Below are positions 1 to 64,000 of a DNA stretch of 64,000 nt, in pieces (within the stretch, counting starts at the first letter, position 1; every line of letters begins with the position of its first letter). The translations under genes were made by a program, and so were the position numbers. The notes below the pieces were generated by a model, which was not told the DNA's origin, searched no databases, and saw only the letters and a list, made by a program, of their open reading frames with translations. The DNA is from Bacteroidia bacterium. GTDB taxonomy: Bacteria > Bacteroidota > Bacteroidia > B-17B0 > Aurantibacillaceae. The DNA is taken from contig JAEUTO010000004.1 in assembly GCA_016787785.1 (NCBI GenBank), positions 62,001 through 126,000 on the forward strand, written 5' to 3'.

Positions 1-203
1 AATAAATAAGAAATATTTAATTCTCCCGAGCGAGCAAACAATCCTGCCATAAATAGAAGTGAATCGCCAGGTAAAAATGGCATTGCTACTAAACCTGTTT
101 CTATAAAGATCACTAAAAAAAGAACTGTATAAATAATGGTTCCATAGTTTAACATGATCCACTTAAAGTCCAAAGGCATTAAATGCTTAAATAATTCTAT
201 CAT
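1..203 (-). CDS. DedA/VTT-family membrane protein, N-terminal part
   Basis: Only the first 67 codons are in the window; the gene runs off the left edge. It starts with ATG at 203. The visible part has one hydrophobic segment followed by a stretch reading [19 protein letters not shown], with the E-T-G and P-G-D-S-L residues typical of the DedA/SNARE-associated (VTT) family of integral membrane proteins. DedA proteins act in the inner membrane and are linked to lipid scrambling and envelope homeostasis; the role here is inferred from family only. It lies 30 bp downstream of the rhodanese gene on the same strand and is probably the last visible member of a minus-strand operon that starts with the TPR gene. 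Confidence 0.8.
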
Positions 204-233
204 ATGCTTTTTTTAATTTTTTTAATTTGGCTT

Positions 234-536
234 TTAAAGTCCAATTTCTTCAATGTAAGCTAATATACCACCTTTTAAATTATAAAGATTGGTATAACCC
301 TGCTGACTTTCTAATGCGCTAATAACCGTTGCGCTGCGTTTCCCACTTCTGCAGTGAATAACAACTTGTTTGTCTTTAGCGATCTCAGCTGATCTGTCTA
401 ATGCTTCACCCATTGGAATTAAAATTCCGTTAAGGTTAGCTTCATCAAATTCATGTTCTTCGCGCACATCAATTAATTGAAAATCGGCGTTAGAATCTTT
501 TAATTTTTTTAATTCCTGTACTGTTATTTCCTTCAT
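234..536 (-). CDS. Single-domain rhodanese-like sulfurtransferase
   Basis: A 100-residue protein consisting of one rhodanese domain. The active-site loop is visible as HCRSGKR with Cys62 as the expected persulfide-carrying residue, and the N-terminal LIDVREEHEF motif is also typical. There is no signal peptide, so it should be cytoplasmic. Such small rhodaneses move sulfane sulfur between carriers; the acceptor is not evident. It sits 12 bp after the phosphosulfolactate synthase-like gene and 30 bp before the DedA gene, consistent with cotranscription. Pairing of a sulfur carrier with a gene whose family handles sulfite may be functional, but this is inference. Confidence 0.88.
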   Translation of the reverse strand: MKEITVQELKKLKDSNADFQLIDVREEHEFDEANLNGILIPMGEALDRSAEIAKDKQVVIHCRSGKRSATVISALESQQGYTNLYNLKGGILAYIEEIGL

Positions 537-548
537 AATTTAATTTTT

Positions 549-1340
549 TTAAAGTGTTTGTTTCATCTCTTCCGGTAAAAAAGTAAAGAAGGTGTCGCCG
601 CGTAAACCCAGGCGTAATGTTTCTAACGGAATAACATCATCTACACCAATATTGCCAACGTTTACATTGCAACCAAACAATTTTAAAAAATAAACCTGCT
701 GACTTTTTTGCGGGGTTTCCCAAATGATATTTTCGATCTTTACTTTATTTACAATTCTATTAATGAGCATCGTATGTGCACTGCCATTCTTATGAAAAAT
801 GCCAACGGTGCCGCTTTCCCTGGCTTCCGCAATTACTTTAAACGCTCCTGCCTGCAATTCGCTTTCCATCATTTTTATCCATTTTGCAGGATGAATGATA
901 ACACCTTCTTCTTTGCTTCCTACTTCGCTTAATACCGTGTAGTTTTTAGCAAGCGTACTAATATATTCACATTTTTTATCATGCTCCAACTCAATGCTTC
1001 CATCACTTACTTCTGCGCAATCCATTCCAAATTCATCTATGTATCTTAAATAATCGTCAAACTTGTTGCGTACCACAAATGCTTCAAACAAAGTACCGCC
1101 AACGTATACTTTAATACCTGCTTGTTTGTATAGCTTTACTTTTTCTTTTACATTTTTTGAAATGATGGATGTACCAAAACCAAGTTTTACAAAGTCTACG
1201 TAATCCGATGAAGAACTTAAAAAATCCTCGGCTTCTCTCAGGCTTATGCCTTTATCCATTACCATTGTAACGCCATTTTTGCGAGGACTAACGGTACGTT
1301 CCGGTAAATGCGATAAATTAAAATTATAGTTTGTTGCCAT
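549..1340 (-). CDS. Phosphosulfolactate synthase (ComA)-like protein
   Basis: A 263-residue soluble protein resembling the ComA family, which adds sulfite to phosphoenolpyruvate to give phosphosulfolactate, the first step of coenzyme M synthesis in archaea. Visible family features are the early KNGVTMVMDKG stretch, the VKLGFGTSI strand, YVGGTLFE, and AEVSDGSIEL, spread along a TIM-barrel-like protein of normal length. Bacteria without coenzyme M also carry homologues, where the product could be sulfolactate or a related sulfonate; Bacteroidota make sulfonolipids, but a link is not shown here. It begins with ATG two bases after the TPR gene ends, and the rhodanese gene follows, so the three are probably one transcript. 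Confidence 0.72.
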   Translation of the reverse strand: MATNYNFNLSHLPERTVSPRKNGVTMVMDKGISLREAEDFLSSSSDYVDFVKLGFGTSIISKNVKEKVKLYKQAGIKVYVGGTLFEAFVVRNKFDDYLRYIDEFGMDCAEVSDGSIELEHDKKCEYISTLAKNYTVLSEVGSKEEGVIIHPAKWIKMMESELQAGAFKVIAEARESGTVGIFHKNGSAHTMLINRIVNKVKIENIIWETPQKSQQVYFLKLFGCNVNVGNIGVDDVIPLETLRLGLRGDTFFTFLPEEMKQTL

Positions 1341-1342
1341 AG

Positions 1343-2755
1343 TTATTTTTTAAAATTGGAAATTAAATTCAAAATTTCTTTGTCGTTTTGTAATATAGGT
1401 GCGTATTCAAATATTTCGTTGTGTTTAGAATAATCCATGGCCAAAGCTTTTTCAAAATATTCTAAAGACTCTTTTCTGTTTTCCTTGTCTAGTAATATTA
1501 CACCCATGCGGTAATACAATTCTACAACATCCGGAAAATACTTTATGCCTTCGCTTAAAGTTTCTAAGGCGTTTGTAATGTAACCATTTTGGTGTAAAAG
1601 TTTACTGTAATCTAACCAAACATCATAGTCCGGATATTCTAATTCAATTACACGCTGGTAAGCCATAGCAGCTTCTTCCATAAAGCCTAATTTTTCCTGC
1701 ACTTCTGCAAATACATACCAGTATTCAGGATCGTTAGGATTTATTTCGATGGCTTTTTTTACATAATGCACACCTTCTGTCAAACGGTTCATAGCATCCA
1801 ACACAACACCAATGCCTAACCAGGCATCTGCGTTAGCCGGATCGAGTTTAACACATTTATTATAATTTATAAGCGCTTCTTCAAAACGATTTAAATTCTC
1901 ATAGCATTCGGCAATGTAATAATAGGTTGTTGGTTCGTGCTCTTCGTGCTTAAAGGTTTCTTTATAAACTGCAATAGCTTCTTCGAATTGTTCCAGCTGC
2001 GCCAAAGAGTTGGCTTTATTAAAATAAGCCGAACTAAAATTTTCATTAATGGCAATTGAATAATCGTAAGCCTCAATAGCTTTTTCGAATAAACCCATGC
2101 GACTGTAACCAAGACCTAAATTGAACCAGGCAAAATAACTGTAAGGATGATTATCAATATAACTTTCGTAAAAAGCAATTGCCTCACTCGATTTTCCTGT
2201 AAGATCAAAACAAAGAGAAAGTTCATTTAAAGCAACCTCGTTCTTTGGATTTAGCTTGATCGCTTTTTTTAAATAATAAAGCGCATCATCGGGTTTATCT
2301 TCATTCAAAAATTCAACTCCAAGGGCAACATACACTTCGTCTTTATTCTCGGCAAGTGGAATGGCATTTTTAAAATTTTCGATGGCTTGTTCTCCTAATC
2401 CCATTTGACTGTAGATATAGCCACGGGCCATATACAGATCAAAATTATTTTGTTCTATCTGTTCTACCTCATTTAAGATAGTGAGCGCTTCGTGCGTGTA
2501 ATGTTGGCTTGATAAATATTGTGCCTGACGTATTTTGATGATGCTCGAAAAAGGAAAGCGCTCTAAACCATAATCAATAGCTTTTTTAGCCATGTCATAA
2601 TTTAGCCATTGTAAGTAATAATCAATTATTTCTTCAATGTCATCAGCGTCAAAAAATTGCGGCTGACCAGAGATCAGCATATCTTCAAAAAGTTTTAAAT
2701 TCTCTTCAAATTCATTCTCATTCTGCCCGTCTGCGTCGTCATCAAAAGCACTCAT
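1343..2755 (-). CDS. Tetratricopeptide repeat protein
   Basis: A 470-residue protein made almost entirely of TPR helices. At least ten 34-residue units can be followed, with the W/L-G-Y-A-F-A-P pattern clear in AWFNLGLGYSRMGLFEKA and AWLGIGVVLDAMNRL. The N-terminus is acidic (DDDADGQNENEFEEN) and has no signal peptide. TPR arrays are protein-protein scaffolds; no enzymatic domain is attached, so the partner is unknown. It is the first gene of the minus-strand group that continues with the ComA-like gene 2 bp away. The upstream 107 bp up to the TonB receptor gene contains no convincing TAnnTTTG box. Confidence 0.88.
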   Translation of the reverse strand: MSAFDDDADGQNENEFEENLKLFEDMLISGQPQFFDADDIEEIIDYYLQWLNYDMAKKAIDYGLERFPFSSIIKIRQAQYLSSQHYTHEALTILNEVEQIEQNNFDLYMARGYIYSQMGLGEQAIENFKNAIPLAENKDEVYVALGVEFLNEDKPDDALYYLKKAIKLNPKNEVALNELSLCFDLTGKSSEAIAFYESYIDNHPYSYFAWFNLGLGYSRMGLFEKAIEAYDYSIAINENFSSAYFNKANSLAQLEQFEEAIAVYKETFKHEEHEPTTYYYIAECYENLNRFEEALINYNKCVKLDPANADAWLGIGVVLDAMNRLTEGVHYVKKAIEINPNDPEYWYVFAEVQEKLGFMEEAAMAYQRVIELEYPDYDVWLDYSKLLHQNGYITNALETLSEGIKYFPDVVELYYRMGVILLDKENRKESLEYFEKALAMDYSKHNEIFEYAPILQNDKEILNLISNFKK

Positions 2756-2862
2756 ATTGTATTCTAATATTCATTAAAATTACAAGAATAATTCTATCAA
2801 AAAAGGTTGATTATTTCAAAAAAAGGTGTATAAATATAAACAGGCTGATTTTAAGCAGTTTT

Positions 2863-5082
2863 TTATAGTTTTACCTGTAGGGTAAAGTAAGCGTTGATCG
2901 GGTCTGCAGGGATAATTCCGGGCCCGGGATAACCTTCGGCCCTACGGGTAAAATAACTACTGTTGGCCAGGTTGTTTACCCCGGCACTGAAACCTAAAAA
3001 GCGCCAGCTGTAACTTGCAGAAATGTCCATAATAGCGTAGGCAGGAATAATACCATAAATGGCCGATGAAGTAGATGTTGAATTATCGGCGTCGGAGAAT
3101 TGCTGGGCAGTGTAAGCGTATTGGTAGCTTAGGCTGAACTTTTTGTAAGCGTAGGTCACACCGGTTCTGAAGATTACTTCCGGCACATACTCCACTTTTT
3201 TATCGTTGTACGCGCTTTGCTGACTGCTAACATAAACGGCATTAATGTATGACATGTTTACAAAGGTTGAAAGTTTATGTTTCGCCTCTTTATTGATCAA
3301 CCGTAGCCAGTCTATTTCGCAAAAAGCCTCTACACCTGTGTTTCGGCTATCGCTAATGTTTGTTCTGTAGCGAATAATATTATAGCTGGAAGAATCAACT
3401 TTTAAAATAGTACCTATCCTGTTCTGATAATTTATATAAAAACCACTTACATCAAAATAAAGAACGTTTTTTACAACACCTCTAAAACCCCCATCAGCAG
3501 TAAAACCACTCTCGTCCTTCAAATTTGGATCAACCTGGAAATTTGGATTTAACACGCGCATATCGTTAAAATTAATAGAACGATAGTTTTGAGAAAAGTT
3601 AGCGTAAAGTTCAATAGATGAATTTAATTTTAATTGCGTTCCAATTCCTGCCAACATAAAACTGCGGTTGTTGCTTCGGTTATCGGTTATTTTCATATCC
3701 AGCAAAACATTTCCGGCAAGATCTTTATTAAGTAAGCGGTAATAACCATCAGAACTCGTAACTATATTCTCTAGTCTAAAACCGGGTGTAACACTCCATT
3801 TGCGCGTAAACTGAAAAATATTTTCAACGAATAAAGCATAGTTGGAGGAAGGAAATATGTATGCAGAATTCTCTAAATTATCGGGGTTTAAAAATTTAAA
3901 ATGTGCTTTGTCGCTTTTATCTGCATCGCCCTGTTTGCGGTTGGTATTGCCTTTGTAAATTCTGGCGCCAATTAAAAAATTACTGTTTTGTTTAAATACA
4001 ACGTAACGTTGTAAAAAACGCAACTCAGCACCGTAATTACTATAAACATCGCTCAATAAATTTCGGTAAATAGCCGTATCATCGGCTCTGTCTATTCGTC
4101 CTAAATTTCCCAAAGCATCACGCCCGGCATTTAAACCAAAACATAAAAAATTTAAACGACCTTTTTCGGAAACTTTATAATCGGCAGTTAAAGAAAATAA
4201 ATTCCAGTTTACTTTAAACCAATTGCGGTAACGATTAACGGTTGTTGGATCTTTTTCAAATTGTTTATCCGTTAAGCCGCCAGGTTGTTGAGCAAGGTAG
4301 GAGAGAAAAGTGTATTCGCCTTTAACAAATAATTTTTCGCTAAACTGATATTTAAGTGAGGCAAAAGCTGTGTGACTGCTTAATTCAGAGCGCTCACGCC
4401 AACCGGTATAATGTTTGTATTGATAAAATGTATTATAAGATAATTTATTTACCGTTCCGGAAAGTTGATTGAACGAATTAATAAAACCGTAAGAGCCACC
4501 TGTTTGCCTAAACTTTGCAGAGATATTTTTATCTTTTGGTGCCTCTGCAAATTTGTAATTGATCATGCCACCAAACTGTGTTCCAAATTGTAAACCCGCT
4601 GCGCCTCTTAATATTTCTATACGCTCAATGGCTTCCGTTGGTGGTGTATAATAACTTTCTGGATAACCCAAAGCATCTGCAGAAATATCGTAGCCATTTT
4701 GACGGGTATTAAAATTAGAGATGCGATTGGGGTTTAGCCCGCGCCCTCCAATGCCAATGCTGGCGCCTGATCCGTCGTTCTCAAAAATATTTATACCTGC
4801 AATTTTAGCAAATACCTGACGACTGTTGTTGGCTGCAAGATTTGCATTGAGGTCTTGTAAATAAATTGCTTCCGATTTTTTTCCCGCATAAATAGTTGTG
4901 CCCTCAACATTATTTAAACGCGAGATGCCAAAACTATTATCTTTTTCAGAAACAACTTCTACTTCAGTTAAATTAATATCCTTGTTTACTTTTTTTTTGA
5001 TCGAATCAGTTTTGAGTGAATCGTTTTGTGAAAAAGTAAAACAATTAACGGATAAAAATATATAGATGAAGATCGAGCGCAT
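2863..5082 (-). CDS. TonB-dependent outer membrane receptor (FecA-like)
   Basis: A 739-residue outer membrane protein with a signal peptide (about residues 1-18). A plug domain of about residues 40-170 contains the typical GIGGRGLNPNR and PTEAIERIEILRGAAG stretches, and a long beta-barrel follows, ending in the hydrophobic strand INAYFTLQVKL. Overall it resembles ferric-citrate and siderophore receptors. Such receptors import bound iron or other large nutrients using energy from TonB-ExbBD. It is the last gene of a four-gene minus-strand cluster (DUF4856, imelysin-like, HTTM, receptor), with a 1-bp gap to the HTTM stop, so it is almost certainly cotranscribed and part of iron acquisition. The exact ligand cannot be read from sequence. 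Confidence 0.88.
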   Translation of the reverse strand: MRSIFIYIFLSVNCFTFSQNDSLKTDSIKKKVNKDINLTEVEVVSEKDNSFGISRLNNVEGTTIYAGKKSEAIYLQDLNANLAANNSRQVFAKIAGINIFENDGSGASIGIGGRGLNPNRISNFNTRQNGYDISADALGYPESYYTPPTEAIERIEILRGAAGLQFGTQFGGMINYKFAEAPKDKNISAKFRQTGGSYGFINSFNQLSGTVNKLSYNTFYQYKHYTGWRERSELSSHTAFASLKYQFSEKLFVKGEYTFLSYLAQQPGGLTDKQFEKDPTTVNRYRNWFKVNWNLFSLTADYKVSEKGRLNFLCFGLNAGRDALGNLGRIDRADDTAIYRNLLSDVYSNYGAELRFLQRYVVFKQNSNFLIGARIYKGNTNRKQGDADKSDKAHFKFLNPDNLENSAYIFPSSNYALFVENIFQFTRKWSVTPGFRLENIVTSSDGYYRLLNKDLAGNVLLDMKITDNRSNNRSFMLAGIGTQLKLNSSIELYANFSQNYRSINFNDMRVLNPNFQVDPNLKDESGFTADGGFRGVVKNVLYFDVSGFYINYQNRIGTILKVDSSSYNIIRYRTNISDSRNTGVEAFCEIDWLRLINKEAKHKLSTFVNMSYINAVYVSSQQSAYNDKKVEYVPEVIFRTGVTYAYKKFSLSYQYAYTAQQFSDADNSTSTSSAIYGIIPAYAIMDISASYSWRFLGFSAGVNNLANSSYFTRRAEGYPGPGIIPADPINAYFTLQVKL

Positions 5083-5083
5083 G

Positions 5084-6427
5084 CTAGTATTTTTTTATCC
5101 AGTTTTTATTTTGTAAGAACGAGTTGCTTTGAACACTTAAGTCGACCTGAGGATCGATGAACTCACGAGAGCCATTGCCATTAAGGGTTACATAACTTTG
5201 CGCCCTGATAATGGGATCTTTAAATCCCTGCTTGATGAATTCTGCTTTTAAGAATTTAGCATAATCGATCATCATATCCGGTTGCGTAGCCATCATTTTT
5301 TCTTGCATATAGGTAAGGTATTTTTTATTGTCCACCTCAATTTCGCCGCCGGTTGTTCTATCGTGCACATAAAAAAAGGCAGTGCCCGCTTTTTCCATTA
5401 GCATAACACGCCACGAAAAACGATAACCCTGTTCTGTCCAGTATAAATTACCCGGATAGAGGATATAACGTAATGGTAACAGCAGTTGAATAACAAAATG
5501 AATGGTGAACAGGATCGAAAATAGTTTTACAGTTTTTATTTGCGGAGCATAAATAACAGCATCTTCAGTGGCATTACCTTTTATGATCGACCTTATGGCG
5601 TTAATGATCCATAAGTGAAAACTTTCTGTAAAGAAAATAGTGGTTAGGCTGATCATAATATAAGGGAACATACCGATGTTAAAAAATAGCGATGTTGCAA
5701 GATGAAAAACAATTACAAAAAAATAGGTAGGTTTAATAAAGCGCGGCACAAATAATAGGAAAGGAATAACAAGATCGTAAACGCAACCAAACCAACTAAA
5801 AAAATAAGCTATCCACTCTTTGGTAAGTAAATTACCTATCAATGGCATTTCGCTATGAGCCGGAAGCCATATCTTTAAAGGCTGAGCGTGCAATAACCAA
5901 TCGGGGTTTACTTTGGCTATTCCGGCAAAAAAATAAACAATAAATACCTGGAATTTGATGGTAAGAATAAAATAATTTGGCGCGTAGGTAGCAGCTATTT
6001 TTTTGTTTAGAGAATAATCGATAGAAAAATAACGGTGCGCAGGTAAAAAAATAATAAGAAAACTCATTATACTGATAAAATAATAATGGTTGAGATAGTT
6101 TGTTTTATCCAATAATTCAACATAGGTAAAGCCCAGGAAGAAAACTATGGCAGAGTAACGATATAAAAATCCAACAGCAATACAAAAAGCTGAAATAGCA
6201 AGCACAATAAATACAACGTACATACCAGTTTCGCCCAAAGGTTTTACCCATTCAAAACCATAGTAAGGAAAAAATAGTTTTGGTTTTATGTACATGTTGT
6301 ACACCCAACCTTTTGCCATAAATCTTAAAATGGAGGCAAGCATTAAAAAGCCAAAGGCCATTCTAAAAACGGCCAATGGAGCAAGATGTACGGGTTTTAA
6401 AAAATATGATCTGATCTGGTTAATCAC
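5084..6427 (-). CDS. HTTM (vitamin K carboxylase-like) membrane protein
   Basis: A polytopic membrane protein of the HTTM family, named for homology to the membrane domain of gamma-glutamyl carboxylase. Seven or more hydrophobic segments cover the first 300 residues, and the conserved loop DKTNYLNHYYF is present. The C-terminal 130 residues are soluble. The reading frame is open back to a TTG at 6454, but the GTG at 6427 (VINQIRSYFL) overlaps the imelysin stop as GTGATTAA and is the more natural, translationally coupled start, giving 447 residues. In Bacteroidota, HTTM genes commonly accompany imelysin-like proteins and TonB receptors, but the reaction is not established. Confidence 0.8.
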   Translation of the reverse strand: MINQIRSYFLKPVHLAPLAVFRMAFGFLMLASILRFMAKGWVYNMYIKPKLFFPYYGFEWVKPLGETGMYVVFIVLAISAFCIAVGFLYRYSAIVFFLGFTYVELLDKTNYLNHYYFISIMSFLIIFLPAHRYFSIDYSLNKKIAATYAPNYFILTIKFQVFIVYFFAGIAKVNPDWLLHAQPLKIWLPAHSEMPLIGNLLTKEWIAYFFSWFGCVYDLVIPFLLFVPRFIKPTYFFVIVFHLATSLFFNIGMFPYIMISLTTIFFTESFHLWIINAIRSIIKGNATEDAVIYAPQIKTVKLFSILFTIHFVIQLLLPLRYILYPGNLYWTEQGYRFSWRVMLMEKAGTAFFYVHDRTTGGEIEVDNKKYLTYMQEKMMATQPDMMIDYAKFLKAEFIKQGFKDPIIRAQSYVTLNGNGSREFIDPQVDLSVQSNSFLQNKNWIKKY

Positions 6428-7550
6428 CGTCTCCGTCCTGGTAAGTAATAACAATGCCTAAAGCCGATGGCATATCTGTTTTTAATAGCACAAGTAATTT
6501 TACCATCTCAAGATAAGCGGCATCTACGGTTGAAGTGGCACTGTTTACAGATGTAGATAGTGGCTCAGCAACAAGATCTAATTTTGTTTTTGTAATTGCA
6601 AATTGGTTATTGATTGCTGCGTTCAATGATTCAGCACCGTGCGTGGCTTTTAAGTGTTCAAGGTAATCGTCTAAACCCATACCATTTGCGCCATTAGCAG
6701 AACGCCCAAGATAAACATCTTCAATATTCAATAAACATTCTTTTGCCAACTTAACAGAAATGTTATTTGCGTAATAGGCTTCGCATTTTTCTGGAAGCGT
6801 AGCGCCTAAAGACTTTTTTCCAAGCGGAATCCCGATCTTTGCATTCTTTAAAAGATCCACTTCAAAATTAAGTTGATTCACCAAGAGCCCTAAAGAACTA
6901 CCAATCTGTGAGCCGGTTGACGAAGTAAATGTGTTTTTATAATTACTGTTCCAGTTGGTTAAAATAGAATTTGTTTTTGTTTGCATCTCACTTAAACATG
7001 CATTTGCATAAGCAATTCTGTTGGCGGCCTTGGCATCTGTATCAAATAGAGCTATAAGTGAAGCATCTGTTTCGTTTTTTCCAAACAATAAATAATCCAA
7101 TGCCGGAAATCCTTTTGCATCAAGATTACTCACAGTTCCTAGATCGTAGGAACCGGAATTAATATTTGAATTTATTGTGAGCGTGTTTGTTGGGTAGGTA
7201 TTAAAATTAGATCGTACGATCTCAGATTCTGATGGACCAAATTCAAAAGTAGAAATGTGTTGAAATTTTATTGTTGCGCGAATGTATTTTTGACGAAGTA
7301 CAGTAAGATCTGCAACCGTTTTTGTTTGAATGAAAACAGTGTAGGCGTTCACCAAAGAATCAAGCGCAATTTTAAAAGATTGAAAGTTTGGAACAATAAT
7401 ATTTTCTGAATAGTTGGCGAGCATGGCAGGCTTATCAAAAGATGTGTCTTCATTATCATCTTTTTTATCTTTCTTTTTTTTATCGCAGGCAATAAAAAAC
7501 AGGGTCGTTATAATAACGCCTAAAATAAATATATTGCCTTTTAAATTCAT
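6420..7550 (-). CDS. Imelysin-like (M75 family) lipoprotein
   Basis: A 376-residue predicted lipoprotein: the N-terminus has a hydrophobic segment ending in FFIAC followed by a lysine/aspartate-rich linker, so Cys22 is the likely lipidated residue. The rest resembles imelysin/insulin-cleaving membrane protease-like proteins, helical proteins associated with iron uptake. The motif usually seen as GxHAxEYLLWG reads GFPALDYLLFG here (near residue 155), so the His and Glu proposed as a metal site in the family are replaced. This argues for a binding rather than a peptidase role. The control region contains an inverted repeat at 7595-7614 and a perfect palindrome at 7645-7660. The last codons overlap the HTTM start. 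Confidence 0.82.
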   Translation of the reverse strand: MNLKGNIFILGVIITTLFFIACDKKKKDKKDDNEDTSFDKPAMLANYSENIIVPNFQSFKIALDSLVNAYTVFIQTKTVADLTVLRQKYIRATIKFQHISTFEFGPSESEIVRSNFNTYPTNTLTINSNINSGSYDLGTVSNLDAKGFPALDYLLFGKNETDASLIALFDTDAKAANRIAYANACLSEMQTKTNSILTNWNSNYKNTFTSSTGSQIGSSLGLLVNQLNFEVDLLKNAKIGIPLGKKSLGATLPEKCEAYYANNISVKLAKECLLNIEDVYLGRSANGANGMGLDDYLEHLKATHGAESLNAAINNQFAITKTKLDLVAEPLSTSVNSATSTVDAAYLEMVKLLVLLKTDMPSALGIVITYQDGDGD

Positions 7551-7594
7551 ATGGGTGAGGAGTGGTAAAGTTGCAATTAATAAGGCTTTGCATC

Positions 7595-7614
7595 AATACC
7601 TCAAAAGTGGTATT
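7595..7614. promoter_or_regulatory. Inverted repeat AATACC-N8-GGTATT upstream of imelysin-like gene
   Basis: A perfect 6-bp inverted repeat with an 8-bp spacer, 45 bp upstream of the imelysin-like ATG. The same arrangement recurs at 8923-8942 upstream of DUF4856, the first gene of the same cluster. Two identical half-site pairs in the two control regions of one cluster suggest a dimeric regulator, plausibly metal responsive; the regulator's identity is inference. Confidence 0.55.
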
Positions 7615-7644
7615 TAATTTAATAAAACAATTGATAACCAATTA

Positions 7645-7660
7645 CTTAACCTAGGTTAAG
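7645..7660. promoter_or_regulatory. 16-bp perfect palindrome CTTAACCTAGGTTAAG
   Basis: A gapless perfect palindrome in the 157-bp gap between the DUF4856 stop and the imelysin-like start. It has no loop and no T-run, so it is not a terminator. Its symmetric TTAACC/GGTTAA arms resemble operators of DtxR/MntR-type metalloregulators in general form. Its position in an iron-type cluster fits an operator, but no binding protein is identified. Confidence 0.45.
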
Positions 7661-7707
7661 AAATTCATAAAAGCACTTTTTTACGGCGCTTTGAAAGTGA
7701 AAATAGC

Positions 7708-8856
7708 TTAAGGAATTAATGAAGCATTTAAGCCAAACACCGTTTCTAATTTTGCAATGGCAAGATCAAAATTTGCCGTTGGCATATTATAAAGATTTGT
7801 TCCAAAATAATTAAGCAAAGTTGTAATATCTGCATTAGAAATTGTTTTGTTTGGATTGTATTGAAATGCTACTACAAAGCCCCAACCTTCAGACAAATTA
7901 TGATGTAATGTTGCCTGATCTGATAAATTAGTTTTTGCGGCTTTTAAATAACTGATACATTTTGCAGCTGCAACTTTTTCCCAGTTGGCAATAACGGCGT
8001 TTCGCGCAGCATCACGTCCCGCATTATCTTTGTTAACGATTGCAGCGCGGCCTTGCAAAAATGCATTCATAATTGCAGCGTTTGAACCAATTGCAACGTT
8101 AACTGAATTGCAGTAGCTTCCCCAGTTTTTAAGCCCGGTAAGGTTGGTTGGAAAATCTGTAGGTACACCAAAATAACCAAAGGCTTCATCCCACGCTTTT
8201 TCCTGTGCGGTTGAACCATTCACAATTGTTGTGTTATCAAGCGAGCCAATTGTAGATAGGATAGTAGTGGCCTGGTAATAGAACACTGCGCCCATTACAC
8301 CTTTTTCTAAGTACTCTTTATATTCATAACCATTGCCATTTACTAAAATAGCTCTTGCAAGAGTGGGTGAAACTAATTTTCCTTTTACACCACTCGAAGC
8401 GGTTGTGGTTGTTGGGTTTGCTGCAGATGCAATACTTGCAGGCTCTGCATCATCAAAACTTGCATCTTGTAATGTTGGATAATTAAGTGCTGTGCCAGAT
8501 TTCGCTTTTAAATTAATGCCGCATGTATTTAATGCTGCCAGTGTAAACTGACTATTTGCATTTGCATACATATCTTTTAATTTTTGCGCGCTCACTGTTG
8601 GTTGCGTTGCCGCTGTTGTAGTGTGCGTAGAACGTAAATAATTGGTTAGCTCACCTAACATGGCAATACAATTTGTTGCGGTTGTAATACCTGTTGCGGT
8701 GTTGGTAAAATTATAAGTTGTAGGTACACTATAAGAAGGTGTAACCGGACTTACAGGCGTTGGTTCCGGTTCAGGGTCTTTTGTGTCTTTTTTGCAGCTG
8801 CTTGCAGATAATAAACAAGCAATTACAATTGTACTTAGGTAAGTTAGGTTTTTCAT
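7708..8856 (-). CDS. DUF4856 lipoprotein
   Basis: A 382-residue predicted lipoprotein with signal sequence ending LLSASSC (Cys21) followed by a charged, proline-rich tether (DPEPEPTP). The body matches the DUF4856 pattern, including YLEKGVMGAVFYYQA and AWDEAFGYFGVP. The function of DUF4856 is unknown, but it is regularly found beside imelysin-like proteins and TonB receptors in Bacteroidota and is treated as an iron-acquisition surface lipoprotein. It is the first gene of the cluster here. Its upstream region (8857-8956) has two inverted repeats, 8905-8921 and 8923-8942, and a one-mismatch -7 box (GATATTTG on the minus strand at 8894-8901), so expression is probably regulated. Confidence 0.82.
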   Translation of the reverse strand: MKNLTYLSTIVIACLLSASSCKKDTKDPEPEPTPVSPVTPSYSVPTTYNFTNTATGITTATNCIAMLGELTNYLRSTHTTTAATQPTVSAQKLKDMYANANSQFTLAALNTCGINLKAKSGTALNYPTLQDASFDDAEPASIASAANPTTTTASSGVKGKLVSPTLARAILVNGNGYEYKEYLEKGVMGAVFYYQATTILSTIGSLDNTTIVNGSTAQEKAWDEAFGYFGVPTDFPTNLTGLKNWGSYCNSVNVAIGSNAAIMNAFLQGRAAIVNKDNAGRDAARNAVIANWEKVAAAKCISYLKAAKTNLSDQATLHHNLSEGWGFVVAFQYNPNKTISNADITTLLNYFGTNLYNMPTANFDLAIAKLETVFGLNASLIP

Positions 8857-8904
8857 ATAATGGTTTTATAAAATAGGTTTATTAATGTGGAGACAAATAT
8901 CTTA

Positions 8905-8921
8905 TTTAGATAGATTCTAAA
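8905..8921. promoter_or_regulatory. Inverted repeat TTTAGA-N5-TCTAAA
   Basis: A perfect 6-bp inverted repeat with a 5-bp spacer, one base from the AATACC-N8-GGTATT element and next to a one-mismatch -7 box on the minus strand at 8894-8901. Position and symmetry suit an operator for the DUF4856-imelysin-HTTM-TonB transcript. The assignment to a Fur- or DtxR-type protein is only inferred from the gene content. Confidence 0.45.
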
Positions 8922-8922
8922 C

Positions 8923-8942
8923 AATACCTAAAAAACGGTATT
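8923..8942. promoter_or_regulatory. Inverted repeat AATACC-N8-GGTATT upstream of DUF4856
   Basis: Second copy of the element also found at 7595-7614, with identical arms and identical 8-bp spacing but a different spacer sequence. It lies 67 bp upstream of the DUF4856 ATG, 21 bp from the candidate -7 box, so a bound protein would cover or flank the -33 region. Confidence 0.55.
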
Positions 8943-8956
8943 TTGAAAACCGCAAT

Positions 8957-8990
8957 GAAAAAAGCCTCTTTAAATTAATAAAGAGGCTTT
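8957..8990 (-). terminator. Rho-independent terminator of acyl-CoA dehydrogenase gene
   Basis: A hairpin with arms AAAGCCTCTT and AAGAGGCTTT (8961-8970 and 8981-8990) and, on the minus strand, a following run of T. It starts 22 bp after the acyl-CoA dehydrogenase stop codon. Confidence 0.8.
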
Positions 8991-9011
8991 TAAAATAATG
9001 CATTGAAAAAA

Positions 9012-10151
9012 CTAAGCCAACAACTGGCGCGAGATTACAATACGTTGTACTTCGCTGGTACCTTCATATATCTGTGTTATCTTGGCATCGCGCATTAAAC
9101 GCTCTACATGATACTCTTTTACATAACCATAACCACCATGTACCTGAACAGCTTCGGTAGTTACCCACATTGCAGTTTCACTTGCGAAAACTTTTGCCAT
9201 TGCGCTTTCTTTATCTAAAGGTAAGTGTTGGTCTTTTAACCAGGCCGATCTGAAGATCAATAAACGCGATGCTTCAATACGTGTTGCCATATCGGCTAAT
9301 TTAAATTGTATAGCCTGGTGATTACAAATTTCTTTTCCAAATGCTTTGCGTTCTTTTGAATACGCTAATGCTAATTCATAAGCGCCACTAGCAATACCTA
9401 AAGCCTGAGATGCAATACCAATACGACCTCCACTTAAAGTTTTCATAGCGAATTTAAAACCAAATCCATCTTCGCCAATACGGTTTTCTTTTGGCACTTT
9501 TACATTATCAAACATTAACGAGTGTGTATCGCTTGCGCGAATACCCATTTTATTTTCTTTTGGTCCAACAGTAAAGCCAGGCATGCCTTTCTCAACAATT
9601 AAAGCATTAATGCCACGATGACCGGCTTCTACATTTGTTTGTGCAATTACTAAATAAGTAGATGCGCTATTTCCATTGGTGATCCAATTTTTTGTTCCGT
9701 TCAATAAATAATGGTCGCCCATATCTATTGCAGTAGTTCTTTGCGATGTAGCGTCGCTACCTGCTTCAGGCTCTGACAAACAAAAAGCACCTATTTTTTC
9801 TCCCTTTGCTAAAGGCACTAAATATTTTTGTTTTTGTTCTTCGGTTCCAAACGTTTCAAGTCCCCAACAAACTAAAGAATTGTTTACACTCATAACCACG
9901 CTGCATGAGGCATCAATTTTGGAGATCTCTTCCATTGCTAAAACATAAGAAACAGCATCCATGCCGCCTCCGCCGTACTTAGGATCAACCATCATGCCCA
10001 TAAACCCAAGCTCACCCATTTTCTTGATCTGCTCGGTTGGGAATTTCTGGTGCTCATCGCGTTCTATCACACCCGGCTTTAATTCAGTTTGTGCAAACTC
10101 GCGGGCCGCTTTTTGGATCATTAAGTGCTCTTCAGATAATTCAAAATGCAT
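9012..10151 (-). CDS. Acyl-CoA dehydrogenase (short-chain/butyryl type)
   Basis: A 379-residue soluble flavoenzyme of normal family length that oxidises acyl-CoA to the trans-2-enoyl-CoA, passing electrons to ETF. The FAD/substrate signatures are present: AFCLSEPEAGSDA (about residues 122-134) and, near the C-terminus, QVHGGYGYVKEYHVERLMRDAKI. The catalytic Glu is expected in IYEGTSEVQR, the position used by short-chain, butyryl and glutaryl enzymes. It stands alone between a terminator and its own promoter (10194-10224), so it is monocistronic. The acyl chain length is inferred from overall similarity to short/branched-chain enzymes and is not certain. Confidence 0.92.
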   Translation of the reverse strand: MHFELSEEHLMIQKAAREFAQTELKPGVIERDEHQKFPTEQIKKMGELGFMGMMVDPKYGGGGMDAVSYVLAMEEISKIDASCSVVMSVNNSLVCWGLETFGTEEQKQKYLVPLAKGEKIGAFCLSEPEAGSDATSQRTTAIDMGDHYLLNGTKNWITNGNSASTYLVIAQTNVEAGHRGINALIVEKGMPGFTVGPKENKMGIRASDTHSLMFDNVKVPKENRIGEDGFGFKFAMKTLSGGRIGIASQALGIASGAYELALAYSKERKAFGKEICNHQAIQFKLADMATRIEASRLLIFRSAWLKDQHLPLDKESAMAKVFASETAMWVTTEAVQVHGGYGYVKEYHVERLMRDAKITQIYEGTSEVQRIVISRQLLA

Positions 10152-10193
10152 TATATTTATGTTTTAAGGTTTATACTATTTTTTGTAACCTTG

Positions 10194-10224
10194 CAAATAT
10201 ATACGATTTAAGCTACCAAAACAA
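10194..10224 (-). promoter_or_regulatory. Bacteroidota-type promoter of the acyl-CoA dehydrogenase gene
   Basis: On the minus strand a perfect TAnnTTTG box (TATATTTG, 10201-10194) is preceded 20 bp upstream by TTG (10224-10222), matching the -33/-7 spacing of Bacteroidota housekeeping promoters. The start codon is about 43 bp downstream. Confidence 0.6.
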
Positions 10225-10253
10225 CAAAATTGGCTAAAGGAAACACACATAAA

Positions 10254-11303
10254 ATGACCATTTTAGGCCTGATGAGCGGTACCTCTTTAGACGGGCTCGA
10301 CCTTGCGTTATGTGAGTTTGAAAACAAGAACGGAAAATACAAATACAGGATCCTAAAAGCAGAAACAATTGCTTATACGCGATTGTGCGCCAGCACTTTA
10401 AAGCAGGTTCACAGTTTTAAAGCCCTGCAATACGCCTCAGTAAACGCTTCCTATGGAAAACTAATAGCCGATGAAGTAAACAAATTTTTAAAGAAAAGCA
10501 GTAAAAGACCAAAAGCCATTGCATCGCATGGACACACCGTTTTTCACAAACCCGAACTGGGATTTAGCACTCAAATTGGTTGCGGGGCAACAATTGCTGC
10601 CGTAACAAAAATAACAACAGTTTGCGATTTTAGAAGTTTAGATGTTGCTAATGGCGGACAAGGTGCGCCATTAGTGCCAATTGGCGATAAACTATTGTTT
10701 GGAAATTACGATGCCTGTTTAAATATTGGTGGTATTGCAAATATTTCGTTCGACAAAAAAGGAAAACGAATTGCATATGATATTTGCGAGGCCAATATGT
10801 TCTTAAATTATTTAGCCGAAAAAACAGGCAAAGCTTTTGATAAGGACGGAAAAATTGCGCGATCGGGAAAAGTAAATACAAAACTTTTAAAAGAACTAAA
10901 TGCTTTAGAATATTATTCAAAAACAGGAGCAAAATCTATTGGTAGAGAATGGTTCTCGGAAAATATTTTAAAACGTATTGAAAAGAGTAGGGTAGAACTA
11001 AATAATTTGTTGGCAACAGCAACAGAACATATCGCGCAAATAATTGCTAATGATCTGAACAAAAATAAAATTCAAAAAGTTTTGGTAACGGGTGGCGGCG
11101 CTTTTAATAACTATTTAATTGAACTGATCACTGAAAAAACGAAGGCTGAAATTGTTATTCCCGATGCGCAAATAATAAATTTTAAGGAAGCGTTAATTTT
11201 TGCTTTTTTGGGTTATTTACGATTGAATGAGCAAATAAATACTTTGAGTTCTGTAACCGGAGCGAAGAGTGATAGTGTTGGGGGAGCGGTTTACTTAATG
11301 TAA
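10254..11303 (+). CDS. anmK: Anhydro-N-acetylmuramic acid kinase
   Basis: AnmK phosphorylates and opens 1,6-anhydroMurNAc released during murein turnover, giving MurNAc-6-P for recycling. Family landmarks are all present: N-terminal GLMSGTSLDGLDLAL, the FRSLDVANGGQGAPLVP stretch, NIGGIANIS, and the ATP-binding VTGGGAFN. The frame is open back to a TTG at 10230, but the ATG at 10254 places the MSGTSLDG motif at the usual distance from the N-terminus and is preceded by an AAAGGA-like sequence, so 349 residues is the better model. It is divergent from the acyl-CoA dehydrogenase gene and followed by the convergent alkyltransferase-like gene. Confidence 0.92.
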   Translation: MTILGLMSGTSLDGLDLALCEFENKNGKYKYRILKAETIAYTRLCASTLKQVHSFKALQYASVNASYGKLIADEVNKFLKKSSKRPKAIASHGHTVFHKPELGFSTQIGCGATIAAVTKITTVCDFRSLDVANGGQGAPLVPIGDKLLFGNYDACLNIGGIANISFDKKGKRIAYDICEANMFLNYLAEKTGKAFDKDGKIARSGKVNTKLLKELNALEYYSKTGAKSIGREWFSENILKRIEKSRVELNNLLATATEHIAQIIANDLNKNKIQKVLVTGGGAFNNYLIELITEKTKAEIVIPDAQIINFKEALIFAFLGYLRLNEQINTLSSVTGAKSDSVGGAVYLM

Positions 11304-11357
11304 AATTTAAGAGGTAAAACGGACAATGTAATTTACCGCCATTTGCCATCTTCCCTT

Positions 11358-11693
11358 TTACATTTGTAATTCAACAAACGGATCCCAGTATAATTTTTTA
11401 AAATCAACCACTTTATCGTCCTTCACTTTAATTTTTTCCTTCTCTAATAATTCCTGCATTTGGTAAGGTGTTTCGAAATGATGTTTACCTGTTAGTAAAC
11501 CATTTCTATTTACAACGCGGTGTGCAGGTACTTTTGGTTTTACGTTGTGTGCGCCATTCATAGCATAACCAACCACGCGTGAAGAAGATTTTGCACCAAG
11601 ATAAGCGGCAATAGCGCCATAGCTGGTAACTCTGCCTTTTGGGATTAAACGCACTACCTGGTAAACCATTTGAAAAAAGTCCTTCTCTGCCAT
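11358..11693 (-). CDS. Alkyltransferase-like protein (MGMT fold, no catalytic Cys)
   Basis: A 111-residue protein equal to the C-terminal DNA-binding domain of O6-alkylguanine alkyltransferase. The helix-turn-helix region GRVTSYGAIAAYLGAKSSSR and the arginine finger are recognisable. The active-site motif PCHRV of true methyltransferases reads PAHRV here, so the acceptor cysteine is an alanine. Such alkyltransferase-like proteins bind and flip O6-alkylguanine without repairing it and hand the lesion to nucleotide excision repair. It is downstream of a phosphatase gene that ends 85 bp before on its far side, without clear operon logic. Confidence 0.88.
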   Translation of the reverse strand: MAEKDFFQMVYQVVRLIPKGRVTSYGAIAAYLGAKSSSRVVGYAMNGAHNVKPKVPAHRVVNRNGLLTGKHHFETPYQMQELLEKEKIKVKDDKVVDFKKLYWDPFVELQM

Positions 11694-11712
11694 TATTAAA
11701 GCTTAAATCTAA

Positions 11713-11806
11713 ATTCTTATTCCAATCGGGCAAACATTCCTTCGACAAGCACAGTATAAATTGACTCGTTTGCCTTTTTATATTCTTATTCCAATGAGGC
11801 AAACAT
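11713..11806. repeat. 25-bp direct repeat at the 3' end of the phosphatase gene
   Basis: The sequence ATTCTTATTCCAATnnGGCA and the following AACAT occur at 11713-11737 and again at 11782-11806. The second copy encodes the last residues (VCLIGIRI) of the TPR/SpoIIE phosphatase on the minus strand; the first is downstream of its stop, so it is a partial duplication of the gene's end. Confidence 0.6.
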
Positions 11807-13754
11807 CGTCAATTTGTTCAAGATCGCCTTGCCATTCTGTTAGTGCTATTTCTAATTTTTGTTTTATGCTTTTCATATCTTCAGAAGCGTGTTTTATTAA
11901 TAATTCTTCCAAACGCTTATACATGAATTTTTTTCCTTGTCGGTACAAATTGCCTTGTATGCGCGCAGTTGGTCCGCCAAACTGATCTGCATATCCATCG
12001 GTGAACATCACAATCACATCACCTTTTTTAAGATCCATTTCTGTGTTCTTAAAAACATGTTTACGCATATCCACATCAGCACTAATGGGTTGTTTATCGG
12101 CTTTTATCACCTGTAAAATACTATCACGAATTAAATAAATGCTATTATTGGCGCCGGCAAAATTTAATTTTAAATTTTTTCGGTTAACTTCAATAAGACT
12201 CATATCCATACCATCTTTTATCTGTTGGGTTGGATCTTCTTTTTTGAAAAAGCGTGGTAACTCAATATTTAAATAATTTAAAATTTCTGAAGGATTTTTA
12301 TGTTGATCGCCTTCATCTATTTTATTTAATAAAGAATAAGCAACCAAACTCATAAAAGCTCCGGGCACGCCGTGCCCCGTACAATCGCAGCAGGCTATTA
12401 AGAACGAATCATCAATTTTTTTACTTGCCCAATAAAAATCACCGCTCACAATATCTTTTGGTTTGTACAAAACAAAATGCTCACCTACTTTTTGTTTTAA
12501 TTCATTTTCAGTTGGTAAAATACCTTCCTGTATACGTTTCGAATAATAAATGCTATCAAGAATTTCTTTTTTCTGATGCGTGATCTCAGATTTTTGTTCT
12601 TCCAATAAAACATTGGCCTTGCGTTTATCTCTAAATAATTTATAAAAGAAAAATATTCCGCCAATTAATAAAAGCGATAAACTGCTTACTAAAATTAAAA
12701 AAGCTTTATTTCTTTTTAATTGTAGCGATTTATTAATGTTGTTGAGTTTTTGTATCTCCAGCTCTTTTTCAACTTTATAATTTTTATAGTTGTTCTCCGT
12801 CTCACTAGATTTCTGCATTTTTTCAGCATTGATAAGGCTGTCTGAGTATTGATAATATACTACAAGTGCTGAATAAGCCTTTTCATAATCTTTTAGCCCA
12901 TAATAGGCAGCATTTAAGGCTAGATAATTTTTTCTATATTCCTGAAAATCTGATGGTGGAATTATCATTATATTCTTTTCAAAGAAGGAAATGGCTTTTT
13001 TATAATCGCCAACAAAATTATAATACGATCCGGAAAAAAAATAAAGCGCCATATACTGATCGTTCGTGTGCTCGGTTATTTCAAAATATTTATTTATTGA
13101 GTCAATTTGTTGTTTTGCCTTAACACGATCATTAAGATATATGTACGATTGCATTTTGTTGCCATAAAGAGAAGGCAGGAATTCGTATTTTTTGGTGTCT
13201 TTTGCTATCTTCTCACTTTTGGAAATATAATACAGTCCCATGTTGGGCATTGAAATATTATTATAATCAACACTAAGATTATTAGCGGCAGAAAACTGTG
13301 ACTCAAGGTCATTAAGCTCGAGCGCTATATTGTAATTTTTTCTGAAATAGTAGATCGCCTTTTTACTATTCCCCTGATCAGAGGAAATAATGCCCAGGTA
13401 ATTATATATTGCTGACTGAATTCGTTTTAATTTTAGCTCATCAGCCAATGGTAATGCTTTATATAAATAGCTGATGGATTTGTCATACTGCGAGTAATTA
13501 AAATAAAACATACCCCTGATCACATCGGTCAATATCGAAAATTTTGCTTGTTTCGACGAGACTGCTATAGCTTCTAATGTATCGCACCACTTTATTTTAT
13601 ACTCAAGGCTAGTTTCTGATTTAAATAGCAAGCCTTGAATTTTTTTATACTTAACAGTGTCATTCAATGAAGAATTAAATATAATAGATAGACTATCCGT
13701 TTGAGAAAAGCCAATACTTGAAAAGAATAGAAATATGTAGACGATTTTTTTAAT
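11778..13754 (-). CDS. TPR-containing SpoIIE/PP2C-type serine phosphatase
   Basis: The N-terminal part carries TPR helices, then one transmembrane helix (NKAFLILVSSLSLLLIGG, about 345-370 of the extended model), a coiled coil, and a SpoIIE/PP2C domain with DFYWASK, CDCTGHGVPGAFMS and FTDGYADQFGG metal-binding motifs. This layout is a common Bacteroidota sensor phosphatase with a periplasmic TPR domain acting on phosphoserine partners such as anti-anti-sigma factors. The first conventional start is a TTG at 13667, but the same frame continues upstream without a stop and encodes a good signal peptide (KKIVYIFLFFSSIGFSQ) that begins after ATT at 13754. There is no ATG, GTG or TTG in that stretch, so AUU initiation is proposed. 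The minimal model is 11778-13667. Confidence 0.82.
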   Translation of the reverse strand: MKKIVYIFLFFSSIGFSQTDSLSIIFNSSLNDTVKYKKIQGLLFKSETSLEYKIKWCDTLEAIAVSSKQAKFSILTDVIRGMFYFNYSQYDKSISYLYKALPLADELKLKRIQSAIYNYLGIISSDQGNSKKAIYYFRKNYNIALELNDLESQFSAANNLSVDYNNISMPNMGLYYISKSEKIAKDTKKYEFLPSLYGNKMQSYIYLNDRVKAKQQIDSINKYFEITEHTNDQYMALYFFSGSYYNFVGDYKKAISFFEKNIMIIPPSDFQEYRKNYLALNAAYYGLKDYEKAYSALVVYYQYSDSLINAEKMQKSSETENNYKNYKVEKELEIQKLNNINKSLQLKRNKAFLILVSSLSLLLIGGIFFFYKLFRDKRKANVLLEEQKSEITHQKKEILDSIYYSKRIQEGILPTENELKQKVGEHFVLYKPKDIVSGDFYWASKKIDDSFLIACCDCTGHGVPGAFMSLVAYSLLNKIDEGDQHKNPSEILNYLNIELPRFFKKEDPTQQIKDGMDMSLIEVNRKNLKLNFAGANNSIYLIRDSILQVIKADKQPISADVDMRKHVFKNTEMDLKKGDVIVMFTDGYADQFGGPTARIQGNLYRQGKKFMYKRLEELLIKHASEDMKSIKQKLEIALTEWQGDLEQIDDVCLIGIRI

Positions 13755-13833
13755 AAGGTAATAAAATTACAGTTTTTATTTCAGCGTATCAAAAAGAAAG
13801 AGTAACATACTTTTTAAATCTTCATTTAATAGT

Positions 13834-13848
13834 TATCTTTGCACCCTA
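13834..13848 (+). promoter_or_regulatory. -7 promoter box immediately upstream of gltX
   Basis: A perfect TAnnTTTG box (TATCTTTG, 13834-13841) ends six bases before the gltX ATG at 13848. Transcription from it would begin at or very near the start codon, giving a leaderless or nearly leaderless message. Confidence 0.55.
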
Positions 13849-15362
13849 TGGAAAAACGTGTTAGAGTTAGATTTGCGCCTAGTCCAACAGGCGGGTTGCA
13901 TATGGGTGGTGTACGCACCGCTTTGTTTAACTATCTTTTCGCCAAAAAGCATGGCGGTGATTTTATATTGCGTATTGAAGATACCGATCAAACCCGCTTT
14001 GTAAAAGGCGCCGAAGAGTATATTATTGAGGCATTAAAATGGTGTGGCATTGAACCAAACGAAGGTGTAGGTTTTGGTGACGGCCCCCATAAACCATATC
14101 GTCAGAGTGAGCGCAAAGAGCTTGGTATCTATAAAAAATATGCCGATAAATTAATTGCAAGTGGCCATGCCTATTACGCTTTTGATACCGAGGAAGAACT
14201 AAATGATATGCGCAAACGTTTAGAAGCTGCTAAAGTTGTGGCGCCGCAGTACAATGCTGTGACGCGCCAGAACATGCGTAACTCAACAACTTTAGGCGAA
14301 GACGAGGTAAAGAAATTATTAGCCGAAGGTGCTAAGTATGTAGTGCGTTTAAAAGTACCACGTAATGAAGAAATTCGTTTTAATGATATTATTCGCGGCT
14401 GGGTAACCGTTAACTCTGCACAAGTTGATGATAAAGTGTTATTAAAAAGTGATGGAATGCCAACTTATCATTTGGCGCATATTGTGGATGATATTGAAAT
14501 GGAAATTTCGCATGCGGTGCGTGGCGAAGAATGGTTGCCTAGCGCCCCGGCTCATATATTAATATATCGTTATTTAGGTTTGGAAGAACAAATGCCAAAA
14601 TTAGCGCATTTGCCTCTGATCCTAAATCCGGATGGCAATGGAAAGATCAGTAAGCGCGAAGCAAGGTTTCCCGTTTTTCCATTAAGCTGGCAAGATCCAC
14701 GCGAAACTGCGCCTTATATTGGTTATAAAGAGTCAGGTTATTATCCTGAAGCTTTTGTAAATATTTTAGCGCTTTTAGGATGGAATCCGGGTAACAATGA
14801 AGAAATTTTTTCTGTTGCAGAGCTAGCAGAATTATTTTCATTTGAACGTGTGCACAAATCAGGTGCAAAATTTGATCCCGAAAAAGCTAAATGGTTCAAC
14901 CAACAATATTTACGTAAACAATCAGATGCCGATCTTGCAAAAGCTTTTAAACCTATTTTAAAAGAAAAAGGTTTTGAAAAAGATGAAGCGTTTATGATCG
15001 ACTTTTGTAAACTGGTAAAAGAAAAAGTACAATTCGTTCATGAGTTCTGGGAGCACGGTAAATATGTTTTTGAAGCACCAACCACGTATGATGAAAAGGT
15101 AATTACAAAAAAATGGAATCCTCAAAACAAAGATTTGTTTGTTAGGGTATTAGATACATTTAAGAATATCAACGATTGGAATGCAATTACACTTCATGAT
15201 ACGTTTGAAGCTTTGGTAAAAGATGCTGGTAAAATAGATATGCAGTTATTGCGTGTACTAACTACCGGTGTAGCTGGTGGCCCTCAGCTATTTGATATGC
15301 TTGCTTTAATCGGCAAAGAAGAAGTTTTAAAACGTTTGGAAACGGCTTTGAGTAAACTTTAG
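13848..15362 (+). CDS. gltX: Glutamyl-tRNA synthetase
   Basis: Class I aminoacyl-tRNA synthetase that charges tRNA-Glu. The HIGH signature is present as LHMGG inside FAPSPTGGLHMGGVRTALF and the KMSKS loop as GKISKRE. The Rossmann core, stem-contact and helical anticodon-binding parts give 504 residues, a normal length for the family. The frame is open to a TTG at 13839, but ATG at 13848 puts the protein at the usual MEKRVRVRFAPSPTG start. The gene ends 7 bp before the convergent DUF6427-like gene, with no hairpin between them. Confidence 0.95.
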   Translation: MEKRVRVRFAPSPTGGLHMGGVRTALFNYLFAKKHGGDFILRIEDTDQTRFVKGAEEYIIEALKWCGIEPNEGVGFGDGPHKPYRQSERKELGIYKKYADKLIASGHAYYAFDTEEELNDMRKRLEAAKVVAPQYNAVTRQNMRNSTTLGEDEVKKLLAEGAKYVVRLKVPRNEEIRFNDIIRGWVTVNSAQVDDKVLLKSDGMPTYHLAHIVDDIEMEISHAVRGEEWLPSAPAHILIYRYLGLEEQMPKLAHLPLILNPDGNGKISKREARFPVFPLSWQDPRETAPYIGYKESGYYPEAFVNILALLGWNPGNNEEIFSVAELAELFSFERVHKSGAKFDPEKAKWFNQQYLRKQSDADLAKAFKPILKEKGFEKDEAFMIDFCKLVKEKVQFVHEFWEHGKYVFEAPTTYDEKVITKKWNPQNKDLFVRVLDTFKNINDWNAITLHDTFEALVKDAGKIDMQLLRVLTTGVAGGPQLFDMLALIGKEEVLKRLETALSKL

Positions 15363-15369
15363 TATTTTT

Positions 15370-16356
15370 CTAAATAGCATTAAATTCTCCCAAGAAGATA
15401 ACCACCATACAAAGAATAAAAAACACAAGAATTGTGTTTGTGATCTTTGTTTGCTTTAGTCCGTATAAAAAATCGCCAATAAAGAACGACAACGGAAAAG
15501 CGTAGGTTAAAATAATGCTCGAACTGTTTGCGCCGCCAGAAAAGAAACCAAAAGTAGAAAAGAAAAGTACCCAAAGTAAAATTGTTTTGGTACGTTGTTT
15601 CTTTACAGTATTGCCAAAACCAACAACAAAACTTTGAAATACGGATATCAATAATGTTATTACAAGAAAAGTGGTTAGAGGCAAATAATACTCGCTAAAC
15701 GAAGGCGGCTTTAAGAATTGTAAAAATAAACTTACCGATTTAAAAAGATACCACTGCGTAAAATCACTTAAATAAGCAATGCCTTCGCAAATAAAAATGG
15801 GCGCTAAAAAACCTAAAATAGCAATGGCCCAATCGCGCCAATAAAAAGGACGTAAAATTAAAAGCACAATAAAAAATAAAGGAAAACTAATTACACTCGA
15901 AACAGTTATATATGCCGAAATGCTCAACCAAAAAGCTGCTTCAAACAAATGGTTCAAAACATTTTCTTTACGATAGGTGTCTAATAATTTGTAAACAGAA
16001 TACAACACAAAAACATTTGTAAAAATTTGTGGCGTTATTTGTTGCGGATTGACTGAAACGATACTAAGGCATAAAAAAATGAACACCGGGAAATAATTCA
16101 ATTTTTCGGTCACTTCTTGTTTTACAGAGATCAAACTTATGAGAACAACCCCAAGACCAACAAACAAAAAATTTAAAAGAATTATAAACAGCCTGTTTGT
16201 TACTTTTTGCGAGAAATAGTTATAAAAAAGATCGGGGTAATTGTTGAATTCCAGACTTTTAGGTGCAAAATACAGGAGCGTGGCCGAGGCTACAAAAATA
16301 ACACCTAACAGCACTAAACTCCCCCTGATACCCTTATTTAAAAAGCCTGCAAACAC
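15370..16356 (-). CDS. DUF6427-like polytopic membrane protein
   Basis: A 328-residue, very hydrophobic protein with about ten predicted membrane helices and few charged residues, resembling the Bacteroidota family DUF6427. A conserved-looking loop LRPFYWRDWAIAILGFLAPIF is present (about residues 165-186). No catalytic motif is evident and the function is unknown. It is divergent from the 66-residue DUF6341-like gene, an arrangement I recall from other Bacteroidota, which suggests the two small membrane proteins are functionally linked. Confidence 0.65.
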   Translation of the reverse strand: MFAGFLNKGIRGSLVLLGVIFVASATLLYFAPKSLEFNNYPDLFYNYFSQKVTNRLFIILLNFLFVGLGVVLISLISVKQEVTEKLNYFPVFIFLCLSIVSVNPQQITPQIFTNVFVLYSVYKLLDTYRKENVLNHLFEAAFWLSISAYITVSSVISFPLFFIVLLILRPFYWRDWAIAILGFLAPIFICEGIAYLSDFTQWYLFKSVSLFLQFLKPPSFSEYYLPLTTFLVITLLISVFQSFVVGFGNTVKKQRTKTILLWVLFFSTFGFFSGGANSSSIILTYAFPLSFFIGDFLYGLKQTKITNTILVFFILCMVVIFLGEFNAI

Positions 16357-16381
16357 TATTTTTTTATTTCTAAATTATTGC

Positions 16382-16389
16382 TATTTTTG
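16382..16389 (+). promoter_or_regulatory. -7 promoter box (TATTTTTG)
   Basis: A perfect match to TAnnTTTG in the divergent 60-bp gap, 27 bp upstream of the ATG of the DUF6341-like gene. Confidence 0.4.
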
Positions 16390-16416
16390 TTCGGTAAACT
16401 TACAAATTAAAAAGAT

Positions 16417-16617
16417 ATGACAAGCTTAATGATCACATGGACCGACATTTTTGAAGGAATTGGCGAATTCTCGTATTGGGTATTTAAAGGAATGAGAGTT
16501 TTAGGTCATGGTCCAAATGTGTTTATTTCTCTTTTTGTTGTTGGTATGCTAACTTATTGGACAATATATTTATTGAAATATAAGAAGCAATCTAAACGCA
16601 CAGGTATTCCTGATTAA
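16417..16617 (+). CDS. Small DUF6341-like membrane protein
   Basis: A 66-residue protein with a short amphipathic N-terminal part (DIFEGIGEFSYWVFKGMRVL), one clear transmembrane helix (NVFISLFVVGMLTYWTIYLL) and a basic cytoplasmic tail. Its size and pattern fit the small Bacteroidota family DUF6341. Function unknown. A TAnnTTTG box lies upstream and the divergent partner is the DUF6427-like gene. Coding status is supported by the promoter, ATG start and conserved neighbourhood rather than by any catalytic motif. Confidence 0.65.
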   Translation: MTSLMITWTDIFEGIGEFSYWVFKGMRVLGHGPNVFISLFVVGMLTYWTIYLLKYKKQSKRTGIPD

Positions 16618-16776
16618 TCAATCTGATTTCTTGCGATCAATTTCTACCACTTGCTTTTTGTAAGTGATTTCTTTTTAGTTTATTACAGAATTTATTTATT
16701 GGTATACTGTTAATTAATATTAATCGCCTATTGTGTAAAGAGATTATTATTTTATATTGCTCTCTTAAAAAACAGC

Positions 16777-18045
16777 ATGCGTTTACTAATAGTCTTTCTT
16801 TTTTTATCTGAAATTATTTTTTCTCAAAATCTTATTCTTAAGAACGTTTCGGTCATTCCTGTTAATCACGATGTTGTTATTCCAAACTGTAACGTTTACA
16901 TCAGAGCAGGCAAGATAGAAAAGATAGAAGCCTTTGCTACCAAGCAGGCAATGAAAGGTTATACTATAATCGATTGCGCCGGTAAATTTTTAGTACCTGG
17001 TTTGGCAGATATGCATGCGCATTTTCCTGATAAGGATAGCCCAATAAAAATGCAGGATTATTTAAGATTGAATGTTGCTGCAGGTGTTACAACTTTAAGA
17101 AGCATGCGTGGCGAGGCTGAACACTTGATCTTAAGAGATAGTGTAAGTTCGGGAAAAAGAGTAGGACCAGAAATTTATGTGTCTTATGTTTTTCCAACAA
17201 AGGATTCGTTATTAACAAAAGACAGCATAGAAAAGATCGTCCTTCATGCAAAAAATAAAAAATACGACTTCATAAAATACCTAGGCGGAATTAACGAAAC
17301 TAATTTTAATTATTTAATAGAAAGCTGCAAGAAAAATGAAATGACAATTGCCGGACATGCCTATAACAAAAGCCTTTTTAAGTCGATGGAAGCCGGATTT
17401 ACTTCTGTAGAACATTTTCAACCCCTTATTGCTGCGTACCAAAAAGATTCGTTGAATTTTAAAAAGACGTTAGAGACAATGAAAACAAAGGGAACAGCTT
17501 TTTGCCCGACCTTATCTTTTTATCATGTTTTTGCGTTTGGTTTTACCGAAAAAGAACTAGCAGAACGTAATGGTATGGAATACGTTTCTTTTGCTGGAAA
17601 AAATGCCTGGCTTAAGGAATACAGAGAAGCAGTGTCATCTACAAAAGAACAATTGAAAACGGATTTTGAAAGTAAATATGTAAATGTGTATAAACAACAG
17701 TTCATAAAATTTAACAAGCTTTTTAAACAGGCAGTAGATGCGGGCGTGCTTGTTTTGTTAAGTCCCGATGATGGCATTTATAATGTGCCGGGTTTTGGTA
17801 TGTATGAGGAAATGAAATTGTATAAAAATGCGGGTTTAAGTAATTATCAAATTTTAAAATCTGCCACTTATAATGCAGCTGTTTATTTTAAACAACAAAA
17901 ACAATGGGGTAGTGTTGAGGTGGGCAAAAAAGCTAACCTCTTATTGTTAAATGCAAATCCTTTAGAGAATATTGAGAACATTAAACAAGTAGAAGGCACA
18001 CTTGTAAATGGAAAATATTATTCTCAAAAAGAACTGTTGAAATGA
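16777..18045 (+). CDS. Secreted/periplasmic amidohydrolase family protein
   Basis: A 422-residue metal-dependent hydrolase with a signal peptide (MRLLIVFLFLSEIIFSQ). The metal site is visible: His80 and His82 in ADMHAHF, a later His in IAGHAYN, another in VEHFQP, and the Asp in LSPDDG. The TIM barrel is flanked by the usual small beta-sandwich that closes with VGKKANLLLLNANPLENI. It resembles the imidazolonepropionase/prolidase-like group that often acts on peptides or N-acyl amino acids; the substrate is unknown. It ends one base before the convergent 215-residue gene. A second, more distant relative lies at 33377-34795. Confidence 0.85.
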   Translation: MRLLIVFLFLSEIIFSQNLILKNVSVIPVNHDVVIPNCNVYIRAGKIEKIEAFATKQAMKGYTIIDCAGKFLVPGLADMHAHFPDKDSPIKMQDYLRLNVAAGVTTLRSMRGEAEHLILRDSVSSGKRVGPEIYVSYVFPTKDSLLTKDSIEKIVLHAKNKKYDFIKYLGGINETNFNYLIESCKKNEMTIAGHAYNKSLFKSMEAGFTSVEHFQPLIAAYQKDSLNFKKTLETMKTKGTAFCPTLSFYHVFAFGFTEKELAERNGMEYVSFAGKNAWLKEYREAVSSTKEQLKTDFESKYVNVYKQQFIKFNKLFKQAVDAGVLVLLSPDDGIYNVPGFGMYEEMKLYKNAGLSNYQILKSATYNAAVYFKQQKQWGSVEVGKKANLLLLNANPLENIENIKQVEGTLVNGKYYSQKELLK

Positions 18046-18046
18046 G

Positions 18047-18694
18047 TTATCTCATTTCGTTGTAGATCCTCACCAATTCACTCTTAGCCTTTATTTCTTT
18101 TTTCCTGAAGTTCAAATAAAGTAAAATACTTCCCGTAAATCCCGCGGCGGCAGATGACAATATAACGAGATCATCACTCGTGCTTGACTTTCGGTAATTA
18201 CTTAAGCCAACTAAACCTGTGTAAGCAGCTATTACACCAGTTGCTCCAAAGATCAACGAAATATTTTTTTGTTTTCGCGCTTCTTTGCGTTTTATATCAA
18301 GTTCAATTTTAGTTGTTTCAAAAGGATAGGTCTTTATAAGCACCTTTAAATTGGGGTTATTTAAAACTACAGATTTATACAATAGATTATTCCTGTCTAA
18401 AAAAAGTTTGTTATTAATGCTTTCAAATTCGTAATAATGCGTGGAGGAGGGCAGAGGATATGTTTTTACACTATCTACAGTTCCATCCTGGTAACGAATA
18501 TATTTAATGATCGATTTATTTTCAACTACCACTAATCCATTAGGATTATTAAATTTTAAGTATTCAATTTCGTAAGGTGTTATCTTTTTTACCAACGCGG
18601 CTGTTTTACTATTGTCTGTAAAACAAATAGTGTCTTGCGAAAATAATCTCACGCAGAAAATTAATGCAAAAAGAAGAATTAGTTTACTTTTCAT
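18047..18694 (-). CDS. Hypothetical secreted/membrane protein
   Basis: A 215-residue protein with a signal peptide ending RLFSQ, a beta-rich N-terminal half (KKITPYEIEYLKFNNPNG, a pattern seen in small Bacteroidota domains that start from a gene-product label of unknown role), and two hydrophobic helices near the C-terminus (ISLIFGATGVIAAYTGLVGL and ILSSAAAGFTGSILLYLNF). I do not recognise a family. Its ATG overlaps the aminotransferase stop codon (TAATG), so it is translationally coupled to that gene, although no functional link is apparent. Confidence 0.7.
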   Translation of the reverse strand: MKSKLILLFALIFCVRLFSQDTICFTDNSKTAALVKKITPYEIEYLKFNNPNGLVVVENKSIIKYIRYQDGTVDSVKTYPLPSSTHYYEFESINNKLFLDRNNLLYKSVVLNNPNLKVLIKTYPFETTKIELDIKRKEARKQKNISLIFGATGVIAAYTGLVGLSNYRKSSTSDDLVILSSAAAGFTGSILLYLNFRKKEIKAKSELVRIYNEMR

Positions 18695-19836
18695 TACAGT
18701 TTATTAATGATCTCAGCCGCTTGTTCTAGAGTTTCATCTTTTTTTGCAAAACAAAAACGTAAAACTTTATTATCGTATTTATTCGTGTAAAAAACAGACA
18801 AAGGAATTGTTGCTAATTTCTTTTCTTTAGTCAATCGGATAGCAAAATCTGTATCTGCCTCGGAGCTTATGGCTTTGTAGCTCATTAATTGAAAATAAGT
18901 ACCGCTTGTTTTTAAAGGTGTTAATCTTGAAGCGTTTGTTAATTTTAAGAACAGGTCGCGCTTGGTTTGGTAAAAGTGTTTTAATTCTAAATAATTTTTT
19001 TCTTCAGCGAGATATTCTGCTAAGGCTAATTGAAAAGGATGGTTAACTGCAAAAACCAAAAACTGGTGCACTTTTCTGAACTCTACCATTAATTCTTTTG
19101 GCGCGGCTACATAACCAATTTTCCAGCCGGTGGTGTGAACGGTTTTTCCGAACGAAGAAACTATAACAGATTGGTTGACCAATGTTTTATTTCTTGCAAC
19201 ACTTTGATGTAATTGTCCGTCGAACACCATGTGCTCATAAACTTCATCACTTAACACAATAATATTTTTGCCTGTAATGATCTTTTCCAATTGTAAAAGA
19301 TCATTTGCTTTTATTACTGCACCACTTGGATTGTGTGGCGAATTGATCATGATCATTTTTGTTTTAGAACTTATTTTTGATCTAACGTCTTCCCAGTTAA
19401 TGGAAAAATCAAGAGGATCTAATTGCGAACAAACAGCTTTGGCACCATGTAACTCTATTGCCGGTATGTAACAATCGTAAGCAGGTTCAAAAACGATCAC
19501 TTCGTCACCGGCATGTATAAATGCGGCAATAGCTGTATAAATAGCCTGCGTTGCTCCTGCAGTTATTGTGATCTCGGTATCGGGGTTATAATTTTGCGCG
19601 TAACAGGTACTAATGATTTTTGCAACGCATTCGCGTAACTGAATAACACCGGGCATGGGGGCATATTGGTTAAAGTCGGCAGTCATTTGTTTCTGGGCAA
19701 GCTCTAAAAGCTTTGGATCGCAACCAAAATCGGGAAAGCCCTGCGAAAGATTAATGGCATTATGTTCTTTGGCAAGGCCGCCCATTACAGTAAAAATGGT
19801 GGTGCCTACGTGAGGTAATTTGGAAGAAATCTGCAT
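18694..19836 (-). CDS. PLP-dependent aminotransferase (methionine aminotransferase type)
   Basis: A 380-residue fold-type I aminotransferase resembling YbdL/KAT-type methionine or kynurenine aminotransferases. Seen are the NLSQGFPDFGCDP start, SPHNPSGAV with the substrate/cofactor Asn, the DEVYEHMVF loop, and the PLP lysine in SSFGKTVHTTGWKIGYV (about residue 232). Such enzymes transfer the amino group of methionine or aromatic amino acids and serve in methionine salvage. The upstream region before the tRNA contains a TAnnTTTG-like box on the plus strand only. Precise amino acid preference is inferred from family resemblance. Confidence 0.9.
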   Translation of the reverse strand: MQISSKLPHVGTTIFTVMGGLAKEHNAINLSQGFPDFGCDPKLLELAQKQMTADFNQYAPMPGVIQLRECVAKIISTCYAQNYNPDTEITITAGATQAIYTAIAAFIHAGDEVIVFEPAYDCYIPAIELHGAKAVCSQLDPLDFSINWEDVRSKISSKTKMIMINSPHNPSGAVIKANDLLQLEKIITGKNIIVLSDEVYEHMVFDGQLHQSVARNKTLVNQSVIVSSFGKTVHTTGWKIGYVAAPKELMVEFRKVHQFLVFAVNHPFQLALAEYLAEEKNYLELKHFYQTKRDLFLKLTNASRLTPLKTSGTYFQLMSYKAISSEADTDFAIRLTKEKKLATIPLSVFYTNKYDNKVLRFCFAKKDETLEQAAEIINKL

Positions 19837-19975
19837 AATTTTGATAATAATTCTACCAAATTGCTAAAAAAATCTTATTTTTGCTACCCCTTTGGGAAGT
19901 AAGATCAAAAATTCTAGATTTAAGGCGTAGAATCACTTAAATATTAGCTCAAAGATCTAACTTCTTAAATTCAAA

Positions 19976-20046
19976 GGTCCTGTGGCCGAGTGGCTAGGCT
20001 CAGCTCTGCAAAAGCTGCTACAGCGGTTCGAATCCGCTCGGGACCT
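19976..20046 (+). tRNA. tRNA-Cys (GCA)
   Basis: A complete cloverleaf can be folded: the acceptor stem GGTCCTG pairs with CGGGACC (one G-U), the anticodon stem CAGCT/AGCTG holds the loop CTGCAAA with anticodon GCA, and the T arm GCGG-TTCGAAT-CCGC is standard. The discriminator base is T, the identity base of tRNA-Cys. CCA is not encoded. A strong terminator follows at once. Confidence 0.95.
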
Positions 20047-20050
20047 CATT

Positions 20051-20086
20051 AAAACCCCTAAAACCGTTGGTATTAGGGGTTTTTTG
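20051..20086 (+). terminator. Rho-independent terminator after tRNA-Cys
   Basis: Arms AAAACCCCTAA and TTAGGGGTTTT form an 11-bp stem followed by a T-rich tract, five bases after the tRNA gene. Confidence 0.85.
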
Positions 20087-20384
20087 TTTTTGAGGGTACG
20101 GCCAAGGGTACAGTATCTTCTTATTGATGTAATCGAATGAAATAGTAGATTGCGAATAAATCAAGAATGATTTCACGTAAGCATAGTAGCTATTTTTATC
20201 AAATCCTGCTTTACAGAGTTCGAGAACATGCTAACTGGGCAATTTTTTGAGTACCTAAAGGAAAGGCAATTGATGCATATGCTGGAATCAACTTCCAGGT
20301 GATCACAAATAAGATCGCAACCTAACTTTAATCTTATGTTTCTAATTTGTTGTTCGGTCATTGCAACGTTGGCAAACACTAAAC
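20087..20384. other. Intergenic region between tRNA-Cys and the T9SS cargo cluster
   Basis: About 300 bp with no clearly supported gene. A 68-codon minus-strand frame (20173-20379) starts 5 bp after the next gene's stop codon but has no recognisable family and odd composition. The change from core genes to accessory genes occurs here, next to a tRNA gene, yet I see no integrase and no repeat of the tRNA 3' end within the window, so an attachment site is not supported. Confidence 0.4.
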
Positions 20385-22361
20385 TTATTCCTTAACAACT
20401 TTTTTAACAACTATGCCATGTTCAGTTTCTGATCTAATAAAATAGACTCCATTTGGCAACCCACTTAAATCAATAATAACATATTTTTCGTCTAAACTGT
20501 TTTTGCTAATTAGTAACTCACCTACTACATTTAAAATCTCTAATTTATCAATTGGAACGAGAACATTAATAGTAATATTATTAGTAGTTGGATTGGGATA
20601 TAAATTAAAACTATTTTCTAAATTATTTTCTTCAATTCCTGTGCAAGCACTTACATTTAGCGTTTTTGTAACCATCGACATGCCAGCAATATTTGTGGTA
20701 GAAAGTTGTATGGTATAAATACCAATGGCATTATAGCAGATATTAGACGGATTCTGAACATTTGAAGTGGTTGTATTGGATGCGCCAACAAAGGTCCATG
20801 CCCAGCTTATTACTGAATTAGTAGAATTATCCGTAAAATTAACACAACCGTTTTGACAAATTGTAGTTTGCGAAATAGAAAAATCAGCATTTGGCGAATT
20901 AACAATATTATAGCGCGAAATATAGGCAGCTGAATTGGCACCTACCGGACTCAGATTAAATATTCCTGCTGTTACATCAAAATCTGCATTACCACTGTAA
21001 ACCCCATAATTAAATAGCGAATTGCCATCCATGGCAATATTACTTCCTCCATCAGAACTGGTTGAACCAACTCTATAAACAAAATTAAAATTGCCTAAAC
21101 TATCAAGCATGTTTATGTATATATCGTTACTCCCTAAAGTAGAGAGTGTTTGAGTACCAATACCTGGGTCAAAATCAGTATTTGTACTGCTAAACCATCC
21201 CGTAATTAGTAGTTTGCCTGAAGAGTTGATTAGCATTTCCCCACAATTAACAGGCTTTGCGAGCCCCCCAAAATTATTTGCCCAAATAAAGTTACCGCTT
21301 AAATCATAGCAAGTAGTAAATACATTGTAAACATTAGTCGTGGTTGAACCACTGTTTAAAGTAAAAGTTGTTGGACTTCCATCAAAATCAACTATGCCGT
21401 TAAAATTACCACAAGTGTATATTTTTTGATTTTTTTTACGTATACTTATTGGATTGCATAGTCCATTGCTATTAGCTAATTGTTTTACCCATACATAATT
21501 TCCGCTGATATCAAATCGTGCTAAAAAACCAGATGAAGGACTTGAAGTTAACGTTGTGGTTGAAACACTTGGGTCAAAATCTCTAATTCCATTAAAATTG
21601 CCGGTGCAAAATATATCAGTGGACGTTAAAATTATATCAGAAAAAATTGTCCCACCGGAACCAACACCATCAAAGTGTTTAACATAAACTAAATTTCCAG
21701 AAGTGCTATACTTTGCAATGTAGGCAGAGCTTGTATTACCACCTAAGGAACCATCTAATGTATATGTTGTTGGGCTAGGGTCAAAGTCAATCACATTACT
21801 GAAAGGTCCGGTTATGTAAAAATCATTAGCCGCGTCTACTTCTACGTCTAAAATATTAGTTGTACCTCCACCAGCAAGTGATTTAGCATAAACAAAATTC
21901 CCACCATTATCCAGCTTAAGTATAAAACCAGCAGAGGTTCCACTTAAAGTTGAAGTGCTAGGTGATGGATCAAAATCCAATGTACCGCTATATCTACCAA
22001 CTAAAATAACATTACCTGTTGCATCAAAATTAATTTTGTTTGGTAAATTTGTGCTTTGATTATTACCAATACATTTAGCCCAAATTAAATTACTATTTAA
22101 GTCGTACTTAGCTATATAAATACTTGGTATAGAATTTACAACCGTTGACAATGTCACCACGGATGGAGAAAAATCAAAATCTGTATTCCCATAAAATAAC
22201 CCGGTAATGTAAATAAAGTTGTTTACCGAATCTACTTTCATGTCGTAAGGGTTTACAAGTTGCGCACCACTTAGAGATTTCGCGTAGTTAAACCCTAATA
22301 CTTGAGCCCTCACACTAATAAAATTTATAATAACAAGAGTTGTAAAGAATAACTTTTTCAT
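20385..22361 (-). CDS. T9SS-exported DFDPS-repeat protein with PKD domain
   Basis: A signal peptide precedes about seven repeats built around ...DFDPSPxxxTLxxxGxxxxYIAKYxxxGNxxWAK, which probably form a beta-propeller. Then follow a PKD-like domain (NADFSISQTTICQNGCVNFTDNS region, about 500-580) and a C-terminal type A sorting domain (NLYPNPTTNNITI to VVKKVVKE) recognised by the type IX system. It should be exported across the outer membrane and attached to the surface or released. The frame is open to ATG at 22373, but ATG at 22361 (MKKLFFTTLV) gives a cleaner signal peptide. Its promoter carries the shared TTATTTAACGG-N24-TAATTTTG element. A paralogue is at 40758-42413. Confidence 0.85.
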   Translation of the reverse strand: MKKLFFTTLVIINFISVRAQVLGFNYAKSLSGAQLVNPYDMKVDSVNNFIYITGLFYGNTDFDFSPSVVTLSTVVNSIPSIYIAKYDLNSNLIWAKCIGNNQSTNLPNKINFDATGNVILVGRYSGTLDFDPSPSTSTLSGTSAGFILKLDNGGNFVYAKSLAGGGTTNILDVEVDAANDFYITGPFSNVIDFDPSPTTYTLDGSLGGNTSSAYIAKYSTSGNLVYVKHFDGVGSGGTIFSDIILTSTDIFCTGNFNGIRDFDPSVSTTTLTSSPSSGFLARFDISGNYVWVKQLANSNGLCNPISIRKKNQKIYTCGNFNGIVDFDGSPTTFTLNSGSTTTNVYNVFTTCYDLSGNFIWANNFGGLAKPVNCGEMLINSSGKLLITGWFSSTNTDFDPGIGTQTLSTLGSNDIYINMLDSLGNFNFVYRVGSTSSDGGSNIAMDGNSLFNYGVYSGNADFDVTAGIFNLSPVGANSAAYISRYNIVNSPNADFSISQTTICQNGCVNFTDNSTNSVISWAWTFVGASNTTTSNVQNPSNICYNAIGIYTIQLSTTNIAGMSMVTKTLNVSACTGIEENNLENSFNLYPNPTTNNITINVLVPIDKLEILNVVGELLISKNSLDEKYVIIDLSGLPNGVYFIRSETEHGIVVKKVVKE

Positions 22362-22392
22362 TTGAATTTTCATATGAATTTGAATTTTACAG

Positions 22393-22447
22393 CAAAATTA
22401 ATTGTTTAACTACTCTAACTTAAGCCGTTAAATAACTTTAGTGTTAC
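22393..22447 (-). promoter_or_regulatory. Shared accessory promoter, copy for the DFDPS/PKD gene
   Basis: Reading the minus strand: GTAACA (22447-22442), 6 nt, TTATTTAACGG (22435-22425), exactly 24 nt, TAATTTTG (22400-22393). The start codon is about 20-32 bp further on. One of about ten matching promoters in the window. Confidence 0.75.
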
Positions 22448-22484
22448 TCTAAACGATAAATTTCATTAACACTATAAATAGCTT

Positions 22485-22514
22485 AAAAAAAACCTCTGCA
22501 CATAACAAAGGTTT
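22485..22514 (-). terminator. Hairpin terminator, minus strand
   Basis: Arms AACCTCTG and CAAAGGTT (one G-U on the minus-strand RNA) around a short loop, followed on the minus strand by eight T. It lies about 130 bp after the XRE gene and before the next minus-strand promoter. Confidence 0.5.
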
Positions 22515-22647
22515 TTCAGAATAGAAATTTAAGATTTACTACTTAAGTTTAAATAAATAAAGTCAAATTTTAAAATACAAATACTTTCCAGCTTTTTAAT
22601 TAATTTGTTTTGATACAGCCAAAGTAAACCTGCGATATAGTATTTAA

Positions 22648-23034
22648 TTATTTTTTAAAAACTTTTTGTTCCATTTGTAATTCTATTATTTTCCAAAGCC
22701 GTTCTGTCTCTTTTTCAAGCATTGCATTTTTTATTTTTAACTCCATAAATTTTAGGTTACTTGGAGCATAATTATTCTGTTCAAACCTTATTTTACCTTT
22801 GGGCAACATATCTCCTTCGCCAAGCAATAACCATTCTTTGGTTGTGCCGTATGCAGCAATTATATTTTCAATACTTCGGCGTTTCATGGTGGTAGATTTC
22901 CCTCTCTCTAAATTATAAATCGCCACACCCGATACGCCGCATTTAAAACCAAATTCCACGCATGATAAACCGTAGCATAATCTTAACTCATTTAAGCGCT
23001 TACCTATATTATTTTTTGTATAGTGTTTTGTCAT
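22648..23034 (-). CDS. XRE-family helix-turn-helix regulator
   Basis: A 128-residue protein. Residues about 8-65 form a Cro/C1-type HTH (IGKRLNELRLCYGLSCVEF, then VSGVAIYNLERGKSTT as recognition region), followed by a short tail with a coiled-coil-like segment (LKFMELKIKNAMLEKETERLWKII) likely used for dimerisation. It binds DNA; the target is unknown. It follows the 177-residue membrane protein gene by 19 bp on the same strand, so the two are likely cotranscribed, and the membrane protein could be a partner. It is the only simple one-component regulator in the accessory region. Confidence 0.8.
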   Translation of the reverse strand: MTKHYTKNNIGKRLNELRLCYGLSCVEFGFKCGVSGVAIYNLERGKSTTMKRRSIENIIAAYGTTKEWLLLGEGDMLPKGKIRFEQNNYAPSNLKFMELKIKNAMLEKETERLWKIIELQMEQKVFKK

Positions 23035-23053
23035 TTGGTATTATATAGTTTAC

Positions 23054-23587
23054 TCATCCAATATATATAGCTGGCAATTTTCGATTCACATAAATTAAAA
23101 TTAAGCCAAAAAATAAAAGAGGCAATAGCGCTAAAATGTATTTTAATACCCTTGTATTAAAATTCCAAACAATGACTAGGCAACTTAATACTGATAAAAA
23201 ATAGTTTGAGAAATAAACCAGGTGTGGATTAATAATATAAATTTTATTTGGCATTCCTAACCACACCGATTCACTTACTAATCTATAGGGTTCTTTTAAA
23301 GCCAATGCAATAAATACCAATAAAACTAAATAGCTAACACAAATCACATAGTTATCTGTTTTAAATTTCTTTTGTTTAATAAAAACAAGTAGTAAGTATA
23401 ATAAGGGCATTAAAAAAATAAGAGATAATGAAATAGTTTTCTCCATTTTTGCTCCAATAGGAGCCTCCAAAATCCCAAAGCCAATATATATAGAAAAAGC
23501 ATATTGCAATGCTGCGTGTAGCACAATTACTAAAGTTAATAACATCCTATTTCCACCTGAAATAACTGGTCTATTAATTTTTTTCAT
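23054..23587 (-). CDS. Hypothetical membrane protein
   Basis: A 177-residue protein with about five membrane helices and a basic start (MKKINRPVISGGNRMLL). No family recognised. It lies 19 bp upstream of the XRE regulator and 82 bp downstream of a large T9SS cargo gene whose terminator separates them. Codon use resembles its neighbours. It may be a sensor or immunity-like partner of the XRE protein, but nothing in the sequence proves this. Confidence 0.65.
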   Translation of the reverse strand: MKKINRPVISGGNRMLLTLVIVLHAALQYAFSIYIGFGILEAPIGAKMEKTISLSLIFLMPLLYLLLVFIKQKKFKTDNYVICVSYLVLLVFIALALKEPYRLVSESVWLGMPNKIYIINPHLVYFSNYFLSVLSCLVIVWNFNTRVLKYILALLPLLFFGLILIYVNRKLPAIYIG

Positions 23588-23620
23588 ATTTTAAAAAGTT
23601 AATTATTATTTGTTAAAAAC

Positions 23621-23651
23621 AAAAACCTTTGCCATTAGGCAAAGGTTTTAA
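23621..23651 (-). terminator. Terminator of the SBBP/Ig-like T9SS gene
   Basis: Arms AAAACCTTTGCC and GGCAAAGGTTTT with a 4-nt loop and T-runs on both sides, so it can act in both directions. It lies just downstream of the 23670-27182 gene. The hairpin plus about 25 bp before it is nearly identical to the one at 27849-27875. Confidence 0.8.
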
Positions 23652-23669
23652 TTGAATATATTTAAAATT

Positions 23670-26600
23670 TTACTCCTTAATTATTTTTTTAGTTATACTA
23701 CCTTGCTCGGTTTGCAATTGAACAAAGTAAATGCCGGTTGGTAGTTGGTTTAAATCAATTACTGAGTTTGTAGCATTAACAGAATTTTCAGTAAAAACTA
23801 TTTGTCCAATAGAATTTATAAGTTCAATTTTTGTAACGTTTTGTACACCACTAATAGTTATGTTGTTACTTGTAGGATTTGGATAAATAGAAATTGTTTC
23901 ATTACCATAAATGCTATTTTTTTCAATGCCGGTACAAGTGCTAACATTTTGCGTAATAATACTTGTATTAAAGCACCCTGTTCCAGCTAAGGTACCAGTA
24001 ACAGTATAATTTGTAGTAACGCTTGGGCTAACACTTATACTTTGTGTAGTGGCTCCTGTACTCCAACTATAAGTTGTAGCTCCATTAGCAGTTAAGTTGG
24101 CATTAGAGCCAACACAAATTAAACTTGTATTACTTATTGCGGTTACAGTTGGTGTTGGGTTAACAGTTACATTGCTGGTTGCAAATGTGTTTGATACACA
24201 ACCGACACTGCTTGTGCCAACTACTGTATAACTTGTATTTGAGCCTGGATTAACAACACTAGAACCACCTTGTATGGTATAAGTACTTGCACCGATCGGT
24301 GTAATTGTAAAACTATTACCGTTGCATATTGCACCGCTGTTTACAGTTATGTTTGGATTTGCGTTAACCGTTACATTGCTTGTGACAACATTAGAAACAC
24401 AACCAGCTAGGCTTGTTCCAAGCACTGTATAACTTGTTGTACTTGTTGGTGTTTTAACTGCCCCGCCGCCTTGTATGGTATAATTGCTTGCGCCACTTGG
24501 GGTTATTGTAAAACTATTACCGTTACAAATCCCACCACTGTTTACTGTAATTGTGGGCGTTGTATTTACCGTAACACTACTGGTAACAAATGTATTTGAG
24601 ACACAACCCGCACTGCTTGTGCCAACTACTGTATAATTTGTATTTGAAGTTGGACTAACCACATTACTACCTCCCTGTATAGTATAAGTAATAGCGCCAT
24701 TTGGCGTAATTGTAAAATTATTACCACTACAAATTGTACCACTGTTTACAGTTATTGTTGGGGTAGAATTAACCGTTGTAACCTGAGTTGTAGTAGTTTC
24801 AATACAACTTCCCCCATTGTTTACCGTTAGGGTATAAACACCTATATTAACTGTACTTGCACCTATAATAGTTGGATTTTGTATATTGGAAGTAAATGAA
24901 TTTGGGCCACTCCAGGTGTAACTTGGGGTGGCAGTGCCTGTTATAATAGTTGTAAAATTAATGGGAGAGCCGTTACACACTATTCCATTAACGGATACTG
25001 TTGGAGAAAATGATACACATTCATCAAATCTTACTAAAAACCCGTCTCTTGTACCACCACCATATAAAGGCTGGTGAGATCCTACCGTGGCTATAATTGT
25101 GCCTGAATTAGTTGTTGTTGCCCCACTTAAATAAAAACTACCCGTATTTCCAAAACAAAAACCACCAACATTGTCTACTCCAGATCCACCATAATATGTA
25201 GACCAAACTCTAACACCACTAATGTCTAATTTAACCAAATATGCATCAAATGTTCCTCCTCCGTAAGTTGACTGATAACCGTTTGAAGTGGCAATAGAAG
25301 TTCCATTAGCTGATGCTGTTGTTCCGGCAATAAAAATATCACCAGCAGCATCAACTTTAATAGACCGTGAATTTTCCGTATTAGTTCCGCCGTAATAACT
25401 ACCCCATTGCCTTACTCCGTTATTATTAAACTTTACAAAAAAACCATCCTCTGTCCCGCCGCCATAAATTGCTTGATGCGCTCCTGAAGTTGCAATTCCA
25501 GCTATTGATGAACTTGTCACACCTGCGAGATAAAGATTAGTCGTCGGATCTAAAGCACACGAAGACGCCGCATCCGTCCCTGTTCCACCGTAATAAGTTC
25601 CCCATTGACGAATACCAGATGGATTAAACTTTACCATAAAAGCATCATTGCTACCTCCTCCATAAACACTTTGATGAGCCCCTAATGTAGCAATACTAGT
25701 TCCTGTACTTGTACTTGTAGAACCTGTGATGTAAATGGATCCACTCATATCAACTATGCAATCAATAATGTCTTCACTTCCCGACCCTCCATAGAATGTA
25801 CCCCATTGCCTGACTCCCAAAGCGCTAAATTTAGCTAAGAACCCGTCATCACTTCCTCCTCCAAATGCAGGCTGATGCGAACCAGGGGTCGAAATAACTG
25901 AACTCAAAGTAGAATTAGATTTCCCTCCTAAAAAAACATCGCCACTTGCATTTGTTTGGCAGATATAACCGTAATCTTCACCACTCCCGCCATAGTATGT
26001 CCCCCATAATCTAACACCTGATGAATTAAATTTAACCAAATAAGCATCAGAAGTGCTTCCACCGTAACTCGATTGATGAGAACCAAGAGTTGAAATAGAA
26101 GTTACGCTTGAATAAGTTGACCCAGCTAGGTAAACATTATTGGAAGCATCTCCAGTACAAGATAGTGCGTAATCATCTGCTGAGCCTCCATAATAAGTCC
26201 CCCATAGTCTAATACCCAATTGGTTAAATTTAATCAAGAAAGCATCACTATTCCCAGCATATAAGAATTGATGAGCTCCTATTGTAGCTATATTTGAGTT
26301 AGAATTGCCATCACCAGGTAAATATAAATTTCCGAAAGAATCGGAAAACCCCGAACGCGTATTGTCATTTCCGATTCCCCCATAATATGTCCCCCAAACT
26401 CTTACGGCTGGGTCAATAATAAATGCTTGTTTTGTATCTAGCTTTTCAATATCAAAACTTATAATATTGTTTTTTATTAGCCATTTTGAGGGTAATACTT
26501 TTCCGTTTTGCACTACCGTAGGTGCCTTTTCTATAATTGTACCTAAAGGTGTTTTTAATAATAGTTCTCCTTTTTTATTTATATAAATACTTTCTGCGCC

Positions 26601-27182
26601 TTCAATTTGTAACTGTATTTTTTTATAATTAGTGCCTGCTTCGCATAAATAATCATATTTTAATTGCCCGTCTTTTTGGTACCATTTTAAATCAATGCCA
26701 TTATAGATATTTTTATAAGTAACATCGGCATAGCTTTTAACGTTGGTTGCTCCATCAGGGCAACTGGCTAAATAAAAATTAGAGTAACCTTCTAAGGCTT
26801 TTCCTTTTATAATGCTTGCATTGGCATTAGCATTTAACCAATTAATATCTAAGCGGTAAATTGTTTGTTGGTCAATTTCCTTTTTTTTACTTTTTGTTTT
26901 TAAATCTTCTACTTCTTTCCAACTCTCAATTTTATTTAATTGATAACTAATACCATTATTGCGTAAATGAAACACTAAGCCATTACTTTCTCCACCAAAT
27001 AAAACATCTGGTCTTGCTTTATAATTTTGATCGTGTACTTGCCCTTTGTTTTCGGTAAAGCTAATACCGTTGCTTTTTTTTGGTTTAAAATCTTTTGGCG
27101 TGTTAATTTTTTCCGCAGTAGCAACACTATAATTTAATATTGCTGATGTGAAAATTATCGAAGTGATAAATGTGTGTTTCAT
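23670..27182 (-). CDS. T9SS-exported SBBP-repeat and Ig-like domain protein
   Basis: A 1170-residue surface protein. After the signal peptide comes a DUF7948-like N-terminal domain (SFTENKGQVHDQNYKARPDV). About seven SBBP repeats follow, each around WGTYYGGxGxDxxxxC...GNxYLAGxTxS...GAHQxxYGGGxxDAFLVKF, probably forming a beta-propeller. Next come a PKD-like domain, three 67-residue Ig-like modules (PTITVNSGTICSGNNF type) and a type A sorting domain ending KKIIKE. Two earlier in-frame starts (from 27281) exist, but ATG at 27182 begins a proper signal peptide (MKHTFITSIIFTSAIL). The shared promoter element lies at 27225-27267. Role: secreted or surface-attached; ligand unknown. Confidence 0.85.
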   Translation of the reverse strand: MKHTFITSIIFTSAILNYSVATAEKINTPKDFKPKKSNGISFTENKGQVHDQNYKARPDVLFGGESNGLVFHLRNNGISYQLNKIESWKEVEDLKTKSKKKEIDQQTIYRLDINWLNANANASIIKGKALEGYSNFYLASCPDGATNVKSYADVTYKNIYNGIDLKWYQKDGQLKYDYLCEAGTNYKKIQLQIEGAESIYINKKGELLLKTPLGTIIEKAPTVVQNGKVLPSKWLIKNNIISFDIEKLDTKQAFIIDPAVRVWGTYYGGIGNDNTRSGFSDSFGNLYLPGDGNSNSNIATIGAHQFLYAGNSDAFLIKFNQLGIRLWGTYYGGSADDYALSCTGDASNNVYLAGSTYSSVTSISTLGSHQSSYGGSTSDAYLVKFNSSGVRLWGTYYGGSGEDYGYICQTNASGDVFLGGKSNSTLSSVISTPGSHQPAFGGGSDDGFLAKFSALGVRQWGTFYGGSGSEDIIDCIVDMSGSIYITGSTSTSTGTSIATLGAHQSVYGGGSNDAFMVKFNPSGIRQWGTYYGGTGTDAASSCALDPTTNLYLAGVTSSSIAGIATSGAHQAIYGGGTEDGFFVKFNNNGVRQWGSYYGGTNTENSRSIKVDAAGDIFIAGTTASANGTSIATSNGYQSTYGGGTFDAYLVKLDISGVRVWSTYYGGSGVDNVGGFCFGNTGSFYLSGATTTNSGTIIATVGSHQPLYGGGTRDGFLVRFDECVSFSPTVSVNGIVCNGSPINFTTIITGTATPSYTWSGPNSFTSNIQNPTIIGASTVNIGVYTLTVNNGGSCIETTTTQVTTVNSTPTITVNSGTICSGNNFTITPNGAITYTIQGGSNVVSPTSNTNYTVVGTSSAGCVSNTFVTSSVTVNTTPTITVNSGGICNGNSFTITPSGASNYTIQGGGAVKTPTSTTSYTVLGTSLAGCVSNVVTSNVTVNANPNITVNSGAICNGNSFTITPIGASTYTIQGGSSVVNPGSNTSYTVVGTSSVGCVSNTFATSNVTVNPTPTVTAISNTSLICVGSNANLTANGATTYSWSTGATTQSISVSPSVTTNYTVTGTLAGTGCFNTSIITQNVSTCTGIEKNSIYGNETISIYPNPTSNNITISGVQNVTKIELINSIGQIVFTENSVNATNSVIDLNQLPTGIYFVQLQTEQGSITKKIIKE
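24175..24785 (-). repeat. Three tandem Ig-like modules, about 201-204 bp each
   Basis: Within the preceding gene, three units with periods of about 201 and 204 bp (the CTGTTTAC landmark at 24337, 24538 and 24742) encode PTITVNSG-C-GN-FTITPxGA-YTIQGG modules. The same module occurs in the adhesin at 61001-64000. Confidence 0.7.
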
Positions 27183-27224
27183 TTTTTTTGTTGAAGGTTT
27201 CAATTTTTTATTTTGATATTGATA

Positions 27225-27267
27225 CAAAATTAGCCGATTGCTACTGATAATCTTTGCCGTTAAATAA
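27225..27267 (-). promoter_or_regulatory. Shared accessory promoter, copy for the SBBP/Ig-like gene
   Basis: Minus strand: TTATTTAACGG (27267-27257), exactly 24 nt, TAATTTTG (27232-27225). The upstream GTKNCA half is not present here because the T-run of the preceding terminator occupies that place. Confidence 0.75.
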
Positions 27268-27293
27268 AAAAACCTACTCATTATATAAGTAGG
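27264..27293 (-). terminator. Terminator of the 96-residue lipoprotein gene
   Basis: Arms CCTACT and AGTAGG (27273-27293) followed on the minus strand by a run of seven T. It overlaps the activator-like element of the next promoter. Confidence 0.65.
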
Positions 27294-27320
27294 CTAAACT
27301 TTAAAACCTTAATTTTTTAA

Positions 27321-27611
27321 TTATAGTAATTTACATGAAGTACTTACTGAAGGTGAAATACCAGTACCATTGTACGCATCTTTAACTTGTTCTTCAACGT
27401 GTTTTTTAGTTTGAGCCTCAACTGTAGAACATGCACTTGTCGCTGTTTTATCTTTCATTTTTTCAGTAAACGTTTCTCTTTGAGTAATTTCTTTAGTTGA
27501 ATTAAACCCAGGACCTGTTGCAGTTACCTTTGATACACACTCACAACTACGTTGTTTTTTACATGATGATACAAATGCTACAATACTCAATAATACTAAT
27601 GCTTTTTTCAT
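27321..27611 (-). CDS. Small Cys-rich lipoprotein
   Basis: A 96-residue predicted lipoprotein: signal sequence MKKALVLLSIVAFVSSC, then CKKQRSCECV, a middle part rich in Lys/Thr/Glu, and two more cysteines (ATSACSTVE and SCKLL). The frame is open to 27776, but only the ATG at 27611 starts a lipoprotein signal. It is related in pattern (CKKxxxCxCV... lysine-rich ...C) to the two plus-strand genes at 38464 and 38690. Function unknown; the paired cysteines suggest a small disulfide-stabilised surface or periplasmic domain. It has its own shared-type promoter at 27639-27693 and a terminator. Confidence 0.75.
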   Translation of the reverse strand: MKKALVLLSIVAFVSSCKKQRSCECVSKVTATGPGFNSTKEITQRETFTEKMKDKTATSACSTVEAQTKKHVEEQVKDAYNGTGISPSVSTSCKLL

Positions 27612-27638
27612 ATTTTTTAATTTTATTAATAATTTATG

Positions 27639-27693
27639 TAAAAGTATATCATAATGTGTTCGAGAATTAACCAGTAAATAAATAAATCGGCAC
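27639..27693 (-). promoter_or_regulatory. Shared accessory promoter, copy for the 96-residue lipoprotein gene
   Basis: Minus strand: GTGCCG (27693-27688), 6 nt, TTATTTACTGG (27681-27671), exactly 24 nt, TACTTTTA (27646-27639, one mismatch to TAnnTTTG). Confidence 0.6.
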
Positions 27694-27848
27694 GTAGAGA
27701 ATACTAAATACACAGGTAGGCGTATTTTTAATTGCCGGATACTTCTGTAATTTGATGTTAAACTTTTAAATAACATAACCGATATTCTACAATGTGTTAG
27801 ACCGTTTTTAGTTTTTTATTCCAGAAAAATCAAATGGTTCTAAGCAAA

Positions 27849-27875
27849 AAAACCTTTGCACTTGGCAAAGGTTTT
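27849..27875 (-). terminator. Terminator of the 830-residue metalloprotease gene
   Basis: Arms AAAACCTTTGC and GCAAAGGTTTT with a 5-nt loop and a T-run on the minus strand. It is nearly identical, with its flank, to the terminator at 23621-23651. Confidence 0.8.
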
Positions 27876-27895
27876 AATTGAATATATTTAAAATC

Positions 27896-30388
27896 TTACT
27901 CCCTAATTATTTTTTTTGTCACAGATCCTTCAGTAGTATATATTTTAATGTAATATACACCTATTGGTAAATGGTAAATATCTAATGTTTTTTCCATAAC
28001 ATTTAAATTTTCTAACTCTAATAGTGGTTGACCAATATTATTATATAAACTTAAACTATTAATTATATAGCTCGATGAGGTAACATTTACCTTACTTAGC
28101 GCAGGATTTGGTAATACATTTATTGATGCTTCTAACTTTTTATAATTTTTTAAGCCTATATCTAGCGTTAATGCAATTTCAACAGTACTTGTAGCTGTGC
28201 AATTATTAATGTCCGTTACAGTTAATGTGTAAATTATAACAGCCGTCGGCGATGAAATCGGGTTGGCTATCCCTGAGTTATTCAGGTTGCCAGGTGGGTT
28301 CCAACTATATGTAAAAGGTCCATTACCACTTGCTGTTGGGCTGCCACCAATCGTAATTGTTGATCCCGGTGCAATAGTTGCATTTGCCCCGGCATTTATT
28401 GCCATAACGGTATTAAATGTAGTTGTGTTTGTGCAACCATTCGCATCCGTTACTTTAACCCAATTTAAACCAGCTGGTAAATTATTAGCAGTATAAGTTG
28501 TTTGCCCATTGCTCCATTGGTACAGATAAATTAAAGTATCTTGACAAAACCCAAGTTTCATGTTAGGTCTTTTATAGTCTGGGATAAAAGGAATAGAATT
28601 TCCACAAACTAAATTATTATCCGCATATTTATAGAGACAAGATTTAAAACCTACAATATGCATTAATACTGGGCTATTTGAAGTCCATGAGTTATTTTGA
28701 AAACAAGTTTCAACTATTAAATTTGAAACACCGTCCCAGTTAAAATTGTTATTAAATAAGTAATTATTCCAGCCAACTGATGTAAGAGATATCGTTTGAG
28801 GCCCATAAACATTTTGAATCCCTCCATAAAATCCATTACTTGTAATAACAGAATCAGTTATATGGCGCATACCAATTTTAAAATTATTATATACTGATGC
28901 GCCATTAATTGAAATTAAATTGAAGGAAATTGATTTTATTTTGCCTGCTTGAAAGCCTTGACTAATAAGTTCATTTGCTCTTATTAGAAATTGATTTTTT
29001 GAACTATAGTATGCATTTCCGTATATTGATGGATAGGATGTAGTGCCGTTAGATATTGTGCCATTACCAATAGTTACTAGTGTATTTAACGCCGAACAAA
29101 GAGTAGGTGAAGGAAAACCTTGCCCACCATTTATATTAACGGTAGCATCAGATAAACAATTTAACGAAACAGAATTTAAGGAGGTTGAAATTAAAGCGGG
29201 TTGATTTATTTGAACTACGATACTTGTAAAAGTATTCGCCGAACTCACCATATTTAAGGTATAACTTCCAGCACACAAATTGCTGATACTTGATTGAGTG
29301 CTGCCATTACTCCATGCGTACGTATAAGATGATGCTGGTAAACATAAATTATTTGGAAGAACTGAAATACTACCATCACAAACACCATTACATGAAGCAT
29401 TTTTCTTAGAAATCAATAAAGGAGTAAAAGCGGGTGGATTGCAACTCAAGCTATTATTCACAATTGCGTAGGGGCCATTCAGTAATAAGTAGGCTTGCAT
29501 TCTGTTTTTTTGATCCGCCGTAAATCTTGTACGGGTTGTCCCACAATAGCTCATATAATTTTTTTTTGAGTTATCCCAAACACCTGTTGGAGTACAGGGA
29601 TTGATTGCACCACAATCACCCACTTGATGAGGTGGAGTGTCGCAACATTTATCTCCGTCGGTAGCGCAATTTGTATTTGTAGGGCACCCGGCCCAATCGC
29701 CATTAAAAGTATGGAGTAAGCTAAGTGAATGACCATTTTCATGGGTTAACGAATTGCCATTCAAAAAAACTACAGGTGTCATAACCGCTCCGCTCAAGTA
29801 TTGATAAAAGCCAGAGGAGTAAGCTTCTGCCACACAGGATTTAACAATCCAAATGTTATAATAATTTGGCCAGTAAGCTTGAGATAATAAAACTGTTTCA
29901 CTAACATATCCACCACACTGAGTTGAGTCAAAACTTGCGGTATTAGATGAGTAGCCAGGAACAGATGAGCAATCTACCCTATCTATTCCATTTGTTGTGC
30001 AACCGCTTGGGTCGGTTTTAGCCAAACAAAATTCTATCTGAGTATCAATTCCATCTCCAACTTGACCACGAAAATGCTGATTAGTTAAATTAACTTCACT
30101 AATAATCGCAGCATCACTAATTGCATTGCTTCCAACTCCAATCGGTTCACCTAAGTGCATAATATGTATTACAGTTGGTATAGTAACAACTGAATTACTC
30201 GTAAGTGATTTTTGAAACGTATTAATTATACTGTCTATCTTCAATTGCTCTTTATAATAGCCGATAGTAAGCTCTCTACTACTTCTTAATAATCCTTTAT
30301 TTCTTTCATCCGTTGTACAAACTTTCTGCCCTATTACTTTTAGTACCAACAATAGACTAATTATTGTGATTAATATGTGTTTATTCAT
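27896..30388 (-). CDS. T9SS-exported M43-type metalloprotease with variant zinc motif
   Basis: An 830-residue secreted protein with a signal peptide and a pappalysin/ulilysin-like (M43) catalytic domain (about residues 60-330). The zinc motif reads HENGHSLSLLH near residue 213, keeping three His and the Glu but with Ser for the usual Gly of HExxHxxGxxH. The downstream NYMSYC has the Met-turn. SprB/Ig-like segments (SCNGVCDGSISV, then SNLCAGSYTL) and a galactose-binding-like middle part follow, and a type A sorting domain ends in KKIIRE. It is a probable surface or released protease. A relative with a canonical motif is the next gene (30498-32504). The start is ATG at 30388, with a 25-nt-spaced weak copy of the shared promoter. 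Confidence 0.82.
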   Translation of the reverse strand: MNKHILITIISLLLVLKVIGQKVCTTDERNKGLLRSSRELTIGYYKEQLKIDSIINTFQKSLTSNSVVTIPTVIHIMHLGEPIGVGSNAISDAAIISEVNLTNQHFRGQVGDGIDTQIEFCLAKTDPSGCTTNGIDRVDCSSVPGYSSNTASFDSTQCGGYVSETVLLSQAYWPNYYNIWIVKSCVAEAYSSGFYQYLSGAVMTPVVFLNGNSLTHENGHSLSLLHTFNGDWAGCPTNTNCATDGDKCCDTPPHQVGDCGAINPCTPTGVWDNSKKNYMSYCGTTRTRFTADQKNRMQAYLLLNGPYAIVNNSLSCNPPAFTPLLISKKNASCNGVCDGSISVLPNNLCLPASSYTYAWSNGSTQSSISNLCAGSYTLNMVSSANTFTSIVVQINQPALISTSLNSVSLNCLSDATVNINGGQGFPSPTLCSALNTLVTIGNGTISNGTTSYPSIYGNAYYSSKNQFLIRANELISQGFQAGKIKSISFNLISINGASVYNNFKIGMRHITDSVITSNGFYGGIQNVYGPQTISLTSVGWNNYLFNNNFNWDGVSNLIVETCFQNNSWTSNSPVLMHIVGFKSCLYKYADNNLVCGNSIPFIPDYKRPNMKLGFCQDTLIYLYQWSNGQTTYTANNLPAGLNWVKVTDANGCTNTTTFNTVMAINAGANATIAPGSTITIGGSPTASGNGPFTYSWNPPGNLNNSGIANPISSPTAVIIYTLTVTDINNCTATSTVEIALTLDIGLKNYKKLEASINVLPNPALSKVNVTSSSYIINSLSLYNNIGQPLLELENLNVMEKTLDIYHLPIGVYYIKIYTTEGSVTKKIIRE

Positions 30389-30395
30389 TTTTTAG

Positions 30396-30439
30396 CAATA
30401 GTATTTATTTACATGTTTAGAATTAAATCCGTTAAATTT
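30396..30439 (-). promoter_or_regulatory. Weak copy of the shared accessory promoter
   Basis: Minus strand: AAATTTAACGG (30439-30429), 25 nt, TACTATTG (30403-30396; one mismatch to TAnnTTTG). Spacing is one base longer than in the strong copies. Confidence 0.4.
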
Positions 30440-30497
30440 TAATCTTATATTAAACAATTAGCTTTCATAAAATTTACAACATATTAAATTTAAAAGC

Positions 30498-32504
30498 TTA
30501 CTCCTTTATTACTTTTTTAGTTATACTACCTTGTTCCGTTTGCAACTGTAAAAAGTAAATGCCCTCTGGCAATTCACTTACATCAAGAGCTGTGTTAATA
30601 GTATTAATATCGTTTTTTGTGATTACTATTTGCCCAGTGCTATTTAGAACTTCTGCTTTTGTGATAATAATTTCCGAGTTGATATTTAAGCTGTTTGTAG
30701 CGGGGTTTGGGTAAATTAATAGCTCTTTTCTTTGTTTGAAATTAATAGTAGTAGTAATAACATTATGTATTTGTATGTCATCTATGTATAAGTTAGATCC
30801 TTTTTTATTGCCTGTTTTACTATAAAAATCAAGTCTTATCAGTAATTCATTTCCATATTGACCTATGTTGTAAACGGTGTCTTCAATCCATTGATTTGGA
30901 GTTGGAACAAAAGTATTTGTTGAGTAATTATTTGCCCCAATAGTTGCTAGTGAAGAATTTATTACGCCCAATGCAGAAATCCATGTATCACCGCAATCAT
31001 TACTAACGGATACAAATAAACCTTCTTTTGTTGTGCTACTTAGCATAGCATATGCCCGTTTATATGTTAAGTAAGATGAAGTAGAGTTGGTTTTTTTCGT
31101 TGTTGTAATAGAAGCAACACCACTATTAGTTGCTGTATTAAGTACATAAATGCAATTAGTTCCAGAGGTTGATGCCAAAGAAGTAATTTGCCACGGATTC
31201 GTTGTATTACTGATAGAAGTATTCCAATTTGTATTAGGGATCGAAACCACGTTATCAAAGTTTTCAGACAAACCAGCCTGCAAAGGTATGTTTGCATTTA
31301 CTTTAATGTAACTAATTTTAATCATACTATCTGCGCCAATTCCGTTTTGTACTATTAACTTAACTTGATATGTACCTGGCGCCGTGTAAGTAACTACGGG
31401 ATTTTGAATTAGCGATGTTTGAGGAGTGCCTCCTGTAAACTGCCAATTCCATTGAGTCGGTGTTCCATTAAATGAAAGGTCGTAAAAAATTATTGATGAG
31501 CCAGCACAAATTGTATTAGTACTAACCCCAAAATTTGCTTTAGGAGTACAACTAATTGATGAGGATATTCCCGTTATAATTAAGTTTGTTGGGTTAGATA
31601 AATTATCTCTTCCACTAACAGTGCTATTAAGCGTGGCTTGCATTACATTCGTTTGCCCCTGGGTAAAATTTTTACGGCAATTAGAATAATGCATAATGTT
31701 TTCAATATTATTTGTAGAGTTACCATTGCAAGGGTTACCAGATAAACTATTTGGACAACTAGAACCGCCATAATTAACTGAAGGTGGGGTATCCAAAACA
31801 TTATCATCATCGCAGGTTAAAGAATTAGTAGATAACCCGAAAATATGCGATAAACCTAACCAATGACCAACTTCATGACTTAATACTCTGTTAAAATTTA
31901 TTCCGTATGCAGATACAACGGCATCTTGATAGTTTCCACTTGGATAATTTCCAGGCATAGATGCGTATGCAGATGCATTTAAACCGCCAATTGCGGGAAC
32001 AATTATAATGTTTAAATATTTTGTCGGGTCCCACGTTGGCCAATAGGTAGGATTATTTGCCGACAACGGTACATCCCAAATACCGTTGCTTAAATTATCG
32101 TGATAAACTATGCCCGATGTACAGTTATTTAATGGATCTAAATGTGCTAATTTAAAAGTGATATTTGAATTAACATATAAAGCTTTAAATGGTAATGCAA
32201 TAGTTGCCGTGTCAGATCCTTCACGTGCAAAATCTTTATTTATTGCAATAAGTGTTTTCTGTATTATTGAATCGGCTACATATCCGGTAATATTGTTGTG
32301 CATTATATGAAAAACAGTTGGTATTGTAAATTGAGTGGCTGATAAATTACTATTTGGGGTAATTTCTTTTTTTCCTAATTCATGACTAACCTCATCTAAA
32401 AAGTATATTTTTCTAATATCATCTGTACCGCAACTATTGGTAGTTTGCCCCTTAGCAAACAAATTTAAAAATAGAATTAAACCATAAACTAATACAAATC
32501 GCAT
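30498..32504 (-). CDS. T9SS-exported M43 family metalloprotease with PKD domain
   Basis: A 668-residue protein. A signal peptide (MRFVLVYGLILFLNLFAKG) precedes an M43 domain with the canonical zinc motif HEVGHWLGLSH (near residue 208) and ENIMHYSNC as Met-turn. A PKD domain (about residues 325-410), a jelly-roll/MAM-like domain and a type A sorting domain (IYPNPATNSLNI to KKVIKE) follow. The frame is open to 32540, but the ATG at 32504 begins the signal peptide. Family members cleave proteins outside the cell. A strong shared-type promoter is at 32526-32580, and the plus-strand 182-residue gene diverges from it with its own copy. Confidence 0.87.
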   Translation of the reverse strand: MRFVLVYGLILFLNLFAKGQTTNSCGTDDIRKIYFLDEVSHELGKKEITPNSNLSATQFTIPTVFHIMHNNITGYVADSIIQKTLIAINKDFAREGSDTATIALPFKALYVNSNITFKLAHLDPLNNCTSGIVYHDNLSNGIWDVPLSANNPTYWPTWDPTKYLNIIIVPAIGGLNASAYASMPGNYPSGNYQDAVVSAYGINFNRVLSHEVGHWLGLSHIFGLSTNSLTCDDDNVLDTPPSVNYGGSSCPNSLSGNPCNGNSTNNIENIMHYSNCRKNFTQGQTNVMQATLNSTVSGRDNLSNPTNLIITGISSSISCTPKANFGVSTNTICAGSSIIFYDLSFNGTPTQWNWQFTGGTPQTSLIQNPVVTYTAPGTYQVKLIVQNGIGADSMIKISYIKVNANIPLQAGLSENFDNVVSIPNTNWNTSISNTTNPWQITSLASTSGTNCIYVLNTATNSGVASITTTKKTNSTSSYLTYKRAYAMLSSTTKEGLFVSVSNDCGDTWISALGVINSSLATIGANNYSTNTFVPTPNQWIEDTVYNIGQYGNELLIRLDFYSKTGNKKGSNLYIDDIQIHNVITTTINFKQRKELLIYPNPATNSLNINSEIIITKAEVLNSTGQIVITKNDINTINTALDVSELPEGIYFLQLQTEQGSITKKVIKE

Positions 32505-32525
32505 ATTATTATTAAAATTATATTT

Positions 32526-32580
32526 CAAAATTAGCCCCATTTTACCCCCAATATTAACCGTTAAATAAGCAAACTGTAAC
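32526..32580 (-). promoter_or_regulatory. Shared accessory promoter, copy for the M43/PKD gene
   Basis: Minus strand: GTTACA (32580-32575), 6 nt, TTATTTAACGG (32568-32558), exactly 24 nt, TAATTTTG (32533-32526). Among the best copies. Confidence 0.8.
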
Positions 32581-32644
32581 TTGGCTGTTTTATAGAATTA
32601 TTCGATGCGTGAAACCTACTTACGGTCGAGTAAGCTGCAAATTG

Positions 32645-32699
32645 GTTACGCTTTACTTATTTAATGGTAAAAAAGGTAATACGTACATAAATACTTTTG
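32645..32699 (+). promoter_or_regulatory. Shared accessory promoter, copy for the 182-residue gene
   Basis: Plus strand: GTTACG (32645-32650), 6 nt, TTATTTAATGG (32657-32667), exactly 24 nt, TACTTTTG (32692-32699). The ATG at 32707 is only 7 nt after the box, so the message would have almost no leader. It is back-to-back with the copy at 32526-32580. Confidence 0.75.
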
Positions 32700-32706
32700 C
32701 CGTGTT

Positions 32707-33255
32707 ATGGCAAATCATTTTAACCTATTAAAAAAATCAGTTTTATTGTGCGTAATACTCAATGGTATTGCACTTATACTAATATTTACAAATGCAACAT
32801 CGGCTAAAACACCAATTTACATAGCTTATTACAAAGGCAATTGCTTTATTCATAAGGCATATAATTATACCGATTCGATAACTGAAAATATGATTTTAAA
32901 GTATACAATTGATAAAAATTCAAATAAAATCGCGTACGAATCTAAAAATGCTACATCTGGTTATATCAACTTATTGTTTGTTCCGACTCGTAGTAAAACT
33001 GTTTTTTTTGTAAATAGTTTATTTGGTTTTTATAAAGGCAGCGTTGTCTTTACCGATACTAATTACAAAAAATTTACTATTTATTTAAGTAACGCTAAAA
33101 CTAAAATGAAACATACAACTACTATAAGTCTCAATACCATTAAATTAAATGGTCTAACTATCGTAACTGATAGCTCGAGTAATTTAGTGTATAAAAATGT
33201 ATTTGCCTTAAAAGCGTGCAGTGATACTGAGTTAATAGGACAAGACCATAATTAA
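32707..33255 (+). CDS. Hypothetical secreted/anchored protein
   Basis: A 182-residue protein with an N-terminal hydrophobic segment (LLKKSVLLCVILNGIALILIF) that is either a signal peptide or an anchor, then a beta-rich domain with many Lys/Thr/Ser and no recognised motif. I do not know the family. It is divergent from the M43/PKD protease gene and has a full copy of the shared promoter element ending 7 nt before its ATG, which supports it as a real, coregulated gene. No sorting domain is present, so it is probably periplasmic or inner-membrane anchored. Confidence 0.65.
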   Translation: MANHFNLLKKSVLLCVILNGIALILIFTNATSAKTPIYIAYYKGNCFIHKAYNYTDSITENMILKYTIDKNSNKIAYESKNATSGYINLLFVPTRSKTVFFVNSLFGFYKGSVVFTDTNYKKFTIYLSNAKTKMKHTTTISLNTIKLNGLTIVTDSSSNLVYKNVFALKACSDTELIGQDHN

Positions 33256-33376
33256 ATAATTAACTTGCAAATTCGCATTGGGAATTATAAGTGTAATGTT
33301 ACCTTTTTTTCAGAAACTTCTTAAACTACTGCATTACGGTTTTTTAAATAAAACCTTACGTGTTGCAGGCTCTTTT

Positions 33377-34795
33377 CTATTTTCTTTTATTTGTCAGTGT
33401 CTTCCAGTCAAATTTATCTTTATCTGCTGTGTTGCGTTTTGCTAAATCCGCAAGCATATCGTTCAGTTTGTTTTTATCTAACCACTTTCCATTAATAAAA
33501 ACACCTTTAATTTTACGAGTGTTTTTTATATCTTCTAATGGGTTCTCATCAAGTAATACAAGGTCAGCAAATTTGCCTGTTTCAATAGTTCCAATTTGTT
33601 TGTCAATTCCAAGCCATTGGGCAGGAAGTGTGGTTGCTGATTTTAATGCCTCTTCTGGCGTTAAGCCTGCTTGAACAAGCAGTTCTAATTCATCGTGTAA
33701 AGAAAATCCAGCCACAACACCCGAGACTCCTGCATCTGTTCCGGCAACTATAGGAACACCTGAATCCTTAAATGCTTTTACTAAAATAAAATGGAATTTT
33801 ACCATATCTTCATAGTAGGAAATATTTTCTGGCGATGCATTTTTAACATAATTATTTGCTGTTAACCACTTACTCTGTAAAAGTGGATGTACATATTTCA
33901 AATTTGGCGAATTCCTTATACTATCAACAGAGTGTGTCTGTTTAGCAATCCATACCATTGTTATTAAGGTTGGTGATAACCAAGTTCCATTATCTTTAGC
34001 AAGTTTTGCGAATTTTTGTGCATCTTGGATGCTGAAATTTTCAGAATGCTTAGAAAATTCTTCTGCGTGTGCAACCATTCCAAAATTTGGAATGAATGCT
34101 TGTTCTAATTTACCCTCAAATGCATTTGGAATATGTCCGATTGTTTTAAGTCCAAGTTTATTTGCCTCATCAATAATAGCTGTATACGTTTCAATATTTA
34201 ATTTAGAATATAGTTTTATAAAATCATAACCTTCTGCTTTTATATTCCTAACTATAATTCTACCTTCTTCTGCTGTATTTGCAATTCTACCTTGTCCATT
34301 ACCTCCATTTATGAGGGCAGCAAGAGCAATTCGAGGTCCAACAATGTATCCTTTTTCTATTTCCTTTTTCTGACCAAAAGTTTCCATTTTTGAGTCAAGA
34401 TCTAATACTGTAGTAACGCCATTAGCAATTATTGGTGTCATAATATCTTGCGTGTTAAAAGCTAAATCGGGAGATTGTGTTGGAAGTTTAGAACCAAAAT
34501 ATCCATCTGTGGATAAATGAACGTGTACATCGATAAGTCCAGGCATGAGCCATTTTCCTTTGCCATCAATTATTGTAGCATTTTTAGGTATTGCACCGTT
34601 AATTGTTTCTATGCGATTACCGGTTATAACAACCATTGCATTATTAATAATAGAATTTGATGCGGTCATTGTGATCATATTCACATTTTTGATAACAAAT
34701 GAAGTTTGTTGATTAGTTTGATTGACCTTAATTTTCTGTCCAAAAGTAAAATTTGTCGAGTACGCTATTATTAAAAGTATATAAATTCTTTTCAT
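33377..34795 (-). CDS. Exported amidohydrolase (imidazolonepropionase-like)
   Basis: A 472-residue amidohydrolase with a signal peptide (MKRIYILLIIAYSTNFTFGQ). Metal ligands are seen as His91 and His93 in LIDVHVHLS, later His in TIGHIPN and VAHAEE, and Asp in VAGTDAGVSG. It ends with the usual composite-domain stretch TGKFADLVLLDENPLEDI. It likely acts in the periplasm on an amide or peptide-derived substrate; the family does not tell which. It is longer than the other amidohydrolase (16777-18045) and not a recent duplicate. No shared promoter element is upstream, and the neighbouring gene upstream is a broken one. Confidence 0.85.
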   Translation of the reverse strand: MKRIYILLIIAYSTNFTFGQKIKVNQTNQQTSFVIKNVNMITMTASNSIINNAMVVITGNRIETINGAIPKNATIIDGKGKWLMPGLIDVHVHLSTDGYFGSKLPTQSPDLAFNTQDIMTPIIANGVTTVLDLDSKMETFGQKKEIEKGYIVGPRIALAALINGGNGQGRIANTAEEGRIIVRNIKAEGYDFIKLYSKLNIETYTAIIDEANKLGLKTIGHIPNAFEGKLEQAFIPNFGMVAHAEEFSKHSENFSIQDAQKFAKLAKDNGTWLSPTLITMVWIAKQTHSVDSIRNSPNLKYVHPLLQSKWLTANNYVKNASPENISYYEDMVKFHFILVKAFKDSGVPIVAGTDAGVSGVVAGFSLHDELELLVQAGLTPEEALKSATTLPAQWLGIDKQIGTIETGKFADLVLLDENPLEDIKNTRKIKGVFINGKWLDKNKLNDMLADLAKRNTADKDKFDWKTLTNKRK

Positions 34796-34888
34796 TATTT
34801 CTGTTTAGTTATCGTTTATCTTGAATTCGAGAGTGTCGCCATAAAATAAGAGCTAATGTTTTGATACCCTGCGCCGTTTTTTGCTACG

Positions 34889-35297
34889 TCAAGTTACATT
34901 TTTAAGCGCTAATGCGCAAAAAAAATGGTCACAAGGCTGCTTTCTGGCGTTTCCTGTCAACAATGTTATTGCGTCTGTCGGATTTTCAACTTCGATAATT
35001 AACTTCTCGTATTTTTCGTCTTTGAGGACGACGATTATTGCTTTATTATTATCTATTACGTTCATAAATACTGTCGCACTGTCTTCAAATTGGTAAAATG
35101 TCCCTGCTGCAATTAAATAAGGAATGTAAGTTCCCTAACGCCCTTACGCTTTCCCATTTTTTGATTTGAACAGGGTCTGAATATGAATTTAAAATATGAT
35201 CGTTTAGTATTCGTAGCTCGCTTTTAAAAGCTAATACTTTATGAAGTCCTTTTACTTCAAAAACTCTTTCATTGTTGTCCCGCGTAATTTTGACCAT
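34889..35297 (-). pseudogene. Frameshifted gene of unknown function (about 120 codons)
   Basis: The first part runs from ATG at 35297 (MVKITRDNNERVFEVKGLHK) to KKWESVRALG in one frame. The natural continuation TYIPYLIAAGTFYQFEDSA... to EKLIIEVENPTDAITLL is in the next frame. Removing one G from the GGG near 35130 joins both into one smooth protein, so a one-base insertion (or a sequencing error in a homopolymer) broke the gene. The joined product looks like a small soluble domain with strands IIVVLKDEKYEKLIIEV, similar in my memory to uncharacterised Bacteroidota proteins of about 110-130 residues. It lies between two accessory genes and is probably relic DNA. Confidence 0.6.
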
Positions 35298-35375
35298 ATG
35301 TCGATACAATTTAATACGTACTCTTTTGCCAACTTTTAACTAATTAGTGGCTAAGCGCCAGTACTTTTACAAAGA

Positions 35376-38165
35376 CTATTTACAAACGTTAATTATCCCA
35401 GTCTTTTCAAATGCTTTTTTGTTATAAAAATTGCCAATCAGTTTATAAGTGTAAATATCATCTTTCACAATATGTCCTTTGTAACTTCCATCCCAAGTGT
35501 CATATTTATTCTCTAAAGTATGTAAAAGCTGTCCCCATCTGTTGTAGATATAACACGTAGAATTTTCAAAACATTCTCCGGCAATATACCAGGTATCATT
35601 TAAGCCATCGCTATTTGGTGTAAAGGCGTTAGGCACATAAATCAAGTTTTCATACAAATTATCGGGACTTATCCGCCTATTGAAATCACTTTTACAGCCA
35701 TAAATATTTGTTATAGTTAAAAATACAGTTTCTTCTTTATTTTGGTTTATAGGATAATAAAGTTCATTTGCATTCGATTTAAAATCACTATTTATATACC
35801 ATGTATAGGTTTTAATTAATGGATTATTTACTCCAATAATTCTATAATTATATATACAATCAATCAATACCGAGTCGGTGATAAAGCTAGCTTTTGTTAC
35901 TGGGTTAACCGTATAGTTAACGGTAGCTGTATTTTTACAACCAAAACTATTAAATCCTGTTAAACTTGCTGTGCCGCTTGCGGTTGGCGTAAAAGCCAAT
36001 GTAGTGTTGGTATAAGTTGAATTCCATAAATAACTACTAGCGCCGTTTGCAGTAAAAGCAAGTGGCTCACCATCACATACAATGGTCTTACCGGTTATCG
36101 TAACATTTGGCATGGGTGCAACATCCAAATTGTAAATGGTAGTTCCTAAACAGCCTGTGATAGTATTTAATCCAATAACTGTATATGTTGTTAACGTGAT
36201 TGGTGATGTAACTATTGAATTTGATACTATTGTTTGATTCCAGGTATATGTATTTGCACCCGTAACAGTTAACGCCGCGCTCTCATCCTTACAAATAACA
36301 GCTGGCCCATTTACACTAAGCTGTGGGTTTTGGTTGACTGTAATAGCAAATGAGGCAGTATTACTACAACCAGTTAATGTGTTCGTTCCCTTAACAGAGT
36401 AAATGCTATTTATAGTAGGGCTAACATTGATAGTGTCTCGAGTTTGATTGGTATTCCAAAAATAGCTATCGGCTCCAGTTACAATCAGTGTGGTACTTTT
36501 TCCACTGCAAATACTGCTAATACCATTAATGCTTAAGGTTGGTAAAGGGTCTACTGTAATAGTATATACTGCAGTATTCGTACAACCAAAAGCCGAATTC
36601 GAACCAACTATCGTGTAGCTTGAAGTAGAAGATGGTGTAATTAATAGGGTTGATGTATTGGCGCCGTTATTCCATGTATATGTCGTAGCGCCAGATGCCT
36701 GTAGAGTGCTACTTTGTCCTGCGCATAATTTGTTAATGCCACTAATACTAACTATAGGCATATTGTTAACTGTAATAGTTTGCACTGCAATATTGGTACA
36801 GCCGTTAAGTGCATTTGTACCTATTACAGAATAAACACTGGTTACAGTAGGACTTATATTTAAAGTGGCTAAAGTTGAATTATTATTCCATAAATAAGAA
36901 TTTGCGCCGCTTACTGTTATTGTTGCTGTTTGTCCAACACAAATAAATAAACTCCCACTAATTGAAACTGCGGGAGCTGCAGTATTACTAAATACAGATA
37001 CGGTTGCAGTTGATGAACATCCATTAATTGGATTGGTAGCTGTTAGAGTGTAAATGCCTCCAACACTTACAGTAGGTGTTGGGATATTTGATACAAAGCC
37101 TAATGGTCCAGCCCAATTAAATGTAACTGATGGAGTTGTAGAACTTCCATTAAGTGCCACATTTGGCGTAGCACATGTAATCGTTTTATTAGATCCAGCA
37201 CTTACATTGGGTAGATTTTTAATAACGGTTATTACAACTGGCACTGTATATGTACAATTAAAGTTATCGGTGTAGGAATAAGTATAGGTCGTATTAGCGG
37301 TTGGGCTGACTATGGGGTTAGCAATATTATTATTAAAATTCAAACTGGCAGCCGGGCTCCAGTTCGGGTTTACACAAGGTGGGTATTTATTAGAATTTAA
37401 TTGTGATGTTGGCGTTAAGCAAGTTAATAATGTTGGTGTTGCTGAAGCCGTTGGATCATACATCGTGGCTAAATAGTTTATTTCAGACGTATTCAAAGCT
37501 CTGTTATAAATGCGCAATTCATCTATTGCGCCATTATAAAATGTTGTCCCGTCTACACCTAAACATCCGCCGCCGCTTATCGTTAAGGTACAGTTAGGGT
37601 TAACCAAATTAGCAACTCCTGCAGTTGAGGCCTGGCTATCTAAAACACCATTATAATACGAGGTTAACGTATTACCCTGTCTAACCACAGTTAAGTGCGT
37701 CCAACAGCTATTGGGAAGCGATTGGCCAACAGTAGAATAGTCAAAGCCCAAAGTCCCCATTTCAACCCCCACTACTGACGATGAAACTCTAATATCAAAA
37801 GCATTAACTGGCAAACAACCCGCCCCAGGAGTGCGTTTTGTAATAAAGCCCATAAGCTGGCTAGTTGCTGGCGGAACGCGATACCAAACACTAATCGAAA
37901 AGTCTGCTGTATTAAAAATACCATTTATAGCATTGTTAAAAATGATGCTATTGTTTATACCATTAAATTGCAATGCATTGCCCTTTTTACCGCAAATACT
38001 TTGTATTGGATTTGATAATGTACCATGAAAAGCGCTAGCGGTACTATCAAAGGCATTTCCGCCATCAAATGCATAATGTCCAACTAAGCCTGAGCCTATG
38101 TTCACCTGCGCATAACAACTTATGGATAGAAATGTTAAAAATAAATATAGTGTTCTCAAGTTCAT
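35376..38165 (-). CDS. T9SS type B (CHU_C) protein with LamG and Ig-like domains
   Basis: A 929-residue secreted protein. After the signal peptide comes a concanavalin/LamG-like domain (about residues 25-235, with GLVGHYAFDGGNAFDSTASAFHG start and DELRIYNRALNTSEI end). A PKD/Ig-like array with six or more VSISG-x-C-GQ-ATITVSGANSYLWN units follows. The C-terminus is a gliding-motility type CHU_C domain (VPNAFTPNSDGLNDTW ... YNRWGQLLHT ... DDIYTYKLIG), which is the type B sorting signal of the type IX system. It likely binds glycans or is a cell-surface adhesin. The start is ATG at 38165, and a strong shared promoter is at 38183-38237. Confidence 0.87.
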   Translation of the reverse strand: MNLRTLYLFLTFLSISCYAQVNIGSGLVGHYAFDGGNAFDSTASAFHGTLSNPIQSICGKKGNALQFNGINNSIIFNNAINGIFNTADFSISVWYRVPPATSQLMGFITKRTPGAGCLPVNAFDIRVSSSVVGVEMGTLGFDYSTVGQSLPNSCWTHLTVVRQGNTLTSYYNGVLDSQASTAGVANLVNPNCTLTISGGGCLGVDGTTFYNGAIDELRIYNRALNTSEINYLATMYDPTASATPTLLTCLTPTSQLNSNKYPPCVNPNWSPAASLNFNNNIANPIVSPTANTTYTYSYTDNFNCTYTVPVVITVIKNLPNVSAGSNKTITCATPNVALNGSSTTPSVTFNWAGPLGFVSNIPTPTVSVGGIYTLTATNPINGCSSTATVSVFSNTAAPAVSISGSLFICVGQTATITVSGANSYLWNNNSTLATLNISPTVTSVYSVIGTNALNGCTNIAVQTITVNNMPIVSISGINKLCAGQSSTLQASGATTYTWNNGANTSTLLITPSSTSSYTIVGSNSAFGCTNTAVYTITVDPLPTLSINGISSICSGKSTTLIVTGADSYFWNTNQTRDTINVSPTINSIYSVKGTNTLTGCSNTASFAITVNQNPQLSVNGPAVICKDESAALTVTGANTYTWNQTIVSNSIVTSPITLTTYTVIGLNTITGCLGTTIYNLDVAPMPNVTITGKTIVCDGEPLAFTANGASSYLWNSTYTNTTLAFTPTASGTASLTGFNSFGCKNTATVNYTVNPVTKASFITDSVLIDCIYNYRIIGVNNPLIKTYTWYINSDFKSNANELYYPINQNKEETVFLTITNIYGCKSDFNRRISPDNLYENLIYVPNAFTPNSDGLNDTWYIAGECFENSTCYIYNRWGQLLHTLENKYDTWDGSYKGHIVKDDIYTYKLIGNFYNKKAFEKTGIINVCK

Positions 38166-38182
38166 ATTACAATTGTTTTATA

Positions 38183-38237
38183 CAAAGTTATATCGCTAAA
38201 AAGCTAGCTCCACGCCGTTAAATAAGCAAACTGTCAC
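38183..38237 (-). promoter_or_regulatory. Shared accessory promoter, copy for the LamG/CHU_C gene
   Basis: Minus strand: GTGACA (38237-38232), 6 nt, TTATTTAACGG (38225-38215), exactly 24 nt, TAACTTTG (38190-38183). The GTnACAGTTTGC flank is nearly the same as at 32526-32580. Confidence 0.8.
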
Positions 38238-38360
38238 ATTTAGTGAGGCATCCTTTCAAATGATTGAGGAGTAATTTGAATTGAGTAAAAAAACAAAGAA
38301 GTAATTATTGATGATCAAATGAGTTGTAGCCTAAAAAAAGCGTAAGGATTTTTTACAGAT

Positions 38361-38386
38361 CCACCTAAATTACTGCCGTTAAATAA
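38361..38386 (+). promoter_or_regulatory. Orphan CCGTTAAATAA element paired with ATCCACCTAAA
   Basis: CCGTTAAATAA (38376-38386) is preceded by ATCCACCTAAA a few bases upstream on the plus strand. The same pair occurs at 42547-42574. Neither has a -7 box at the 24-nt position in the reverse direction, and both are in divergent gaps upstream of a plus-strand gene. Confidence 0.4.
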
Positions 38387-38463
38387 ATAAAATGTCCTTT
38401 TTGATATTGCTGTTCAATATAAAATTGATTAGTGCGTTAATCGAAAAGAAAAAAATTATAACC

Positions 38464-38670
38464 ATGAAAAACGTCAAATTAATAATTCTGTATTCTATTG
38501 TTTTTATCTTCAGCTCGTGTAAAAAAAACTATCAGTGCCAGTGTGTCAATGTTATAAAATCTGGTCAAAATGATAGCTTAACTATAAATTATAGTGAGTA
38601 TCAAAAAAAGACTGCTAACAAAGCTTGCACAGATTTTAGCGATTCATTCAGAGATTGCAAATTAAAATAA
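38464..38670 (+). CDS. Small Cys-rich lipoprotein
   Basis: A 68-residue predicted lipoprotein: signal sequence MKNVKLIILYSIVFIFSSC, then CKKNYQCQCVN, a polar middle (YSEYQKKTANKAC) and a C-terminal DCKLK. The frame is open upstream to 38392, but the ATG at 38464 is the only one that starts a signal peptide. Same plan as the lipoproteins at 27321-27611 and 38690-38902: lipidated Cys, CxC pair shortly after, lysine-rich stretch, further Cys. Function unknown. It is followed after 19 bp by the next family member, so the two form an operon. Confidence 0.7.
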   Translation: MKNVKLIILYSIVFIFSSCKKNYQCQCVNVIKSGQNDSLTINYSEYQKKTANKACTDFSDSFRDCKLK

Positions 38671-38689
38671 CCTTAAAATTAATATAATT

Positions 38690-38902
38690 ATGAAAAAACA
38701 CATTTTAAAAATTTCGACAGTTTTAACGCTATTAATAACTCAAGCTGCTTGCCGAAAAACATACACCTGTCAATGCTCATCTAATTCTAGTAATGGATCT
38801 GCTAGTACAGTAAGTACGAGTCAGGTAAAGGCTTTAAGCAAAGAGAAAGCTAAAACAAGATGTTCCGGTACATGCAATAATGGAGTTCTTAGTGTAAAAT
38901 AA
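38690..38902 (+). CDS. Small Cys-rich lipoprotein
   Basis: A 70-residue predicted lipoprotein (MKKHILKISTVLTLLITQAAC signal), then CRKTYTCQCSS, a Ser/Thr-rich linker and KEKAKTRCSGTCNNG. It has six cysteines including the lipidated one. Tandem, diverged copy of the preceding gene, 19 bp apart, and related to the 96-residue gene at 27321. The conserved CxC plus KKAxxxC pattern suggests one small fold with disulfides. Function unknown. Confidence 0.7.
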   Translation: MKKHILKISTVLTLLITQAACRKTYTCQCSSNSSNGSASTVSTSQVKALSKEKAKTRCSGTCNNGVLSVK

Positions 38903-39083
38903 ACTATTTTTAACCAAGTAGTTCCCCCAACTCATTACCTAGGAACTAAAAGCGCCACTCTTTTTATAGATAGGTAGATTTGATACACAAAAAAATAGAA
39001 TAATTGCAACGCATTCTTCTAAATGTACTTTGTATTTGATTATTTGTATCCGCATCAACTTAATTTCTTTAGATATTAATCAA

Positions 39084-39701
39084 TCAAAGTCTATATGCAA
39101 TAGACAGCAATACAAGCCTGTTATCTAAACCTATATTTATATTTTGAGAGATAGTATTTGAGTTTAAAGGTACATTGCTTTTGTATTCATGGTAATTGTA
39201 ATTTATAGTTGGATTTACTTCTGCCGTAATTAAGATGTTAGAATTCAAATTAAGGATTATGCCCAAGGAATAAGGGATAGAACACCTATACGTTTGTGCC
39301 ACAGTTTTTTGTTGATTAACTATAATCGCTGGGTCTTGTTGCCTCGAAATGGTTTTTTGATATATAAAACTCAGGCTCGGCCCATGATATAAAGAGATTT
39401 TTTTATTTAGATGTTTTCTAAATTCACTTCCAAATTCTAGTCCGGCAGAATGACTAAAGTTTTCAGTTGGAAAGTTTGAATACTGCAATACTTGAGAGTT
39501 CTTTGAAACCATAAGACTAACAAGCCCTATTTTAAAATAGATCTCTCTACTTACTTGGCGTTTGTATTTTAACTGTAATGTAACGGGCGAAAAGTCTGTA
39601 AACGTCAAGTGATATTCTTTTATTTTACTGATCACAGAATCTTGCGCACAATCGGATAAACTATAAACCAAAATAAAAACAAATACAATAAATATCTTCA
39701 T
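39084..39701 (-). CDS. Outer-membrane beta-barrel-like protein
   Basis: A 205-residue protein with a signal peptide (MKIFIVFVFILVYSLSDCAQ) and an alternating hydrophobic/polar pattern of about eight strands, for example VTLQLKYKRQV, IYFKIGLVSLM, ISLYHGPSLSFIY, SIPYSLGIILNLN, ILITAEVNPTINYNY and VLLSIAYRL at the C-terminus. This fits a small outer-membrane beta-barrel. No family-specific motif. It is separated from the T9SS genes by 129 bp and shows no shared promoter element. Role unknown. Confidence 0.65.
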   Translation of the reverse strand: MKIFIVFVFILVYSLSDCAQDSVISKIKEYHLTFTDFSPVTLQLKYKRQVSREIYFKIGLVSLMVSKNSQVLQYSNFPTENFSHSAGLEFGSEFRKHLNKKISLYHGPSLSFIYQKTISRQQDPAIIVNQQKTVAQTYRCSIPYSLGIILNLNSNILITAEVNPTINYNYHEYKSNVPLNSNTISQNINIGLDNRLVLLSIAYRL

Positions 39702-39830
39702 AATGTTTCTTCGTATTGCAAACGCAATTAATTTTTATTTATACAAAATAAGTAATTGTTCTTTAACACTTTTTTAGTTACCATCCGTTCCTTTATAACT
39801 TTTTATATTGTTTATTTATGCCAATAGAAA

Positions 39831-40739
39831 TTATTTTTTTACAATTTTTCTACTTGCTACTGCAAAATTATTTTCATTCTTTAATTGTAAAATATATAAC
39901 CCGGAACTTAAATGAGATACATCAATAGTTTCCTTAACAGTAAGCATTGGTTGTTCAATTAATATTTTACCGTAACTATCTATAATCGTTATAGTATACT
40001 TGCCAGTGTTTTCTACAACGACATTCAATAAATCTTCAGTTGGATTTGGAAATAATTGCACATTAAAATCATTTTTTAATTCATTTATTCCTACCCAATT
40101 ATTGCAAGCTATTGGAAAAACAGGGTTTTTAGAATATAGCAATATATTGTTTTGCTTATATTCTATTAGTTTTAAATTAGTCTCACAAAAATCACCAAAA
40201 CAAATCAATGGAAAAAATGGATGTATATCATTTCCAATACCTTCTATAGCATACATATTATCACTGTAGTTATTGGCAGGCGGGTCAATGGTATAGGTAA
40301 TTGATTGGGTTAAACGGGCAACGTTCTGATAATTTACCGATTGCGTGTAGGTTACTTTCGCAATCGTACTATCATAGGTTCCCAAATTATAAGCCATCGT
40401 ATAGTCGCTTACAGGGCTTATACTAAAATCATACATCAGTTTTTCTGTTTCTACGCAACTTGTAGTTTTTCTGATGTAAACTCTTTTACCATTAATCCTA
40501 ATATATCCCTTTGTTTGGCAATTACTATTCAAATAATCACATTCAATGGCTTCAATATAGGTTTTTCCACAAATGTTTACAGTGCCCCCATATTTCCAAT
40601 TATAAGCTTCACAATTAGCTGTAAAAAAATTCCACACGCCAACTTTCCAACTAGGATTATCAGAAATGGACGGAAACGATTGACTTTTAATTTTCATACA
40701 AATAATCATAACTAAAAAAAAACAAATTCTCTTTTTCAT
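39831..40739 (-). CDS. T9SS-exported protein of unknown function
   Basis: A 302-residue protein with a signal peptide (MKKRICFFLVMIICMKIKSQ), a central 190-residue region with several cysteines (CEAYNWKYGGTVNICGK, CDYLNSNC, CFGDFC) that I do not assign to a family, and a type A sorting domain (VQLFPNPTEDLLNV ... SSGLYILQLKNE ... SRKIVKK). The cysteine-rich middle resembles many Bacteroidota secreted proteins of unknown role. It begins 18 bp after the end of the DFDPS-repeat gene on the same strand, so both are probably transcribed from the promoter at 42431-42485. Confidence 0.75.
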   Translation of the reverse strand: MKKRICFFLVMIICMKIKSQSFPSISDNPSWKVGVWNFFTANCEAYNWKYGGTVNICGKTYIEAIECDYLNSNCQTKGYIRINGKRVYIRKTTSCVETEKLMYDFSISPVSDYTMAYNLGTYDSTIAKVTYTQSVNYQNVARLTQSITYTIDPPANNYSDNMYAIEGIGNDIHPFFPLICFGDFCETNLKLIEYKQNNILLYSKNPVFPIACNNWVGINELKNDFNVQLFPNPTEDLLNVVVENTGKYTITIIDSYGKILIEQPMLTVKETIDVSHLSSGLYILQLKNENNFAVASRKIVKK

Positions 40740-40757
40740 GGTTTTATAAGTATTAAG

Positions 40758-42413
40758 TTAATATTTCATTATTTTTTTAATTGTAACGCCACTATCCTGT
40801 GTGTAAATTCTAATAAAATAGTACCCTCCATCTATCAAATGAATGTCGACACTCGCTTCTTTTATCGGACTCAAATCTTTTTTTAATACCACTTCACCCA
40901 ATAAATTAATCACTTCTACTTTTACAATTTCTGACGATGAGAGTATATTAACATCATTAATAACAGGGTTAGGGTAAATTTGAATAGTTTCTTCATTAAA
41001 AGTATTCTCATTTATTTTGGTGGCAGTGGTTTGTGTGTATTTACAAATAAATATTTCATCAGTTGGTGCAAAAGAATTAGTAACCGCGGCTACGCCGTTA
41101 CTTGGATCAAAATCGCACGAGTTGCTTTGAAAAGAGCCAGTTAAATAAATAGTTGTATTATTTAGTGCTATCGAATTTCCCTGTTCGGAGGCTGTTCCCC
41201 CCATATTCACGGCTAATAGATAATTGCCATTCAAATCATACTTAGCAATGTATAAATCCCCCATACCTGTCGAGGTAATAGTTGCAACGCCGGCAGCAGA
41301 TGGATCGAAATCTACAGTTTCATAAAACCAACCGGTGACATACACATTGTTTGAATTATCAATTGCCAATCCTAATCCGGTATCATTATTTACACCGCCT
41401 ATGCTTTTTGCCCATATAAAAGTGCCGGTTGGTGTAAATTTTGTAATAAACATATCCGAGCCACCTAGTGATGTAAGATTACTTATCCCTCCCGAAGGAT
41501 CAAAATCCACTGTCGACCTGTAATCCCCACAGATATATAAATCGCCTAGTCCATCTACGGCAACTGAGTGTCCATAATCGTTAGCACTAGCGCTACCAAA
41601 ACTCTTTGCCCAATTATAATTACCATTTGTGTCATAACTAGCTATAAAAACATCCCCATCTATACCACTGGTAGTAGCTAGGTTGGCGGTCGAAGCCGAC
41701 GGATCAAAATCAACAATTCCCCTAAAATAACCAGTCAAGTATATGTTACCGTTGTTATAAACAATACATTCACCATTTTCAGAATAAGCACCACTAATCA
41801 TTTTTTCCCATTGTAATGTTCCGCCTATATCATATTTTCTAATAAAAATATCTCCTCCGTTTGAATTACCTGTAGTATAAGCATTTCCTACTAAATCTAA
41901 AGTTATAGAATAGCCTCCATCACCATTTACTAACCCCGCACTTTTAGACCACACATAATTTCCATTGTTGTCATACTTTGCAATAAAAAAATCAGAGGCC
42001 CCAACGGAAGTCATATTCGCTAAACCTACTGAAGGGTCAAAATCTACTGTATAAAAAAAATAGCCAGTTACTAGTATATTACCTGCGTTGTCAATAGCTA
42101 TTGATTGGGCACTTTCACTTCCGGTGCCTCCAATGCTTTTTGCCCAAACATAATTACCGCTTGAATTATATTTTGCTAAAAAAAAATCTTCGTTACCATT
42201 TGACGTCAAATTAGCAATTCCTGCCGATGGGTCAAAATCTACAGTTAATCTAAATTTACCGCAAACATATACATTACCGCTAAAATCTTCCTTAATGCAA
42301 TACCCGGCTTCCGAACCTGAATTGCCAATACCCTTTGCCCATTGGTAGTTTATACTTTGTGCCAAAATCAATTTTTGCAAAACAAACAACAATATAAACG
42401 CCAACTTTCTCAT
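40758..42413 (-). CDS. T9SS-exported DFDPS-repeat (beta-propeller-like) protein
   Basis: A 551-residue protein. A signal peptide (MRKLAFILLFVLQKLILAQ) precedes about eight repeats of the form WAKSIGG-x-x-x-Ex(G)xSIAxDxxGNIxVTGYFxxTVDFDPSxGxANLTS...DFFIAKYDxxGNYVWAK. A type A sorting domain (IYPNPVINDVNI to KKIMKY) follows. Repeat unit and register match the propeller of the 20385-22361 gene, so they are paralogues; this one lacks the PKD domain. The ATG at 42413 is preferred over an upstream in-frame start at 42485 because it begins the signal peptide. The ligand is unknown. Confidence 0.85.
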   Translation of the reverse strand: MRKLAFILLFVLQKLILAQSINYQWAKGIGNSGSEAGYCIKEDFSGNVYVCGKFRLTVDFDPSAGIANLTSNGNEDFFLAKYNSSGNYVWAKSIGGTGSESAQSIAIDNAGNILVTGYFFYTVDFDPSVGLANMTSVGASDFFIAKYDNNGNYVWSKSAGLVNGDGGYSITLDLVGNAYTTGNSNGGDIFIRKYDIGGTLQWEKMISGAYSENGECIVYNNGNIYLTGYFRGIVDFDPSASTANLATTSGIDGDVFIASYDTNGNYNWAKSFGSASANDYGHSVAVDGLGDLYICGDYRSTVDFDPSGGISNLTSLGGSDMFITKFTPTGTFIWAKSIGGVNNDTGLGLAIDNSNNVYVTGWFYETVDFDPSAAGVATITSTGMGDLYIAKYDLNGNYLLAVNMGGTASEQGNSIALNNTTIYLTGSFQSNSCDFDPSNGVAAVTNSFAPTDEIFICKYTQTTATKINENTFNEETIQIYPNPVINDVNILSSSEIVKVEVINLLGEVVLKKDLSPIKEASVDIHLIDGGYYFIRIYTQDSGVTIKKIMKY

Positions 42414-42430
42414 ATAAATTACTTTATAAA

Positions 42431-42485
42431 TAAAATTAAAAAACACTAATGGGATATTAACACCATTAAATAAATTATTTAGCAC
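42431..42485 (-). promoter_or_regulatory. Shared accessory promoter, copy for the DFDPS operon
   Basis: Minus strand: GTGCTA (42485-42480), 6 nt, TTATTTAATGG (42473-42463), exactly 24 nt, TAATTTTA (42438-42431, one mismatch). Confidence 0.65.
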
Positions 42486-42546
42486 AATGCAGATTGCGTA
42501 TAGCTATATTTTTTAATTGAGAGAATACTTTTTGACTATCTATAAA

Positions 42547-42574
42547 ATCCACCTAAAAACAAGCCGTTAAATAA
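42547..42574 (+). promoter_or_regulatory. Orphan CCGTTAAATAA element paired with ATCCACCTAAA
   Basis: ATCCACCTAAA (42547-42557), then CCGTTAAATAA (42564-42574), followed 6 nt later by TGTAAC, i.e. GTTACA on the other strand. It lies about 95 bp upstream of the histidine kinase gene and 100 bp behind the promoter of the DFDPS operon, with no -7 box at the 24-nt place. Confidence 0.4.
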
Positions 42575-42668
42575 CTATTCTGTAACAAAATTCAATTATC
42601 TATACCTATAATTAATTGCGTTTGAATTTAAATGTATAAAAAACACATATTTTGCTTATTTTTAAGTA

Positions 42669-45596
42669 GTGAAGTATATAGTAATTATTATATCAATTGT
42701 CTGCTCTACCTGCAATCTAAAAAGTCAAAATTTTGCTTTTACAAACTATAGCACCGATGACGGCTTACCAACTTCTCAAATTTTTCAAGTAACTAAAGAT
42801 CAAAAGGGATACATATGGTTCTCATCTGATGCTGGCATTGGCAAATTTGACATGGGCAAAATCAAAGTATTAACAATGTCTGATAGCCTGCCCGATAATA
42901 CAGTGTTTACATTAACTAAATTCCTTCAAAACAGATTATTAGGCACTTGTTATAATCATAATTTATTTGAAGTCGATATTAATAATTATAAAATTCTAAC
43001 AACCCATAAAAATATAACTAAAATATTGCACAAATCAAACACCCTGATATTACAAACAAGTATAATTAAAAATCATGCATTTTTAAATACAGGAATCGGG
43101 CTTTTAAATTACTCTCTAAGCAATTTAGTTGTTTTATCAAAAAGGCCACCTTCTTACGCTGATATAGAAATTACTTTTTCTGAAGATGAACCACTTTTAA
43201 ATTTTGATGAAAAGTATTTTTCTTCTTCAAACACTTTATTTAGAGATTTTAGAGTAACAATTAATTTTAAAGATAAAAAACTTAACTATTTTCTTCAATT
43301 TAAAGATCAAAATATAAATACAAATAACTTTAGAGTAAATAAATTAAAAAATGGTGACGTTGGTCTAATCATTGGTCGAAACTATTGTATTTTGAAGAAA
43401 AATGGAAGTTCTAGTTATTACACTTGTAATAGCGAAATAGTATCAGCTTATCAGGATGCTGAAAATGATCTCTGGTTAGGGGTCAGAAACATTGGAGCGC
43501 TTTACTTTAATAATAGTAACATCAATAATGATCCAGAAGTTTTACTAAAAAATAATACGGTAACATCTGTATGTAATGATAATGAAGGTGGTATTTGGCT
43601 AAGTACACTCGAAAATGGTATTTACTATTCTCCTTCTAAAATTATCAAACAAATAAATAGTAAAGCTCTTTCAAGTGTCTCCATAAAAAAAATTCAAGTG
43701 ACTGATCAAAATGCCTTAATACTTACTTCAGCAAATGAGATTATTCAAACTATACCTTATAACCATGATAATTTAAAAATTAAATCCGTCTTAACATTTA
43801 CCGATAACGAAATAAACAATATCAAAACTATTGATGGCAAAGTTTTTGCTACAGGAAGAAATTATTCTTCGTTCCTGTCAACAAATCTAATTAAAATTGG
43901 CAATAGCTTGCCAGGTGTAGGTGCCAGAGAAATCTTAATAGATAAAAACAAAATTATATGGATAGCTGCCTATGCTGGAGTAAAAGGTTATAAATTCGAT
44001 CAAATTTTAGCAGATAACCCGTTAAAATCAATTCGTCAAAATTGCTATGGCTTATCAATTGATAAAGCCAACAATATGATAATTGGGTCATTTAACGGTT
44101 TATTATCATTCAAAGATGACAGTGTAATTCCTTTAAATTCAAAATACCCCCTATTAAGAAGTAGAATTGATTACGTATTTGTAGATTCGCTAAACCGTTA
44201 TTGGCTAACAATAAATGGTTATGGATTGTGTATTTATTATAATGGAAAAATATATCTGATAAAACAAAACGATAATAATATCAATAGTAAAGTAAAATGT
44301 ATAGTTCAAAACGGTAACGATTATTGGATCGGCACAAAAAACGGCTTAGTTAAAATTAATATAATAATAAAAGATTCTATTATTGAAAATCACTTTAGTG
44401 TTAGATACAGTAGTGAAGACGGTCTTATTTCAGATGAAATAAACGATTTAAAAAAACTCAATAACTTACTTTTAATAGGCACTTCTAAAGGGTTTTGTTT
44501 TGCTAATCTAAATAAAATAACTAAAAACTATAGGTATGATTCAATCTATTTAAAACCACAAAATAATAACTATATTAAAAATAAACTGGATAATTATTTT
44601 GAAATTGAAAACAACTTCGATAAACTATTTATAGATATATATCAGCCGGCTTACCGCAATTTTAAGTCATTAAAATATGCATATAAATTTGATACAGATT
44701 CAGCATTTGTAATACAAAATTCAACTACAATAACTCTCGAGAATATAAAATACGGCAACTATAAATTAATTGTGAAAAATGCAAGTCAAATAAATAGTAC
44801 AGGTCAAGCTACAATTAATTTTACAGTCAAAAAACCTATTTGGCTGCGGTGGTGGTTTATTTGTTTAGTTATAATATTATTATTTTTTATTATTTATATT
44901 ATTCTCTTAATTCGAACAAACAAAATTAAAAAAGTAAATGCCGAAAAAGCACGTATTGAAAAGTTAATTAACGAATATAAAATGTCTTCGCTGCAGGCTC
45001 AAATGAATCCTCATTTTATTTTTAATGCCTTCAGCTCTATTCAGCAATTTATATTAACAAAACAAACAGATGATGCCTATGATTATCTTGCCAAATTTAG
45101 CAAACTCATTCGCTTGGTACTGGAATCATCCAGGGATAATTATATAAACTTGCAAAACGAAATAGATTTACTTACACTATATTTGGAAGTTGAGCAATTA
45201 CGTACCGACAATAAATTTAAGTTTAACATAAAAGTTAATAGCAATATAAATATCGACTCTATCTCAATTCCAATTATGCTTATCCAACCGCATGTCGAAA
45301 ATGCTATTTGGCATGGCATTTCACATCTAAAAAATAAAGATGGCTTAATTACCATTGCTATTGAAGAACTCGCTGAACACATTGTTTTTACAGTAAAGGA
45401 CAACGGGGTCGGTAGAAAGGAAGCTAAAAAATTTAACGACGCATATAATAAACAACACAGATCCTTGGCTACAGATATTAACAACGAAAGGTTAAATTTA
45501 TTCGAATCCAATAGTAAAATAGAAGATTTGTTTAATAACATTAACGAGCCATGCGGCACAATGGTAACAATCAAAATAAGGAAAAATGATGACTAA
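42669..45596 (+). CDS. Y_Y_Y-type sensor histidine kinase (LytS-like catalytic part)
   Basis: A 975-residue one-span membrane sensor. GTG start with a signal-peptide-like beginning. A large periplasmic two-component-type beta-propeller (repeats such as GYIWFSSDAGIGKFD, GGIWLSTLENGIYYSP and DYWIGTKNGLVKI) ends in a Y_Y_Y domain (about 655-725). One membrane helix (WWFICLVIILLFFIIYIILLI, near 730-750) leads to a His_kinase domain with MNPHFIFNAFSSIQQFIL, whose His at about residue 780 is the phosphorylation site, and an ATPase domain (IQPHVENAIWHG, DNGVGRKEA). It overlaps the LytTR regulator by 11 bp, so the two are a cognate pair. The sensed signal is unknown. It is the only two-component system in the window and sits inside the cargo-gene cluster. 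Confidence 0.9.
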   Translation: MKYIVIIISIVCSTCNLKSQNFAFTNYSTDDGLPTSQIFQVTKDQKGYIWFSSDAGIGKFDMGKIKVLTMSDSLPDNTVFTLTKFLQNRLLGTCYNHNLFEVDINNYKILTTHKNITKILHKSNTLILQTSIIKNHAFLNTGIGLLNYSLSNLVVLSKRPPSYADIEITFSEDEPLLNFDEKYFSSSNTLFRDFRVTINFKDKKLNYFLQFKDQNINTNNFRVNKLKNGDVGLIIGRNYCILKKNGSSSYYTCNSEIVSAYQDAENDLWLGVRNIGALYFNNSNINNDPEVLLKNNTVTSVCNDNEGGIWLSTLENGIYYSPSKIIKQINSKALSSVSIKKIQVTDQNALILTSANEIIQTIPYNHDNLKIKSVLTFTDNEINNIKTIDGKVFATGRNYSSFLSTNLIKIGNSLPGVGAREILIDKNKIIWIAAYAGVKGYKFDQILADNPLKSIRQNCYGLSIDKANNMIIGSFNGLLSFKDDSVIPLNSKYPLLRSRIDYVFVDSLNRYWLTINGYGLCIYYNGKIYLIKQNDNNINSKVKCIVQNGNDYWIGTKNGLVKINIIIKDSIIENHFSVRYSSEDGLISDEINDLKKLNNLLLIGTSKGFCFANLNKITKNYRYDSIYLKPQNNNYIKNKLDNYFEIENNFDKLFIDIYQPAYRNFKSLKYAYKFDTDSAFVIQNSTTITLENIKYGNYKLIVKNASQINSTGQATINFTVKKPIWLRWWFICLVIILLFFIIYIILLIRTNKIKKVNAEKARIEKLINEYKMSSLQAQMNPHFIFNAFSSIQQFILTKQTDDAYDYLAKFSKLIRLVLESSRDNYINLQNEIDLLTLYLEVEQLRTDNKFKFNIKVNSNINIDSISIPIMLIQPHVENAIWHGISHLKNKDGLITIAIEELAEHIVFTVKDNGVGRKEAKKFNDAYNKQHRSLATDINNERLNLFESNSKIEDLFNNINEPCGTMVTIKIRKNDD

Positions 45597-46341
45597 TACA
45601 ATTTCATATACCGCAATAATTGTCGACGATGAAAAATCAAATCGGTTAATTTTAAATACATTGCTTAAAAAGGGTTCTCCAGAAATAGAAGTCATCTTCG
45701 AAACAGATGATATAGAGGAAGCCTTTGTTCAAATAAATAAACTAAAACCTGATCTGTTGTTTCTTGATATTCAAATGCCAAAAGGTGGTGGCTTTACTTT
45801 ACTTAAAAAATTTAAAGAATATCCTTTTGAAGTAATTTTCGTAACAAGCTTCGATAAATATGCATTGAATGCTATTAAAGCAAGCGCATTAGATTATCTT
45901 TTAAAACCCGTTGAAAGAGCGGATTTAAAAGCAGCAGTTGAAAAATTTAAACACGTGCAACAAAAAAAACTCGGTGTAACAAATAATCCTTTACTGCAGA
46001 ATTTAGTTACAGAAAGCGACAAAAAAGTTGCAATACATCATAAAGGAAATGTTATTTTATTACCAATTAAAGATATAAATTACATCGAAGCGGATATAAA
46101 CTATACAAATGTATTTACTGATACAACTTCTTTTTATTTGCCAAAAACATTGGGCGAATGGGAAGAGATACTGTTAAACCATATTAATTTTATAAGAATA
46201 AACAAAAGCATGATTGTAAATACTATTTATTGTAGTTACTATGAAAAAGGAGATCCTATTGTTTTAGTTTTAAAAAACAACATAAAAGGTCCTGTTAGTA
46301 GAAGAAGAAGAGCTGAGGTCTTGGAAAAATTAAAACAATAA
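45586..46341 (+). CDS. LytTR-family response regulator
   Basis: A 251-residue two-domain regulator. The receiver domain has Asp61 in LLFLDIQMPKGGG as phosphoacceptor and the TSFDKYALNAIKASALDYLLKPV switch region. The C-terminal LytTR DNA-binding domain is about residues 150-251 (IKDINYIEADINYTNVFT, HINFIRINKSMIVN). The ATG lies inside the last codons of the kinase gene (11-bp overlap) with an AAGGA just upstream, so translation is coupled. LytTR proteins usually bind pairs of direct repeats upstream of promoters. It is a candidate, but unproven, reader of the TTATTTAACGG element. Confidence 0.92.
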   Translation: MMTNTISYTAIIVDDEKSNRLILNTLLKKGSPEIEVIFETDDIEEAFVQINKLKPDLLFLDIQMPKGGGFTLLKKFKEYPFEVIFVTSFDKYALNAIKASALDYLLKPVERADLKAAVEKFKHVQQKKLGVTNNPLLQNLVTESDKKVAIHHKGNVILLPIKDINYIEADINYTNVFTDTTSFYLPKTLGEWEEILLNHINFIRINKSMIVNTIYCSYYEKGDPIVLVLKNNIKGPVSRRRRAEVLEKLKQ

Positions 46342-46390
46342 ATAATTTAGCTATATGTCATTTACTCGATACTAAAAAATACCATTTTAT

Positions 46391-46433
46391 TTATTTAACG
46401 CTAACGAGTGCGAGGTATTAAATCGTTTATTTA
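46391..46433 (+). promoter_or_regulatory. Degenerate copy of the shared accessory promoter
   Basis: TTATTTAACGC (46391-46401), exactly 24 nt, TTTATTTA (46426-46433; two mismatches). It lies 16 bp upstream of the 120-residue gene. Confidence 0.35.
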
Positions 46434-46448
46434 CAAGACGTATTTTAA

Positions 46449-46811
46449 ATGATTATTAGAACTATAAAATTTGTTTTTTTTGCAACATATTTTCTTTTGC
46501 TGCTATCATTTGCTGATAAAAAAGATTATATCAACATAAAGCTTCGTATTATATCCAATGTTAGTGTTGGTTGGGGTGATATTTACATCGGTGTTATAAA
46601 TAAAGCATCAAATCGTAATATAAAAGATTTTTCTGATACAATTCGGTTTACCATCATTGCCAAACCACCTTATATGTTTTTTAAAAATGGAGATGAAAAA
46701 GTAATTACTTTCAAAAATACCAGAAAAAAAAATAAGCTTTCTTATTTACCAATTTTAAGCGGAACAATTAGCAAGAGAAATAAAATTTGGTTAATTACGC
46801 GTATAGAATAA
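46449..46811 (+). CDS. Hypothetical exported protein
   Basis: A 120-residue protein with a signal-peptide-like N-terminus (MIIRTIKFVFFATYFLLLLSFADK) and a short beta-rich body ending in LPILSGTISKRNKIWLITRI. No family recognised. Its stop codon overlaps the ATG of the next gene (TAATG), so they are coupled. The following two genes share a homologous domain; whether this one belongs to the same group cannot be seen by eye. Confidence 0.6.
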   Translation: MIIRTIKFVFFATYFLLLLSFADKKDYINIKLRIISNVSVGWGDIYIGVINKASNRNIKDFSDTIRFTIIAKPPYMFFKNGDEKVITFKNTRKKNKLSYLPILSGTISKRNKIWLITRIE

Positions 46812-47428
46812 TGAGCAATTTATTAATATTAAAATCGTACAGTAATATTAAGAGGCTATTAGTAGTGTCTTTTTTTTTATTAACATTTATAGAAAGTGCT
46901 TCGCAAACTTTTGTAGCTGATACATCTAAAAATTCTAAAACATATAATTTTACCGTTGGTTGCGATTATTTTTGCAACGATAAAAAGCAACTTTATTTTA
47001 ATATTATGAAAATCGATACCTCATTTTATTTGGTTACTAGATTATCGTTTAATGGCAAACTAAAAGAACCGAATTTAAAAGGTACAAAGTTTTACTTTAA
47101 ATTAAAACGTAATATGTCGGTTAGCTTAACGTCGGGCGTCAGTAGCGGCCCTAGATACATTAATTTAGGTCTAATGGATACTATTACCAGGAGGCCTAAT
47201 CTTTCAGATAATCCTATGCCCAGGAATGACGAGTATAATTGGGAAACCTTTTATTATGTACCGCTTCTAATTTCAAAAAGTGATTTAATAAAGCTATCAA
47301 AACATAAACTAATCAGTTACTATGCACTTACTGGAGAATATAGCTACATGAACCACTCTGAACTTGTTCAGAAAAATAGCCGTAAAAAAATACAAACAGG
47401 GGCTGAGTATGTACTTAGTTTAGACTAA
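46811..47428 (+). CDS. Hypothetical secreted protein, first member of a two-gene family
   Basis: A 205-residue protein with a signal peptide (LLVVSFFLLTFIESASQ). After it comes a domain homologous to the N-terminal half of the next gene product: both read K-T-x-x-x-x-V-G-x-D-Y..NDK.x.x.FN, then GTxFxFKL, a loop ending NLGL, P..x.DxEYxW.T.x.YVPLLI.K.D/NLxKL.K..LI.Y, and a final A.x.LS. The frame is open upstream to 46787, but ATG at 46811 overlaps the previous stop (TAATG) and starts the signal peptide. Function unknown. Confidence 0.65.
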   Translation: MSNLLILKSYSNIKRLLVVSFFLLTFIESASQTFVADTSKNSKTYNFTVGCDYFCNDKKQLYFNIMKIDTSFYLVTRLSFNGKLKEPNLKGTKFYFKLKRNMSVSLTSGVSSGPRYINLGLMDTITRRPNLSDNPMPRNDEYNWETFYYVPLLISKSDLIKLSKHKLISYYALTGEYSYMNHSELVQKNSRKKIQTGAEYVLSLD

Positions 47429-47463
47429 CAATTTGCATAATATACGCCTAAAGTGTTTTAGCT

Positions 47464-47518
47464 GTTACACTATACTTATCTAACGGGCAAGGTTAAACTA
47501 CTATCTCTTCTAACTTTG
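47464..47518 (+). promoter_or_regulatory. Shared accessory promoter, copy for the MORN-repeat gene
   Basis: Plus strand: GTTACA (47464-47469), 6 nt, TTATCTAACGG (47476-47486), exactly 24 nt, TAACTTTG (47511-47518). ATG 23 nt downstream. A nearly ideal copy in front of a gene that has no sorting domain. Confidence 0.8.
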
Positions 47519-47540
47519 TTTAGTTTAAACACAATTAATT

Positions 47541-48788
47541 ATGAAATCTATTATTTTGAATTCCTTTTGCTTTTTTTTAAGCCTAACTCTTGCCCAAGGT
47601 CAAAACTGTAAATTTAGAAAAGAAAAAGACGATCCCTTTAAAAAAAATCAAAGTAAAACAATTGTTGTGGGTGTAGATTATAACTATAGTCAAAACGATA
47701 AGTTCTTTTTTAACCTTACCCAAATTAACTGTAACTATAACATCGAACTTAAATTAATGTACGGTAGTAAACAAAATTTCTATATTCAAGCAGGTACAGC
47801 CTTTACATTTAAGTTAGAAAACGAAGAACTAATTACCTTATATACGGTAGGTGGCTGTAATCCGCAATTCCAAAATTTAGGGTTAAAATATCCTGGCCGT
47901 ATTCCAAACCCAGCTTTAGGCGATTCCGAATACTATTGGTCAACATATTGGTATCCAGTTGTAATAGTATCAAAAGAAAACATGGAAAAATTGGCTAAAT
48001 CGCCATTAATAGTTTACAAAACAGAAGCTTTTCAAGCTGGTAAACCCTACATAGAGGAGGTGAGAAACAAATTTAGAAATGATATAATGGAAGCTGCCAG
48101 CTGCATGCTTTCAATATATTGTGTTCCAAGTAAAACTGATGAAAATAAAGACAATAATTACAGTACAGGATCTAACGGTAATACAGCAAATAACAGCATA
48201 AAAGACGGACCTTTTAGCGAATACGACTCCAATAAAAAATTAGTTAAATCTGGTAACTATAAAAATGGAAAGAAATTTGGTCATTTCTTAGTGTATAAAG
48301 ATACGGTAGCTATTGAAGATTGTAATTACGATGAAAATGAAAAGTTAACTGGTAAATACATTCAAAGCAATGCCGATGGAAAAATAAGAAGAATATCAGA
48401 GTACAAAAATGGAAAATTAAACGGCATCGAAACTACTTTTGAATACGGAATAAAAAAATGCGAAACAAATTACGTAGATGATAAAAAAAATGGCAAACAA
48501 ACTTGCTACTCAAAAAGTGGGGCTAAAATAATTGAATACAACTACTTATTTGGAGTTGAAAATGGAAAACGACTTGAGTTCTATCCTTCTGGCAAAATAC
48601 ATTTTGAAGATATGTATTTAAACGATAAAAAAACTGGCAAACATGTTGAATACAATGAAAATGGACAAAAACTTTGTGAAGGAGAATACCTAGAAGAAAA
48701 AAAAGAGGGAGAGTGGAATTTTTATGATGCCAAGGGAAAAATTATAAAAAAAGTGAAGTATCTTAATGGTAAGGAAGTTGTAAATTAA
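47541..48788 (+). CDS. Secreted protein with MORN repeats, second member of the family
   Basis: A 415-residue protein. A signal peptide is followed by a domain (about 25-195) homologous to the previous gene's product, a short Asn-rich linker (ENKDNNYSTGSNGNTANNS), then about seven MORN-like units of the YwqK type, seen as DGPFSEYDSNKKLVKSGNYKNG, GKHVEYNENGQKLCEGEY and KEGEWNFYDAKGKI. MORN/YwqK repeats form elongated beta-sheets that bind membranes or proteins. They are named for an antitoxin by annotation habit, and no toxin gene is adjacent. The combination of the unknown domain and MORN repeats is unusual. Confidence 0.75.
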   Translation: MKSIILNSFCFFLSLTLAQGQNCKFRKEKDDPFKKNQSKTIVVGVDYNYSQNDKFFFNLTQINCNYNIELKLMYGSKQNFYIQAGTAFTFKLENEELITLYTVGGCNPQFQNLGLKYPGRIPNPALGDSEYYWSTYWYPVVIVSKENMEKLAKSPLIVYKTEAFQAGKPYIEEVRNKFRNDIMEAASCMLSIYCVPSKTDENKDNNYSTGSNGNTANNSIKDGPFSEYDSNKKLVKSGNYKNGKKFGHFLVYKDTVAIEDCNYDENEKLTGKYIQSNADGKIRRISEYKNGKLNGIETTFEYGIKKCETNYVDDKKNGKQTCYSKSGAKIIEYNYLFGVENGKRLEFYPSGKIHFEDMYLNDKKTGKHVEYNENGQKLCEGEYLEEKKEGEWNFYDAKGKIIKKVKYLNGKEVVN

Positions 48789-49089
48789 ATTAACTTTATT
48801 TTTTTACTGGAGGTGTGTTTACTTTTATAGGTAGTATACCAGGCTTCGTTCAGATGATAACAATAATAAAGAATAAAGATTAGTATGTTAAATCTATCTT
48901 CTTTATTTTTCTAAGATTAATTACAATTACCTTGATTTTTATTTGAAATATTTCGAATAGTAATTTATCCACTTAAAATTTAACGGCTAGGAAAGAGTTG
49001 TTATAAGTACTAGTTAAATTAATCTAAATTACTATACGGTATTCTAAACCTAGGAGGCAACAAAAATTATAATTCACCGTTTAATAAAA
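48789..49089. other. Intergenic region, 301 bp
   Basis: AT-rich. A remnant of the TTTAACGG core (48978-48986) with a loosely matching TAGTTAAA 24 nt further is the only signal; it is too degenerate to call a promoter for the next gene with confidence. No gene or RNA seen. Confidence 0.4.
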
Positions 49090-50040
49090 ATGAAATTAGT
49101 TCTTGATCTTATATTTTTCTTATTTATTCAATTAGTAGTATTAAGAATATATTATACTTTACGCCATAGAAAAGAGGAAACATTTTCTCTTTATGCATTA
49201 TTCCCTTCTCGGTTTCATTTTTTAGTGTTCAATTCCGCTATTTTTATTTCATGTCTTTACCTCAATATTAAAAAGCAATTATTTTGTGTACCGGTTGCAT
49301 GGGCTTCTATTCTAATTGTTTTATTTTGTTTAGCTTTTTTAGTACTACCAAGTTTACAAAAGCGAAAAGCGATAGAGCCATTGTTTCTCTTCTTTTCAGG
49401 AATTGGTTTTTTTATTTCAATTTATATTGTGGCGTTTGGCAGGTTTGAATATTTCCTATTCATTTTGTTTCACGCAATTATTTTCGTTCCCCTTATTTTA
49501 GTGAAAAATATATTTAAAAAACAACAGAAAAATGTTTATTTAAACGCACTTTGGTTTTACCCTCTATTTGTAATTACACCTTTTTTTATTTTATATCAAC
49601 TTGTGCTTATATTCAAAAGCTTAAATAGAAAACTTAAAGTAGTGTTTATTTCCTCATCACTATTTCTGCTTGTAATTGGCATCGCACTAACCTACCAAAT
49701 GAATACTATTTTTATAAAAATTGCAGCATCTACACATGTGGAAAATGATTTAAAGACAATGCAAGAAAACCCCGTTAATTCATATTTAATTGAGTTAATA
49801 TTAGGTGCTCACATAAAGTATCATACAGAATTAGATGTGATTTTTGATGGTTACAGACCACCTTATCACAATCCTATTTTGATACTAAGTAACAAAATCC
49901 TTTTCCCATATCTGCATTTTGCGAAAAACACTAAACTTTATTACCGACAGGATTTATATAAGAAACTTTACCCAAACAATTCGCTAACATTTAATTGTAA
50001 GTGTGGTATAGATGAAACGTTATTTAGGACAGAATACTAA
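49090..50040 (+). CDS. Hypothetical polytopic membrane protein
   Basis: A 316-residue protein with about seven membrane helices in the first 210 residues (for example FLVFNSAIFISCLYLNI, ASILIVLFCLAFLVL and VFISSSLFLLVIGIALTY) and a soluble 105-residue C-terminal part ending NCKCGIDETLFRTEY. No recognised family or motif. It stands between secreted-protein genes without shared operon signals. Confidence 0.6.
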   Translation: MKLVLDLIFFLFIQLVVLRIYYTLRHRKEETFSLYALFPSRFHFLVFNSAIFISCLYLNIKKQLFCVPVAWASILIVLFCLAFLVLPSLQKRKAIEPLFLFFSGIGFFISIYIVAFGRFEYFLFILFHAIIFVPLILVKNIFKKQQKNVYLNALWFYPLFVITPFFILYQLVLIFKSLNRKLKVVFISSSLFLLVIGIALTYQMNTIFIKIAASTHVENDLKTMQENPVNSYLIELILGAHIKYHTELDVIFDGYRPPYHNPILILSNKILFPYLHFAKNTKLYYRQDLYKKLYPNNSLTFNCKCGIDETLFRTEY

Positions 50041-50083
50041 CAAAATTAACTATCAACATAAGTTAATACACGCGCCATTAAAT

Positions 50084-50126
50084 TTATTTAACGGCAATAT
50101 CACACTTCTAAAATGAATTAACTTTA
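50084..50126 (+). promoter_or_regulatory. Shared accessory promoter, copy for the disrupted T9SS gene
   Basis: Plus strand: TTATTTAACGG (50084-50094), exactly 24 nt, TAACTTTA (50119-50126, one mismatch), ATG 16 nt downstream. It also forms a palindrome with CCATTAAAT just upstream. Confidence 0.65.
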
Positions 50127-50141
50127 ACATAAAAATTCTCT

Positions 50142-50786
50142 ATGAAAACAATTAGCCTTAGTATCTTTATATTCCTACTTTGTTGTAGCAAATTAAAATC
50201 CCAAAATTTATATGTTGTAACCGAAAGATTTAATACCTATCAAAGTATTAATATAATACCATTTGATTCGTTATTTATAACAAACCCATCGGGTGTTACC
50301 ACAAAATATGCTTTACCGCATTATATGCTTAACCCGGGCGCGCACGATAGCCAGTTTACAACCATAGTAAATGCTATTTACACCTTGGGTTATAAAATTA
50401 TGCCTACCAGTAACTGGGAGGGTACTTTGCAGTATTATTCCAATACAACTACCATTCCACAATATGCAACGCGTACATTGTTTTTGGGCCAACCTTGAAC
50501 AACAACCAGTAGCGAGCTGGCCGAAAAAGTGATAAATACTAGTTCAATTAAAATATACCCCAACCCTTGCGCCCAATATTTTAATCTAGAGTTTGATGCA
50601 GATTTTAAACCAATAGAATTAATGTTAATTAATACTTTGGGTTACGTGGTAAAAACAGTTAAGGTAAATCAACAAAACAAGATCGAAGTTAATATTGGTA
50701 ATTTACCAAATGGTAACTACATTATTAGATTACTTAATGATAAAGAATACTCACAAGCAATAAGCTTAATAAAAACGCAAGATTAG
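50142..50786 (+). pseudogene. T9SS cargo gene interrupted by an in-frame TGA
   Basis: The 5' part encodes a signal peptide (MKTISLSIFIFLLCCSKLKSQ) and a 97-residue domain of unknown type, ending at TGA (50496-50498). The same frame then continues without interruption through a linker (TTTSSELAEKVINTSS) into a complete type A sorting domain (IKIYPNPCAQYF ... LPNGNYIIRLLNDK) to a stop at 50784-50786. One base change to TGG (Trp) would restore a 214-residue T9SS cargo protein. As it stands, the protein loses the sorting signal and should not cross the outer membrane. The promoter is still intact, so this is either a recent mutation or a sequencing error. Confidence 0.7.
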
Positions 50787-50854
50787 TTAAACCGGTATTT
50801 TGATATAATTTCAAAATAGTTGGGATTTTTTCTACTTCGCCAAAGTATAAAAAC

Positions 50855-51622
50855 ATGAAAACCGCAAAGGTAGTGATAATTCTAATTTCAATGAATTATA
50901 TCTTATTTTCCTGTAATGGTAAAACTGTAACAAACGTTCCAATAAATAAAAACCCGAGTGAAGTTATAGTAATTCCAGCAACTAAAATTGCATTCAAAAC
51001 ATATACAAATTTACCACCTAACTTTACATTAGATTCTTTGTCCTTTCAAGATGAAAAATCTAACTGTTCTGTGATCATGTACTTTCCAAAGTCAAACAAT
51101 ACTAAAGTTAACGAGTCTATAAGCAAATTCCTTCAAAAACAATATAACATAAATAAACCTTCTAATGGCGAAGCTGAGAAAAGTAATTATCAAATTAGTA
51201 TCCTACGCTTAAGTATCCAATCTCAATTAATGCATTGCCTTTTTTTAAGAAATACGTTTACCAGTGGTGCCGCACATTCCAATAACGAAGCCTTATGTTG
51301 GAATTATGATACCTTACAAAACAAAACCATATCTTTTTCAGAAATTATTAATTTTTCTAAAAAAAATAACAAGCAGGCTTTTTGCAATAAATTAAATGGC
51401 TATAAAAATGGCATAGATAGCACCGATGGATATAAGGATGGTTTAAAACCAACTGATTTGACCGAAAATCTAAACTATGCAATTTACAATAACGAATTGA
51501 TTATTTATCCAAATTATTGTTGCGCAAATGAAGGAAAGCACTTTGACATCAATCTTAAAGAAATACAACATTTTATAAACCCAATAGCTGGAAAATACTA
51601 TAAACTAATTATCCCTGAATAA
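50855..51622 (+). CDS. Lipoprotein with DUF3298/RsiV-like domain
   Basis: A 255-residue predicted lipoprotein (signal ending NYILFSC) whose body resembles the DUF4163/DUF3298 pair known from RsiV-type proteins. The region around residues 85-180 contains FTSGAAHSNNEALCWNYDT, matching the DUF3298 GGAH-type motif, and it ends with a short NPIAGKYYKLII strand. In Firmicutes RsiV binds lysozyme as an anti-sigma factor; in Bacteroidota such lipoproteins are only described by similarity. No sigma factor gene is adjacent. The cysteine content (three pairs) is moderate. Confidence 0.6.
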   Translation: MKTAKVVIILISMNYILFSCNGKTVTNVPINKNPSEVIVIPATKIAFKTYTNLPPNFTLDSLSFQDEKSNCSVIMYFPKSNNTKVNESISKFLQKQYNINKPSNGEAEKSNYQISILRLSIQSQLMHCLFLRNTFTSGAAHSNNEALCWNYDTLQNKTISFSEIINFSKKNNKQAFCNKLNGYKNGIDSTDGYKDGLKPTDLTENLNYAIYNNELIIYPNYCCANEGKHFDINLKEIQHFINPIAGKYYKLIIPE

Positions 51623-51930
51623 AATCGTATAAATAAAACCAAACAATCCAATACTTATATTATACAAATGACCATAAAATATATTACTTCGGCAGAGAAA
51701 TTTACTAATTATAACACTAATCGTGGTACTTATAACTATATGGTGCATTGTATATTTTTTTTGATATTTTAATAGTTGTGATTTTGGTATTGGAAGGGGT
51801 TAAAATGAAAAAAGACTTTAATTATAAAAAAGCAACATACTATTTATCCTAATGATTGTAGTTTTCCAATTCTATCGTCAAGTTGGAGTGTTTACATAAA
51901 AAATGTAACTAAAATAACTTTACAATTAAT
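51623..51930. other. Intergenic region, about 308 bp
   Basis: AT-rich DNA between the RsiV-like gene and a minus-strand fragment. No open frame of note, no hairpin with T-run and no promoter match that I can support. Confidence 0.4.
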
Positions 51931-52240
51931 TTACCAATCACTGTGATGTCTCGGTATCTCCTTATCAATTAGCCATGTTTGCTTTCCAGTCTTAATACAA
52001 ACTCTTTTAAAGTAAAATTCCGTTTCGTTTTTTGTAAAAATTATAACAGCATTGTTTTCCTTTATAAAACTGTTTACTTTTAAATTGTCAAAAAAACACT
52101 CATAGTTTAAACCTGAATTGGTATACAACATGCTTTCTAATATTGGCCCATAAGTCTCTATTTCATTGGCAGCATATTTAGAAAGCCAGGTAATTTCATC
52201 TAAATACTTTTTGCTAAACCAGTCAGTTTTTTACAGTCAT
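51931..52240 (-). pseudogene. Probable N-terminally frameshifted hypothetical gene
   Basis: A minus-strand frame encodes about 95 residues of protein-like sequence (WFSKKYLDEITWLSKYAANEI ... KTGKQTWLIDKEIPRHHSDW), but the first ATG inside this frame is only at 52131. An ATG at 52240 in another frame leads, after MTVK, into a run of six A (52227-52232). Removing one A joins it to the frame as MTVKTDWFSKKY. The gene is therefore either broken by a homopolymer frameshift or starts at the internal ATG as a 66-residue protein. No family recognised. Confidence 0.4.
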
Positions 52241-52388
52241 TTTATTTAAATTTTCAAAATCAGGGGATCCGCAATGCCGATTCGATAATTATAAAATTTT
52301 AAAATAGTTATGAGAGCGTTGTTTTTATAGAAGTAAGCTAAATTATTATATTTTTCTCAATTTATTATTTGTTACGGTGCTTGATTAT

Positions 52389-52431
52389 TTATTTTGTGGC
52401 TATTGACTAACTATAGAATAATGTAATTTTG
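52389..52431 (+). promoter_or_regulatory. Divergent copy of the shared accessory promoter before the VKOR gene
   Basis: TTATTTTGTGG (52389-52399), exactly 24 nt, TAATTTTG (52424-52431). The element has three changes from TTATTTAACGG but keeps the exact spacing and a perfect -7 box; ATG 85 nt downstream. Confidence 0.5.
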
Positions 52432-52516
52432 TACATAAGAATTATTGTTTTGTAATGTACTAAGCGTAAAAAGTACTTATAAAATAATAAACTTTAAATC
52501 GTAAATAAAGCTAAGA

Positions 52517-54145
52517 ATGGGACAAATTTTTAAAACAAATACTATAGAATCCGTATGGCAATATCTACAACATTTAAAGATTCCTATAACCAAAAAAACA
52601 GTAAATGAAACATTACAAAGTCATCCATTTTTTCCGAGTTTATATAGTATTAGCGATTCGTTTGATAAATGGAAAATTAAAAATGTCGCTTACGAATTAA
52701 ATGAAGATCAACTCGATGAGTTGAAAACGCCATTTACTGTGTATATGAATGGGTTATCAACTGGTAAGGATTTTGTGCTAGTTACAGATGTAACAAAAGA
52801 AAATGTTTCGTTTATTAACGAAACAAAAAAAACACAAACACTAAGTCGAACTGCTTTTTTAAACCGCTGGGAAAAATTAGCTTTTATTGCCGAACCGACA
52901 AATGAAAGTGGTGAAGAAAACTATCAAAGAAATAGAAAGCAAGAACAAAAAGAATTTTGGAACAGCTTTTTGTTTTACACAGGAATTGGTTTAACTATTT
53001 TGTTTTTGCTGCTAAATTTAGTAACTACTAACGCCAACAATCTTTTGGTATTGACTCTAAGTGGTTTGCACGTAGTAGGTACTTTGTTGACATGTGCGCT
53101 CTTGACGTACGAATCAGGGAACGCCTCAGATTTTGTAAAGTCAGTTTGTAGTATGAATAAACAAACCAATTGCAACGCGGTTTTATCCAGTGAAGGGGCA
53201 AAATTATTTGGTATTAGCTGGGGAGAATACGGGCTTTTTTATTTTGCGGGAGGATTGTTTTGGCTCTTGGTTTCGCCACTTAAGTTAGATGTAAAGTTAA
53301 GTTATCTGACTCTAATAACTTTACCCGCCAGTTTGTATATTCCTTTTAGTATTTATTACCAATACAAAATTGTAAAGCATTGGTGTCCGCTTTGTTTAGC
53401 AGTACAATTAATACTGGCATTTGAATTAGTAGCGGCATTAATTAGCATGAGCTCCAACTCACATTTTTTTATTCATCTAACCAGTGGATTTACTCTGGTA
53501 GGAATAGCATGGATGATGATGGCATTAATAGTGCCAATTGGAGTCTGGTTTTATCTAAAACCACTCCGCGCAAAAGCCAATAATTATAATGATTACAAGC
53601 ACAGATACAAACGTTTGCAATATAACCCTGATTTATTTGCGGCCTTGTTGCAACAAGAAAAAAAGGCGCCGGATGGCTGGCAAACAATTGGAATTGAAGT
53701 CGGAAATCCGAATGCAACCAATGTTATTTTGAAAATTTGTAATCCTTATTGTGGCCCATGCGCAAAGGCACATAATGTATTAGAAGAGATTATAAAGCGT
53801 CATCCGGATTATAAATTGCGAATCATCTTTACGTCTAAAAACAATGAAGGAAGTTGGGGGTTTAAACCCGCCAGACATTTAATAACATTATCCAAAACAC
53901 TAACTCCAAACAAATTGCAATCGGCCTTACACGATTGGTACTCGGATGCTAAGAAGGATTTCGATCAGTTGGCGACCCGCTATCCTGTTACAGAACAATT
54001 GGCATCAGAGATAGGAGGTGAATTACTCACCCAGATGAGCGATTGGTGCGAAATAGCCGAAATCACTGGGACTCCGACACTGTACCTTAATGGGTATAAA
54101 TTGCCTCAGCAATACAGCATTAATGAATTAAAAACTATATTATAA
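52517..54145 (+). CDS. C39-like domain / VKOR / thioredoxin fusion, disulfide-forming
   Basis: A 542-residue membrane protein in three parts. Residues 1-130 resemble a C39 peptidase-like domain (LQSHPFFPSLYSISDSFDKW and TPFTVYMN...FVLVTDV) but have no catalytic Cys. Residues about 148-350 form a VKOR family domain with six membrane helices, the loop cysteines Cys211 and Cys219 (VCSMNKQTNCNAV), and the quinone-coupled CPLC at 290-293. Residues 380-542 are a thioredoxin-like domain with CNPYCGPC (Cys412/Cys415). VKOR-Trx proteins make disulfides in exported proteins using quinone. The gene is followed by GG-leader Cys-rich peptides and a C39-ABC exporter. I infer that it folds those peptides, and that the C39-like part holds their leaders. 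Confidence 0.85.
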   Translation: MGQIFKTNTIESVWQYLQHLKIPITKKTVNETLQSHPFFPSLYSISDSFDKWKIKNVAYELNEDQLDELKTPFTVYMNGLSTGKDFVLVTDVTKENVSFINETKKTQTLSRTAFLNRWEKLAFIAEPTNESGEENYQRNRKQEQKEFWNSFLFYTGIGLTILFLLLNLVTTNANNLLVLTLSGLHVVGTLLTCALLTYESGNASDFVKSVCSMNKQTNCNAVLSSEGAKLFGISWGEYGLFYFAGGLFWLLVSPLKLDVKLSYLTLITLPASLYIPFSIYYQYKIVKHWCPLCLAVQLILAFELVAALISMSSNSHFFIHLTSGFTLVGIAWMMMALIVPIGVWFYLKPLRAKANNYNDYKHRYKRLQYNPDLFAALLQQEKKAPDGWQTIGIEVGNPNATNVILKICNPYCGPCAKAHNVLEEIIKRHPDYKLRIIFTSKNNEGSWGFKPARHLITLSKTLTPNKLQSALHDWYSDAKKDFDQLATRYPVTEQLASEIGGELLTQMSDWCEIAEITGTPTLYLNGYKLPQQYSINELKTIL

Positions 54146-54285
54146 AGATGTTTGCAAATCAGGTGTAAGTGATGGAGTACTACATTTCCGAAACCTAAAC
54201 AGGGAGAAGCTGAAAACCCTTAATCGAGTAGGCAGTAATCAACTAAAGTTTTTATCAGTTTTTAATCTATAAAACTGTTTGCTAT
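53999..54285 (+). repeat. Duplicated module, copy 1 (end of VKOR gene plus peptide leader region)
   Basis: The last 49 codons of the VKOR fusion gene and the gap up to the first peptide gene. It is repeated at 55075-55361 with about 96% identity in the coding part and lower identity after it. The 58-bp block 54207-54264 occurs a third time at 55862-55921. Confidence 0.85.
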
Positions 54286-54528
54286 ATGAAAATCATATCA
54301 AAAAATGAATTAAAGAAAATTGTTGGGGGAAATGCCGCAGTGCATTGCGAACGAAGAATTGGTGGAAACGACGATAATGGAAATCCACCTCCTCCAGGAT
54401 ACCAAATTGGACGTTGCTGGTGTATTGGCGGTGGAGCTCCATGTGATGATGTAAGTTGGCTAGAAGGTGGTTGGTGCACTGTGCCTATGTCTAATTGCAG
54501 TACTGGAGCCAACGATGTTTACATCTAG
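54286..54528 (+). CDS. Double-glycine leader Cys-rich peptide precursor 1
   Basis: An 80-residue precursor. The leader MKIISKNELKKIVGG (15 residues) ends in the Gly-Gly motif cut by C39 peptidases. The mature part is about 65 residues with six cysteines (HC, RCWC, PC, WC, NC), a PPPP stretch and many Gly, so it should be a small disulfide-rich secreted peptide. It is followed by diverged relatives and lies between the VKOR fusion and the C39-ABC transporter, which together support processing, export and oxidation. Its activity (bacteriocin, signal or other) is not known, and no modifying enzyme other than VKOR is seen. A frameshifted copy with about half the residues identical is at 55945. 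Confidence 0.8.
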   Translation: MKIISKNELKKIVGGNAAVHCERRIGGNDDNGNPPPPGYQIGRCWCIGGGAPCDDVSWLEGGWCTVPMSNCSTGANDVYI

Positions 54529-54578
54529 ACTTAATAAATTAATTAGTCAGAAATATTAAATAAGCTTTTGAAAGCTTT

Positions 54579-54665
54579 TGATGTATAGAATTGTTATTTA
54601 CAAAGCTAATTATAAATGGTAATACGATGATGGAAAAAATGAAAAGCATTATTAGAGGCTAAATC
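54579..54665 (+). pseudogene. Probable decayed peptide-precursor remnant
   Basis: The stretch GATGTATAGAATTGTTATTT (from 54579) matches the DNA just before precursor 2 at about 19 of 22 positions. It is followed by a short frame ending MEKMKSIIRG and a stop, resembling the NKMKNIIGG leader end with Gly-Gly changed to Arg-Gly. No mature part is recognisable. Confidence 0.35.
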
Positions 54666-54881
54666 GTATAGCGAGCAGCGAATATTTCATTTGTAAGATT
54701 TAATGCTTATGTTAGTGACAATGAAAGAAGGTCAGTTATTGCGGTGGAATTTGCTTTCATTTGATTGGCGATACTGCAAACAATGTTATAACGATAGTGA
54801 AAATTGAAGTTTCGTTGTTATAAGTTGTACCACTTGTATTTTAATTAAATCTTCGGGGGTACTTTATCATTAAATAAGACA

Positions 54882-54965
54882 TATGAAAAAGATAGCAAAA
54901 GAAATTTTGAAAAGTATTTTCATAGTAAAATGTTCATTACTTTCAGTGTTAAGTTTAATGATTTA
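54882..54965 (+). pseudogene. Possible second decayed peptide leader
   Basis: A 27-residue frame beginning MKKIAKEILKSI, similar in the first twelve residues to MKVIAKREL and MKIISKNELKKI of the precursors, but the Gly-Gly is missing and it stops soon after. Weakly supported. Confidence 0.25.
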
Positions 54966-55074
54966 GGGATAATATATGTTTGCCTTGGCTCAGGTTCTTT
55001 CGACTTAAAATAAAAGAATAATTTAACAGCGCTAGTGGTAGGACAATAGTTTCGACATTCGATCAATTTACATT

Positions 55075-55361
55075 TGGCATCAGAGATAGGGGGTGAATTA
55101 CTCACCCAGATGAGCGATTGGTGCGAAATAGCCGAAATCACTGGGACTCCGACACTGTATCTGAATGTGTATAAATTGCCTTAGCAATACAGCATTAATG
55201 AATTAAAAATTATATTATAAAGATGTTTGCAAACAGGTGTAAGTAATGGAGTACTACATTGCCCAAACCAAAACAGGGCCAAGCTGAAAACCCTTAACTG
55301 AGTAGGCAAAAAATCAACTAAAGTTTTTGGCAATTTTTGATGTATAAAATTGTTGTCTATC
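55075..55361 (+). repeat. Duplicated module, copy 2 (VKOR gene fragment plus leader region)
   Basis: Second copy of 53999-54285. The coding part is no longer a gene: it lacks the rest of VKOR and has a TAG where the original has CAG. It leads directly into precursor 2, so the duplicated unit was "end of VKOR gene, spacer, peptide gene". Confidence 0.85.
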
Positions 55362-55574
55362 ATGCTAAAAGAAAGTAATGCTTTTAAAGCAATTGAAAAA
55401 AACAAGATGAAAAATATTATCGGTGGAAAAGTTGCTCTTGGTTCAGGCGAAGGAACTATGTGTTGGAGTACTACTTGTCCAGATAAAAAAGATGAAAGAA
55501 GTGGTTTTGGTAATGATTGCCCTTCAGAATACTTGGTGAAAGATTGCAAATGCAATGAAGTAGTTAAGTGTTAA
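55362..55574 (+). CDS. Double-glycine leader Cys-rich peptide precursor 2
   Basis: A 70-residue precursor. The leader of 22 residues (MLKESNAFKAIEKNKMKNIIGG) ends in Gly-Gly. The mature part (about 48 residues) has six cysteines, in MCWSTTC, NDC, DCKC and VKC. It differs in sequence from precursors 1 and 3 but has the same cysteine number, leader type and duplicated upstream DNA. The ATG at 55362 gives a proper leader; an in-frame TTG 12 bases upstream is less likely. A probable small disulfide-bonded exported peptide. Confidence 0.78.
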   Translation: MLKESNAFKAIEKNKMKNIIGGKVALGSGEGTMCWSTTCPDKKDERSGFGNDCPSEYLVKDCKCNEVVKC

Positions 55575-55944
55575 TTTATTATGCTCTTGTTAGAATACAA
55601 GTGCATAGTTTTACATTAATAATTTGACGTACTAGTTTAAATGGCTACGCTTATTTATCAAAAATTCTTTAAAGTACTATAGAGTTGCCTATAGCTTATA
55701 CCTTCGGCTTATATGTAGTGAGTTAAAGTAATAGTTGTATAATGACTTTAAATGCAAAACAAGTCAGAAAAATCAAGCGTAGCCTTTTAAAGCGAAGATA
55801 TCTGACAGGATAATAGTAAGTAACAAATTGTAAAACTTCAATTTACACTTATTTCTAAAGTACAAGCCTAAAACCCTTAACGGAGTAGTCAAACAATCAA
55901 CTAAAGTTTTTGGTAGTTTTTAACACAAAAGTTACAACTACAAA
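55575..55944. other. Intergenic region with third leader block
   Basis: No gene. The part 55862-55921 is the third copy of the AAAACCCTTAAnnGAGTAG...AATCAACTAAAGTTTTT block that stands in front of precursors 1 and 2, so it probably holds the promoter or a conserved untranslated leader of precursor 3. The rest (55600-55850) shows nothing I can name. Confidence 0.5.
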
Positions 55945-56183
55945 ATGAAAGTTATAGCGAAACGTGAATTAAGCAGATTATCGGAGGTAGTGCTGCTCTT
56001 CACTGTGAATTAAGAGTCGGCGGAAATCAAGTTGAAGGAAATCCACCACCTCCGGGACAAACCATAAGTAGATCTTGGTGTATTGGTGGTGACTCGCCAT
56101 GTGACGACTTAAGTTGGCAAAAGGGTGGTTGGTGCACGGTGCCGATGGGAAATTGTATCGGAGCTCCAAGTACTAGTATTTAA
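55945..56183 (+). pseudogene. Frameshifted double-glycine peptide precursor 3
   Basis: ATG at 55945 reads MKVIAKREL and then leaves the frame. One missing base near 55971 separates it from the frame that continues KQIIGGSAALHCELRVGG ... NPPPPG ... WCIGGDSPCDDLSWQKGGWCTVPMGNC ... to the stop at 56181-56183. With one A restored the product is a 79-residue precursor very similar to precursor 1, with five of its six cysteines (RCWC is RSWC). The mature part is intact, so the inactivation is recent or a sequencing error. Confidence 0.75.
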
Positions 56184-56186
56184 TCA

Positions 56187-56222
56187 ATCAACAAGGAGAT
56201 TTAATTACATCTCCTTGTTGAT
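56187..56222 (+). terminator. Strong hairpin between peptide array and transporter
   Basis: Arms of 14 bp (ATCAACAAGGAGAT and ATCTCCTTGTTGAT) with an 8-nt loop, three bases after precursor 3. There is no T-run after it on the plus strand, so it may act as an attenuator or RNA-stabilising element rather than a full terminator, allowing more peptide than transporter to be made. Confidence 0.55.
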
Positions 56223-56246
56223 CTTAAAATAAAAAAGCGATTACTC

Positions 56247-58448
56247 TTGAAAAATTTTTATCACTACCGCCAGCACGATGCCATGGACTGTGGCCCTACG
56301 TGTATTAAAATGATAGCCAGTTATTATGGTAAAACATTTAGTATCGATAAACTACGACAAGCCTCGCAATACAGCAAGGAAGGGGTATCTTTATTAGGTA
56401 TTGCAGAAGCCGCCGAAAAATTTGGATTTCTAACCATGGCAGTTGAGCTATCGTTGCAACAGTTGGTTAACGAGGTAACACTACCCGCTATTTTACATTG
56501 GAATCAAAATCACTTTGTAGTAGTATATAAAGCAGATAAACAAAAAATTACGATTGCTGACCCATCCGAAAAAGGAATTGTTAAACTCACTAAAGCAGAG
56601 TTTTTAAAGCATTGGCAATTTAAGAATCAAACAACAAACGAAGCTGTACCCCTAGGCATTGCATTATTATTGGAACCCACAGCACAGTTTGAGAATCAGG
56701 AAAACGATGCATCGAATAAAGTAGGATGGAATTTATTACTGCATCAGCTCTTGAAACAGAAACGATTAATTGTTCAATTGTTTTTTGGGTTATTGCTCGG
56801 AAGTATTTTGCAATTAATTTTTCCGTTTCTCACTAAAAGTATTGTTGATACGGGAATTGATATGCAAAACATTCCTTTCCTCTACATCATACTGTTGGCG
56901 CAGTCAATGCTGATTTTGAGCCGGACAGTTGTTGATTTTATTCGCACGAGACTTTTATTGTACATTAGCACATCTATCAATTTTTCATTATTGTCTTCGT
57001 TTTGGATAAAGCTGATGAAATTACCCATTAGTTACTTTGATACAAAGAAGACGGGCGATATACAACAGCGTTTAAGTGATCAAAAGCGAATTGAAAGTTT
57101 TTTAACAGGCTCGGCGTTATCTACTTTTTTTTCGCTGTTTAATCTTATTTTATTTTCTGGTATTTTATTGTATTACAACAGCATTGTTTTTGTGATTTTT
57201 ATGCTCGGCAGTGTGTGCTACTTAATTTGGATTAAACTTTTTTTTAGATTTAGGAGAACGATGGATTATGAACGATTTACTATTGCATCCAAAGAAAATA
57301 CAGCCACTATGCAACTTATTTACGGAATGCAAGAAATTAAGTTAAATAACAGTGAGCAATTACGAAGATGGGAATGGGAGGAATTGCAAGCGGGGTTGTT
57401 TAAACTTCAATTCAGGAGTTTAACATTAAGTCAATGGCAGCAAGCAGGAGCTTTTTTTATTAATGAGGGTAAAAATATTTTAATTACGTTTTTTGTTTCG
57501 CGGGCTGTTATTACTGGGCAGTTATCATTAGGTGAAATGTTAGCCGTTCAGTATATAATAGGTCAGGTAAATTCGCCGGTTGAGCAATTGGTGGGTTTTT
57601 CGCAACAGTTTCAAGATGCTAAACTTTCCTTAGAGCGCTTAAACGAAATTTATGAAGTAGAAGATGAAGAGCCTGTAAATAGAGAGTTTGTAAAATTATT
57701 GCCTAGTTCAAAAAGTATTAGTTTAGAAAACGTATCATTCACCTATCCGGGCGCTGGCAATGAGCCTGTTTTAGAAAACGTGTATTTACAAATACCTGAG
57801 GGCAAAGTAACAGCGATTGTAGGGATGAGTGGCAGTGGAAAAACAACATTATTAAAGTTATTATTAAAGTTTTATGAAAATTATAAAGGCACAATTAAAC
57901 TCGGCGAAACAAGTCTTCAGAATATAGGCGCAAAAAATTGGCGAAGTCATTGTGGCAGCGTTATGCAAGATGGATATATTTTTAATGATAGTATCGCTAA
58001 AAACATTGCTGTAAGCGATCTTGTACCCAACTACACACGTTTGTATGAAGCGGCAAGAATAGCAAACATTCAGGATTTTATAGAGGCACTCCCTTTAGGT
58101 TATGAGACAAAAATAGGAGCTGAAGGAAATGGTATAAGTGCGGGGCAACGTCAACGTATTTTAATGGCACGTGCTATTTATAAAAACCCATCTTTTTTGT
58201 TTTTAGATGAAGCTACTAATGCTTTGGATGCTAATAATGAGAAAATGATTTTAGAAAATTTACAGCATTTTTTCAAAAATCGAACTGTTATTGTAATAGC
58301 ACACCGTCTAAGCACCGTAAGAAACGCAGATTTAATTATTGTACTTGATAAAGGTAAAGTTATCGAGAGTGGAAATCATCATACACTTGCGCAGTTAAAA
58401 GGAAAATATTACGAGTTGGTTAAGAATCAGTTAGAAATGGGAAATTAG
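56247..58448 (+). CDS. C39-peptidase ABC exporter (PCAT) for double-glycine peptides
   Basis: A 733-residue protein with three domains: a C39 cysteine peptidase (Cys15 in DAMDCGPTC, His89 in QNHFVVVY, Asp105 in IADP), six membrane helices (about 170-440), and an ATPase (Walker A GMSGSGKTT near 525, signature ISAGQRQR near 632, Walker B FLFLDEAT near 650, H-loop AHRLS). It cuts the leader after Gly-Gly and exports the peptide. The start is TTG at 56247, 25 bp after the hairpin. The catalytic residues are complete, in contrast to the C39-like domain of the VKOR fusion. A HlyD-like adaptor follows, and the peptide precursors lie directly upstream. Confidence 0.92.
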   Translation: MKNFYHYRQHDAMDCGPTCIKMIASYYGKTFSIDKLRQASQYSKEGVSLLGIAEAAEKFGFLTMAVELSLQQLVNEVTLPAILHWNQNHFVVVYKADKQKITIADPSEKGIVKLTKAEFLKHWQFKNQTTNEAVPLGIALLLEPTAQFENQENDASNKVGWNLLLHQLLKQKRLIVQLFFGLLLGSILQLIFPFLTKSIVDTGIDMQNIPFLYIILLAQSMLILSRTVVDFIRTRLLLYISTSINFSLLSSFWIKLMKLPISYFDTKKTGDIQQRLSDQKRIESFLTGSALSTFFSLFNLILFSGILLYYNSIVFVIFMLGSVCYLIWIKLFFRFRRTMDYERFTIASKENTATMQLIYGMQEIKLNNSEQLRRWEWEELQAGLFKLQFRSLTLSQWQQAGAFFINEGKNILITFFVSRAVITGQLSLGEMLAVQYIIGQVNSPVEQLVGFSQQFQDAKLSLERLNEIYEVEDEEPVNREFVKLLPSSKSISLENVSFTYPGAGNEPVLENVYLQIPEGKVTAIVGMSGSGKTTLLKLLLKFYENYKGTIKLGETSLQNIGAKNWRSHCGSVMQDGYIFNDSIAKNIAVSDLVPNYTRLYEAARIANIQDFIEALPLGYETKIGAEGNGISAGQRQRILMARAIYKNPSFLFLDEATNALDANNEKMILENLQHFFKNRTVIVIAHRLSTVRNADLIIVLDKGKVIESGNHHTLAQLKGKYYELVKNQLEMGN

Positions 58449-58463
58449 TAAAAATTGGAAATT

Positions 58464-59789
58464 ATGGGTGAAGTGAATACAGGAAATACTGGAAGTTATG
58501 AAATTGAAGACCTAAAAACGAATTTTATAGAAGTAGAAAAGAGGGAGAAATTAGCTCAGTTTATCGGTAATAATCCACCGTGGCTAATCCGTAATGGGAT
58601 GGTGTTTTTTTTGGGTTTAATTGTTTTACTGTTGGGTTCAACCTGGTTTATAACCTATCCAGACAGCGTTAAAACGCAATCATTAATCCGTGCAACAAGC
58701 CCACCAAAAGAAGTGGTGATTAAAAACGGTGGACGGATTGTTAAGCTATTAAAACGAGAGGGTGAAACTGTAAAACGAAATGAAGTCATTGCTTTTATTG
58801 AAAGCACAGCCAAACATCAGCAAGTTATCCGGCTTTATGATTTATTGGTTTTCTTAAAAGCACATTGTAGCGCCAACCGCTTAGAAGATTTGGTAAATTA
58901 TTGGGATGCACACCAGTCCGGTTTTTCGGAGTTGGGAGAATTACAAGCTCAGCACCAAAACTTTGTAAAGTCTTTGCTTAATTTTAAAAGCAACCTTTCT
59001 CAAGGATCATATTTCAAACGAAAATCAATCCTTATCAAAGATTTAAGTAACACCAAAAGATTATATACTACCCTGAAAGATCAACAGCTACTTCAACAAT
59101 TAGATTTAAAATTACAAGAAGCAAATGCAATTGTGGCTGATACTCTTCATAAAAAATCAGTTTATACAGATTTAGAATGGCGGCAGGCACAAAGCCAGTT
59201 TATCAACAAAAAGATGGCTCTACCTGTAATCCAGTCGTCATTAATTGGAAATGAGAATCAGCAAAATGCCATTCAAAAGAGTTTAATCGAGCTGGAGAAT
59301 CAAACCTATCAAGAACGAAATCTATTTATTGAAGAATTGTTTAATTACATAAATTTAATCGAAGAATGGAAGCAAAAATATATACTACAAGCACCAGCAA
59401 GCGGTAAAATTTTATATTCAGGATTTGTTAATGAAAATCAGTTTTTCTCTTCAACAAAGCCAGTCTGTTATATTACAAATGAAACACAAGTATATTTAGC
59501 GGAAGCTTATGTTCCCATTAGCTTTAGGTCAAAAGTAAGTATAGGTCAAAAAGTAAAACTAAAGTTCCCTGCTTACTCAGTTTTTGAATTTGGTACTGTT
59601 AATGGTATAATTCTAGAAATAAAGGATATTCCTCTGGATAGCGTTTACTTAGCTAAAATAGGATTGCCTGATGGGCTACTTACAAATACAAATAAAAGAA
59701 TTATGTTTAACAACGGTCTTACTGCTATTGCTGAAATTACAGTTCGGAATAGCTCATTACTTCAGAAATTAATAAATAGCAAATATTAA
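58464..59789 (+). CDS. HlyD-family membrane fusion protein
   Basis: A 441-residue periplasmic adaptor with one N-terminal membrane helix (MVFFLGLIVLLLGSTWFITY, near residues 46-65), a split lipoyl/barrel-sandwich domain (IVKLLKREGETVKRNEVIAFIES and later LQAPASGKILYSGFVNENQ), and coiled-coil hairpin helices between. It links the C39-ABC exporter to the outer membrane and gives specificity to export. The frame opens at a TTG at 58455, but ATG at 58464 is the better start. It lies 15 bp after the ABC gene, so they are an operon. No TolC-like gene is in the window. Confidence 0.88.
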   Translation: MGEVNTGNTGSYEIEDLKTNFIEVEKREKLAQFIGNNPPWLIRNGMVFFLGLIVLLLGSTWFITYPDSVKTQSLIRATSPPKEVVIKNGGRIVKLLKREGETVKRNEVIAFIESTAKHQQVIRLYDLLVFLKAHCSANRLEDLVNYWDAHQSGFSELGELQAQHQNFVKSLLNFKSNLSQGSYFKRKSILIKDLSNTKRLYTTLKDQQLLQQLDLKLQEANAIVADTLHKKSVYTDLEWRQAQSQFINKKMALPVIQSSLIGNENQQNAIQKSLIELENQTYQERNLFIEELFNYINLIEEWKQKYILQAPASGKILYSGFVNENQFFSSTKPVCYITNETQVYLAEAYVPISFRSKVSIGQKVKLKFPAYSVFEFGTVNGIILEIKDIPLDSVYLAKIGLPDGLLTNTNKRIMFNNGLTAIAEITVRNSSLLQKLINSKY

Positions 59790-59902
59790 ATGAGTTTCTA
59801 GTTAAAACGAATACAAAATCGGAAAGTCATTTTACTGCATGGTGTTTTTTACTACCTATAATTAATAATAACACCTTGCATACTAATTAATAATTAAAAC
59901 TA

Positions 59903-60418
59903 GTGAATATTAACGATCTACAATACAATGTCAGTAGAGCCATAAATGTAGCTTCAAATATAAATATATATAAAGAAGCAGTTTCAGCTAATAGTAAGCA
60001 GTCTGAAATATTTATCGAGGAGTTTGAAAGAAAGTATATAGATTTTAAATTCAATCAAAATGTTATAGATCCATATGATAGTATTAATGTATATTTTAAA
60101 GAAGCTTTACCCTATGAATTAATAGCTTGGATTGAGATAAAAATGTCTAAGTTAGAAAATGTACTTTTTGTTAATAATGTAGTTTCTGATTTGTCATTTG
60201 AGGTAAGCGAAGATCAAAAACATTGGGCTACAAAACAAATATTCGAAAAGTATTTAGAGGTGATTAGTGCTATCTCTATACAAAATAACTATGTTATTTT
60301 AGATGCCAATTCAGCTAAACAACCTGTTGTAATAAGCTCAGAATTACTTAATAAGAGATATAAAAAACTCCTACCGATAAGTAACTACAATATTTTTTTT
60401 GATAATATATTTCACTAA
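59903..60418 (+). CDS. Hypothetical protein after the export operon
   Basis: A 171-residue acidic protein without a signal peptide or cysteines, starting at GTG (59903), with LPYELIAWIEIKMSKLENVLFVNNVV as its most ordered stretch. No family recognised. It lies 113 bp after the HlyD-like gene on the same strand. It could be an immunity protein or a leader-binding factor of the peptide system by position, but nothing in the sequence proves it. Confidence 0.5.
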   Translation: MNINDLQYNVSRAINVASNINIYKEAVSANSKQSEIFIEEFERKYIDFKFNQNVIDPYDSINVYFKEALPYELIAWIEIKMSKLENVLFVNNVVSDLSFEVSEDQKHWATKQIFEKYLEVISAISIQNNYVILDANSAKQPVVISSELLNKRYKKLLPISNYNIFFDNIFH

Positions 60419-60447
60419 CTAAGTGTATCTAATTAGTCAAATTGAAT

Positions 60448-60888
60448 TTAATGACCATTTGCCTTACTTGATAAATGCTCAAAGTGCTTAATTTTATTAC
60501 GCCAATTTAAAACAAAATTCATGGTTTCAATTTTGCTCGTATCATTACTAAATACGTAATTAGCACTTAAATGTTTAAACCTAAAATTTTTAAATCTTCC
60601 TGTTATCACAATATTTTTAATTGTACCTTTTTTATCATAAAAATATTGATCAGTAAAATTTGTTTCAATATCATGCATCCAAAAAGTTATTTTTCTTTTA
60701 AAACTTAATTGACTTCGCATCAGTTTATAATTTTTAGTATTGTAACCTTCAAAAAAGCGATTTATTGATCTGCAATGCTTTTCTCCTGGCGAATAAAATT
60801 GTTGCCCAAATGCGCAACCCCAATTATTAAATAGGATTAAAAGCAATATCAATTTATAGGTTTTACAATTTAAATGCTTACAACTCAT
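60448..60888 (-). CDS. Hypothetical secreted protein
   Basis: A 146-residue protein with a signal peptide (about residues 10-29, ending CAFGQ) and a short domain with NRFFEGYNTKNYKLMRSQLS, the start of an NTF2/DUF-like small domain in appearance, then repeated phenylalanine-lysine strands. No family assigned. It faces the 171-residue gene (29 bp gap) and is divergent from the SprB-repeat gene. A core of the shared element (GTGCCT, 6 nt, TTATTTAACGG at 60937-60927) is upstream, but no -7 box follows at 24 nt. Confidence 0.6.
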   Translation of the reverse strand: MSCKHLNCKTYKLILLLILFNNWGCAFGQQFYSPGEKHCRSINRFFEGYNTKNYKLMRSQLSFKRKITFWMHDIETNFTDQYFYDKKGTIKNIVITGRFKNFRFKHLSANYVFSNDTSKIETMNFVLNWRNKIKHFEHLSSKANGH

Positions 60889-61000
60889 AAACGTAAATAT
60901 CCTAATTAACTGCCGAAAATATTAAACCGTTAAATAAATAAAAAGGCACTAAGGGTTTAACGATATATATTAGACTTAATTTAGGTTCAAAAATCAAATC

Positions 61001-64000
61001 ATGAATAAATTCTTTGTATCTATTTTATTGTTCATTGCAACTTTTAAGTTGTTCGCTCAAACATCACTAGTGCCAGGTGATATTGCATTTTCTGGATATA
61101 CTTCAAATACACTATCCGGCGATGAGTTTTCATTTGTTTTACTAAAAAACATAAGTGCAGGAACATCTATAAATTTCACTGACAATGGTTGGTTAGGAGC
61201 TCCTACAAATACTTTTCGTACAGGCGAAACCACTGTCACTTGGGTGAGCCCTTCAGCCTTAGTCGCTGGTATTGAAATTAAAATAAATGGCACAACTGCA
61301 ACTTTTGTTGGTGGAGGTCCCGCAGGGTCGGTTACAGGAACAGCATTAAGTCTTTCTACTGTTGGAGATCAGGTGTTGGCTTATCAAGGCTCTGTCAGTT
61401 CGCCAACTTTTATAAGTGCAATTCATATGAATGTTTTTGTTAACGGAATAGACCCCTTTAATTTTACATCTACTTCAGCAGTTTGGGATGGCTCAGTAAA
61501 TTCGGTAAGTGGGAGTGGATTACCTCCAGGACTTACAACTTCTATAAATGCTATTTGGATAGGGGTTCAAGCCGTTTCTTCTTCCGAATTTGATAATTCG
61601 CATTTTACCGGGTGCAACTTAAACTTATCTACCATTGCTTTAACTAGATCCGCACTTAATGATATGACTAATTGGACATCTGATAATTTACTACCTCCCG
61701 GTTTTCTTTTACCAACAGCATGTCCTTATTTAACTTCTCCTTGTATAACCCCAACTTTAAGTTTATCTGGTCAAACAAATGTACTATGCAATGGCGGTAG
61801 TACAGGAAGCGCAACTATGAGTGCAAGTGGTGGCTCTCCATTTACCTATACGTGGAGCCCAAGTGGTGGCAATGCTGCAACAGCAACAGGTTTGTCAGCA
61901 GGTATTTATACGTGTGTAACCACCAATAGTTGTGGTAGCACTGCATTAAGCACAGTTCAAATTACGCAACCCGCTTCTGCATTAGCAACAGCAACTGCTG
62001 TAACTAATGTATTGTGTTTTGGTGGAAGTACAGGATCAGCAACAGTTACAGCAAGTGGTGGCACTCCGGGTTATACCTATTTATGGAGCGGCGCTCAAAC
62101 TACTTCGGTAATTAGCGGTCAAACAGCCGGTGTAAAAACAGTAACAGTAACCGATGCTAATGGTTGCACCAGTACAAAAGGTGTAACAGTTACTCAACCT
62201 GGCTCTGCGTTAAGCACAGCAACTGCGGTTACAAATGTATTGTGTTTTGGTAATTCTACAGGCGCCGCTACTGTAAATGCAAGTGGCGGTACTCCGGGTT
62301 ATACGTATTTATGGAATGGTGCTCAAACTACTTCTGTTATTTCAGGTCAAACTGCAGGAGTAAAAACAGTAACCGTAACCGATGCTAATGGTTGCACCAG
62401 TACAAAAAGTGTAACGGTTACTCAACCGGGTAGCGGTGTTAGCTCTTCAACTACGGTTACAAACATATTATGTAATGGTAATAGCACAGGCGCAGCTACA
62501 GTTATGGCAAGCGGTGGTTCTCCCGGCTATACCTATTTGTGGAGTGGTGCTCAAACTACTTCAGTTATTTCAGGTCAAACCGCGGGAGTTAAAACAGTAA
62601 CTGTTACCGATATAAATGGATGTACAAATGTAAATTCTGTTTCAATTACCCAGCCTGCTCTTTTATCGGCAACTCAATCTCAAACAAATATCACATGTGT
62701 AATAAATGGTGCAGGTAATGTAAATGTAAGTGGTGGTGCCGGTAGCTACACACATTCATGGTCTCCTTCTGGTGGAACAGGTTCAACAGCCATTAGTTTA
62801 AGCGCTGGTAATTACACCTGCGAAATTAAAGATGCAAACCTCTGTTCTCTCTTAAAAACATTTACAATTACTTCTAACACCACGCCACCATCTGTTGCAA
62901 TTTCAGGTACTAATCAAATTTGTAACGGGCAAAGTGTTTTACTTACTGCTAGCGGCGCTACCTCTTATAGCTGGAGCACTGGTGCCGTTACATCAACTAT
63001 TGCACCTAGCCCTGTTACAACTTCTACATATATTGTTACTGGTACTAATTCAGTTAATGGTTGCACAAACATAGCTACTCAGATAGTAACTGTAAATGCA
63101 TTACCAACTATTAGTGTAAATAGCGGTACTATTTGTTCTGGGCAATCCTTTACAATTATTCCTAATGGTGCAAATACTTATACTATCCAAGGTGGGAGCG
63201 CTGTTGTATCTCCAACGGCAACTTCTAGCTACACAGTAATTGGTACAAGTATTGCTGGCTGCATATCCCCTTCTTTTGCCACTTCAAATGTCACTGTAAT
63301 TGCAACGCCAACTTTATCAATCACAAATGGAACTATTTGCCCAGGGAATTCTTTTACCTTAAATCCCTTAGGCGCCAATACATATACTTACTTAAATGGT
63401 GGTTCTATTGTTACACCTACAATTAGCAATTCTTATTCGGTTATTGGTACAAGTTCAACTGGTTGTGTAAGCTCTAATACAGCTATTGCTGTTATTACCG
63501 TTACCAATATAAACGTAACTATTACAGGTAGCAACACTATTTGTAGCGGTCAATCTGCATTTTTAATTGCAAATGGTGCAACAACGTATAGTTGGAGTAA
63601 TGGCCCAATTACAAACACCATCGCACCAACACCCACAATTAATACAACTTATAGTGTTACTGGTATTAGCGGTTCCTGCACAAATACCGCCCAGTTTAAT
63701 TTAACTGTAAACGCCTTACCTTCTTTGTCAATTACTGGTAATCCTGTAATATGCGATGGCGCAACGGTTAATTTAACAGCCAGTGGTGCTAATACATATT
63801 CATGGAGTATGGGTCCAACTACAAATACGATTGCAGTTACCCCAACTACAAATGTAACTTATAGCGTTACCGGCTTGGATATAAATGGTTGTTCTAATAT
63901 TGCTGTGCAATCTGTTACAGTTAATCCAACGCCCACTTTGTCCGTTAACAATGGTACTATTTGTCCTGGCGGTTCATTTACAATTTCTCCTAGTGGCGCA
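61001..64000 (+). CDS. SprB-repeat and Ig-like surface adhesin, N-terminal 1000 residues
   Basis: An open frame from ATG 61001 to the window end (1000 codons, incomplete). It has a signal peptide (MNKFFVSILLFIATFKLFAQ) and an N-terminal domain of about 230 residues (GDIAFSGYTSNTLSGDEFSFVLLKNISAGTSINFTDNGW), as found at the start of large Bacteroidota adhesins. Four SprB-type repeats follow (CFGGSTGSATVTASGGTPGYTYLWS), three of them tandem units of 228 bp, then an Ig-like array (VSISGTNQICNGQSVLLTASGATSYSW and PTISVNSGTICSGQSFTI units). A sorting domain is expected beyond the window. SprB proteins are exported by the type IX system and serve gliding and adhesion. Confidence 0.88.
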   Translation, partial: MNKFFVSILLFIATFKLFAQTSLVPGDIAFSGYTSNTLSGDEFSFVLLKNISAGTSINFTDNGWLGAPTNTFRTGETTVTWVSPSALVAGIEIKINGTTATFVGGGPAGSVTGTALSLSTVGDQVLAYQGSVSSPTFISAIHMNVFVNGIDPFNFTSTSAVWDGSVNSVSGSGLPPGLTTSINAIWIGVQAVSSSEFDNSHFTGCNLNLSTIALTRSALNDMTNWTSDNLLPPGFLLPTACPYLTSPCITPTLSLSGQTNVLCNGGSTGSATMSASGGSPFTYTWSPSGGNAATATGLSAGIYTCVTTNSCGSTALSTVQITQPASALATATAVTNVLCFGGSTGSATVTASGGTPGYTYLWSGAQTTSVISGQTAGVKTVTVTDANGCTSTKGVTVTQPGSALSTATAVTNVLCFGNSTGAATVNASGGTPGYTYLWNGAQTTSVISGQTAGVKTVTVTDANGCTSTKSVTVTQPGSGVSSSTTVTNILCNGNSTGAATVMASGGSPGYTYLWSGAQTTSVISGQTAGVKTVTVTDINGCTNVNSVSITQPALLSATQSQTNITCVINGAGNVNVSGGAGSYTHSWSPSGGTGSTAISLSAGNYTCEIKDANLCSLLKTFTITSNTTPPSVAISGTNQICNGQSVLLTASGATSYSWSTGAVTSTIAPSPVTTSTYIVTGTNSVNGCTNIATQIVTVNALPTISVNSGTICSGQSFTIIPNGANTYTIQGGSAVVSPTATSSYTVIGTSIAGCISPSFATSNVTVIATPTLSITNGTICPGNSFTLNPLGANTYTYLNGGSIVTPTISNSYSVIGTSSTGCVSSNTAIAVITVTNINVTITGSNTICSGQSAFLIANGATTYSWSNGPITNTIAPTPTINTTYSVTGISGSCTNTAQFNLTVNALPSLSITGNPVICDGATVNLTASGANTYSWSMGPTTNTIAVTPTTNVTYSVTGLDINGCSNIAVQSVTVNPTPTLSVNNGTICPGGSFTISPSGA
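61994..62677 (+). repeat. Three tandem 228-bp SprB repeats
   Basis: Units begin at 61994, 62222 and 62450, exactly 228 bp apart (76 residues each), with high identity; a fourth, diverged unit follows. Each encodes T-x-VTNVLCxGxSTGxATVxASGG-xPGYTYLWxGAQTTSVISGQTAGVKTVTVTDANGCT. Confidence 0.85.

Follow-up and report, generated by a model that had tools for sequence, protein, structure and literature searches.

Described systems and the plan of the locus

Bacteroidetocins (Coyne et al. 2019, PMC6671954) form class IIf of the bacteriocins and kill Bacteroidales. In the available text of this source, four genes, encoding a 5-TM protein, a 4-Cys peptide, a thiol oxidoreductase and a C39 peptidase/ABC exporter (PCAT), are enough to confer toxin activity on E. 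coli. Reductant alters the migration of the peptides, which is consistent with disulfides. Their precursors carry a GG leader of 15–16 aa and a core of about 42–48 aa with four (at least two) cysteines. A dedicated disulfide enzyme beside a GG peptide and a PCAT is also a feature of pediocin-type class IIa systems with the PedC/BrcD disulfide isomerase (available part of PMC13289728). In type I secretion, the C39-like domain (CLD) of HlyB is part of an ABC transporter and recruits HlyA (available part of PMC6363468).

The locus studied here occupies positions 52517–59789 of the window, the whole 64,000-nt stretch of DNA analysed (Bacteroidia bacterium, Aurantibacillaceae; GCA_016787785.1, contig JAEUTO010000004.1, 62,001–126,000, forward strand). 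It comprises a C39-like/VKOR/DsbA-like fusion, two intact six-Cys GG peptides, a frameshifted five-Cys third copy, a PCAT and a HlyD adaptor, all on the + strand (Table 1). The fusion, PCAT and HlyD are the only + strand ORFs of at least 100 aa in 52131–59789.

Compared by description, the locus resembles those of bacteroidetocins in combining a GG-leader Cys peptide, a thiol oxidoreductase gene and a C39-ABC exporter in one Bacteroidota locus; as far as the available text goes, neither kind has an obvious immunity gene (PMC6671954). The PCAT is common to both. However, the oxidoreductase, a separate gene in bacteroidetocins, is likened here, by description, to VKOR and DsbA-like domains fused with a C39-like domain in one protein; the separate 5-TM protein gene beside the peptide is absent from 52131–59789, while the fusion has six predicted TM helices. 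The window cores contain six cysteines in 65 and 48 aa and follow leaders of 15 and 22 aa, and HlyD, present here, goes unmentioned in the available bacteroidetocin text (PMC6671954). A P. massiliensis locus (L195) considered as a possible bacteroidetocin locus was set aside by eye.

Like Synechococcus VKOR (4nv5/3kp9) and a C39-less VKOR-DsbA-like fusion of Bacteroidota (L203), the window protein has a VKOR core with a loop Cys pair and CxxC, and a C-terminal thioredoxin-fold partner; unlike both, it adds an N-terminal C39-like domain and a TM helix and has another charge pattern. To our knowledge, pediocin-type class IIa systems are Gram-positive and their enzyme has neither a VKOR nor a leader-binding domain, and selection of a client by its cleavable leader has not been described for any bacterial folding enzyme. 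Our best reading makes the fusion a putative oxidase that would recognise the leaders of bacteriocin-like peptides rich in disulfides, on a plan close to that of bacteroidetocins; the oxidation step, the orientation and the activity are deduced from sequences and models.

Much of what the earlier note had claimed from the letters holds in the ORF and Pfam analysis: the single strand, the C39-ABC exporter with complete catalytic residues (Cys-His-Asp; C39, ABC and ATPase domains), the HlyD adaptor, with PF13437 over its cut-off, and the lack of lanthipeptide or radical-SAM enzymes. No LanB/LanC or radical SAM gene was detected with Pfam in seven sequences (six locus frames and the next gene), and a plain lanthipeptide or rSAM locus was rejected on this ground. 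The C39-like/VKOR/thioredoxin fusion named there does have three domains over the Pfam cut-offs, but the C-terminal one is DsbA/ScsC-like rather than a plain thioredoxin. As for the at least three GG-leader precursors with five or six cysteines, two are intact with six, whereas the third, with five, is frameshifted and has no ORF. The next gene (59903–60418) had no homologue at E 1e-3 among the loci compared. A promoter and terminator scan gave 34 promoter-like sites against 35.7 expected and 4 terminator-like sites against 4.2, and so no signal.

Table 1. Features of the locus (window coordinates).
Feature	Position	Strand	Basis
C39-like/VKOR/DsbA-like fusion, 542 aa with six TM helices predicted; candidate peptide oxidase that would recognise leaders	52517..54145	+	Pfam, alignments, AF2 model
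C39-like domain, residues 2-132; folds like C39 but lacks the catalytic Cys and His	52520..52912	+	Structural matches, hhalign
VKOR core, residues 182-306, loop Cys pair and WCPLC	53060..53434	+	PF07884, 55.8 bits
DsbA/ScsC-like domain, residues 379-542, CGPC	53651..54142	+	Z 18.1 to 6mhh ScsC
Peptide 1: 80 aa, 15-aa GG leader and 65-aa core, 6 Cys	54286..54528	+	ORF, leader model, dN/dS vs copy 3
Decayed fourth peptide cassette: a stretch of the upstream repeat (77% over 48 nt) and a leader-like frame ending ...MKSIIRG-stop	54562..54662	+	Sequence comparison
Duplicated piece (96%): 3' end of the fusion gene with adjoining downstream DNA	55070..55233	+	Sequence match
Upstream repeat common to three peptide genes; other copies 54206-54264, 55863-55921	55280..55338	+	Sequence match
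Peptide 2: 70 aa, 22-aa GG leader and 48-aa core, 6 Cys	55362..55574	+	ORF
Peptide 3: frameshifted relative of peptide 1; GG frame 55968-56183, 5 Cys	55945..56183	+	Reading frames, alignment, dN/dS
PCAT: C39 peptidase/ABC exporter, Cys-His-Asp present	56247..58448	+	Pfam C39, ABC membrane and ATPase domains
HlyD-type periplasmic adaptor	58455..59789	+	PF13437, 29.3 bits (cut-off 22.2)

Peptide genes and remnants in the window

Against the NCBIfam bacteriocin-leader model TIGR01847, peptide 1 scored 17.3, above the curated cut-off of 15.7; peptide 2 scored 14.4, below the cut-off, and Pfam gave no match for the window peptides. When 390 class genomes were searched for relatives of peptide 1, those other than its own gave two weak matches only; both lie within ORFs about 500 aa long and were attributed to chance. 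None was found in plasmids, and a single-protein scan of genome contigs confirmed no relative.

Peptide 3 is related to peptide 1 (65% over 68 residues). The ATG at 55945 is out of frame with its GG frame, so that no ORF exists as sequenced. Between peptides 1 and 3, dN/dS is 0.13 at a dS near 2, close to saturation; this shows purifying selection, and peptide 3 was therefore once a real gene. The matching stretch of the duplicated fusion-gene fragment contains one internal TAG, and own-genome matches of the upstream repeat at E <= 0.01 are confined to the locus.

The window copy of the locus is partly decaying. The frameshift of peptide 3, the leader remnant ending at 54662 and the duplicated fusion-gene fragment would suit a remnant whose products are no longer made in the source genome. 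We hold this to be unlikely, since the genes of the fusion, PCAT and HlyD are intact, as are those of two peptides, the decay of single cassettes fits a gain and loss of weapons over time, and a sequencing error could explain the frameshift of peptide 3.

Recurrence of the fusion with cysteine-rich GG peptides

About a hundred similar clusters occur elsewhere, and the locus seems to make exported, disulfide-locked small peptides. After removal of nine duplicates from 107 loci, 98 non-identical fusion loci, related by descent, were compared (window excluded): 18 from the class sample and 80 named loci, retained from 116 confirmed ones and mostly from Pedobacter and Mucilaginibacter, hence related. 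Four genomes with weak or partial fusion matches (G192, G279, G290 and G297) were omitted before counting, and L064 and L065, from two of these, were unused.

The earlier note had staked its reading on GG-leader peptides lying near homologous VKOR genes in other genomes. A same-strand GG-leader ORF of any kind was found within 6 kb at 65 of the 98 loci, and one with at least four core cysteines at 63 (18/27 in the class sample alone); the strict pattern gave none at the other 33. GG ORFs with at least four cysteines were present in 1/40 random 20-kb stretches (a 6-Cys peptide in L172) and at 6/30 PCAT loci lacking the fusion (4 to 11 Cys), these controls being counted on both strands over up to 20 kb and the fusion loci on one strand within 6 kb. 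The PCAT-only loci were hand-picked, and L254 among them comes from a genome with a fusion elsewhere. Fisher p values of 1.8e-12 (fusion vs random) and 2.2e-5 (vs PCAT-only) take loci as independent, which they are not fully, and are thus too small. By these two controls, chance GG ORFs were dismissed as an explanation.

The cysteine number was even in 89 and odd in 5 of the 94 unique cores with at least three cysteines at fusion loci, as against 4 even and 7 odd among 11 cores at the 30 PCAT-only loci (p 9.5e-6, kinship of loci ignored); the class sample alone gave 28 even and 2 odd of 30. The suggestion in the earlier note of a pathway for secreted six-Cys peptides is supported by the GG-leader counts at other loci and by the mostly even cysteine numbers; bacteroidetocins are a described system close to it in plan.

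Even parity and a dedicated oxidase fit disulfides. The cysteines might instead serve metal binding, thioether formation or glycosylation: LanB-like and glycosyltransferase-like genes each lie near 4/98 fusions, and LanC-like or glycosyltransferase genes occur at the P. distasonis and Spirosoma loci. Given the parity and the lack of any such enzyme in the window locus, we regard these other uses as most improbable.

The export genes recur too. Of the fusion loci, 74 have over 8 kb of sequence on each side; among these, a PCAT (C39 through ATPase) was near the fusion in 57 (controls 0/40), HlyD in 54 and a TlpA-like gene in 43 (54/98 overall). An earlier, looser PCAT cut-off, which could catch other ABC proteins, gave 62/74 and 3/40. 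In other bacteria, VKOR-DsbA pairs act as general oxidases, and the fusion could likewise be a general envelope oxidase or serve PCAT and HlyD themselves, with the Cys-rich neighbourhood incidental. This is very unlikely in our estimation. Cysteine richness and even parity are far stronger at fusion than at PCAT-only loci, and seven of eight plasmid records with a fusion match also have a PCAT match. In addition, the fusion is patchy, unlike a housekeeping oxidase: it is full or split in 24/395 class genomes, own included (28 match at E <= 0.001), and among 36 same-genus genomes a single weak partial match was seen.

The fusion protein and its membrane orientation

The fusion ORF exceeds the Pfam cut-offs for C39 (25.7 bits, cut-off 22), VKOR (55.8, 27.5) and Thioredoxin_4 (39.1, 23.2), and its AF2 model has a pLDDT of 90.8. 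Two alignments, one with 27 and one with 81 fusion sequences, show six invariant cysteines, C211, C219, C290, C293, C412 and C415; the first four are the conserved cysteines of the VKOR family, and PF07884 is matched at E <= 0.01 by 69 of the 81. The N-terminal domain has the C39 fold without the catalytic Cys and His. Its structural matches are PCAT1 (8vp5, Z 17.2), the LahT-leader complex (6mpz, Z 16.5) and the HlyB CLD (3zua, Z 14.1), which likewise has a C39 fold without the catalytic Cys, although the window domain is fused to an oxidase instead of a transporter; hhalign relates it to PCAT C39 with a probability of 98.8. A DCG or CGP motif is missing from the first 40 aa of all 96 fusions, and the 15 with some Cys in the first 30 residues never have it in such a motif. 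The PCAT keeps Cys15, His89 and Asp105 (numbered from the TTG start), the equivalents of which are each present in 68/68 PCATs of fusion loci, window included. In the source genome, PF03412 matches the PCAT and the C39-like domain of the fusion only.

The leaders at fusion loci have a signature of their own. Lysine or arginine stands at −10 in 28/30 and at −6 in 27/30 of them (class sample), against 6/19 and 3/19 for PCAT-only leaders, 19 of 24 of which were kept after a looser second pattern, while fusion leaders were unfiltered by it but required at least three cysteines. K-10 and K-6 are present in the two intact peptides of the window. These basic residues are particular to fusion loci, and the leader therefore appears to be seen. 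The hydrophobic positions −12, −7 and −4 sit in the C39 groove of LahT (available text of PMC6363468); the GG search pattern imposes them, so these columns are not evidence. Many related peptides have leaders that match TIGR04149 and lanthipeptide leader models at E <= 0.1.

Helix count and charge bias suggest that the active parts of the fusion may face the cytosol, unlike canonical VKOR, with mixed controls. Mean K+R is 10.9 on the Cys side and 0.83 on the other, and is higher on the Cys side in 81/81 and 27/27 rows of two overlapping alignments. No signal peptide was seen by eye at the N-terminus, and 75/81 fusions have no 12-residue stretch of mean hydropathy >2.0 in about the first 46 residues (6/81 have one). 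However, two minimal VKORs of other Bacteroidota (L202, L212) also have K/R mainly on the Cys side (by-eye count), and charge bias is therefore no clean orientation test in the VKOR family.

The canonical orientation would place the VKOR Cys pairs and the DsbA-like and C39-like domains in the periplasm. PCAT would then export and cut first, the fusion would fold the leaderless core, and the C39-like domain would hold the peptide or dock on the exporter instead of reading the leader. Bacterial VKOR-DsbA/Trx partners act outside the cytoplasm, the DsbA-like fold resembles periplasmic ScsC, BdbD and DsbA, and the minimal VKORs weaken the charge argument. The TlpA-like neighbours also look exported, with signal-like N-termini in all four inspected, and suggest redox work outside the membrane too. 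Against this, a 145-residue N-terminal domain without a visible signal peptide or, mostly, a hydrophobic stretch would need translocation, the K+R excess holds in every aligned row, and the basic leader residues are peculiar to fusion loci. We consider the canonical arrangement possible but rather doubtful, and lean towards oxidation at the cytosolic face before export.

It is quite probable that the locus makes small secreted disulfide-bonded peptides with the division of labour that follows, its leader binding, oxidation, step order, secretion and antibacterial activity being deduced from sequences and models. Precursors would be made with a helical GG leader. The dead C39-like domain would bind the leader, as the HlyB C39-like domain binds its substrate, and present the core to the DsbA-like domain, whose CGPC pair would form the disulfides; the VKOR domain would re-oxidise CGPC, passing electrons to a membrane quinone. 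The leader would then pass to the active C39 domain of the PCAT and be cut after GG, and the peptide would exit via PCAT, HlyD and a TolC-type protein whose gene lies outside the locus. Cores across fusion loci are hypervariable, as expected of arms-race weapons, and an antibacterial role is therefore most likely.

More tentatively, as a possibility that we rate slightly short of even, we propose an inverted VKOR-DsbA oxidase whose dead C39 domain reads the GG leader on the cytosolic membrane face. The peptide would be knotted in the reducing cytosol before PCAT cutting and export, by leader-guided cytosolic disulfide formation, and one enzyme kind would serve disulfide frames by the dozen that are unrelated to each other, among them one resembling a cystine knot in Mucilaginibacter pineti. 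If the fusion does recognise its client through the leader, one enzyme and a fixed leader with swapped cores would allow portable production of many disulfide-rich peptides, and Pedobacter, Mucilaginibacter and relatives would be a large natural source of candidate antibacterial peptides. This would also offer a direct test of VKOR working on the cytosolic side in bacteria, and a function for proteins mostly annotated "vitamin K epoxide reductase family protein" on the plasmid records examined.

The Mucilaginibacter pineti peptides have a C-C-CC-C-C frame, which we take to be that of a cystine knot. Their model is weak (pLDDT 71.3) and had no PDB match at E <1; several of its 16 weak matches are disulfide-rich toxins, and a cystine knot in these peptides may serve as a lead only. 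With Pfam, a few related peptides gave scattered weak matches, conotoxin models included.

Gene content and peptide array of the locus

On the plus strand, the locus comprises a gene for a 542 aa fusion protein with the Pfam domains C39, VKOR and Thioredoxin_4, two ORFs with double-glycine (GG) leaders, a C39 peptidase/ABC exporter (PCAT) and a HlyD-type adaptor, all co-directional; the ORFs and Pfam matches thus bear out the arrangement of fusion, exporter and HlyD described in the earlier note. In the explanation we favor, the fusion would be a leader-recognising oxidase of secreted disulfide peptides, and the PCAT would cut after GG and export them. Coordinates of the features are listed in the table.

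Coordinates of the features in the window and in comparison stretches from other genomes (L numbers)
Feature	Stretch	Position
Whole locus	window	52517-59789
Fusion	window	52517-54145
Peptide 1	window	54286-54528
Peptide 2	window	55362-55574
Peptide 3, frameshifted copy	window	55945-56183
Peptide 3, GG frame	window	55968-56183
PCAT	window	56247-58448
HlyD	window	58455-59789
Split secreted protein	window	50142-50786
Large proteins	window	20385-42485
6-Cys GG-leader peptide	L172	13327-13608
Three tandem peptides	L132	9690-10545
Split fusion	L046	9134-10791
Split fusion	L052	1771-3434
Split fusion	L192	8496-10041

At least three GG-leader precursors had been proposed. Two of them are intact ORFs with six core Cys each, and the third, with five Cys, is broken as sequenced because its GG leader is in a different reading frame from the ATG at 55945. 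Peptide 3 matches peptide 1 at 65% over 68 residues. Their alignment covers 68 codons and has 67 differences, 36 of which fall at third positions; the dN/dS of 0.13 goes with a dS of about 2, near saturation. By this pattern, both were coding genes on which purifying selection had acted. An upstream repeat is common to the three peptide genes; its matches in the genome are confined to this locus, and a weaker fourth copy precedes a decayed leader. A 164-nt piece spanning the 3′ end of the fusion gene has a second copy (96%) ahead of peptide 2. The array looks like the birth and death of peptide cassettes, and the window copy of the locus is partly decayed. The genome contains one PCAT-type C39 domain besides that of the fusion; elsewhere it has 22 TolC-family (PF02321) matches.

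Upstream of the locus, a secreted protein is seemingly split over two ORFs, perhaps by another frameshift in the assembly; we take its C-terminal region to be type IX-like. Several large proteins of the window presumably also have type IX secretion-like C-terminal ends, typical of Bacteroidia.

Recurrence of fusion loci

The fusion had matches (E <= 0.001) in 28 of 395 genomes of the class, and reading of the list assigned a full-length or split fusion to 24 of them, including the genome studied. Among 36 genomes of the same genus, there was a single weak partial match; hence, the locus is patchy and was probably acquired. The sample of loci consisted of 27 stretches from 23 class-sample genomes and 80 of 116 confirmed named loci (mainly Pedobacter and Mucilaginibacter, plus Runella and others), which are related by descent; 98 loci were left after removal of nine duplicates.

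A fixed leader pattern served to count GG-leader ORFs lying no more than 6 kb from the fusion and on its strand. As the earlier note had anticipated, they recur near homologous VKOR genes, being found at 65 of the 98 loci, with at least four core Cys at 63 (18/27 in the class sample alone). The remaining 33 loci had none by this pattern, which is strict and misses some peptides. Forty random 20-kb stretches from genomes of the same set, the studied one included, contained five GG ORFs in total with both strands counted, one of them with at least four Cys. One random stretch, L172, has a six-Cys GG-leader peptide, possibly an orphan precursor served in trans; its contig carries a fusion at a distance of ~80 kb.

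Neighboring genes were counted at 74 loci, those with both flanks longer than 8 kb, and in the 40 control stretches. A PCAT matched from C39 through ATPase was present at 57/74 loci versus 0/40 controls, HlyD at 54/74 versus 0/40 and a TlpA-like protein at 43/74 versus 2/40. Eight plasmid records matched the fusion, seven of which also matched the PCAT; in the annotation of four plasmids (Emticicia, Spirosoma, Hymenobacter), the fusion comes first, small ORFs and genes of TlpA-like or glycosyltransferase type follow, and PCAT and HlyD come last. TlpA-like proteins, found near 54 of the 98 fusions, could act in the same pathway as a periplasmic isomerase or reductase. They sit between fusion and PCAT in stretches L190, L196 and L198, and all four that were inspected have signal-like N-termini.

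Cysteine parity, core diversity and leaders

Among 100 unique cores at fusion loci, those with 0, 1, 2, 3, 4, 5, 6, 7, 8, 9 and 10 Cys numbered 1, 3, 2, 2, 17, 1, 55, 1, 16, 1 and 1, respectively. The number was even in 89 of the 94 cores with at least three Cys (28/30 peptides in the class sample alone). The specificity control was a set of 30 PCAT loci in stretches without a fusion: a GG ORF was found in 17 and one with at least four Cys in 6, and among the 11 ORFs having three Cys or more, the number was even in 4. Fisher tests of fusion versus PCAT-only loci gave p 9.5e-6 for parity and p 2.2e-5 for loci with a GG ORF of at least four Cys, values that are optimistic owing to shared descent. 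Closed disulfides would predict just this combination of even parity and a dedicated oxidase. The cores are hypervariable: 96 of them, including both window peptides, formed 42 similarity clusters, and neither peptide 1 nor peptide 2 clustered with any other core. The tandem peptides of L132 (Mucilaginibacter pineti) have the frame C-x6-C-x5-CC-x3-C-x-C, as in inhibitor cystine knots; the peptide model is weak, and several of its weak matches are disulfide-rich toxins.

The consensus of 94 fusion-locus leaders is roughly L-S/T-R/K-x-E-M-K-x-V-x-G-G, in which the hydrophobic residues at −12, −7 and −4 are built into the search pattern and are not independent. In the described LahT-leader complex, residues at these positions occupy the C39 groove (PMC6363468). 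K/R, which the pattern did not set, was found at −10 in 28/30 class-sample leaders versus 6/19 PCAT-only ones and at −6 in 27/30 versus 3/19; window peptides 1 and 2 have it at both positions. This extra basic code is the best sign of a reader other than the PCAT, for which the C39-like domain of the fusion would be the natural candidate.

Domains, orientation and role of the fusion

Residues 1 to ~132 of the fusion fold like a C39 domain, with Z scores of 17.2 for PCAT1, 16.5 for leader-bound LahT and 14.1 for the HlyB C39-like domain, and hhalign related this domain to the PCAT C39 domains of the same loci with a probability of 98.8. The PCAT motif pieces DCG/CGP were lacking in the first 40 residues of all 96 fusions, 15 of which have some Cys within the first 30; the catalytic-His column holds Glu, Asp or Arg in 59/97, and Asp is retained in the catalytic-Asp column in 44/97. 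By sequence, the domain is thus a pseudo-peptidase. At the C-terminus, the fusion resembles DsbA/ScsC (Z 18.1), and the six redox Cys are invariant in the 27-sequence and 81-sequence alignments. Three stretches (L046, L052 and L192) have the fusion as two overlapping ORFs, with the break each time in or near the first membrane helices; a frameshift mutation, a sequencing error or programmed frameshifting could account for it. The downstream frame of L192 holds a hydrophobic stretch resembling the first helix.

The AF2 model (pLDDT 90.8, 81 sequences) places a helix at 136-171 ahead of the VKOR helices, and we read six membrane helices from it, which would put the C39-like domain, VKOR Cys and DsbA-like domain on one side. 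In canonical VKOR, the side bearing the Cys is the periplasm. Mean K+R in loops and flanks is 10.9 on the Cys/domain side versus 0.83 on the opposite side, and is higher on the Cys/domain side in 81/81 and 27/27 rows of two overlapping alignments, both including the window; the sides are 78 and 30 residues long, and density still differs (0.139 versus 0.028). The control VKORs, counted by eye except L200, were mixed: L200, the VKOR part of Synechococcus 4nv5 and L203, a VKOR-DsbA-like fusion without C39, have a positive loop between TM2 and TM3 or between TM4 and TM5, which the periplasmic type would be expected to show; the minimal VKORs L202 and L212 have none. In the family profile, the later C39-like part and first helix align with the corresponding region of PCAT1, a protein with a cytosolic C39 domain. 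Within the leader-recognising oxidase explanation, we lean towards a cytosolic placement; an inverted VKOR has reportedly been described in the archaeon Aeropyrum pernix.

The bacteroidetocins of Bacteroidota are an existing case in which a PCAT, a thiol oxidoreductase and a GG-leader Cys peptide go together; deletion of the oxidoreductase, TM gene or peptide gene attenuates their activity (PMC6671954). The fusion loci resemble them in gene plan, as judged from published descriptions. No paper among the matches listed in the open-licence literature, including the accessible parts of PMC6363468 and PMC13289728, describes a C39-bearing VKOR or this peptide set, and VKOR is unmentioned in the available portions of the bacteroidetocin texts PMC8546649, PMC10352776 and PMC11195462. 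With bacteroidetocins known and no such paper found there, we regard the oxidase-bearing system as a new form of GG-leader disulfide peptide system, in which the new part would be the proposed leader-recognising oxidase. Given the hypervariable cores, plasmid carriage and bacteroidetocin parallel, the peptides likely serve antagonism between bacteria; signalling is a possible alternative. At E <= 0.1, the NCBIfam leader/peptide families NF047798 and TIGR04149 matched 60/96 and 58/96 peptides, and NF047792 ("CCPGW family putative bacteriocin") matched 37/96.
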